Positions 1 to 32,910 of a stretch of DNA of 32,910 nt are shown here, piece after piece; positions within the stretch are counted from its first letter, which is position 1; the number at the start of each line of letters is the position of its first letter. The stretch is taken from contig CANJRV010000026.1 of NCBI GenBank assembly GCA_947476825.1, positions 1 through 32,910 of the forward strand, given 5' to 3'. The position numbers and the translations under genes were made by a program. This DNA comes from Bacteroidota bacterium (lineage in GTDB: Bacteria > Bacteroidota > Bacteroidia > Chitinophagales > Chitinophagaceae). The notes below the pieces were generated by a model that was not told the DNA's origin, searched no databases, and saw nothing but the letters and a program-made list of their open reading frames with translations.

Positions 1-140
1 GATAGCCCAGCAACACTAAAAAATAAGGAGAATAACTTGGGCGGCGCACACGCTTTTCGTTCCAATCTTTTTGCTTGCTTCGCCGCAAAAAGGATTTCCA
101 CTACAATCGTTGCCGCAATGCATCCACTAAACAAACTCAT
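1..140 (-). CDS. Partial membrane protein of unknown function (5' end only)
   Basis: An open frame runs from an ATG at 140 off the left edge without a stop, giving about 46 N-terminal residues. The first 15 or so residues (SLFSGCIAATIVVEILFAA) are hydrophobic enough for a membrane segment. A basic stretch (KQAKRLERK) and a second hydrophobic patch follow. The ATG lies 7 bp after the stop of the upstream efflux pump gene on the same strand, so it is probably the fourth gene of that operon. I do not recognise the family, and too little is visible to assign a function. Confidence 0.5.
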   Translation of the reverse strand, partial: MSLFSGCIAATIVVEILFAAKQAKRLERKACAPPKLFSLFFSVAGL

Positions 141-147
141 TTTCTCA

Positions 148-1722
148 TTAAATATTTTGTTTGGCCTTTTTCATTTTATAGGTTTTAGCAAATAAAATTA
201 AAGGCAAAATACAAAGTACAAACAGTGCCATGTATTGAAAAATGTTGATATAGGTAAGTATATAGGCTTGTTTAAAAACTATGCCATCAAGTATTGTATA
301 CGTTTGTTTGGTAGCGATAGCTGCATCGCTTGTATTGCGCATCAGGGCTTGTGAAACAGTATTCACCCGTTCGATTGTAGCAGCATCATAAGTAGACAAA
401 CTGCTTAACAAATCGGCTCGATGTTGGGCAGATAATCTATCCGAAAAAACACCTATTAAAGCTACACTGATAGATCCACCTATTTGTCGTATCATACTAC
501 TCAAGCCTGAGGCAGAGGCAATATCACGTCCTTCTAAACCACCCAAAATCATATTGGTGAGTGGAACAAATAATAAACCTAAACCAAAGCCACGCAATAT
601 TAATGGCCAGAAAAATTCTGAAGAAGCAGTAGCTGGTGTAATGATAGTGGAGCACCAAAACACAAAGCAAGCTGTAATCATAAATCCTGCTGCAATGAGG
701 AATTTAGGTTGTGCTCCTTTTTGCAAACTCATACCCACCAAAGGCATACACATCCCGGTGAGTAAAGCACCAGGTGTAAATAATGCACCTGTTTGCTGTG
801 CCGTAAAACCAAGAAAACGTTGCATATAAATAGGAATAATAAAAACAGTTCCAAATAATACGAACCCCAAAATAAAACTCATGGTAACACCAATAGAGAC
901 ATTTCCTTTTTTAAGAACTCGCAAATCAACGATAGGGTTTTTGACGGTCAATTCACGCCAAATAAATCCAATAATGGAAACTACAGAAATTATAAATACG
1001 GTTAAAATATAGCGAGATTCAAACCAATCTTCTTGTTCGCCTTGTTCTAAAAATAATTGCAATCCGCCAATGCCAGCAATCAGTAAACCCATACCTAACC
1101 AATCTACACCGCCTTCCATTTTTTTCTGAAAAGGATTATTCCTAATGTATTTGATAGTTAAAAAAACTGCGATAATACCAAAAGGAACATTTACGTAAAA
1201 AATAACTGGCCAAGAAAAATGATCTATTAAATAACCACCAAATAAAGGACCTAATGTTGGACCCAAAATGACACCCATCCCAAACATAGCACTTGCCATT
1301 CCTAGTTTTTCCTTCGGATAAATTTCTGCCAATATAGATTGTGAAGTTGCTATCAAAGCCCCACCACCAATGCCTTGTATGAATCGCCAAAAAACCAACA
1401 TCCATATACTAGTGGATTGTCCGCACATGAAGGAAGCGATGGTGAAAATGGCTACTGAACAAGCGAAATAATTTTTTCGACCAAACTGTGAAGACAACCA
1501 ACCACTCATAGGCACTACGATCACATTGGCAATGGCATAGGCTGCTATCACCCAACTTACTTCGCTAAAGGTGGCACCAAGATTACCAGCCAAGGTAGTA
1601 GTTGCTACATTTACAATGGTCGTATCTATCAATTCTAATAATGAACAAAGTATCACCGTGAGTGTAATAATCACTCGCCGCGCACCGTATTCTACTAAAC
1701 TATTTGGATCTGGGTTACTCAT
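148..1722 (-). CDS. emrB: DHA2-family MFS drug efflux permease (EmrB/QacA type)
   Basis: This 524-residue inner membrane protein has the length and hydrophobic pattern of the 14-helix DHA2 drug:proton antiporters. Visible family motifs are ELIDTTIVNVA in helix 1, the motif A loop GWLSSQFGRKN after helix 2, RFIQGIGGGALIATSQSI (motif B) in helix 4, and GVILGPTLGPLFGGYLI (motif C, antiporter) in helix 5. A long loop before the C-terminal helix is typical of EmrB. It lies 15 bp after the HlyD-type adaptor gene, which itself follows a TolC-type channel gene. The three should form a tripartite pump exporting hydrophobic compounds across both membranes. The substrate cannot be read from sequence. 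No regulator gene is visible, though one could lie beyond the left edge. Confidence 0.93.
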   Translation of the reverse strand: MSNPDPNSLVEYGARRVIITLTVILCSLLELIDTTIVNVATTTLAGNLGATFSEVSWVIAAYAIANVIVVPMSGWLSSQFGRKNYFACSVAIFTIASFMCGQSTSIWMLVFWRFIQGIGGGALIATSQSILAEIYPKEKLGMASAMFGMGVILGPTLGPLFGGYLIDHFSWPVIFYVNVPFGIIAVFLTIKYIRNNPFQKKMEGGVDWLGMGLLIAGIGGLQLFLEQGEQEDWFESRYILTVFIISVVSIIGFIWRELTVKNPIVDLRVLKKGNVSIGVTMSFILGFVLFGTVFIIPIYMQRFLGFTAQQTGALFTPGALLTGMCMPLVGMSLQKGAQPKFLIAAGFMITACFVFWCSTIITPATASSEFFWPLILRGFGLGLLFVPLTNMILGGLEGRDIASASGLSSMIRQIGGSISVALIGVFSDRLSAQHRADLLSSLSTYDAATIERVNTVSQALMRNTSDAAIATKQTYTILDGIVFKQAYILTYINIFQYMALFVLCILPLILFAKTYKMKKAKQNI

Positions 1723-1737
1723 GAATAAATGAAAACA

Positions 1738-2826
1738 TTAAGACACACGAACTACCACTTTTACATTCATACCAGCGCGTAACTCTTTGCTTTTATTTGT
1801 ATTTTTAATGGATATTCGGACAGGAATTCTTTGTACTATTTTTACAAAATTACCAGAAGAATTATCTGGTGGCAATAATGAAAATTTAGAACCGGTAGCG
1901 GCACTAAAACTTTCTATTTCCCCTTCAAAAATATCGTTCGGATAGGCATCTACCTTGATGTTTACTTTTTGTCCCACTTGCATTTTTTCCAATTGGGTTT
2001 CTTTGAAATTTGCAGTGATCCAAAGTGAGCTTTCGTCAACAATAGAAAATAAATTTTGACCTACCGAAACCAATTGACCCAATTGTACATTCTTACGTGA
2101 AACATAACCAGTAATTGGAGAAACTACAGTGGCATAGCTCAATTGTAATTTAGCAAAATCCAATTCAGATTGCTTTTGTTCGATGGTCAATTGTGCCAAT
2201 GAAATTTGCTTCGCAGCACTGCCTTCTTGTGCCGATGTAACGGATGTTTGCACTTGGCTTACATCCTTTTGTTTTTCTGCAATTTGCAATAACTTTTCTG
2301 CCAATTCTTTCTCCGCTTGAATGCCATCAAATTGTTGTTGTGTCACAGACTTCGAAGCCAATAAATTCTGATATCGTTTAAAATCTTCAGTGGCTTTCCA
2401 TACTCGAATTTTTGCCGATTCGATGTTTGCTTCTGAGGTACCAATATTACTTGTACTCACTTGTGAAGAGGCGTTCGCGGTATGCACATTAGCACGCACA
2501 ACTTCCAAATTTGCTTTGGCATTTTGCAATGCAATTTCGGCTTGCTTCACTTTAATTTGCAAGTCTCTATCATCGATTCGAAGTAAAGTATCACCAGCCT
2601 TGATATACAAATTTTCTTTTACGTTTAATGCGGTTACATAACCTGCAATTCGTGTAGTAATCGGACTAATATTACATTCGATTTGCGAATTTTCTGTGTC
2701 TTCATTTTGCAATGCATATTGTATTTTTTTGACACCAAAAAATGCGACAGTAAGTAGTACAAAAACGATAATGATTTGCTTTACAAATCCTTTCTTTTTT
2801 TGGGGGGTGGTCGTGGTTTCTTCCAT
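1738..2826 (-). CDS. emrA: HlyD/EmrA-family periplasmic adaptor subunit
   Basis: The 362-residue protein has a short basic N-terminus (KKKGFVKQ), a single membrane anchor at about residues 17-33, then the membrane-fusion-protein fold. A biotinyl-lipoyl half-motif (ITTRIAGYVTALNVKENLYI) comes first, then a long alanine- and glutamine-rich coiled-coil hairpin at about 85-225. The second lipoyl half (ATVVSPITGYVSRKNVQLGQ) and a beta-barrel domain (LWITANFKETQLEKMQVGQK) follow. This is the EmrA/HlyD arrangement that bridges an MFS pump to a TolC channel. It sits between those two genes with gaps of 11 and 15 bp, so one mRNA is likely. The poly-Pro/Lys start (TTTTPQKKKG) is cytoplasmic. The family call is firm; the gene symbol is by analogy. 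Confidence 0.92.
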   Translation of the reverse strand: MEETTTTPQKKKGFVKQIIIVFVLLTVAFFGVKKIQYALQNEDTENSQIECNISPITTRIAGYVTALNVKENLYIKAGDTLLRIDDRDLQIKVKQAEIALQNAKANLEVVRANVHTANASSQVSTSNIGTSEANIESAKIRVWKATEDFKRYQNLLASKSVTQQQFDGIQAEKELAEKLLQIAEKQKDVSQVQTSVTSAQEGSAAKQISLAQLTIEQKQSELDFAKLQLSYATVVSPITGYVSRKNVQLGQLVSVGQNLFSIVDESSLWITANFKETQLEKMQVGQKVNIKVDAYPNDIFEGEIESFSAATGSKFSLLPPDNSSGNFVKIVQRIPVRISIKNTNKSKELRAGMNVKVVVRVS

Positions 2827-2837
2827 CTTATTTTATT

Positions 2838-4175
2838 TTATTCTCCAGTAGTTTTAATTAATTTTTGATATGCCAATGATGCATCTATGCTAGCGTTGAT
2901 GACATTAATTTCTGCTTGTAAAAGTTGAATATCACCATCCAATAAATCGGTAATCACATTGATATGATTATCTACTTTATTTTTCAATACACGTACATTT
3001 TCTATTGCATATAATTTAGCTTTATTGGCAAGATCTATTTTAAGTAAAGACAATTTATAATTTTGGTATTGGCTGTACACCTCTTGTTTAATAGCATCTA
3101 CAAGAATATCCTTATTGAGTTGCAATTGAAACGTATTTAATTTGGCTTCGGTAACTGCTGTTTTATTGGTATACAAAAGTGTTGGATTCCAAGTTACAGA
3201 AGCACCAAGATCCAAAGTTCCTTTGAAGGCAGCTTCATTGGGAAATACTCTTTGGTTCGGGTTATTTAAATAACCGTTTCCACCAACTGCAATTACGGGA
3301 TATACATTTCCGCTCACTACTTTGGTATTAAATTCGGCTGCTTTCTTTCGAGCGTCTAAGGCTTGCAATTCTATTCTATTTTTCATAGCCATTTGCAAAT
3401 AGTCCTCTGCAACTACAGCGGATACAGTAAAATTACCTGGGTTATTTAAAACCAATTTAGTATAGGTATTCAAACCCAATAACAAATCCAAATTATAATT
3501 ACTTATTTCCAAACTCGTTTCAATTTCTTGCAAGCTGGTTTCCAAATTAGATTTATTCAAGCTGGCTTTCATTACATCAATTTCCAATGCCATTCCATTT
3601 TGTTGAAAATTAGTGATGTCTATCAATCTTGCATTCGCTTGCTCAATAGAATTCTCTACATATTTTTTGGATTGCATCAATTTGAGAAATTGATAATACG
3701 CTTGTATGATATTGTACTTAATGTCTAATTTATCTTTATCTGTATCCAATCGAATCGCCTGCTCCAAACATTTTATATTCTCTTCTGTATTGGTCAATCT
3801 AAAACCATTAAAAATATTATAGGAAATAGATGCACGATTCGAAAATTGATTGAGTATTTGCGGATTCAATGTCTTGTATACACCCGGTGCCAACTCAACC
3901 GTAAAGGGAGTTATATTGTCACTAAGACGGTTATACTGTGCTGATAAATTAATATTTGGAATAAATACATTTTTCATTTGCTCCATTCTATTTTGTATCA
4001 ATTCAATTTTATTGCGCGATACTTGTAAGGTTTTGCTATTCTGCAAACCCAATGTGATGGCTTCTTCTAGCGAAATGGACTGTGTCGTTTGTGCGATGGA
4101 TGGTAAAAATACCAGATTCAGTAGGAAACTAAAGCCAATAAAAATCCATGTATAAAATCTTGTATTTATCTGCAT
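2838..4175 (-). CDS. tolC: TolC-family outer membrane efflux channel
   Basis: From the chosen start this is a 445-residue outer membrane factor. It has a signal peptide (basic MQINTRF, hydrophobic core, cleavage near PSIAQ) followed by the usual ISLEEAITLGLQNSKTLQ opening of the TolC repeat. Two similar halves rich in amphipathic helices follow, as in the trimeric alpha-barrel channels. It is the first gene of the efflux operon and should supply the exit duct for the adaptor and pump. An in-frame TTG at 4205 is unlikely as a start because it lies inside a TAnnTTTG promoter box. ATGs at 4187 and 4175 both remain possible; 4175 gives the cleaner signal peptide. Confidence 0.9.
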   Translation of the reverse strand: MQINTRFYTWIFIGFSFLLNLVFLPSIAQTTQSISLEEAITLGLQNSKTLQVSRNKIELIQNRMEQMKNVFIPNINLSAQYNRLSDNITPFTVELAPGVYKTLNPQILNQFSNRASISYNIFNGFRLTNTEENIKCLEQAIRLDTDKDKLDIKYNIIQAYYQFLKLMQSKKYVENSIEQANARLIDITNFQQNGMALEIDVMKASLNKSNLETSLQEIETSLEISNYNLDLLLGLNTYTKLVLNNPGNFTVSAVVAEDYLQMAMKNRIELQALDARKKAAEFNTKVVSGNVYPVIAVGGNGYLNNPNQRVFPNEAAFKGTLDLGASVTWNPTLLYTNKTAVTEAKLNTFQLQLNKDILVDAIKQEVYSQYQNYKLSLLKIDLANKAKLYAIENVRVLKNKVDNHINVITDLLDGDIQLLQAEINVINASIDASLAYQKLIKTTGE

Positions 4176-4202
4176 ATTTTCTACCATTTGTAAGTCAGCC
4201 GA

Positions 4203-4210
4203 CAAAAGTA
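4203..4210 (-). promoter_or_regulatory. Putative -7 promoter box for the efflux operon
   Basis: On the minus strand these bases read TACTTTTG, a perfect match to the Bacteroidota sigma-70 -7 consensus TAnnTTTG. It is about 16-28 nt before the two candidate start codons of the TolC-type gene. I see no convincing -33 TTG element at the usual spacing, so this is a motif match only. Confidence 0.5.
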
Positions 4211-4277
4211 AACATTCAAAGCAGATATACCGTATTAAGCTTGTGTACTATGGGCTATTAACATAAAAATTGAAAGT

Positions 4278-4340
4278 AGTAAGTCATAAGTCGTAAGTCA
4301 TAAGTAGTAAGTCGTAAGTAAAAAGTAGAAAGCAAAAAGC
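4278..4340. repeat. Nine degenerate 7-bp tandem units
   Basis: The intergenic DNA reads as nine successive heptamers: AGTAAGT, CATAAGT, CGTAAGT, CATAAGT, AGTAAGT, CGTAAGT, then AAAAAGT, AGAAAGC and AAAAAGC. The phase is exact over 63 bp although the units vary. It lies in the gap between the divergent TolC-type and mtgA genes. Similar 7-bp-phased DNA recurs at 17069-17110 and 17322-17349. Confidence 0.75.
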
Positions 4341-4427
4341 ATGTACAATTAAGCATCTACAATTCACCATTCAAAATGAACATGATTGTTTTGCTTATTG
4401 GTTAGACGCATCATGGTCATCACAAGA

Positions 4428-5210
4428 ATGAAAAAAATCATAGTTCCGACAATACTTTTCAACTTCAAGCTTTTTATTACATTTACATTCTTATATTTTC
4501 CTGTGGTAAAAACAAAACCTAAGTCTTCGATATTTAAAAAAATAAAAAAGTTCATCTTCATTCTGTTGATCGCAAATTTGACTTTTATTATTTTAACAAA
4601 ATGGATCAACACGCCCATTACAACGGTGATGATTAGCTCATTAATCAAAGGAAATGGATTGCAAAGAGATTATATTTCTTATGATGAAATGGGGCGCAAC
4701 TGCAAGCTAGCCGTGATTTGTTCCGAAGATCAATTGTTCCCTGATCACAATGGATTTGATTTTGATGCTATTAAAAAAGCCATCAAATACAATAATGATC
4801 CAAAGCATAAAAAGACGAGAGGCGCAAGTACGATCTCGCAACAAACCGCTAAAAATGTTTTTTTGTGGAATGGTCGCGATTGGTTTCGCAAAGGATTAGA
4901 AGTGTATCATACCTTCATGATAGAATTGATTTGGGGCAAAAAAAGAATTTTAGAAACTTACCTCAATGTCGCCGAAATGGGTAAAGGCATTTTTGGTATT
5001 CAAGCCGCTGCACAATTTTATTTTCATAAAAATGCAAATGAATTAACTAGAAGTGAAGCCGCATGGATAGCTTCTGTATTGCCCAATCCCGTAATGTATC
5101 AAGTAGGAAAACCATCCTCACTTATTGTTAGAAGACATAATTGGATAGTTTCACAAATGAATCATTTAGATGACGATCCTGAGACCATGAAATTGATTAA
5201 TGACAAGTGA
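4428..5210 (+). CDS. mtgA: Monofunctional peptidoglycan glycosyltransferase MtgA (GT51)
   Basis: The enzyme polymerises lipid II into glycan strands at the outer face of the inner membrane. GT51 motifs are in order: SEDQLFPDHNGFDFDAI with the catalytic Glu of the ED pair, RGASTISQQTAKNVFLW, and KKRILETYLNVAEMGKGIFG, followed by AAAQFYF and a SEAAWIASVLPNP end. There is no transpeptidase domain, so it is the monofunctional class. The ATG at 4428 gives 260 residues with two N-terminal hydrophobic stretches, one more than usual. An in-frame GTG at 4503 would give about 235 residues with one anchor, close to the usual family length; an ATG at 4413 is also possible. It stands alone and converges on the next gene through a shared hairpin. 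Confidence 0.93.
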   Translation: MKKIIVPTILFNFKLFITFTFLYFPVVKTKPKSSIFKKIKKFIFILLIANLTFIILTKWINTPITTVMISSLIKGNGLQRDYISYDEMGRNCKLAVICSEDQLFPDHNGFDFDAIKKAIKYNNDPKHKKTRGASTISQQTAKNVFLWNGRDWFRKGLEVYHTFMIELIWGKKRILETYLNVAEMGKGIFGIQAAAQFYFHKNANELTRSEAAWIASVLPNPVMYQVGKPSSLIVRRHNWIVSQMNHLDDDPETMKLINDK

Positions 5211-5269
5211 TAGCAACAGTATTTGTAAATAGCCCAAAGACTTATGCGCAAATGCTAGATGTTATTAAA

Positions 5270-5306
5270 CTGTAGCGTATTTTTTGAAAAAAAATAAATG
5301 CTACAG
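5270..5306. terminator. Bidirectional hairpin terminator
   Basis: CTGTAGC at 5270-5276 pairs with GCTACAG at 5300-5306. Inside, TATTTTTT can pair with the A-run at 5287-5294, giving a long AT-rich stem. It lies between the converging mtgA and Asp-box protein genes, 2 bp beyond the stop codon of the latter, and the T and A runs suit termination on both strands. Confidence 0.6.
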
Positions 5307-5308
5307 GG

Positions 5309-8300
5309 TTACTCCATTTTCAACATGATCAAACCTATCTTTTTATCACGAACTGTTTCGTTATAAGCCGCCACTTCGTGTTGCAGTATAGATTGAAAAG
5401 CAGCAATTTCTTTATCTATTTTCGAAGCGATTTCTACATAGCCATCTTGTGCAGCTTGCGACGGCGCAGTGTCTTGATTGGCAGCATCAAAAATACTAGA
5501 TAGCTTATCATTCAAACGAATCGGAAAGTTCAATACATCTTGTCCGCTCTTGGCTTTGTTTTGGTATAATTTACTTTCAATTGCACTCACTTTTTGACAA
5601 ATGATTTTACCCAATGAATCTAAATCTTTTGGATATGCATTTCCCATTTTACTACTCAATGCATTGATTTGCGATTGTATATCTCTTATTTTTAAAATAG
5701 TTTGTTGCGTCTCTTTAAACTTATTTTTTACTTTATTTAGAAAGGTAAACTGTTTTTCATAATCTTCATTGGATATGGTAAAGTTTGGATCTTTGAGAAT
5801 AGTAAATGGCATATCCACCGAATCATTTCCTATTTTGATACGGGCTACATACTTGCCTGGCGGGGCTTTATAATTACCCACATTGCCATTCCATAGTACC
5901 ATGTCTTTGATACTTTCAACTCCTTTTACCTGCAAGTTCCATTGAAAAACATTCATGCCTTTTTCTACTTCACGTAAATCTTCTTTATCGCTGCTTTGGG
6001 AACTAAAAGTTCGCAATAAACTGTCTTTATACCATATTTGCATGCTGGCTTTCATTGTATCGTTCCAATCTTTTACCCAATAATCTATATGCATGCCGCC
6101 GATAGGATTCATACCTTCATTGATTGCATTTTTATTTTGGTAACCGCCCATACGGTAAAAACTATTCGGTGTAAATACATGTAATTTTTTGGAAAGAATT
6201 TTATCATCCACTTGATGTAAAAAACTTAAATTATCCAATATCCAAAAACTTCTACCTTGTGTAGCAACAATTAAATCTCCATCTTTTATACATAAATCAG
6301 TAATTGGAACTGGAGGTAAATTGAGTTGGAAAGGTTCCCAATTTTCGCCATCATCTTTACTGATATACATTCCCTTTTCGGTGCCACAATACAACCATCC
6401 TTTTTGTACAGGATCTGCTCTTAAACATCTTGTAAAATGATTGTCTGGAATGCCGTTTGTAATAGAAGTCCAGGTTTCACCATAATCGGTGGTCTTATAC
6501 ATGTATGGCGTTTCATCATCCAATTTATATCTTGTACCAACTATATAACAAGTACCTGCATCATAGGGCGAGGCTTCTATACAATTGATCATCATCCATG
6601 CTGGCATACCTTTTGGGTTTACTTTTTTCCAATGTTCACCAGCATCCCGGCTCACATGCACAAGTCCATCGTCACTGCCGCACCATAAAATATTTTCTTT
6701 TACAGGACTTTCTGCTATCGCAAAAATGGTGCAATAATATTCAACGCCAGTATTGTCTTTGGTGATGATGCCACCACTCGGAGCTTGTTTGCTTTTATCA
6801 TTTGTTGTCAAATCTGGTGAAATGATTTTCCAAGTTTGTCCTTCATCTTCTGTTACAAATAAATGATTGCCACCTGTGTATAATCGATGCGGATTATGTG
6901 GTGAAAAGAGTAATGGAAAATTCCATTGAAAACGATAGGTCAAACTATCGGCACCGGAGCCAATTGGCGAAACAGGATAGGCACTCACCGTTCTATTTTC
7001 GCCAGTATGGTGATTGAGTCTGGCAATATAGCCACCATAATTTCCACCATACACAATATCATCATTCAATGGATCTACTGCTATATGTCCACTTTCAAAT
7101 CCTGCTGTTGAACTCCAATCTTGTGCACCAATACTACCATCATACGTACGACTTAGAATACGCACACTGCTATTGTCTTGCTGACAACCCAATACACGAT
7201 ACGGAAAATGGTGATCTGTAGTAACACGGTAAAACTGTGCAGTAGCTTGGTTGTGGTAAGTGCTCCAATCATGCCCACCATCAAAACTAATTTGTGCACC
7301 GCCATCATCGGCAATGATCATACGCTCGCCATCTTCAGGATCTATCCATAAATTGTGGTGATCTCCATGTTGGGTTCTGATGTCTTGAAATGTTTTACCC
7401 CCATCTGTGCTTTTATGCATTTCTACATTGCAGATATAAACTAGATTTTCATTTTTTGGATCCACAAATACTTTACTAAAATACCAAGCTCTTTGTCTTA
7501 TTTTATTTTCATCATTTTGTTTGGTCCAGGTTTCACCGCCATCGCTACTCATGTATAATCCACCATGTTTGCATTCTATAATGGCATAAATTTTTTCGGT
7601 ATTAGAAGGACAAATTGCAAGACCAATAATGCCTAAAGTATCCTTAGGCAAACCTGGGTTTAAAGAAATATTTTTCCAAGTATCTCCACCATCCATACTT
7701 TTCCAAATGGCACTGCCCTCTCCACCACTTTCCATGCTATATGCATTTCGTTTCACACGCCAAGTAGACGCAAATAAAATATCAGGATTGCTTGGATCTA
7801 TGCTCATGTCTACAGCACCCACTTCATCATTTACGCTTAATGATTTTTGCCAATGTTTGCCACCATCTACTGTTTTGTAAACACCTCGTTCTTCATTGGC
7901 ACCAAATAAATGTCCGATGGCGCAACAATAAACGACCTCTGGATTTTTAGGATTAAATACAATTTTTGAAATATGCCGACTATCCTGCAAGCCAATGTTC
8001 TTCCATGTCTTACCACCATCCGTCGATTTCCACATGCCATTTCCTTCGCTTACATTGCCACGCAAAGTACTCTCGCCAGTGCCAACATAAATCAATAAAG
8101 GATCTGTAGGGCAAACTGCTATACTACCAATACTACCACCAAAATATTTATCTGAAATATTTTTCCAATTGTTGCCGCCATCTTTTGTTTGCCACACACC
8201 ACCACCCGTTGCGCCCATGTAAAACACTTGTTTGTTTTTGTAATCGCCACAAACGCCACTCGCTCTTCCACCACGAAAAGGTCCAATACAACGATAATTG

Positions 8301-8392
8301 TATTTTGTAAAAAGAAGTGAATCAGAAGGATAATGAGATTGACCAAAAATAAAACTTGGAAGCAAGCAAAGCAGCAGTAAGCATTTTTTCAT
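5309..8392 (-). CDS. Secreted Asp-box (BNR/VPS10-like) beta-propeller protein
   Basis: A 1027-residue exported protein with a signal peptide (MKKCLLLLCLLPSFIFGQ). The region from about residue 40 to 700 has some eleven Asp-boxes (S/T-x-D-x-G-x-x-W/F), for example TKDGGNNW, STDGGKTW, TVDGGKHW, SMDGGDTW, SSDGGETW, TTDYGETW and SKDDGENW. This is the pattern of the sialidase-like and sortilin (VPS10) propellers. The last 300 residues hold a beta-sandwich-like part and a helical stretch (EKQFTFLNKVKNKFKETQQ). Family members are common in Bacteroidota and often labelled glycosyl hydrolase, but no sialidase catalytic set is evident and the substrate is unknown. No T9SS sorting domain is seen at the C-terminus. 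It has its own strand with no operon partner. Confidence 0.85.
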   Translation of the reverse strand: MKKCLLLLCLLPSFIFGQSHYPSDSLLFTKYNYRCIGPFRGGRASGVCGDYKNKQVFYMGATGGGVWQTKDGGNNWKNISDKYFGGSIGSIAVCPTDPLLIYVGTGESTLRGNVSEGNGMWKSTDGGKTWKNIGLQDSRHISKIVFNPKNPEVVYCCAIGHLFGANEERGVYKTVDGGKHWQKSLSVNDEVGAVDMSIDPSNPDILFASTWRVKRNAYSMESGGEGSAIWKSMDGGDTWKNISLNPGLPKDTLGIIGLAICPSNTEKIYAIIECKHGGLYMSSDGGETWTKQNDENKIRQRAWYFSKVFVDPKNENLVYICNVEMHKSTDGGKTFQDIRTQHGDHHNLWIDPEDGERMIIADDGGAQISFDGGHDWSTYHNQATAQFYRVTTDHHFPYRVLGCQQDNSSVRILSRTYDGSIGAQDWSSTAGFESGHIAVDPLNDDIVYGGNYGGYIARLNHHTGENRTVSAYPVSPIGSGADSLTYRFQWNFPLLFSPHNPHRLYTGGNHLFVTEDEGQTWKIISPDLTTNDKSKQAPSGGIITKDNTGVEYYCTIFAIAESPVKENILWCGSDDGLVHVSRDAGEHWKKVNPKGMPAWMMINCIEASPYDAGTCYIVGTRYKLDDETPYMYKTTDYGETWTSITNGIPDNHFTRCLRADPVQKGWLYCGTEKGMYISKDDGENWEPFQLNLPPVPITDLCIKDGDLIVATQGRSFWILDNLSFLHQVDDKILSKKLHVFTPNSFYRMGGYQNKNAINEGMNPIGGMHIDYWVKDWNDTMKASMQIWYKDSLLRTFSSQSSDKEDLREVEKGMNVFQWNLQVKGVESIKDMVLWNGNVGNYKAPPGKYVARIKIGNDSVDMPFTILKDPNFTISNEDYEKQFTFLNKVKNKFKETQQTILKIRDIQSQINALSSKMGNAYPKDLDSLGKIICQKVSAIESKLYQNKAKSGQDVLNFPIRLNDKLSSIFDAANQDTAPSQAAQDGYVEIASKIDKEIAAFQSILQHEVAAYNETVRDKKIGLIMLKME

Positions 8393-8442
8393 GATGTGAA
8401 AATAAGAATTTGAAAAACAATTTTGGAGAAAAAAATTTACTA

Positions 8443-8509
8443 TATCGCAGAGTCACGAGGCGGAGACTTTTTAGGGAGTTAAGTGGTCATGTTTGCCTCA
8501 GTTGCGATA
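8443..8509. repeat. Small inverted-repeat element, copy 1
   Basis: The stretch is bounded by a perfect 7-bp inverted repeat, TATCGCA at 8443-8449 and TGCGATA at 8503-8509. It contains a 38-bp core (8446-8483) that matches 34 of 38 bases of a second copy at 8835-8872. It lies upstream of the antitoxin gene. Confidence 0.6.
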
Positions 8510-8583
8510 GGCTGAGATTCAATATCTTTTTAAAACTGACGTACGTAAAATTATTTTTTTACATTTACTTTAAATTTTGATTT

Positions 8584-8787
8584 ATGACAATTGAAAGAAC
8601 GAAAAACGAAGTGATTTTTAGACTTCCTAACAACATTAATTTAGATGACTTGCAAGACTTTGCTGATTATTTTCAGTATCGAACTATTACCAAAAAATCA
8701 AAGGCCTCACAAACGGAAGTCGATAATTTGGTTAAAGAAATTAAGAAAGGCAGATGGGATAAGACTAGAAAACAACTAGATTTATGA
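8584..8787 (+). CDS. Antitoxin of a PIN-type toxin-antitoxin pair
   Basis: A 67-residue, highly charged protein. Its N-terminal half (KNEVIFRLPNNINLDDLQDF) looks like a small beta/helix DNA-binding part. The C-terminal half, rich in lysine (KASQTEVDNLVKEIKKGRWD), is the likely toxin-binding tail. The stop codon overlaps the ATG of the next gene as ATGA (8784-8787), the coupling usual for type II pairs, and that next gene starts like a PIN nuclease. The toxin is now truncated, so the antitoxin may be a relic or may act on a toxin encoded elsewhere. The DNA-binding family is not clear to me; the antitoxin call rests mainly on size and context. Confidence 0.7.
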   Translation: MTIERTKNEVIFRLPNNINLDDLQDFADYFQYRTITKKSKASQTEVDNLVKEIKKGRWDKTRKQLDL

Positions 8788-8945
8788 GAGTTGTAGTTGA
8801 TACAAATATTGCTTTCAGTGCCATTCCACAACACCGCAGAGTCCCGAGGCGGAGACTCTTCGGGGAGTTAAGGAGGTTTGTAGGTATTCCTTCTCCGCAG
8901 ATGTGTCCTCTGCACTTATCATGTATGCTAGTAAAATGTTTGTGA
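8784..8945 (+). pseudogene. Truncated PIN-domain toxin, interrupted by inserted element
   Basis: The reading begins MRVVVDTNIAFSAI, the classic first strand of PIN nucleases with the first catalytic Asp in VDTN. After residue 14 the similarity stops: the next codons (PQHRRVPRRRLFGELRR) run into a repeat element at 8835 and end at a chance stop at 8945. A PIN toxin normally has about 130 residues, with acidic residues near positions 40, 90 and 110, and none of that is present. I looked beyond the element for the rest of the gene and did not find it. The ORF is therefore a 5' remnant. It overlaps the antitoxin by 4 bp. Confidence 0.72.
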
Positions 8946-8956
8946 GGCACTCTGCG
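8835..8956. mobile_element. 122-bp MITE-like element with 8-bp terminal inverted repeats
   Basis: CGCAGAGT at 8835-8842 and ACTCTGCG at 8949-8956 are perfect inverted repeats. The left 38 bp match copy 1 upstream of the antitoxin, in the same orientation. The core can fold, since AGAGTC pairs with GACTCT. No transposase is present, and no target duplication could be fixed with certainty. It coincides with the point where the PIN toxin loses similarity, so insertion or an insertion-linked deletion is the likely cause. Confidence 0.5.
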
Positions 8957-9017
8957 ATTTTAAAAGAATAAAGTATATTTCATTCTATATAGATGTGTAT
9001 AAAAAACTAGCCCAGGA

Positions 9018-9048
9018 AGGAAGCGTGGGATTTGTGTGTTGGCTTCCT
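9018..9048. other. Isolated hairpin in intergenic DNA
   Basis: AGGAAGC (9018-9024) and GCTTCCT (9042-9048) form a 7-bp stem with a 17-nt loop. No T-run follows on the plus strand. Apart from this I see nothing between 8957 and 9217; short ATG frames there are under 25 codons. Confidence 0.3.
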
Positions 9049-9217
9049 ATGTTTCAATATTCGTTCTCATTATCTGAATTAGACAAAGGATGAATAAAGA
9101 TCATTGTGTCCTTAATTTCTTACAAGAAAAGCGGATCTATAAATTAAATTTTGATCACAAGTAAATGTGTAACTTGCAACGAATACCTTCTAATAGTAAT
9201 AGTATAAATATTAAATC

Positions 9218-11143
9218 ATGAAATTATTAATAATTACATTAGCAATTACACTTTGCATAATAAATACAAAAGCACAAGTAAATTTTTTACCTCCAACCAA
9301 CTTTGGTGCAGGCATAAATCCACGATCAATTGTAAGTGCTGACTTCAATGGAGATGGCAATATGGATATAGCTTCTGCGAATTATGGTTCTAATAATGTA
9401 TCCGTATTATTAGGAAATGGGTTAGGTGGTTTAGGAACTGCGTCAAATTTTGCTGTTGGGACAGCTCCTCAATCGATTACTAGCGCAGATTTTAATGGCG
9501 ATGGTAAAATGGATTTAGCGATTACAAATGGTTCAGGTAATGTATCCATATTAATTGGTAATGGATTAGGGGGTTTTTCTACCCAAACGAATTTCATTGT
9601 TGGGACATCACCGTTCTCAATCATAAGTGCTGATTTCAATGGAGATGGCAAATTGGATTTAGCAACTGCAAATTTAAATTCATTTAATATTTCAATCTTA
9701 TTAGGAAATGGATTGGGTGGTTTTGGAACAGCCACAAATTTTTCTGTAGGAGGAACATGGACAAACCCTCAATCAATCATAAGTGCAGATTTTAATGGAG
9801 ATGGCAAACTTGATATAGTCACCGCAAATTACATTGGGGATAATGTATCCGTTTTATTAGGTAATGGATTGGGTAGTTTTTCAGCACCAACATTTTTTAC
9901 AGTAGGAACAGGACCAGTTTTTCTTATTACTACTGATTTTAATGGAGATGGCAATCTGGATTTGGCGGTAGATAATTATATCTCAAACAACCTATCCATT
10001 TTGTTGGGTAATGGATTAGGAAGTTTTTCAACTCCAACAACCCTTGCATCTGGGTTATTTCCATGGTCAATTACCACTGGAGACTTTAATGGTGATGGCA
10101 AGAAAGACCTAGTTTCTGCCAATTTGAATAATAACAATAATGTGTCTCTTTATATTGGAGATGGGTTAGGCAATTTTTCATTGCCAGTAAATTTTGTTGC
10201 AGGTTCTCAACCATTTCAAGTTATTAGTACAGATTTTAACGGAGATGGCAAAATGGATTTGGCGACTGCGAATAATGATTCTAATAATGTAAGTGTGTTA
10301 TTAAATATCTCGCCGAGTTGTGCTGATTCTTCACAACTTTTGGCGAGTTTATGCCAAGGACAAGTATATAATTTTTTCGGCACTAACTATTCAAATACTG
10401 GGACATATACTCACATTTTTATAAATGGAAACGTAAATGGATGTGATAGTACAGTGGTACTGAACCTTACTGTTAATACACTTCCATCTGTTAGCGGTTA
10501 TGCATCAGATAGTATTTTATGTTCTGGTGATACGACTTCATTGTTCGGTACAGGCGCATTAAATTATTCGTGGACTGGCGGTGTATTCAATGGGGTTTCA
10601 TTCATTCCACCAGCAACAAATATTTATACTGTAACTGGAACAGATGCAAATAATTGTAGTAATACATCGAGTATCTCTATTACAGTAAATCTTCTTCCAA
10701 TTCCTATAATTACCCAAGCAGGATTGTTACTTTCCACAACTACATTTGTAACTTATCAATGGAATTTGAATGGAAACCCTATCGCAGGTGGAACAAATCA
10801 AAATTATACTGTAACTCAAAATGGTTCTTATTCTGTCACCGTCGAAAATACAAATGGATGTAGAAATACTTCGACAGGAATAATTGTAAACAACGTTAGT
10901 GTCAACAATCTACTTTCTTCCAATACAGTGAATTTGTACCCTAATCCAACAAATGATTTCATTTACATTAAAGGAATAAAACCTCATTGTATAAAAGTTG
11001 CCTCTATTCAAGGCTCCATTATTCAAACTTACTTTGAAACTGATAAAATTGATTTGTCGAACATGTCTGAAGGATTGTATTTTATTCAGTTGTTTGACAA
11101 TGAGAATAACCTTTTTAATATTCAAAAAGTTACTAAATTATAA
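9218..11143 (+). CDS. Secreted FG-GAP/VCBS repeat protein with T9SS type A sorting domain
   Basis: A 641-residue protein with a signal peptide (MKLLIITLAITLCIINTKAQ). Seven repeats spaced 48-52 residues apart each contain a DFNGDG calcium-binding loop followed by a hydrophobic strand (for example SVLLGNGLGG). This fits a seven-bladed beta-propeller at about residues 25-365. Next come two Ig/PKD-like beta domains with Cys pairs (CADSSQLLASLCQ and SDSILCSGDTTSL). The last 75 residues (VNLYPNPTNDFIYIKGI through MSEGLYFIQLF) are a type A C-terminal sorting domain, which sends cargo through the type IX system to the cell surface. The ligand or role is unknown. The propeller repeats are also alike at DNA level, suggesting fairly recent internal duplication. 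Confidence 0.9.
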   Translation: MKLLIITLAITLCIINTKAQVNFLPPTNFGAGINPRSIVSADFNGDGNMDIASANYGSNNVSVLLGNGLGGLGTASNFAVGTAPQSITSADFNGDGKMDLAITNGSGNVSILIGNGLGGFSTQTNFIVGTSPFSIISADFNGDGKLDLATANLNSFNISILLGNGLGGFGTATNFSVGGTWTNPQSIISADFNGDGKLDIVTANYIGDNVSVLLGNGLGSFSAPTFFTVGTGPVFLITTDFNGDGNLDLAVDNYISNNLSILLGNGLGSFSTPTTLASGLFPWSITTGDFNGDGKKDLVSANLNNNNNVSLYIGDGLGNFSLPVNFVAGSQPFQVISTDFNGDGKMDLATANNDSNNVSVLLNISPSCADSSQLLASLCQGQVYNFFGTNYSNTGTYTHIFINGNVNGCDSTVVLNLTVNTLPSVSGYASDSILCSGDTTSLFGTGALNYSWTGGVFNGVSFIPPATNIYTVTGTDANNCSNTSSISITVNLLPIPIITQAGLLLSTTTFVTYQWNLNGNPIAGGTNQNYTVTQNGSYSVTVENTNGCRNTSTGIIVNNVSVNNLLSSNTVNLYPNPTNDFIYIKGIKPHCIKVASIQGSIIQTYFETDKIDLSNMSEGLYFIQLFDNENNLFNIQKVTKL

Positions 11144-11188
11144 ATGCAGTTTAACTTCCACTCTTTACAATATTCCAAAATAAAATCT

Positions 11189-11211
11189 GTTCGTGATTTA
11201 AAATCGCGAAC
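11189..11211. terminator. Hairpin between converging genes (terminator for uvrA strand)
   Basis: GTTCGTGATTT and AAATCGCGAAC form an almost perfect palindrome with one G-T wobble. On the minus strand the stem is followed by a T-rich tract (AGATTTTATTTT), so it suits termination of uvrA transcripts. Confidence 0.5.
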
Positions 11212-11219
11212 TGCTATCT

Positions 11220-11236
11220 GTGGTTTTGCAAACCAC
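11220..11236. terminator. Second hairpin after the FG-GAP gene
   Basis: GTGGTTT-TGC-AAACCAC is a perfect 7-bp stem with a 3-nt loop, only 8 bp from the previous hairpin. A moderately T-rich stretch (GAGTTTATTTATT) follows on the plus strand, so it could end the FG-GAP transcript. The close pair may instead be a palindromic repeat unit. Confidence 0.4.
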
Positions 11237-11358
11237 TAGCACGAGTTTATTTATTCGTCGCATTTCCTTTTACATTAAAGATAAAAAAAGTTCTTCGAAC
11301 CAGTTGATCATGGTATGTAAAATAAAATTTGGAAAGATTCTTAGCATTAGGATACCAC

Positions 11359-14127
11359 TCACAAATACCTCCCTGTATAGCCTTTCTTATCTTTTTTTAA
11401 TTCCTCTACAGATCCTTCAAAAAGCAATTCACCACCGCCTACACCGCCTTCTGGGCCAAGATCTATTACCCAATCGGCATTGCGTATCACATCTGGGTTA
11501 TGTTCGATGACAACTATCGAATGCCCATTTTCTATCAAGGCTTCGAAGGAGGTCAATAGTTTTTGTATATCATGAAAATGCAAGCCCGTTGTGGGTTCAT
11601 CAAAAATAAATAAGATGCGTTTATTCAAAAAACTTCGATCTAAAAAAGAAGCCAATTTCACGCGTTGTGCTTCTCCTCCACTCAGCGTATCTGATGATTG
11701 TCCAAGCTTGATATATCCTAATCCAACATCCGCAAGCAACTTAATTTTATCTGCTATTTTTTTGTCATTGATAAAAAATTCATGAGCTTCATCTACACTC
11801 ATATCCAACACATCCGTAATGCTTTTATTTTTGTACTGCACTTCTAAAACCTCCGCTTTGAAACGCTTGCCTTTACAACTTTCGCAAGTCAAATGTACAT
11901 CAGCCAGAAACTGCATTTCTACAGTCGTTTCACCTTCTCCTTTACAAGTATCACATCGACCACCATCAACATTGAATGAAAAAAATCCTGCGGTATATCC
12001 TCTTATTTTTGACAGCTTGATATTGGCATACAAAGCACGAATATCATCGTAGGCTTTGATATAGGTAATCGGGTTGGAGCGCGATGATTTTCCAATTGGA
12101 TTTTGATCTACCATTTCCACACTTTGTATGGCTTGCAAATCTCCTTTCAATTCGCCAAACTCTCCCGGCTTCATACCAAAATCACCTTTCGCATTGCTTA
12201 CTGCTGGATATAAAATATGTTTGATTAAACTTGTTTTTCCAGAACCACTCACTCCCGTTACAACACATAACATATTCAATGGAATGGTGACGGTAATATT
12301 TTTTAAATTATGCAGTCTGCAATCCGTCAAAATAATTTTATTGACTACTTTACGAATCGGTTTTTGAACAGACACTTGCATAGTGCCATTCAAGTATTGT
12401 GCAGTTAAACTTTTTTTGTTTTTTAAAATTTCCTGATAGGTTCCAACAGCAACAATTTCACCACCCAAATGAGATGCAAAAGGACCAACATCAATTATGT
12501 AATCACAAGCTCGCATGATTTGGTCATCATGTTCAACAACCAAAACGGTATTGCCCAAATCGCGTAAACGTTTTAATACTTTAATTAATCTGTCGGTATC
12601 TCTTGCGTGCAAACCAATACTAGGTTCATCCAAAATATATAAACTGTCGGATAAATTACTACCAATAACACGCGTCAATTGTATGCGTTGACTTTCGCCA
12701 CCACTCAAGGTATTGGCAGTTCGGTTCAGGGTTAAATAATGCAAACCCACATCCAATAAGGTTTGCAACCTTGTTTCTAATTCAATGACAATTCGTTTGG
12801 CAATGGTTTGATCATGTGTATTGAGTTTCAAATTTTGCAACCAAGTATACAAATCATCCACAGGCATATCGAGCAAAGTGCCAATATGTGTATCTTGAAT
12901 TTTTACGTATAAGGCATCTTTTCGTATGCGCGCGCCTTGACAACTCGGACAAATTGTTTTTCCTCTATACCTTGCTTGCAACACACGATATTGAATCTTG
13001 TACATATTTTCTGCTACCATATCAAAGAAGCCAAGTATGCCATGATGACTATGCCACAGCAAATGATTTTCCTCTTTGCTCAAGTCTTTAATAGGTCGAT
13101 GTATCGGGAAATTATTTTTAGTTTCCGAAATAAATTCTCTTTTCCACTCACTCATTTTATCGCCATTCCAACATGCCACTGCGCCTTCATGGACCGACAA
13201 ATTTTTGTTCGGAATAACGAGGCTTGGATCTATACCCAAAACCATTCCAAATCCTTCACATTCAGGACAAGCACCATAAGGATTATTGCTCGAAAAAAAA
13301 TTAGCAGTGGGTTCTTCAAAGCGCATGCCATCCAATTCAAAACGATTACAAAAATGTTGTATTTTTTTTCCATCTACTTCAATAAATACATCTCCATTGG
13401 TTTCGTCAAAAGCCGTTTGTATACTATCTGACACGCGATGCAATTCGTCTTGTTCAAACGCTTTCGCCACCAATCGGTCTATTAAAATAAATGTATTCTT
13501 AAAATCAATTTCTATATTTTCACTAGCTAAAATATCTTCAATTTGTAAATATTCTTTTTGTTGAATTTGATACAAACGGGTGAATCCTTTTTGCAATAAA
13601 TCATTCAAATAATAGGCTACATTTTTTTCTGCCGACACTTGCATCGGAATGATAATAATGAGCCTTGTACCCGCTTTTAATTTTTGGATATAATTGGTCA
13701 CATCACTCACTTCTTGTTTGCTCACTTCATTGCCCGAGATAGGTGAAAAAGTGCGTCCTACTTTGGCATAAAACAAACGCAAGTAATCCAATAATTCTGT
13801 CATAGAACCAACTGTAGAACGAGGTGTGCGAGCCGTTACTTTTTGTTCGATGGCAATAGCTGGGCAAAGTCCTTCAATAAAATCTACATCCGGTTTTTGC
13901 ATACTTTTCATAAACTGTCTAGCATACGAACTGAGACTTTCCACATAACGACGTTGACCTTCCGCAAACAGAGTATCCATCGTCAGAGAAGACTTACCAG
14001 AGCCGCTCACACCAGTCACTACAATGAATTTGTTGTGCGGAATAGTGACGTTTACATTCTTCAAATTATGTACACGAGCGCCTTTTATTTTTATATCTAA
14101 ATCTGTTTGAATATTCTGTTTCGCCAT
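11359..14127 (-). CDS. uvrA: Excinuclease ABC subunit A
   Basis: UvrA is the damage-sensing ATPase of nucleotide excision repair and loads UvrB on damaged DNA. The 922-residue protein has both ABC modules. The first has GVSGSGKSSL (Walker A) near residue 40, and later LSGGESQRIQL with YILDEPSIGL. The second has GVSGSGKTSL, LSGGEAQRVKL and FIFDEPTTGL. Zinc-binding CxxC pairs are present as ACPECEGFG, TICPSCQGAR and RCDTCKGEG/CESCKGKRF. The early segment KPDVDFIEGLCPAIAIEQK is as in Bacteroidota UvrA. The ATG at 14127 (MAKQNIQTD) is preferred to an in-frame TTG 21 bp upstream. No damage-response operator is recognisable, and the length is close to the usual 940. Confidence 0.96.
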   Translation of the reverse strand: MAKQNIQTDLDIKIKGARVHNLKNVNVTIPHNKFIVVTGVSGSGKSSLTMDTLFAEGQRRYVESLSSYARQFMKSMQKPDVDFIEGLCPAIAIEQKVTARTPRSTVGSMTELLDYLRLFYAKVGRTFSPISGNEVSKQEVSDVTNYIQKLKAGTRLIIIIPMQVSAEKNVAYYLNDLLQKGFTRLYQIQQKEYLQIEDILASENIEIDFKNTFILIDRLVAKAFEQDELHRVSDSIQTAFDETNGDVFIEVDGKKIQHFCNRFELDGMRFEEPTANFFSSNNPYGACPECEGFGMVLGIDPSLVIPNKNLSVHEGAVACWNGDKMSEWKREFISETKNNFPIHRPIKDLSKEENHLLWHSHHGILGFFDMVAENMYKIQYRVLQARYRGKTICPSCQGARIRKDALYVKIQDTHIGTLLDMPVDDLYTWLQNLKLNTHDQTIAKRIVIELETRLQTLLDVGLHYLTLNRTANTLSGGESQRIQLTRVIGSNLSDSLYILDEPSIGLHARDTDRLIKVLKRLRDLGNTVLVVEHDDQIMRACDYIIDVGPFASHLGGEIVAVGTYQEILKNKKSLTAQYLNGTMQVSVQKPIRKVVNKIILTDCRLHNLKNITVTIPLNMLCVVTGVSGSGKTSLIKHILYPAVSNAKGDFGMKPGEFGELKGDLQAIQSVEMVDQNPIGKSSRSNPITYIKAYDDIRALYANIKLSKIRGYTAGFFSFNVDGGRCDTCKGEGETTVEMQFLADVHLTCESCKGKRFKAEVLEVQYKNKSITDVLDMSVDEAHEFFINDKKIADKIKLLADVGLGYIKLGQSSDTLSGGEAQRVKLASFLDRSFLNKRILFIFDEPTTGLHFHDIQKLLTSFEALIENGHSIVVIEHNPDVIRNADWVIDLGPEGGVGGGELLFEGSVEELKKDKKGYTGRYL

Positions 14128-14221
14128 TGAATGCGCAAGATAAATCAAAACTTTTTACGCCCTTTAGGTTTTTAAAACCCTTAGTATCAGTTCATCGAGG
14201 CATGTAAAATAAAAAATTAAT

Positions 14222-14328
14222 GTTCTACGAAACGAGAGCACTTCGTAGAACGTCGAAAATTATTATTTGAAAACCTGTTCTACGAAACGTCTTTCGTTTC
14301 GTAGTTTCATTCTGTTGCATTCAGCAAC
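14222..14328. repeat. Cluster of three perfect hairpins (REP-like)
   Basis: Hairpin 1 is GTTCTACGAA/TTCGTAGAAC (14222-14231 with 14242-14251). Hairpin 2 is CTACGAAACG/CGTTTCGTAG (14280-14289 with 14295-14304) around a 5-nt loop. Hairpin 3 is GTTGC/GCAAC (14314-14318 with 14324-14328). The first two share the word GTTCTACGAAACG, so one looks like a rearranged copy of the other. They lie between the vapC stop and the uvrA start on the minus strand and could end the toxin transcript or protect mRNA ends. The rest of the 14128-14438 gap shows no gene. Confidence 0.65.
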
Positions 14329-14438
14329 CTTCACGAAAAAATCATTATTCCTCTATCCATAGGGCTTTTGCGATATTATAAAATTTCTCTTTCGAGCTTT
14401 TACTGATTAGATTGACCAAGAAAACATGTTTGATTTGT

Positions 14439-14810
14439 TTAGTCGATAATTATAACGTCTACATCAGAGAGAGATTTGAAGTCCTTATCCATCGTCAATA
14501 ACGGGATTGAATAGTACTTAGCAGTACCTGCTATTATAGCATCTGGGGTTTTCTTAATTATTTTTTTTCTTCTGTATTTGGAGGCTTCCAATTTTATCTC
14601 CGGTAACAAAACATCGAATTTAATACACAACTTTAGTAGTTCCTCGATGATTGTGACATCAGATTTGGAAAGTGCAGGGTTACTTAATAACTCTATTTCA
14701 GTAATACCTGAAATACAAATCTCTATATCTGTTATGTACGATGCTATTCTAGAATTACCCTCTAATAATTCCACTAGTATATTCGTATCAACCAATATCT
14801 TACCATTCAT
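14439..14810 (-). CDS. vapC: VapC-type PIN-domain ribonuclease toxin
   Basis: A 123-residue PIN nuclease with the four acidic positions expected: D8 in ILVDTNILVELL, E38 in ISGITEIELL, D90 in KKTPDAIIAGTA, and D108/D110 in TMDKDFKSL. VapC toxins cleave tRNA or rRNA and stop translation until neutralised by the partner antitoxin. Length and motif spacing are complete, unlike the broken PIN gene at 8784. A small ORF ending 11 bp inside its 5' end encodes the likely antitoxin, consistent with translational coupling. The toxin call is firm; the RNA target is unknown. Confidence 0.9.
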   Translation of the reverse strand: MNGKILVDTNILVELLEGNSRIASYITDIEICISGITEIELLSNPALSKSDVTIIEELLKLCIKFDVLLPEIKLEASKYRRKKIIKKTPDAIIAGTAKYYSIPLLTMDKDFKSLSDVDVIIID

Positions 14811-14961
14811 TTCTTATATTCTTTTGGTAATCTAAACCATTACCATATTTTTTAACCTTACCTACGAACTCTTCAATAGTTATTTTTTTCTTCGCCTGAA
14901 GATCCGCGATTTTCTGCTTTGCTTTTTTGGAAGTGGTCTTCTTATCTAAGATTAGTATCAC
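14800..14961 (-). CDS. Short antitoxin partner of the VapC toxin (GTG start)
   Basis: The frame ends with TAA at 14802-14800, 11 bp inside the vapC gene. Reading from the GTG at 14961 gives 53 residues, opening VILILDKKTTSKKAKQKI and closing YGNGLDYQKNIRNEW. It is lysine-rich, with a helix-forming middle (KIADLQAKKKITIEEFVGK) and a C-terminal tail ending in Trp, as in small antitoxins that wrap their toxin. No ATG occurs upstream in frame before the stop near 15100, so GTG is the only plausible start short of rarer codons. A purine-rich GGGAAAAATTTAAA precedes it. The antitoxin role is inferred from size and overlap with vapC; I do not recognise the fold. Confidence 0.65.
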   Translation of the reverse strand: MILILDKKTTSKKAKQKIADLQAKKKITIEEFVGKVKKYGNGLDYQKNIRNEW

Positions 14962-15012
14962 TTTAAATTTTTCCCAAATGTAACTAATCTCTGTTAATGA
15001 TTTTCCGAAATC

Positions 15013-15092
15013 GATTTGAAAATTTGAAGATGTAAGATTTCGCCTTTGGAATTTGGAATTTTCACCTTTGGAATTTTCACCTTTGGAATTTT
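15013..15092. repeat. AT-rich repeat element, copy A
   Basis: It begins GATTTGAAAATTTGAAGATG and continues into tandem CCTTTGGAATTT words; GGAATTTTCACCTTT occurs twice in a row. A similar stretch with the same order of words is at 17349-17436. It lies upstream of the EnvC-like gene and overlaps the upstream open frame of the antitoxin. I see no gene in it. Confidence 0.55.
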
Positions 15093-15133
15093 TAGATTCT
15101 CAAACTTTTTACACCTACTTTCATTTAAAAAAT

Positions 15134-15141
15134 TATTTTTG
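15134..15141 (+). promoter_or_regulatory. Putative -7 promoter box for the EnvC-like gene
   Basis: TATTTTTG is a perfect TAnnTTTG match ending 16 bp before the TTG start at 15158. A transcript would start only some 10 nt before that codon. This fits the TTG start and argues against the longer frame opening at 15053. Confidence 0.5.
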
Positions 15142-15157
15142 TAGCCATTCCAAACAT

Positions 15158-17071
15158 TTGACTAAAAAATTTCTATACCTTATTGTATTCGCATTCTTAT
15201 GGAGTGTTGGTTTGTTTGCACAAAAAACAAAAAACCAATCTCGCGAGCAGCTTGAAAATCAACGGGTTTCTATATTGGAAGAGATAAAAAGAACACAAGA
15301 TGAATTGGTTCTTTTGCGACAAGATAAAAAAGCGTCTTTGAGTCAGTTGCAAGCTTTACAAACCAAGCTAGAAGCACGTCAATCGCTTATTTCCAATATC
15401 AATAATGAAATTGCTTATATAGAAGATAATATCAAATTGGCGAATAAAGATGTTGTGGTGATGAAAACCCAATTGGATACTTTGCGTAAACAATATGCCG
15501 AAATGATGAGGTATACCTATAAAAATCGTACCTCTTCGGATATGATTGTCTTCTTGTTTTCGGCTTCTTCCTTCAATGACGCTATTCGACGATTGCAATA
15601 TGTAAAGCAATACAGAAGCTATAGAGCAGATCAAGCTGTAAAAATCACATCAGCAAGTAAACAGCTTTCAAATAAAATTACGGTGTTGAATTTGGAGAAG
15701 CAAAAGAAGGATTTTGTATTGCAAGCCCAAGAACAACAAAATAAAATTTTAGAAGCAGAGACAGCCGAGAAAGATAAAGTAGTAACAGAGCTTAAAGGCA
15801 AGGAAAAAGACTTATTGGATGGTTTGGCTAAAAAGAAAAGAGCAGCAGAAGAATTAAACAGAGTTATTGCCAATGCGATTAAACAAGAAATTGAATTGGC
15901 GCGCAAACGGGTTTTGGAAGAAAGAATGCGTCTTGAAAAATTACGCAAACAACAAGAGGAAACGGCTCGAAAAAATGAAGCGCTTCGTAAAGCGCAAGAA
16001 CAGGCACTTGCAGAGAAACAACGCAAACAAGAATTGCAAAATCGATTGGACTTAGCCAAAAAACAACAAGAAGAAAAAGAGCGTCAAGCCTTATTGGATA
16101 AACAAAAACGAGAAGAGTCGGAACGTAAATTGGCTGCTGAACGAAAACAAAGAGAGGATAAAGAGAAGGCCTTGGCGATGGAAAAACAACAACGTATTGA
16201 GGCGGAACAAAAGGCTTCGCAAATGGCGGCAGCACAAAGAAAAGAACAAGAACGTAAGCTTGCCATAGAGAAAGAGAAACAAGACACTCGCCAAAAATTA
16301 TTAGCAGATGAGAAAAAGCGACAAGAACAACAACAGCAGCAATTGTTGGCGCAGAAGCAACAGCAAGAAGAAGATCAACGTCGTTTAGATAATGAGAAAA
16401 GAAAACAAGAACGTGAATTAGCAAGAGCAAATTCTGATAGACCAATCGGAAACCCGCGCTACATCAAAGCTTTAGCAGAAAAACCAAAATACGATAATGT
16501 CACATTGAATACAGGAAGTTCTGATAATTATGTTCCGGCTAATAAACCTGTAGCCGCAACTACTGAAGTTTCTGTTCCAAAAAGTAAAGTCAAAACTTTT
16601 GAAAGTGATGACTATAAATTTTCGCTTACACCCGAGGAGAGACAAATTACAAATGGCTTAGAAGCCAATAAAGGCAGACTTCCTTGGCCAGTAGACAAAG
16701 GATATGTCATTGAAAAATTTGGAAAAAATAAGCATCCGCTTTTCAATATTGTTACTGAAAATTATGGTGTAGATATTAAAACAAATCGTGCAGCAGCCGC
16801 TAGATCTATCTTCGCGGGCGAAGTGAATTCCGTAACGTATATTCCAGGCATGGGACAAACTGTTATTATCAATCATGGTTCATTCTTTACAGTTTATTCT
16901 AAGTTGAGTAAAGTGAATGTCGCCAAAGGTTCGCATGTATCAATGAAACAAACCATTGGTACCGTAATGACGGATGATGATGGCAACACGCAAGTCCATT
17001 TTGAAATTTGGAAAGTAGGTGCAAATGGATCTCCATTCAGAATGAATCCGGAACAGTGGATTGCGCAGTAG
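15158..17071 (+). CDS. EnvC-like murein hydrolase activator (coiled coil + degenerate M23/LytM)
   Basis: From the TTG start the 637-residue protein has a signal peptide (LTKKFLYLIVFAFLWSVGLFAQ). An N-terminal coiled coil at about residues 25-240 contains an EIAYIEDNIKLANKDV-type segment. Next is a very long Glu/Gln/Lys/Arg-rich helix at about 240-435. A LytM/M23 domain (GRLPWPVDKGYVIEKFGKNK to NPEQWIAQ) closes it. This is the EnvC layout; EnvC-type proteins switch on cell-wall amidases at division. The metal-binding HxxxD of active M23 peptidases is replaced by NYGVD, and only one His is left in the late motif (QVHFEIW). It therefore probably activates other hydrolases rather than cutting peptidoglycan. 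No in-frame ATG exists before the signal peptide, so TTG is needed. Confidence 0.85.
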   Translation: MTKKFLYLIVFAFLWSVGLFAQKTKNQSREQLENQRVSILEEIKRTQDELVLLRQDKKASLSQLQALQTKLEARQSLISNINNEIAYIEDNIKLANKDVVVMKTQLDTLRKQYAEMMRYTYKNRTSSDMIVFLFSASSFNDAIRRLQYVKQYRSYRADQAVKITSASKQLSNKITVLNLEKQKKDFVLQAQEQQNKILEAETAEKDKVVTELKGKEKDLLDGLAKKKRAAEELNRVIANAIKQEIELARKRVLEERMRLEKLRKQQEETARKNEALRKAQEQALAEKQRKQELQNRLDLAKKQQEEKERQALLDKQKREESERKLAAERKQREDKEKALAMEKQQRIEAEQKASQMAAAQRKEQERKLAIEKEKQDTRQKLLADEKKRQEQQQQQLLAQKQQQEEDQRRLDNEKRKQERELARANSDRPIGNPRYIKALAEKPKYDNVTLNTGSSDNYVPANKPVAATTEVSVPKSKVKTFESDDYKFSLTPEERQITNGLEANKGRLPWPVDKGYVIEKFGKNKHPLFNIVTENYGVDIKTNRAAAARSIFAGEVNSVTYIPGMGQTVIINHGSFFTVYSKLSKVNVAKGSHVSMKQTIGTVMTDDDGNTQVHFEIWKVGANGSPFRMNPEQWIAQ

Positions 17072-17110
17072 CTAGTAGTTAGCAGAAAGTAGTTAGTAAA
17101 AAGTCGAAAG
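17069..17110. repeat. Six 7-bp-phased units after the EnvC-like gene
   Basis: Read from the stop codon itself, the DNA divides into TAGCTAG, TAGTTAG, CAGAAAG, TAGTTAG, TAAAAAG and TCGAAAG. The exact 7-bp phase with variable units matches the pattern at 4278-4340. The first unit includes the stop codon of the gene. Confidence 0.6.
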
Positions 17111-17138
17111 TGCTACAATCAATATGCAAACACAATCC

Positions 17139-17321
17139 CCAAGCCCTGAAAGGGCGACATATGAATAGCAAGGGGTGCAACCCCTTGAAAAAGAATAAAA
17201 ACCCAAGCCCAGAAAGGGCGATATATAAATAGCAAGGGGTGCAACCCCTTGAAAAAGAATAAAAACCCAAGCCCTGAAAGGGCTAAATATGAATAGCAAG
17301 GGGTGCAACCCCTTGAAAAAG
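17139..17321. repeat. Three tandem 64-bp double-hairpin units (REP/BIME-like)
   Basis: Units start at 17139, 17203 and 17267, exactly 64 bp apart. Each has a first palindrome, GCCCTGAAAGGGC (GCCCAGAAAGGGC in unit 2), then a second, CAAGGGGT-GCA-ACCCCTTG, an 8-bp stem with 3-nt loop (17169-17187 in unit 1). An A-rich linker follows. The second palindrome is unchanged in all three while bases between the hairpins vary. Similar GCCC..GGGC plus GGGGTGCAACCCC units are familiar from Bacteroidota intergenic DNA. No protein frame across it is credible. Confidence 0.85.
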
Positions 17322-17349
17322 TAGTGAGTATTGAGTAGTTAGTATTGAG
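17322..17349. repeat. Four 7-bp-phased units after the hairpin array
   Basis: TAGTGAG, TATTGAG, TAGTTAG and TATTGAG follow one another exactly in phase. They resemble the units on the other side of the hairpin array at 17069-17110, so the array is flanked on both sides by this kind of repeat. Confidence 0.55.
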
Positions 17350-17436
17350 ATTTGAAAATTTGAAAATGTGGAGATTCGGGATTTGCATTTTTGGATTTGC
17401 ATTTTTGGAATTTGGAATTTTATCCTTTGGAATTTT
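17349..17436. repeat. AT-rich repeat element, copy B
   Basis: It begins GATTTGAAAATTTGAAAATG, one base different from copy A at 15013, and ends in the same TTTGGAATTTGGAATTTT and CCTTTGGAATTTT words. GGATTTGCATTTTT occurs nearly twice in between. Like copy A, it lies just upstream of a plus-strand gene. Confidence 0.55.
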
Positions 17437-17440
17437 AAAG

Positions 17441-17448
17441 TAGATTTG
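17441..17448 (+). promoter_or_regulatory. Putative -7 promoter box for the TerC-murF/alr pair
   Basis: TAGATTTG matches TAnnTTTG and ends 7 bp before the ATG at 17456. That spacing would make an almost leaderless mRNA, so either the true promoter is further upstream or the message has a very short leader. Motif match only. Confidence 0.35.
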
Positions 17449-17455
17449 CTTCTTC

Positions 17456-18385
17456 ATGAGTACAGACCTTTTAAGTTATCTAATATTTATCCTTGCATTA
17501 GCAATTTCCTTTTTACTTGATTTATTGGTCTTCAGTAAAAAAAACAAAGAAGTAAGTATACGAAGTGCATCCTTTCAATATTTGTTTTGGGTAGCCATGG
17601 CTTTATCTTATTGCGTCTATTTATGGTATACCTATGATGCGCACACTTCATTGAATTATCTATCTGCGTATTTCATGGAAATGTCGCTTTCCATCGATAA
17701 TATATTTGTCTTTGTTTTGATTTTTACTTCCTTACAAATCAGTAGCAAAAACATAGGCCGAGTACTCATGGTTGGTGTTATACTCGCTATTATATTTAGA
17801 ATTATATTTATCGCAGTCGGTATAGTATTGGTTCAAAAATTTTCCTGGATATTATACATTTTCGGTGGCTTCTTAGTTTTTACTGGTGTCAAGATGTTGT
17901 TCAGTAATCCAGAAGAAGAAACAGATATACGAGATGGCAAAATTTATAAATTGATTCGTAAATACCTTCGATACACAGATATAGAGCCTGAAGGAAAATA
18001 TATAATCACAAAAAATGAGAAGGCTTATTTCACTAAATTATCTTTAGTCATTATTATGATTGGCGTCACGGATATCATTTTTGCATTGGATTCTATACCA
18101 GCTGTGTTTGCTATTACCACTGATAATTTGGTTGTCTATTCTTCAAATATTTTTGCGGTACTTGGCTTGAGAGCCTTATTTTTTATTTTGCAAAAAGCAG
18201 CAAGCAAATTTGATTTTTTACAACAAGGTATTGCCATCGTATTGATGTTTATCGGGGCAAAAATGTTTTTAGAATTAATACATCTTCATCTTCCAGTTTG
18301 GGTTTCTTTAGTGGTTATTTTACTATGTATTGGTGGATCTATTGTTTACTCGATTTACCACTCTAGAAAAAAACTGCGTGCTTAA
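17456..18385 (+). CDS. TerC/Alx-family integral membrane protein
   Basis: A 309-residue protein with about nine membrane helices and the family signatures: EMSLSIDNIFVFVLIF, with acidic residues inside a helix; VTDIIFALDSIPAVFAIT; and SNIFAVLGLRALFFIL. Members such as E. coli Alx and TerC export metal ions, mainly manganese, some of them to load secreted metalloproteins. The cytoplasmic loop after helix 4 (NPEEETDIRDGKIYKL) is as in the Alx-type group. The gene ends 6 bp before the MurF-Alr gene, so they are likely co-transcribed, although no functional link is obvious. E. coli alx has a pH-responsive leader RNA; I do not see one here. Confidence 0.9.
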   Translation: MSTDLLSYLIFILALAISFLLDLLVFSKKNKEVSIRSASFQYLFWVAMALSYCVYLWYTYDAHTSLNYLSAYFMEMSLSIDNIFVFVLIFTSLQISSKNIGRVLMVGVILAIIFRIIFIAVGIVLVQKFSWILYIFGGFLVFTGVKMLFSNPEEETDIRDGKIYKLIRKYLRYTDIEPEGKYIITKNEKAYFTKLSLVIIMIGVTDIIFALDSIPAVFAITTDNLVVYSSNIFAVLGLRALFFILQKAASKFDFLQQGIAIVLMFIGAKMFLELIHLHLPVWVSLVVILLCIGGSIVYSIYHSRKKLRA

Positions 18386-18391
18386 TTTAAC

Positions 18392-20887
18392 ATGATACAG
18401 ACACAAGAAATACAAGCTGTTGTGAAAGGCAAATTGCTTTCTGTTGGAAAGGAAACCTTGATAGACAATATATTATTGGATAGTCGTAAAATTGCACATC
18501 CTGCATCTTCTGTCTTTATCGCCTTAAGCACCGAACGAAGAGATGCACACGCTTTTTGTTGGGATGTATATCAAGCTGGCGTTAGATGTTTTATCATTCA
18601 TCAAGCAATAGATATCTCATCATATAAAGATGCTTGGGTTATACAAGTGCCCAATACTTTAGTAGCATTACAACAATTAGCCGCATGGCATCGAGCGAAA
18701 TTTTCCATACCAATTGTTGGTATTACAGGCAGTAATGGAAAGACGATTGTAAAGGAATGGCTCAATCAATTATTAGAATCGGATTATGTTATTGTTCGCA
18801 GTCCAAAAAGTTTTAATTCGCAAATTGGTGTACCACTTTCTGTTTGGCAAATGCAAGCTGAACATACTTTGGCTTTATTTGAAGCGGGCATTTCACAATC
18901 GGGTGAAATGGAGCAATTAGAGAAAATAATCAAACCAAACATTGGCATATTTACCAATATCGGCGAAACACATAATGAAGGATTTTTAAATATTCGACAA
19001 AAAATAAATGAAAAATTAAATCTGTTTAAATCTGCCAATACCATCATTTACAATAAAGATTATTTGGAATTGCATGATTGTATTTTATTATTTGCCAACC
19101 AATTAAAACAAAGCAAAAATACAGATATACAATTATTGACTTGGAGCAAAAAGTATGACGCGGTATTGCAAATTACGCATATCGAAAAGCTAAATCATTT
19201 TGCAACTATTCATGCATTGTATGAAACAAATACATGCTCTATTCGCATTCCATTTACAGATGACGCCTATATAGAAAACAGTATTCATTGTTGGTTATTA
19301 CTCATTCATCTTGGTATTCCTCAAGAAGAGATAGAGAGCCGCATGTTGAAATTAACCCATGTTGCCATGCGGTTGGAATTACTCAAGGGTTCTAACAATT
19401 GCACCTTAATTAATGATAGCTACAACTCAGACGTTTCGTCCTTTTCTATAGCATTAGATTTTTTATCGCAACAAAATCAGCATGAACACAAAACCGTTAT
19501 TTTATCCGATATATTAGAAAGCGGACGAGACAATGATTTGTACGATGAAGTGGCTGACTTATTGCATCAAAAAAAAATAAATCGATTGATCGGCATTGGT
19601 GAAACGATCAGTCGGAATAAAAATATTTTTCGTGCCAATAGAAATTTAAAATCTACTTTTTTTAAAAATACCGAATCCTTTTTAGACACAATAGACACCA
19701 GCTCATTTGTGGATGAAAGTATCTTGATTAAAGGCTCTCGCCGATTTGAATTTGAAAAAATAGCCAAAAGACTACAAGAGAGAATACACCAAACGGTAAT
19801 GGAAATTAATTTGAATTCATTAGTCCATAATTTAAAAGTGTATCAATCCTTGTTGAATAAAAACACGAAAACGATGGCTATGGTAAAAGCATTTTCCTAT
19901 GGAAGTGGGAGCTTTGAAGTAGCGAATAAAATGCAGTTTGAAGGAATTGATTATTTGGCAGTAGCCTATGCCGATGAAGGCGTCGCATTGCGAAAAAATG
20001 GAATTGATTTACCCATCATGGTAATGAATGCCGATGATAGTTCTTTTGATTTATTAATAGAATGGAAATTAGAACCTGAAATATATAATGCACGCATCTT
20101 ACTCCGTTTATTGGAAGTTGCGAAAGAGCAAGAATTAATTCATTACCCCATTCATATCAAATTAGATACAGGCATGCATCGCTTGGGTTTTGAAGAAAAA
20201 GAACTAGATGAATGTATTGCTATTTTACTTGCTTCCAAAGAATTAAAAGTGGCTTCTGTTTTTTCTCATTTAGCTGGAAGTGAAGAAAAGGAACTAGATG
20301 AATTTACAGCCTATCAAGCTGCTGCATTTACGGCCATGTGCAACAAAATGGAATCCAAATTAGGCTATTCCTTTTTGCGCCATTTATGCAATTCTTCAGC
20401 CATCGTTCGACATCCAGAATTACAATTCGCTATGGTAAGATTGGGATTAGGATTATACGGAATTGACAGTAGTAATCAAATCATGCAGAAGTTGAAACCA
20501 GTTAGCAGCATGAAAACAAAAATTTCTCAAATCAAAAATATTTCTCTGCATGAAACGGTTGGATATAACCGAAAAGGTGTGTTGCAAAGAGATACGATCA
20601 TAGGAACAGTTTGTGTTGGCTATGCAGATGGAATCACGCGTAGACTCGGCAATGGTGTAGGCAAAATGATGGTGAACGGCGTGCTTGTATCCATTGTAGG
20701 CAATGTATGTATGGATATGTGTATGTTAGATCTTACCGATGTTGCGGATGTAAAGGAAGGAGATGATGTTATAATTTTTGGAGAGGAACTTTCCGTATGT
20801 GAATTGGCAAAATGGGCTGGAACTATTCCTTATGAAATATTAACTGGCATTTCACAACGCGTGAAGCGAGTTTATTTCGAAGAATAA
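18392..20887 (+). CDS. murF-alr: Fused UDP-MurNAc-tripeptide:D-Ala-D-Ala ligase / alanine racemase (MurF-Alr)
   Basis: An 831-residue cytoplasmic protein joining two steps of D-alanine use in cell-wall synthesis. Residues 1-465 are MurF: a substrate-binding N-terminus, the ATP loop GITGSNGKTIVKEWL at 110-124, the central ligase motif NIGETHNEGF, and a C-terminal domain with LINDSYNSDVSS. The Alr part begins at about Met470. It has the PLP-binding Lys499 in AMVKAFSYGSG, HIKLDTGMHRLGF, and the catalytic Tyr725 in ETVGYNRKG, followed by VCVGYADGITRRLG. This fusion is a known Bacteroidota trait. The usual MurF P-loop Thr-Thr is Thr-Ile here. The racemase could supply D-Ala for making the D-Ala-D-Ala that the ligase adds. 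No frameshift is seen at the joint. Confidence 0.95.
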   Translation: MIQTQEIQAVVKGKLLSVGKETLIDNILLDSRKIAHPASSVFIALSTERRDAHAFCWDVYQAGVRCFIIHQAIDISSYKDAWVIQVPNTLVALQQLAAWHRAKFSIPIVGITGSNGKTIVKEWLNQLLESDYVIVRSPKSFNSQIGVPLSVWQMQAEHTLALFEAGISQSGEMEQLEKIIKPNIGIFTNIGETHNEGFLNIRQKINEKLNLFKSANTIIYNKDYLELHDCILLFANQLKQSKNTDIQLLTWSKKYDAVLQITHIEKLNHFATIHALYETNTCSIRIPFTDDAYIENSIHCWLLLIHLGIPQEEIESRMLKLTHVAMRLELLKGSNNCTLINDSYNSDVSSFSIALDFLSQQNQHEHKTVILSDILESGRDNDLYDEVADLLHQKKINRLIGIGETISRNKNIFRANRNLKSTFFKNTESFLDTIDTSSFVDESILIKGSRRFEFEKIAKRLQERIHQTVMEINLNSLVHNLKVYQSLLNKNTKTMAMVKAFSYGSGSFEVANKMQFEGIDYLAVAYADEGVALRKNGIDLPIMVMNADDSSFDLLIEWKLEPEIYNARILLRLLEVAKEQELIHYPIHIKLDTGMHRLGFEEKELDECIAILLASKELKVASVFSHLAGSEEKELDEFTAYQAAAFTAMCNKMESKLGYSFLRHLCNSSAIVRHPELQFAMVRLGLGLYGIDSSNQIMQKLKPVSSMKTKISQIKNISLHETVGYNRKGVLQRDTIIGTVCVGYADGITRRLGNGVGKMMVNGVLVSIVGNVCMDMCMLDLTDVADVKEGDDVIIFGEELSVCELAKWAGTIPYEILTGISQRVKRVYFEE

Positions 20888-20973
20888 GTTTGAATAAAAT
20901 GTTTGCATGCTACATGGCATCAATGACTCATTTCTATATCTTATTTAAAGAATAAATAATTCAATAAAATTTC

Positions 20974-20981
20974 TACTTTTG
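20974..20981 (+). promoter_or_regulatory. Putative -7 promoter box for the lipocalin-like gene
   Basis: TACTTTTG matches TAnnTTTG exactly and lies 34 bp before the ATG at 21016, a normal leader length. No clear -33 element is seen in the AT-rich DNA upstream. Confidence 0.5.
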
Positions 20982-21015
20982 TTCAAGTATATTTTTCATC
21001 TTTTAATAAAACAAA

Positions 21016-21447
21016 ATGAAAACTAAAAAACGAATAGCTAAAATTTCTTTTGGTATTGCAGGTTCTGTTATCCTATGCTTGATTCTTTTTTCTTTCAATA
21101 TGAATCAAGAAAAAAATCTAATTGGAAAGTGGAAACAAGTATCAAGAACCTTTTCTTCATCTACCTATCAAGATACAACGATGCCGTTGATTAATGTATA
21201 TAAATTTTTCGAGAACAATCAATTCTTGTTAACACAAACCGTAATAAAGGATATAGGTATGGGTAACAAGGGCACTCTTACACAAGCGGAAGGTGATTAT
21301 AAGATAGAGAAAAATATCATCACATTACATGGAGATAAAATGGATGATGTATCTTTTACATTGACTTTCTTATCTGATTCTATAATGCAATTAAGTTCAG
21401 ATAATAATATAAATGGATGGAAGGAAGTTTATCATAAGATTTATTAA
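21016..21447 (+). CDS. Small exported lipocalin-like protein
   Basis: A 143-residue protein with a basic start (MKTKKRIAK), a hydrophobic helix at about 11-28 (signal peptide or anchor, with no clear lipobox), then a short beta-rich domain. The domain opens with NLIGKWKQVSRTF, the G-x-W pattern that begins small lipocalin-like domains of Bacteroidota. It continues with alternating strands (YKFFENNQFLLTQT, GDYKIEKNIITLHGD, VSFTLTFLSDSIMQL) as in an eight-stranded barrel. Such domains bind small hydrophobic ligands, but here the ligand is unknown and the family call is moderate. It has its own promoter-like box and no close partner. Confidence 0.7.
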   Translation: MKTKKRIAKISFGIAGSVILCLILFSFNMNQEKNLIGKWKQVSRTFSSSTYQDTTMPLINVYKFFENNQFLLTQTVIKDIGMGNKGTLTQAEGDYKIEKNIITLHGDKMDDVSFTLTFLSDSIMQLSSDNNINGWKEVYHKIY

Positions 21448-21609
21448 ATGATTATAGAATTAAATTCAAAATACAACTGTCTGAACTAGGTTACTTCGGC
21501 TGTGCTCTTTACAGGTTTTATGATTGAATGAATACTATAATGAGTTAATAATATCTTCCAAACTAGACGCAAGACAATACATAACTTAAATTAAAATCAA
21601 CGCATCAAC

Positions 21610-21963
21610 ATGAAAATAATCATCACCACACTTTTTATTTTACTACTTACTTCTGCAGTTGCTCATTGTCAAACGCAAGCAGAAATGAATATACAAGCCT
21701 CTACTACTTTTAAAAAAGCCGACAAAGAATTGAATAAAACTTATACTGCTTTATTCAACAAATTAGACGCAGCTGAAAAGAAAGCATTAGCTGCAGCTGA
21801 AAAAGCTTGGATTACTTTTAGAGACTTAGAATGCAAGTTTGAATGTATGGAAAATGAAGGCGGCTCCATTTATCCATTAGTTTATTCTTCTTGCTTAACT
21901 AACATGACAGAAAAAAGAACCGCAGAATTAAAAGAAGTGTTGAAAGAAATGGAAGGCAAATAA
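21610..21963 (+). CDS. LprI-like (DUF1311) small secreted protein
   Basis: A 117-residue protein with a signal peptide (MKIIITTLFILLLTSAVAHC, cleavage before QTQAE) and a helical body. It keeps the DUF1311 pattern: an ADKELNKTYTALF helix, then AAEKAWITFRDLECKFE with conserved Trp, Arg-Asp and Cys, GGSIYPLVYSSC with the partner Cys, and LTNMTEKRTAELKE. In mycobacteria a member (LprI) inhibits lysozyme; the domain name comes from that, and the role here is not established. The Cys residues of FRDLECKFECMEN and YSSC probably form disulfides in the periplasm. It stands alone, with 160-185 bp gaps on each side in which I see no further gene. Confidence 0.82.
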   Translation: MKIIITTLFILLLTSAVAHCQTQAEMNIQASTTFKKADKELNKTYTALFNKLDAAEKKALAAAEKAWITFRDLECKFECMENEGGSIYPLVYSSCLTNMTEKRTAELKEVLKEMEGK

Positions 21964-22111
21964 GCAGCAAATAAATTGCCAGACTCGAATGTAATTTACA
22001 AATAATATCTTTCGTTTTTGTAAAATTGAATATCATTAATCGCAAATGCTATTCCTAATAATCTTGTAATTTTTATAAAAATTATATAACAGTTTTCATC
22101 GTATAACTATC

Positions 22112-22119
22112 TACATTTG
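22112..22119 (+). promoter_or_regulatory. Putative -7 promoter box for the type III PKS locus
   Basis: TACATTTG matches TAnnTTTG and ends 29 bp before the ATG at 22149. The promoter thus appears intact although the first gene behind it is broken. Confidence 0.5.
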
Positions 22120-22148
22120 TTACCTTATCTTAACTTAATTATCCCTAG

Positions 22149-23202
22149 ATGCCTTCATTAGCTGCTATTTCAAAAATTGATTTCCCATTTCGTATTGAGC
22201 AAGAGAAAGTAAAAAAATGTGCACAAGAATTGTTTGAACCTTCTTTTCCGCAGGTCCAAAAAATGATGAGTGTTTTTAACAATACAGAAATTAAAACAAG
22301 AAACTTTTGCAAACCATTGGAGTACTACGCTACTGTCCATAATTTTCAAGATCAGAATGAAGAATATATTCGTATCTCTCTCGATTATTCTGTATTAGCA
22401 ATTGAAGATTGTATTGCCAAAGCCAATATCAAAAAAGAAGATATAAGCGATATTATTTTCGTTTCTACAACAGGACTTGCAACACCAAGTATAGATGCAC
22501 TCATCATCAACAAAATGAAACTGAATGAGAACATTAGTCGTATGTCCATTTTTGGATTGGGTTGCGCTGGTGGCGTTGCAGGTTTTGCCAAAGCCAGCAC
22601 TTTGGCCAAAGCTAATCCAGATGCGATTGTATTGCTTGTGGCAGTAGAATTACCTTTTTACGAAACGATTACAGCAAAAGTAATTTTATTGGTTCGAGTC
22701 TTTTTGCAGACGGCGTTGCAGCATTGATTATTACTGGAGATAATCACACAAACAAAACCAATAACCAAATTTCATTTGTTGCTACACAAAGTAAATTGTA
22801 CTACCATTCATTAGAAGTGATGGGTTGGAAATTTTTAGATACAGGATTTAAGGTTTTATTTTCGCAAGACATTCCAAATATCATTGCAAAAAATATATAC
22901 AAGGACGTTACCTCCTTTTTAGAAAAACACAATTTGAAAATAGAAGATATCAAAAATTTTATCTTTCATCCAGGTGGAAAAAAATATTAACTGCTTATAG
23001 TGAGGCATTAAAAGTAGAAGGGGATTTTCTAAAAAATACAAGAGAGGTGATGAATGATTATGGAAATATGAGTAGCCCAACTGTTTTGTATGTCATGGAA
23101 AGATTCTTCACGCAAGGCTTCGACAACGGATACGGATTAATGGTTTCCATGGGCCCAGGTTTTTCATGTGAGATGGTATTACTTAACATGAAAAATAAAT
23201 AA
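22149..23202 (+). pseudogene. Type III polyketide synthase, broken by two frameshifts
   Basis: Three consecutive frames together give one chalcone-synthase-like protein. Frame 1 (22149 to about 22652) carries the nucleophilic Cys139 in GLGCAGGVAGFAKAS and ends at VEL. The family would next read CSLTF; instead the DNA jumps to FLRNDYSKSNFIGSSLFADG in another frame, as if about 10 bp were lost at 22652-22655. Frame 2 runs to FHPGGKK (catalytic His) at an A7 run (22978-22984), where one base is missing. Frame 3 continues VLTAYSEALKVEG, GNMSSPTVLYVME (catalytic Asn) and stops at 23202. Restoring 11 bp gives about 354 residues, the normal length. All three catalytic residues survive in the DNA. 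The stop adjoins the ATG of the ICMT-type gene. Confidence 0.85.
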
Positions 23203-23694
23203 ATGATTTTCATACTTTTTATTTCATTTATCATTCTACTGCGGATTGCAGAATTATTTCTTGCCAAGAGAAATGAAAAATGGATGTTGCAAAATGGCGC
23301 AGTAGAATATGGGAAAAAACATTACTCGCTTATTGTTGCTTTACATACTTCGTTTTTTATCTCGCTAATTGTTGAATATGCAAATCAACAAACGCCTTCA
23401 TATAGTATATTCATTCTGATTATTTACTTTTTACTTCTTGCATGTAAAGCATGGATTATTGCCTCGCTGGGTAAATTCTGGAACACAAAAATATTTCGCA
23501 TTCCAAATTTTCCTTTAATCAAAACAGGTCCTTACAAATATGTCAAACATCCGAATTATATAGTTGTCGTTGCAGAAATTGCACTTATTCCCCTTGCATT
23601 TCATTTGTATTATACAGCAATAATTTTTTCTCTGCTCAATGCAATCATACTGAGCATCCGAATAAAAGAAGAAAACCGAGCGTTAGAAATTTAA
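23203..23694 (+). CDS. ICMT-family (BpsB/YpbQ-like) membrane methyltransferase
   Basis: A 163-residue protein with about four or five membrane helices and the isoprenylcysteine carboxyl methyltransferase pattern: RIAELFLAKRNEKWML near the N-terminus, GKFWNTKIFRIPNFPLIKTGPYKYVKHPNYIVV in the SAM-binding region, and RIKEENRAL at the end. Its start codon directly follows the stop of the type III PKS (TAA then ATG). The same pair is known from Bacillus (BpsA-BpsB), where the methyltransferase makes methyl ethers of alkylpyrones from the synthase. The gene is intact while the synthase is not. It may be a relic, or modify a product made elsewhere. The family is firm; the substrate is inferred. Confidence 0.87.
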   Translation: MIFILFISFIILLRIAELFLAKRNEKWMLQNGAVEYGKKHYSLIVALHTSFFISLIVEYANQQTPSYSIFILIIYFLLLACKAWIIASLGKFWNTKIFRIPNFPLIKTGPYKYVKHPNYIVVVAEIALIPLAFHLYYTAIIFSLLNAIILSIRIKEENRALEI

Positions 23695-23999
23695 ATAGAG
23701 AATACAAATTAGCCGGAAAAAATCAATAGACAAAGTAAGTTGCTAAGCTGGTGTAGGATTGCATCTTGTGTCTTTCAACTATTCAAACATATTCCCAAAA
23801 AGCTAGCGCAGTTTTGTAAGCTTTGATACTCATCTGTTTGGATATACAAAGAGGAATGATTAAGTTTACATACTATCTTCCTATTTGTATAAAATAAACA
23901 TGTTGACAAGGGTATTTTATAATTAGCATTTTGTATGCAAGTTAAGATTTGGTAGTATTTACTCATTTTGCAATTATTCAAGCCTAGCAATAACATTTT
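23695..23999. other. Gene-free gap of 305 bp
   Basis: No credible gene, tRNA or strong hairpin is seen. A 78-codon minus-strand frame crossing it (23775-24011) has no family pattern and overlaps the start of the next gene head-on. The promoter of that gene must be here, but no exact TAnnTTTG box is visible. Confidence 0.5.
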
Positions 24000-25226
24000 A
24001 TGAAAAAACAAATTTTATTTCTTGCAATATGCATGACAATAAGTTTACATTCTTTCTCGCAAATTCTTTTTGAAAAAGGATATTTTATTAATAATTCAAA
24101 TCAAACCATTGCCTGTTTAATAAAAAACATAGATTGGAAAAACAATCCTACTAAATTTGAATATAGGCTAGCTCAAGATTCTATGATTCAAACTGAAAAT
24201 ATGGAAACGGTAAAGGAATTTGGAATAATTGGTGTGTCTAAATATGTAAGAGCCACTGTACAATTAGATAGATCGAGCAACGAATTGAATAATATGAGTT
24301 GGGAGAAAAATCCAAATTTTTTGGAAGAACAGTTATTTCTTAAAGTACTCGTGGAAGGAAACGCGACATTGTTTCAATACGAAGATGGATACTTGATTAG
24401 GTTTTTCTTTTGCTTAAAAGATTCTGCAATACAACAATTGGTGTATAAGCGATATTTAGTCGATGAGACAATAGCCCAGAATAATTATTTCAAGCAACAA
24501 CTTTTTAATGAATTAAGCTGCCAGGCAATTACATTGAATGATGTTGAAAATATCAGCTATTCTAAATCAGACTTAGTAGAATTCTTCGTAAAATACAATA
24601 AATGCAATAGTTCTAGCTTTGTCAATTATGCATCAAAACCAAAGATAGATTTATTTAATTTATCCTTAAGACCAGGTATAAATTATTGTCAATTAGCCAT
24701 ACAAAATTCCACGGTAAAATCATGGAATATTAATTTCGACAATAAATTTAGTTTCAGATTTGGCGTAGAAGCTGAATTTATTTTACCGTATAATAAAAGC
24801 AAATGGGGCATTTTAATTGAACCTACGTATCAGTATTATTCAGCAGAAAATACAAAACAAGTAAGTACTGTTTCAGGAGGAATTCATGTCTCACAGGTAA
24901 AATATCAGTCTATCGAATTACCAATTGGCATTAGATATTATTTATTTTTCAATCGCGCTTCAAAAATATTTACAGACATTTCATACATATTAGATTTTAA
25001 TGCCAAAAACTCCTTTGTCAAATTAATGGTTCCTGCTGGTTCTACTATGAATTCATTAGAAGTTAGGTCAAGTAAAAACTTTGGTTTAGGAATAGGTTAT
25101 AATTACAAAAATAAATATAGCATAGAAATGCGGTATCAAACCAGTCGTGAAATCTTAGGTGAGTATGTATATTGGGACTCTAGTTATAAAACCAGTTCTA
25201 TTATTTTTGGATATAGTTTGTTTTAA
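24000..25226 (+). CDS. Predicted outer membrane beta-barrel protein of unknown function
   Basis: A 408-residue protein with a signal peptide (MKKQILFLAICMTISLHSFSQ). The first half (about 22-215) is a mixed soluble domain: FEKGYFINNSNQTIACLI, strand-rich segments, then a helical part ending DLVEFFVKYNKCNSS. The second half (about 220-408) is a run of alternating amphipathic strands, such as FSFRFGVEAEFIL, WGILIEPTYQYYS, YQSIELPIGIRYYLF and YSIEMRYQTSREILG. It ends SSIIFGYSLF with a C-terminal Phe, typical of outer membrane barrels. This two-part layout is common in Bacteroidota and usually left hypothetical. I do not assign a role. No operon partner lies close by. Confidence 0.75.
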   Translation: MKKQILFLAICMTISLHSFSQILFEKGYFINNSNQTIACLIKNIDWKNNPTKFEYRLAQDSMIQTENMETVKEFGIIGVSKYVRATVQLDRSSNELNNMSWEKNPNFLEEQLFLKVLVEGNATLFQYEDGYLIRFFFCLKDSAIQQLVYKRYLVDETIAQNNYFKQQLFNELSCQAITLNDVENISYSKSDLVEFFVKYNKCNSSSFVNYASKPKIDLFNLSLRPGINYCQLAIQNSTVKSWNINFDNKFSFRFGVEAEFILPYNKSKWGILIEPTYQYYSAENTKQVSTVSGGIHVSQVKYQSIELPIGIRYYLFFNRASKIFTDISYILDFNAKNSFVKLMVPAGSTMNSLEVRSSKNFGLGIGYNYKNKYSIEMRYQTSREILGEYVYWDSSYKTSSIIFGYSLF

Positions 25227-25373
25227 AGCGTAGCTGTAAATTCGTGATTTGCATCATAAACGAAACGGATTATAGTAATTCACTATCCCACAATATCCAT
25301 TTAAAAATATTCTCCATCCTAACTTTTATCATCCATACATTGCATCTCATCATTTAGCTATTATTTTTACAGC

Positions 25374-26135
25374 ATGACTTCATTTTCCATTCTCATCCTT
25401 ACAAAAAATGAGGAAAAAAATATTGCTCGTTGCCTCAAGCCATTATTGGATTTGAGCGATGATGTAATCCTTTTAGACAATGGAAGTACAGATGCGACAA
25501 GAGATATAGCACTTGCCTTGGGCGCAAAAGTCCAACTTGTACAATGGGAAGGTTATGCTATGACAAAAAATAAAGGCCATGCTTTTGCCAAGTATGACTG
25601 GATATTAAGTCTCGATGCAGATGAAGAAATTAATGAAGAATTAAAATCAGAAATCAAACAATTATTTGCAAAGGATATTGCCGAAGAGAATGCTTTTTTA
25701 CTTCGACGAAAAATGGTTTTTGGAACACAAATTTTACACCATGGTTCCTTAAGCAATGAATATCGTTTACGTCTTTTCAACAAAAATATTGCACACTGGA
25801 ATAATGCGGAAGTGCATGAAGATATTCAATTCGATAAGCCAGCCGAAATCCACAAATTAAAAGGTTATATCAAACATTACTCTTACGATACCACAGTGGC
25901 GCATCGTCTCAAGCTCGAGCATTATGCGCAATTAAGCGCGCAACAAATGTTTGCAAAAGCTAAAGGCTCTAGCTTTATCAAAAGACATATTAGTCCGCTG
26001 TTTGGCTTTATCAAAAATTATATATTTCGTGCTGGTTTTTTGGATGGCAAACTTGGTTATGCTTATGCGAAAAATGAGATGTGGTATGTAAGTAGAAAAT
26101 ATACTTTGTTGCAAGAGTTGAATGAGCGTGAATAA
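25374..26135 (+). CDS. Family 2 glycosyltransferase (WaaE/KdtX-like)
   Basis: A 253-residue cytoplasmic, membrane-associated GT-A enzyme. The N-terminal nucleotide-sugar fold has SILILTKNEEKNIARCL, VILLDNGSTDATRDIA and the metal-binding DxD in WILSLDADEEI. Typical WaaE/KdtX segments follow: FLLRRKMVFGTQILHHG, EYRLRLFNKNIAHWNNAEVHE, and LKGYIKHYSYDT. A basic C-terminal part (SFIKRHISPLFGFIKNYIFRAGFLDGK) may bind membrane. Relatives add a sugar to the lipopolysaccharide inner core, so a role in LPS or another surface glycan is likely; the donor and acceptor are unknown. The gene is single and faces the next gene across 48 bp. A near-match to the -7 box (TATTTTTA) is 6 bp upstream of the ATG. 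Confidence 0.88.
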   Translation: MTSFSILILTKNEEKNIARCLKPLLDLSDDVILLDNGSTDATRDIALALGAKVQLVQWEGYAMTKNKGHAFAKYDWILSLDADEEINEELKSEIKQLFAKDIAEENAFLLRRKMVFGTQILHHGSLSNEYRLRLFNKNIAHWNNAEVHEDIQFDKPAEIHKLKGYIKHYSYDTTVAHRLKLEHYAQLSAQQMFAKAKGSSFIKRHISPLFGFIKNYIFRAGFLDGKLGYAYAKNEMWYVSRKYTLLQELNERE

Positions 26136-26183
26136 TAGTCATTGTTCATAGACGTATTTTATATGCTGTGGTTCTTCTGTCCG

Positions 26184-26996
26184 CTACCTTTGCCATCCTT
26201 CTATTTTATAATTTTTTTCTTTCAATTTTCGTTCTTGTCCTCCGTTGTCAGGGATAAACCAAAGTTCAAATCTTGCTGCATAAGGTTTTCCCCAGTCACC
26301 TTCATAAATTGTAAAAGGTGCGCCATAGCCAGAATTTTCTTTGTCTATTTGAAACATAACTAAACTGTCGGTTGAATTGTAAACAGATATAGTTGAGCTT
26401 TCTTTAAGTCTATCAACAGAAAGTGGATCGTTTTGAGTTACTTCAAATGCTTTTAAATAAATTTGTCCTTTGTCAATACGCTTTGTCCAAAAGGCATATT
26501 GATAAAGTCCTGGTTGCATTGAGTTGAATATGTAAAAGTCAGGGTCTGTTATGGTTGTGGGTAGTGTTTGTTGCAGTGGCTCAGTGATTTTTATGTTAGT
26601 TGGAATTTTCAAATTGTCTGCGTATGTATCAGGCATTGATTGGTCTTTCCAAAACAAAGCGATTGAGTAGAAGAAGAAAGCAACAATTGAAATTCCAATA
26701 ATTGTTGCCGTGAAAATTGCAAAACGCCAACGTTTTTTTACTAATTGATAAATTGTCGAACTAATTAACCCTAAAAAACCAAGAACAAATAATAAGAAAG
26801 AATAGTCTTGAAGCTTAGGTTTATTTGTCAACTCGCACAAGACCATTATTAAAGCTGTTAGCCCGAAAACAAGAACTGGTCGCCACCATTTGTCAAAGCA
26901 ATATGTTAAGATTTTAGTCAAAGTTGTTAGTTCAATTTTTGTCCTCTTACAATAGCCACAACTATTATTACTCCCCTCCCTTCTTCGGAAAATCAT
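26184..26996 (-). CDS. Uncharacterised membrane protein
   Basis: A 270-residue protein with three predicted membrane helices in the first 130 residues (WRPVLVFGLTALIMVLC, FLLFVLGFLGLISSTIY, FAIFTATIIGISIVAFFF). A soluble, beta-rich C-terminal domain of about 140 residues follows, with segments such as TDPDFYIFNSMQPGLYQYAF, MFQIDKENSGYGAP and ARFELWFIPDNGGQERKL. The C-terminal domain probably faces the periplasm. I do not recognise the family. The ATG at 26996 overlaps the end of the phosphatase gene upstream by 29 bp. An in-frame TTG (LTKILTYCF), about 26 codons downstream, would remove the Cys-rich, overlapping N-terminus and may be the true start. The overlap suggests translation from the same mRNA. 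Confidence 0.7.
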   Translation of the reverse strand: MIFRRREGSNNSCGYCKRTKIELTTLTKILTYCFDKWWRPVLVFGLTALIMVLCELTNKPKLQDYSFLLFVLGFLGLISSTIYQLVKKRWRFAIFTATIIGISIVAFFFYSIALFWKDQSMPDTYADNLKIPTNIKITEPLQQTLPTTITDPDFYIFNSMQPGLYQYAFWTKRIDKGQIYLKAFEVTQNDPLSVDRLKESSTISVYNSTDSLVMFQIDKENSGYGAPFTIYEGDWGKPYAARFELWFIPDNGGQERKLKEKNYKIEGWQR

Positions 26997-27468
26997 AAAA
27001 ACTAAGTGTTGTTGAACTCAAAGGATAATCTTCCCAACGCGTGGTTTGGAAACTAATCCCTGCCATGGCACAAGTAGGCATATCTCCAATTACATGTCCT
27101 AGTGTTTGATACACAAATTCACTGATGCCCGGGTTGTGACAAACAATCATTGCTGTATCAATTGTATTCTCCAAATCAAAAATTACACTTTGTATAGCCT
27201 TAGGTGATGCATGGTATAAATGATCGAGCCAAACAATAGCATCTACTGGATAATGCATGGCTTCGGCAATTAATTGTGTGGTTTGCGCAGCTCTTTTTGC
27301 TGTACTAGATACTAATACATCCAATTTAATTTTTCGTTCGTGTAATCGTCTTCCCATTTCTGTGGCATCTCTCAAGCCTCGTGGATTCAGTGGTCTATCA
27401 AAATCTAATAGATGTAAATTATGCCAATCTGATTTTGCATGGCGAGTTAGGATAAGTGTTTTCATCAT
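26968..27468 (-). CDS. sixA: SixA-like histidine phosphatase
   Basis: A 166-residue cytoplasmic enzyme of the histidine phosphatase (RHG) superfamily. The nucleophile motif TRHAKSDW comes at residues 8-15, FDRPLNPRGLRDA follows as in SixA, SSTAKRAAQTTQ carries the second Arg, and the second catalytic His is in MIVCHNPGISEF. The small size without an insert matches SixA, which removes phosphate from phosphohistidine, for example on sensor kinases or phosphotransferase proteins. The substrate here is not known. The start could be the first or second Met of MMKT. It lies 40 bp after mutS on the same strand and overlaps the membrane protein gene downstream. Confidence 0.9.
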   Translation of the reverse strand: MMKTLILTRHAKSDWHNLHLLDFDRPLNPRGLRDATEMGRRLHERKIKLDVLVSSTAKRAAQTTQLIAEAMHYPVDAIVWLDHLYHASPKAIQSVIFDLENTIDTAMIVCHNPGISEFVYQTLGHVIGDMPTCAMAGISFQTTRWEDYPLSSTTLSFYDFPKKGGE

Positions 27469-27508
27469 AATTGATTTTTCTTAGAACGATTATTTTCAAG
27501 ATTAGGTA

Positions 27509-30133
27509 TTATCCTTTTGCAATTTGTTTCAATTCATTCAATTTCAACAATGCTTCAACAGGCGTTAAAGAATTAATTTCAATGCCATTTAATACTTCGC
27601 GTATCTGTTTCAAATCTTCTGCAAGCCCATCAAATATATTCAATTGAAATTGTTTGGTATTTATTTTTTTGATTTGATTGTGCAATGGTTGCGCTGCATT
27701 TTTTGCTTCCAATTGAACTAAAATTTCATTCGCTCTTTCTACCAAACTTGGCGGCATACCTGCCATACGCGCCACGTGTACACCAAAGCTATGTGTACTT
27801 CCACCAATGGCCAACTTACGCAAGAAAATAATTTTGTTGCCAACTTCTTGATGCGTCACATGGTAATTTTTAATGCGCTCCATTTTATTTTCAAGCTCAT
27901 TCAATTCATGATAATGGGTCGCAAATAAAGTGAGCGGACGATGCACATGTTGATGTAAAAATTCGGCAATACTCCAAGCAATACTGATACCATCAAAGGT
28001 GCTAGTACCTCTACCAATTTCATCCAATACAATCAAGCTGCGATTGCTGATATTATTGATAATGCTGGCTGTTTCATTCATCTCCACCATAAAAGTACTT
28101 TCGCCACCACTCAAATTATCGGAAGCACCAACTCGCGTAAATATTTTATCGGTCAATGCAATGTCCGCTTTTTTTGCAGGCACAAAACTACCAATATGCG
28201 CCATCAAAGTAATCAAAACCGTCTGACGCAATAAGGCACTTTTACCACTCATATTTGGTCCAGTAATTATGATGATTTGCTGGTTCTCATTGTCGAGTGT
28301 CACTGTGTTTGAAACATACTCTTCGCCAACTGGTAAATTCCGTTCTATCACTGGATGCCTGCCTTCTTCAATATATAAAGTATTCGATTCATTCACATTC
28401 GGTCTACGGTATTTATATTGAATGGCATTTGCAGCAAAGCTAGTGATACAATCCAATTGAGCGAGCAATTGCGCATTAAGTTGCACCGGTGAGATGTATT
28501 CTTGCAAGTCCAATAATAACGCATCATACAATTGCATTTCGAGTACCAATATTTTTTCTTCAGCACCCATTATTTTTTGCTCATACTCTTTCAACTCAGG
28601 TGTGATATACCGTTCGGCGTTCGCCAAAGTTTGTTTGCGTATCCACGTTTCTGGTACTTTATGTTTGTGGGTATTGGTCACTTCCAAATAATAGCCAAAC
28701 ACATTATTGAAAGATATTTTCAACGAAGGAATGCCCGTCAATTCACTTTCTCTTTGTTGAATTTGCAATAGAAATTCTTTACCACTAAAAGAAAGTTTGC
28801 GCAATTCATCCAACTCTTCATGTATGCCTTCTTGTATTAAACCGCCTTTGTTTGCCAATGCTGGTGGGTTCTCTACTATCGATTTCAGAATTTTATCTTT
28901 GATGCTTTTACATGGATTCAATTGCTCTGCCACACGCAATACCCATGCATCGGTTGTTTGCGAAGTAATGTTTTTTATTTCATCTATATATTGTAAGCCT
29001 TTCGCCAAATGCAATACTTCACGTGGTGAAATTTTACGCAATGGAATTTTTGCAACTATCCTTTCAATATCCCCAACAATTTTGATGCGTTGAGTTAACT
29101 GCTTCGCTATGTCTTGTTCTTTGATAAAATATTCGACTGTATTTAAGCGCTCATTTATTTTTGGAATATCTTGTAAAGGAAATAACAACAACCGTCGCAA
29201 CATACGCGAACCCATTGGCGAAACGGTTGTATCCAATACTTGCAACAAGGAATTTCCTTGTCCGCCAAACTCACCATTCGATGCACGGTTACTATCTAAT
29301 AATTCCAAATTCTGAATAGTAAATCGATCCATCCACAAGAATTCATTTCGGGTAATTCTTTGAATCGAACTAATATGTTTGAGCTGTTGATGTTCTGTAT
29401 CTTTTAAGTAATGAATAATGGCACCAGCGGCAATGATGGCCTGCGGTATATCGGCAATACCAAAGCCTTTCAGCGATACAGTTTGAAAATGTTGGAGGAG
29501 GGTATCTCGTGCATATTGTTCACTAAAAATCCATTCATCCAATAAATAAGTATAATATTTTGAGCCAAAGTTTTCGTGAAAGAATTTATTTTTTTGCTTT
29601 TGAAAAATGACTTCTGAAGGTCTAAAACTTTGCAACAATTTATCGATGTATTCCGTATTGCCTTCGGTACAAAAAAACTCGCCGGTTGAAATATCAATGA
29701 AGGCAATGCCGTGTAGATCTTCGTGCAAGTAAACGCTCGCCAAAAAATTATTCGTTTTATTATCGAGCAATTTATCATTGGTTGCTGTGCCTGGTGTTAC
29801 CAATTCTGTGACACCTCGCTTCACAATTCCTTTCGCTAATTTAGGATCTTCCAATTGATCACATACTGCCACTCGATATCCAGCCTTTACCAACTTATGC
29901 AAATAAGTTTCCATGGCATGGTGTGGAAAGCCCGCCAATTCGGATGCGTCTGGATTTCCGTTGTTTCTTTTGGTTAAAGTGATGCCCAATACTTTAGCCG
30001 CTATAATAGCATCTTGTCCGAAGGTTTCATAAAAATCGCCAACACGAAATAATAATATCGCATCTGGATATTTGCTTTTGATAGCATGATGTTGTTGCAT
30101 CATGGGTGAAGTTGTTTCGGTAGATTTAGCCAT
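27509..30133 (-). CDS. mutS: DNA mismatch repair protein MutS
   Basis: MutS binds mismatches and small loops and starts methyl-independent or directed mismatch repair with MutL. The 874-residue protein has the usual order of domains. The N-terminal mismatch-binding domain has the Phe-x-Glu motif in RVGDFYETFGQ (F34, E36). The connector, lever and clamp domains follow. The ABC ATPase has Walker A ITGPNMSGKSALLRQT, an STFMVEMNETA signature, Walker B SLIVLDEIGRGTSTFDG and FATHYHEL. The end is a helix-turn-helix and short dimer tail (LNELKQIAKG). The length fits bacterial MutS1. The ATG at 30133 follows the family start. Its upstream gap is shared with the plus-strand HD gene. Confidence 0.96.
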   Translation of the reverse strand: MAKSTETTSPMMQQHHAIKSKYPDAILLFRVGDFYETFGQDAIIAAKVLGITLTKRNNGNPDASELAGFPHHAMETYLHKLVKAGYRVAVCDQLEDPKLAKGIVKRGVTELVTPGTATNDKLLDNKTNNFLASVYLHEDLHGIAFIDISTGEFFCTEGNTEYIDKLLQSFRPSEVIFQKQKNKFFHENFGSKYYTYLLDEWIFSEQYARDTLLQHFQTVSLKGFGIADIPQAIIAAGAIIHYLKDTEHQQLKHISSIQRITRNEFLWMDRFTIQNLELLDSNRASNGEFGGQGNSLLQVLDTTVSPMGSRMLRRLLLFPLQDIPKINERLNTVEYFIKEQDIAKQLTQRIKIVGDIERIVAKIPLRKISPREVLHLAKGLQYIDEIKNITSQTTDAWVLRVAEQLNPCKSIKDKILKSIVENPPALANKGGLIQEGIHEELDELRKLSFSGKEFLLQIQQRESELTGIPSLKISFNNVFGYYLEVTNTHKHKVPETWIRKQTLANAERYITPELKEYEQKIMGAEEKILVLEMQLYDALLLDLQEYISPVQLNAQLLAQLDCITSFAANAIQYKYRRPNVNESNTLYIEEGRHPVIERNLPVGEEYVSNTVTLDNENQQIIIITGPNMSGKSALLRQTVLITLMAHIGSFVPAKKADIALTDKIFTRVGASDNLSGGESTFMVEMNETASIINNISNRSLIVLDEIGRGTSTFDGISIAWSIAEFLHQHVHRPLTLFATHYHELNELENKMERIKNYHVTHQEVGNKIIFLRKLAIGGSTHSFGVHVARMAGMPPSLVERANEILVQLEAKNAAQPLHNQIKKINTKQFQLNIFDGLAEDLKQIREVLNGIEINSLTPVEALLKLNELKQIAKG

Positions 30134-30526
30134 GTTCTGCGAATGTAAAACGTTTCGATGAAGAATACAAAGTGCTCCGAAATTATGTCAACTTAAATAC
30201 TTTTTTAGAAAACAAAAGTTGACTATTTGTTCATTTTTCTGCAATAAAATGAAAGGAGAATTAAGGCAAATTTCCCTGAAAAGCAAGTAGATACTTGTCG
30301 CTCCGCTTTATTTTTTTCATCAAAATTATTTTTTTGCTCATTTCTTATTCTATATTTGTTTGATACTCAATCTGTCAAAAATCAATTCATTAGAAAACAA
30401 AGCATAAATACAAAGTAAAATATTTTAACAAGTCCATTTTTCATTTCTGATTCAACAGCGAAAGGGTTACAAATTAGAAGGACGTGGATACCAAAAGAAA
30501 TAATTCCAAACTCTTAAAAAATTAAT
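30134..30526. other. Divergent regulatory gap between mutS and the HD gene
   Basis: The 393-bp, very AT-rich gap must hold promoters for both neighbours. I see no gene, tRNA or strong hairpin. The one clear motif is the TAnnTTTG box at 30351. The 160-nt stretch between it and the HD start has no recognisable riboswitch, though GCGAAAGGGTTACAAATTAG is a purine-rich patch in it. Confidence 0.5.
30351..30358 (+). promoter_or_regulatory. Putative -7 promoter box for the HD-YitT-phosphatase run
   Basis: TATATTTG matches TAnnTTTG. A TTTG lies 14 bp upstream (30333-30336), a little close for a -33 element. The leader to the TTG start would be about 160 nt, long for this window. Confidence 0.35.
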
Positions 30527-31108
30527 TTGGCAAACTTTACTAAAATCAAACAATTCGTTGTTTCCTATCTCAAGGAGCATTTATCCAAGGATTTATATTA
30601 TCATGGTTTGCATCATACTTTCGATGTATTAGAATTTGCTTTGGAAATTGCGGAAGCGGAAAAAATAACGAAAAAGGAATTGGCATTATTGAAAATCGCG
30701 GTCTTATTTCATGATATAGGGTTTGTGCATACCTATGCTGGACACGAAGAAGAAGGCTGCAAGCTAGCCAATCAATTCTTACCTGATTTTAAAGTTAGCC
30801 AAGAAGATATCGATATCATTTGTGGCATGATACGTGCGACGATTATTCCGCAAAGCCCAACCAATAATTTAGAAAAAATTATTGCCGACGCCGATTTAAT
30901 GTATTTGGGAACGCCTCGATTTAAAGAAATTGGTGATACGCTTTTTAAAGAAATGAGTGTCTATTTTGATTTACATACCGAACATAAATGGAACCAAATA
31001 CAAAAAACATTTATAGAAAAGCATCAATTTCATACGGCGTATTGCAAAAAAAAATATGAAGCCCCGAAGCAGAAAAATTTAAAGAAAGTTGTTTTAGCAT
31101 TGCAGTAA
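30527..31108 (+). CDS. HD-domain metal-dependent phosphohydrolase (TTG start)
   Basis: A 193-residue cytoplasmic HD-superfamily protein. The metal ligands are in place: YYHGLHHTFDVL supplies the first His, LLKIAVLFHDIGFVHTY the HD pair (H62, D63), HEEEGCKLA a further His, and IIADADLMYLG the distal Asp. Enzymes of this group hydrolyse phosphate esters of nucleotides, and the substrate cannot be told from sequence. The frame has a stop at 30515 and no ATG before the domain, so the TTG at 30527 (reading MANFTKIKQF) is the likely start. It is the first of three closely spaced plus-strand genes, with a 21-bp gap to the next. Confidence 0.85.
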   Translation: MANFTKIKQFVVSYLKEHLSKDLYYHGLHHTFDVLEFALEIAEAEKITKKELALLKIAVLFHDIGFVHTYAGHEEEGCKLANQFLPDFKVSQEDIDIICGMIRATIIPQSPTNNLEKIIADADLMYLGTPRFKEIGDTLFKEMSVYFDLHTEHKWNQIQKTFIEKHQFHTAYCKKKYEAPKQKNLKKVVLALQ

Positions 31109-31129
31109 TTAAACCTTGTTTTATCTTGT

Positions 31130-32017
31130 ATGAAGGCTCATTCGTCCGAACTTAATTTCCGTGAATTATATACCATCAAATCTTTTTGTTTGATGATTGC
31201 AGGTATTCTATTCGCTACATTTGCATTGAATGGGTTCATGATACCAAATGGTTTTTTGGATGGTGGCGTAACAGGTATATCCTTGTTGATTCATGAATTA
31301 TTTGAAATTAATTTAAGTGCTTTACTTATTTTTTTAAATGTTTTGTTTTTCATACCTGCTTATAAATATGTGAGTAAGCTATTTGCGATACGTTCTTTTA
31401 TTGCTGTAGTATTCCTTGCTTTATTTGTTCATTTTTTAAAAATACCACCAATCACAACTGATAAATTATTGATAGCCATGTTTGGTGGCTGTTCTATTGG
31501 ATTGGGTATGGGCTTGGTCATGCGCTCGGGTGCTGCGTTAGATGGGTTCGAAGTATTGGCTGTATTTGCCATGCGCAAAGTAGGCTTCTCGATGAGTGAA
31601 GTTATTTTATTTTTTAATAGTATTATTTTCTTGACTGCTGCTTTCAAATTTGGATTAGAAACTGCGATGTATTCTATCATCACTTATTATGCCGCTTTAA
31701 AAACAATGGACTATGTAGTGGATGGTATTGAAGAATTTATTTCGCTTACCATTATCTCTAAAGAGTCGGACCAAATTAAATCCCTATTGGTAAATTATTT
31801 TGGAAAAGGCATTACCGTGTATAAAGGCGAACGAGGTTATTTGCCAGGAAAGTTCCATTTCAAAAGCGATTGTGATGTGATAGTTACAATAGTAACCAGA
31901 TTAGAATTACTCAATATCAATAATGAAATCATGAAGTTAGATTCAAAGGCATTTATGTTTACGCATACCATCAAAGAAACAAAAGGTGGCGTTTTAAAAC
32001 GTAAAGCTTCACATTGA
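31130..32017 (+). CDS. YitT-family membrane protein (DUF161 + DUF2179)
   Basis: A 295-residue protein. Five or six membrane helices occupy residues 18-205, with the family hallmarks FALNGFMIPNGFLDGGVTGISLL, GLGMGLVMRSGAALDGFEVLA and FKFGLETAMYSIITYYAA. A C-terminal DUF2179 domain follows at about 215-290: SLTIISKESDQIKSLLVNYF, GKGITVYKGERGY and DCDVIVTIVTRLE. YitT proteins are common in bacteria and act in the inner membrane; the transport or other role is not settled. The start MKAHSSELNF is 21 bp after the HD gene, and the stop overlaps a TTG that opens the longest version of the next frame. The three genes probably share one mRNA. Confidence 0.88.
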   Translation: MKAHSSELNFRELYTIKSFCLMIAGILFATFALNGFMIPNGFLDGGVTGISLLIHELFEINLSALLIFLNVLFFIPAYKYVSKLFAIRSFIAVVFLALFVHFLKIPPITTDKLLIAMFGGCSIGLGMGLVMRSGAALDGFEVLAVFAMRKVGFSMSEVILFFNSIIFLTAAFKFGLETAMYSIITYYAALKTMDYVVDGIEEFISLTIISKESDQIKSLLVNYFGKGITVYKGERGYLPGKFHFKSDCDVIVTIVTRLELLNINNEIMKLDSKAFMFTHTIKETKGGVLKRKASH

Positions 32018-32055
32018 TTTCTATGTATAAAACCGATAACAGAATTAACCAATAC

Positions 32056-32640
32056 ATGCATACCTATTTGAAGTCACTCCTAGTTACCTTACTTTTTTTA
32101 TGTAGTATTACCGCTTCATTTTCTCAGAAACAAAAAAAAGGAACAAAGAATGGTGTTAAAAAAATAGAAAGCCCTTATTTCCAAAATTTATTTCAATTGA
32201 ACGATAGCATATTTCGTTCGGAGCAACCAGACAAAAAAGGCTTTGGCGAAATTCATCAACTCAAAATAAAAAGTATCCTGTCACTTTACCCAAATAGTGA
32301 AGATAAAAAACTGACTTGGAAATATAATTTTGATCACTACCATGTGAATATGTATAGTGATGATTTTAGTGATAAAGACATTGCCAAGGCATTATACTTT
32401 ATTGAGATTGCTCATAAACCTTTACTCATTCATTGCAAACATGGATCGGACAGAACAGGCTTGGTGATTGCCATGTACAGAATTATGTTCAACAACTGGA
32501 CAAGACAAAATGCAATTGATGAAATGAAAAAAGGTGATTTTGGATTCAATGAGAAATATGAAAATATGATTGAGTATATTCAAAAAGTGGATCTAACAAA
32601 AATCAAAAAGAAGATAAAAGAAATGGAGTCGGAAGAGTGA
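32056..32640 (+). CDS. Exported CX5R (dual-specificity/tyrosine) phosphatase
   Basis: From the ATG at 32056 the 194-residue protein has a standard signal peptide (MHTYLKSLLVTLLFLCSITASFSQ). The rest is a protein-tyrosine-phosphatase fold: QLNDSIFRSEQPDKKGFGEI, KIKSILSLYPNSEDK, a general-acid region with DDFSDKDIAKA, and the P-loop LIHCKHGSDRTGLVIAMYR with the Cys nucleophile and Arg. The Asp in the loop (HGSDRTG) is like atypical DSPs and plant/fungal Siw14-type enzymes, which can act on inositol phosphates as well as phosphotyrosine. The location would be periplasm or outer surface. An ATG at 32023, 5 bp after the YitT stop, is a possible longer start with an extended basic leader. The substrate is unknown. 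Confidence 0.83.
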   Translation: MHTYLKSLLVTLLFLCSITASFSQKQKKGTKNGVKKIESPYFQNLFQLNDSIFRSEQPDKKGFGEIHQLKIKSILSLYPNSEDKKLTWKYNFDHYHVNMYSDDFSDKDIAKALYFIEIAHKPLLIHCKHGSDRTGLVIAMYRIMFNNWTRQNAIDEMKKGDFGFNEKYENMIEYIQKVDLTKIKKKIKEMESEE

Positions 32641-32712
32641 TACTTTTGTAATTTCGGTTACTCTATCGGTTGGTGTCCCACCATACGAAACCAAATATTC
32701 GCTTCAAACCAC

Positions 32713-32910
32713 CTACCTCATCAATACCACATCACCCTTCATGTTCACATCAGTACCATCAGGACATTTAGCTTTGAGTTGCCAAAAATAAGTATCTGCA
32801 CTTTGGTCTACACCTTTGTATTTGCCATTCCAACGAGTGGTGTTGGCTGTCTTACTATCGAATACTTTATTGCCCCAACGATTATACACAACAAAATAAA
32901 CTTCTTGTAA
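32713..32910 (-). CDS. C-terminal fragment of a T9SS type B (gliding-motility-associated) sorting-domain protein
   Basis: Reading leftward from the window edge gives 65 residues and a TAG at 32713. The order LQEVYFVVYNRWGNKVFDSK, TRWNGKYKGVDQSADTYFW, LKAKCPDGTDVNMKGDVVLMR is the type B C-terminal domain (CHU_C) that directs secreted proteins, often large adhesins, through the type IX system. The NRWG motif and terminal LMR are diagnostic. The body of the protein lies to the right of the window, so its function cannot be judged. It converges with the phosphatase gene across 72 bp. Confidence 0.88.
   Translation of the reverse strand, partial: LQEVYFVVYNRWGNKVFDSKTANTTRWNGKYKGVDQSADTYFWQLKAKCPDGTDVNMKGDVVLMR

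Follow-up and report, generated by a model that had tools for sequence, protein, structure and literature searches.

Two frameshifts in a type III polyketide synthase gene beside an open ICMT-family methyltransferase gene: probably a very recent pseudogene in a Chitinophagaceae genome

Results and Discussion

A type III polyketide synthase (PKS) gene located at 22149-23202 on the forward strand of the 32,910-nucleotide stretch of Chitinophagaceae DNA analysed here (the window) was found to be split across three frames by two frameshifts. It is quite probably a very recent pseudogene, whose partner, an ICMT-family methyltransferase gene, is as yet undecayed. The locus is most likely an ordinary case of an environmental bacterium losing a dispensable gene, here from a two-gene unit present in some relatives and missing from others.

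The Split PKS Gene

The first piece of the gene (22149-22727, forward strand) matched PF00195 (E 1.5e-12) and contains the Cys motif GLGCAGG; its family sequence stops at about 22652, and the remainder of the frame is out of register. The second piece (22652-22987, forward strand, second frame) contains the His motif FHPGGKK (FHPGG). No Pfam family was matched by this piece (22652-22987), and its match to the NCBIfam DpgA model (E 3.9e-10) was far under the curated cut-off of that model. The third piece (22984-23202, forward strand, third frame) matched PF02797 (E 1.4e-11), contains the Asn motif GNMSS and keeps the original stop. The Cys, His and Asn of GLGCAGG, FHPGG and GNMSS, which we take to be the type III PKS catalytic triad, are present one motif per piece, i.e., one per frame, in agreement with a preliminary description of the locus that had placed the catalytic residues across three frames. 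The ranges it gave were likewise borne out, as were the A7 run, the loss of about 10 bp and the predicted length of about 354 codons. The PKS of the nearest genome (G001) occupies a single frame of 354 codons, and both PF00195 and PF02797 are present in this intact ortholog.

The two domains, like the Cys, His and Asn motifs, are shared by the intact ortholog and the window pieces and are those of type III PKSs. The window gene differs from these enzymes in lying in three frames, from which plain translation cannot give the whole enzyme. As left, its first frame stops after 192 residues, without the His and Asn motifs, so that the pathway would be off in the window genome.

The breaks were called by alignment of the window with two intact relatives, L029 (the locus of G001) and L030; 989 of 1054 aligned bases are identical between L029 and the window. 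At the first break (22649..22650, forward strand), 10 bp are missing after 22649 relative to both G001 and L030, and conserved residues are taken away with them; in G001, a 3-bp direct repeat is found at the ends of the deletion. At the second break (22978-22984, forward strand), an A-run is A7 in the window and A8 in both relatives, i.e., 1 bp short. The losses total 11 bp, and compensating frameshifts were rejected on this sum. Since the longer state is common to L029 and L030 at both breaks, both losses are derived on the window branch, and they are private to the window genome among the genomes compared.

The window genome is likely a metagenome-assembled genome (MAG), with a completeness of 99.87% in 184 contigs. 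No second type III PKS locus was found in it by a search with the two Pfam models and the G001 protein; the check for a second copy proposed in the preliminary description thus left the window locus as the single one found.

Intact Orthologs and Distribution of the Two-Gene Unit

The G001 PKS protein was searched (E <= 1e-60) against a sample of 394 genomes of the family; weak or fragmentary copies could escape such a search. Matches were obtained in 18 genomes: the window's own, the distant G342 (35% identity) and 16 orthologs, namely G001 itself as the source of the query and 15 others at 57-86% identity. A continuous frame of about 350 codons, absent from the window owing to the two frameshifts, is present in 16 of 16 orthologs, none of which contains an internal stop. 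The preliminary description had set its reading against sister genomes with one uninterrupted frame of about 354 codons; such a frame does exist, and it speaks for an intact gene in those genomes, not in this one.

A scan of named genomes gave 14 loci with a close relative of the window PKS, with record labels that include Chitinophaga pinensis MAG (L029), Mucilaginibacter, Chitinophagaceae, Ignavibacteriota and uncultured Bacteroidetes. The nearest of them, L029, is the same contig as G001:C75. The ICMT gene follows the PKS gene in all 14 (in L042 the PKS start lies past the contig end). Among the 16 orthologs, an ICMT match adjoins the PKS in every case, and 15 of these matches span 152 or more of the 163 residues. 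In a separate set of 18 genomes searched with the ICMT protein, 13 have it and the other five are the genus-mates named below. In the remaining ortholog, G115 (L071, G115:C156, within the first 310 bases), the match comprises the first 60 of 163 residues and then runs into a stop, which lies about 126 bases away from the end of the contig. This truncated ICMT gene beside an intact PKS may mean that here the methyltransferase is the decaying partner, or it may stem from the assembly.

Five genus-mates (G003, G005, G006, G008 and G009), with MutS identities of 74-83%, gave no match to a PKS or ICMT of the window type. The G001 PKS is 80-86% identical to the PKS of G279, G080 and G391, whereas the window MutS is 66% identical to the MutS of the same three genomes (in G080 over part of the length); for G411, which belongs to the same genus as G279, the PKS is only 65% identical, with MutS at 65%. 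The high PKS identity relative to MutS, together with the five genus-mates devoid of the unit, fits acquisition of the PKS-ICMT unit in the ancestor that the window genome shares with G001, and the unit was probably gained horizontally at that point, as judged from identities rather than from a tree. The genes are closely paired and patchily distributed, and the unit probably moves between genomes of the family.

A different type III PKS paralog, 26-29% identical, is carried by seven genus-mates (G008, G004, G002, G003, G006, G009 and G005, loci L003-L008 and L015, respectively). Because it is a different paralog, it is uninformative for or against loss of the window PKS. By these searches, type III PKSs appear to turn over within the genus, the genus-mates having the other paralog and the window genome no such second locus.

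Length differences from G001 were also seen around the unit. At about 21000 of the window, G001 has about 2.6 kb of extra DNA (L029 4088-6684), and it has just about 0.2 kb in place of window 23750-25262, so that the DNA flanking the PKS unit varies between the two genomes.

The Partner Gene and the Upstream Region

The ICMT-family methyltransferase gene (23203-23694, forward strand) is an open frame of 163 residues matching PF04140 (E 1.2e-24), and its description as intact was confirmed. In the window as in G001, its start codon directly abuts the PKS stop; loss of PKS translation may therefore reduce its own translation. Twelve silent and seven replacement changes were counted in this gene on each of the two branches, window and G001.

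Upstream of the PKS gene, a TAnnTTTG sequence, presumably the Bacteroidetes promoter box, is located at 22112..22119 (forward strand), 37 bases before the ATG and at the equal position in G001 and L030. The promoter box, judged to look intact in the preliminary description, is present and conserved in these three loci; it is displaced in L032, where it lies 75 bases before the ATG, and was not found in L033.

Frameshifts Elsewhere in the Window Genome

Of the 23 window genes listed, 20 aligned with G001 DNA; the others (9218-11143, 24000-25226 and 26184-26996) had no match in the G001 stretches used. Frameshifting indels in the window were present in the PKS gene and in 0 of the 19 other genes, which argues against a generally bad assembly. 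A lipocalin-like gene (21016-21447; Pfam score just below the cut-off) is open in the window; in the G001 copy, one base at a T-run shifts the frame.

A wider sample, partly overlapping the window-gene set, took in the window with 400 kb of its genome on one side, and 390 kb of G001 together with the window-matching stretches on the other. Of 315 G001 ORFs, 50 were comparable (90% cover), and for four of these the window genome was flagged: the PKS, with its clear double break; an ORF whose upstream extension enters a tandem repeat of the window (4274-4332), the gene proper being gap-free; L116/L101, flagged close to the end of the gene; and L108/L085, in which a single base changes at column 824 of 1014 and a second change lies close to the end. 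The reverse comparison, with 48 of 331 ORFs comparable, returned the same PKS break, the lipocalin-like frameshift and two ORFs with a stop in G001. A/T runs of at least 7 (counted in G001) numbered 93 in 59.8 kb of aligned DNA. Four of them differ by a gap, the window genome being shorter in two (the PKS A-run included) and G001 in the other two. Broken genes are similarly infrequent in both genomes, and there is no pointer to a generally faulty consensus; a high assembly error rate was unsupported by the window-gene, wider-ORF and A/T-run comparisons alike.

Age of the Break

Substitutions were assigned to branches with G001 as partner and L030 as outgroup, assuming no gene exchange between the lineages since their split. 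The PKS gene has 23 silent and 7 replacement substitutions on the window branch and 21 and 6 on the G001 branch (Fisher p = 1.0), while 8 further substitutions were assignable to no branch; the per-site ratios are 0.077 and 0.073, respectively. Full neutrality along the window branch gives P = 5e-11 for at most 7 replacements among 30. Neutrality for 10% of the branch gives a P of about 0.05 (0.02-0.13 by assumed background) and for 15% a P of 0.005-0.03. Downstream of the first break alone, 13 silent and 3 replacement substitutions were counted (neutral P 1.6e-7). As the substitutions on the window branch are still those of a working gene, the break is young, its age not exceeding roughly 10-15% of that of the split from G001.

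Divergence from G001 is low at about 13200-16600 of the window (0-11 mismatches per 200 bases; most flanking bins have 10-18 per 200), with just 3 mismatches in 13600-15000. A PIN-domain gene within this stretch (14439-14810; PF01850) is 100% identical to that of G001, and the small open frame preceding it in the same direction perhaps forms a toxin-antitoxin pair with it. The low divergence points to recent recombination or transfer between the window and G001 lineages at about 13200-16600, and exchange of this kind counts against the dating, which assumes none.

Interpretation of the Breaks

Derived disabling changes and intact relatives, the marks of a recent pseudogene, were both found here. 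Among the explanations offered in the preliminary description, recent gene loss is the best supported: the relatives are intact, the losses are private among the genomes compared, no second copy was found and coding frameshifts are not in excess in the remainder of the sample. Under this reading, the common ancestor of the window genome and G001 would have gained the two-gene unit horizontally, and in the window lineage the PKS would then have been inactivated by the 10-bp deletion, plausibly between the 3-bp direct repeats, and also by a one-base contraction of the A8 run. The ICMT gene would remain open because too little time has elapsed; coupling to PKS translation, if it exists, may lower its own translation. 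In our judgement, two breaks in one gene without relaxed substitution are somewhat above expectation for so short a time, so that a local error or a minority strain keeps some probability.

A local assembly or consensus error, or a strain chimera in the metagenome bin, with an intact gene in the living cells, is a reading that we regard as rather unlikely. It would account for the unrelaxed selection on the PKS, for the open ICMT gene with a substitution pattern alike on both branches, and for the position of one of the two breaks at a homopolymer. On the other hand, a 10-bp loss is atypical of homopolymer error, frameshifts are absent from the window copies of the 19 other alignable genes, and the wider sample flagged 4 of 50 G001 ORFs in the window genome, the PKS among them. 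A standing polymorphism was given very little weight; here some cells without lipid synthesis would keep the ICMT for lipids of their neighbours or for another substrate, a cheater-like state sustained by exchange of the unit between lineages.

Phase variation, in which reversible slippage of the A-run would toggle the PKS on and off in the population, had been offered as an option in the preliminary description, and we find it scarcely credible. An A8 run, long enough to be mutable, is present at the site of the second break in L029, L030, L065 and L066, where it stems from the codon choice for GGKKI in this clade. However, most other orthologs inspected have shorter A-runs, through other codons, so that A8 is not a conserved switch. 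Moreover, the 10-bp loss upstream lies outside any repeat tract, and its length is not divisible by 3, so slippage of the A-run alone cannot restore the frame and turn the gene back on; no reversible tract restoring the frame by itself was found, and the option is left unsupported. Programmed frameshifting or recoding that yields a full-length PKS from the window sequence has a practically negligible probability. The conserved family sequence is indeed still encoded in all three frames, but two separate programmed shifts would be required, conserved residues are gone with the 10-bp loss, and the gene is a plain single frame in 16 of 16 intact relatives, from which a programmed frameshift was rejected.

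Relation to Known Systems

In a PDB sequence search, the best match of the intact G001 PKS was the alpha-pyrone synthesis PKS-like Pks11 (4jao, E 3.1e-61), which we take to be a Mycobacterium tuberculosis protein, and the Cys, His and Asn motifs of the two align. By gene pairing, not by BpsA or BpsB sequence, the unit can be likened to a pair in another phylum; BpsB is an ICMT-family methyltransferase. The products of the bpsA-bpsB operon of Bacillus subtilis include, according to a part of PMC5686519, alkylpyrones, one form of which is methylated at the 4-hydroxyl. In both cases a type III PKS is combined with a second biosynthetic gene, that of the window being the methyltransferase gene (PF04140) directly downstream; the window differs in that its PKS is broken. 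By this analogy, the intact PKS would use malonyl units to lengthen a fatty acyl starter into an alkylpyrone or alkylresorcinol, which the ICMT-type enzyme would then methylate. The protein families suggest that the intact unit gives an O-methylated alkyl-pyrone or -resorcinol lipid.

Private frameshifts, intact relatives and a partner that is still open are shared with ordinary recent pseudogenes of accessory biosynthetic genes, from which nothing fundamental separates the window gene, the youth of the break alone deserving note. Among the titles listed by literature searches, none was evidently on this PKS-ICMT pair in Bacteroidetes; such papers may exist. Knowledge of type III PKSs is unchanged by this locus. 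As a probable pseudogene it would be a clean example, roughly dated, of very recent damage to a lipid-polyketide gene whose partner is still open, and it adds a PKS-ICMT unit that is closely paired, patchy and probably mobile within the family.

Other Features of the Window

A stretch at 18-165 of the window is a dispersed repeat. Of 190 candidate copies in the window genome 40 were scored, which gives at least 40 matches, the stretch at 18-165 among them; G001 has dozens. Within this stretch, at 42-118 on the reverse strand, lies a Flavo-1 RNA (RF01705, 50.9 bits), a known RNA family. Upstream of a TerC-family gene, a 64-bp tandem repeat is present in 2.9 copies at 17138-17321.
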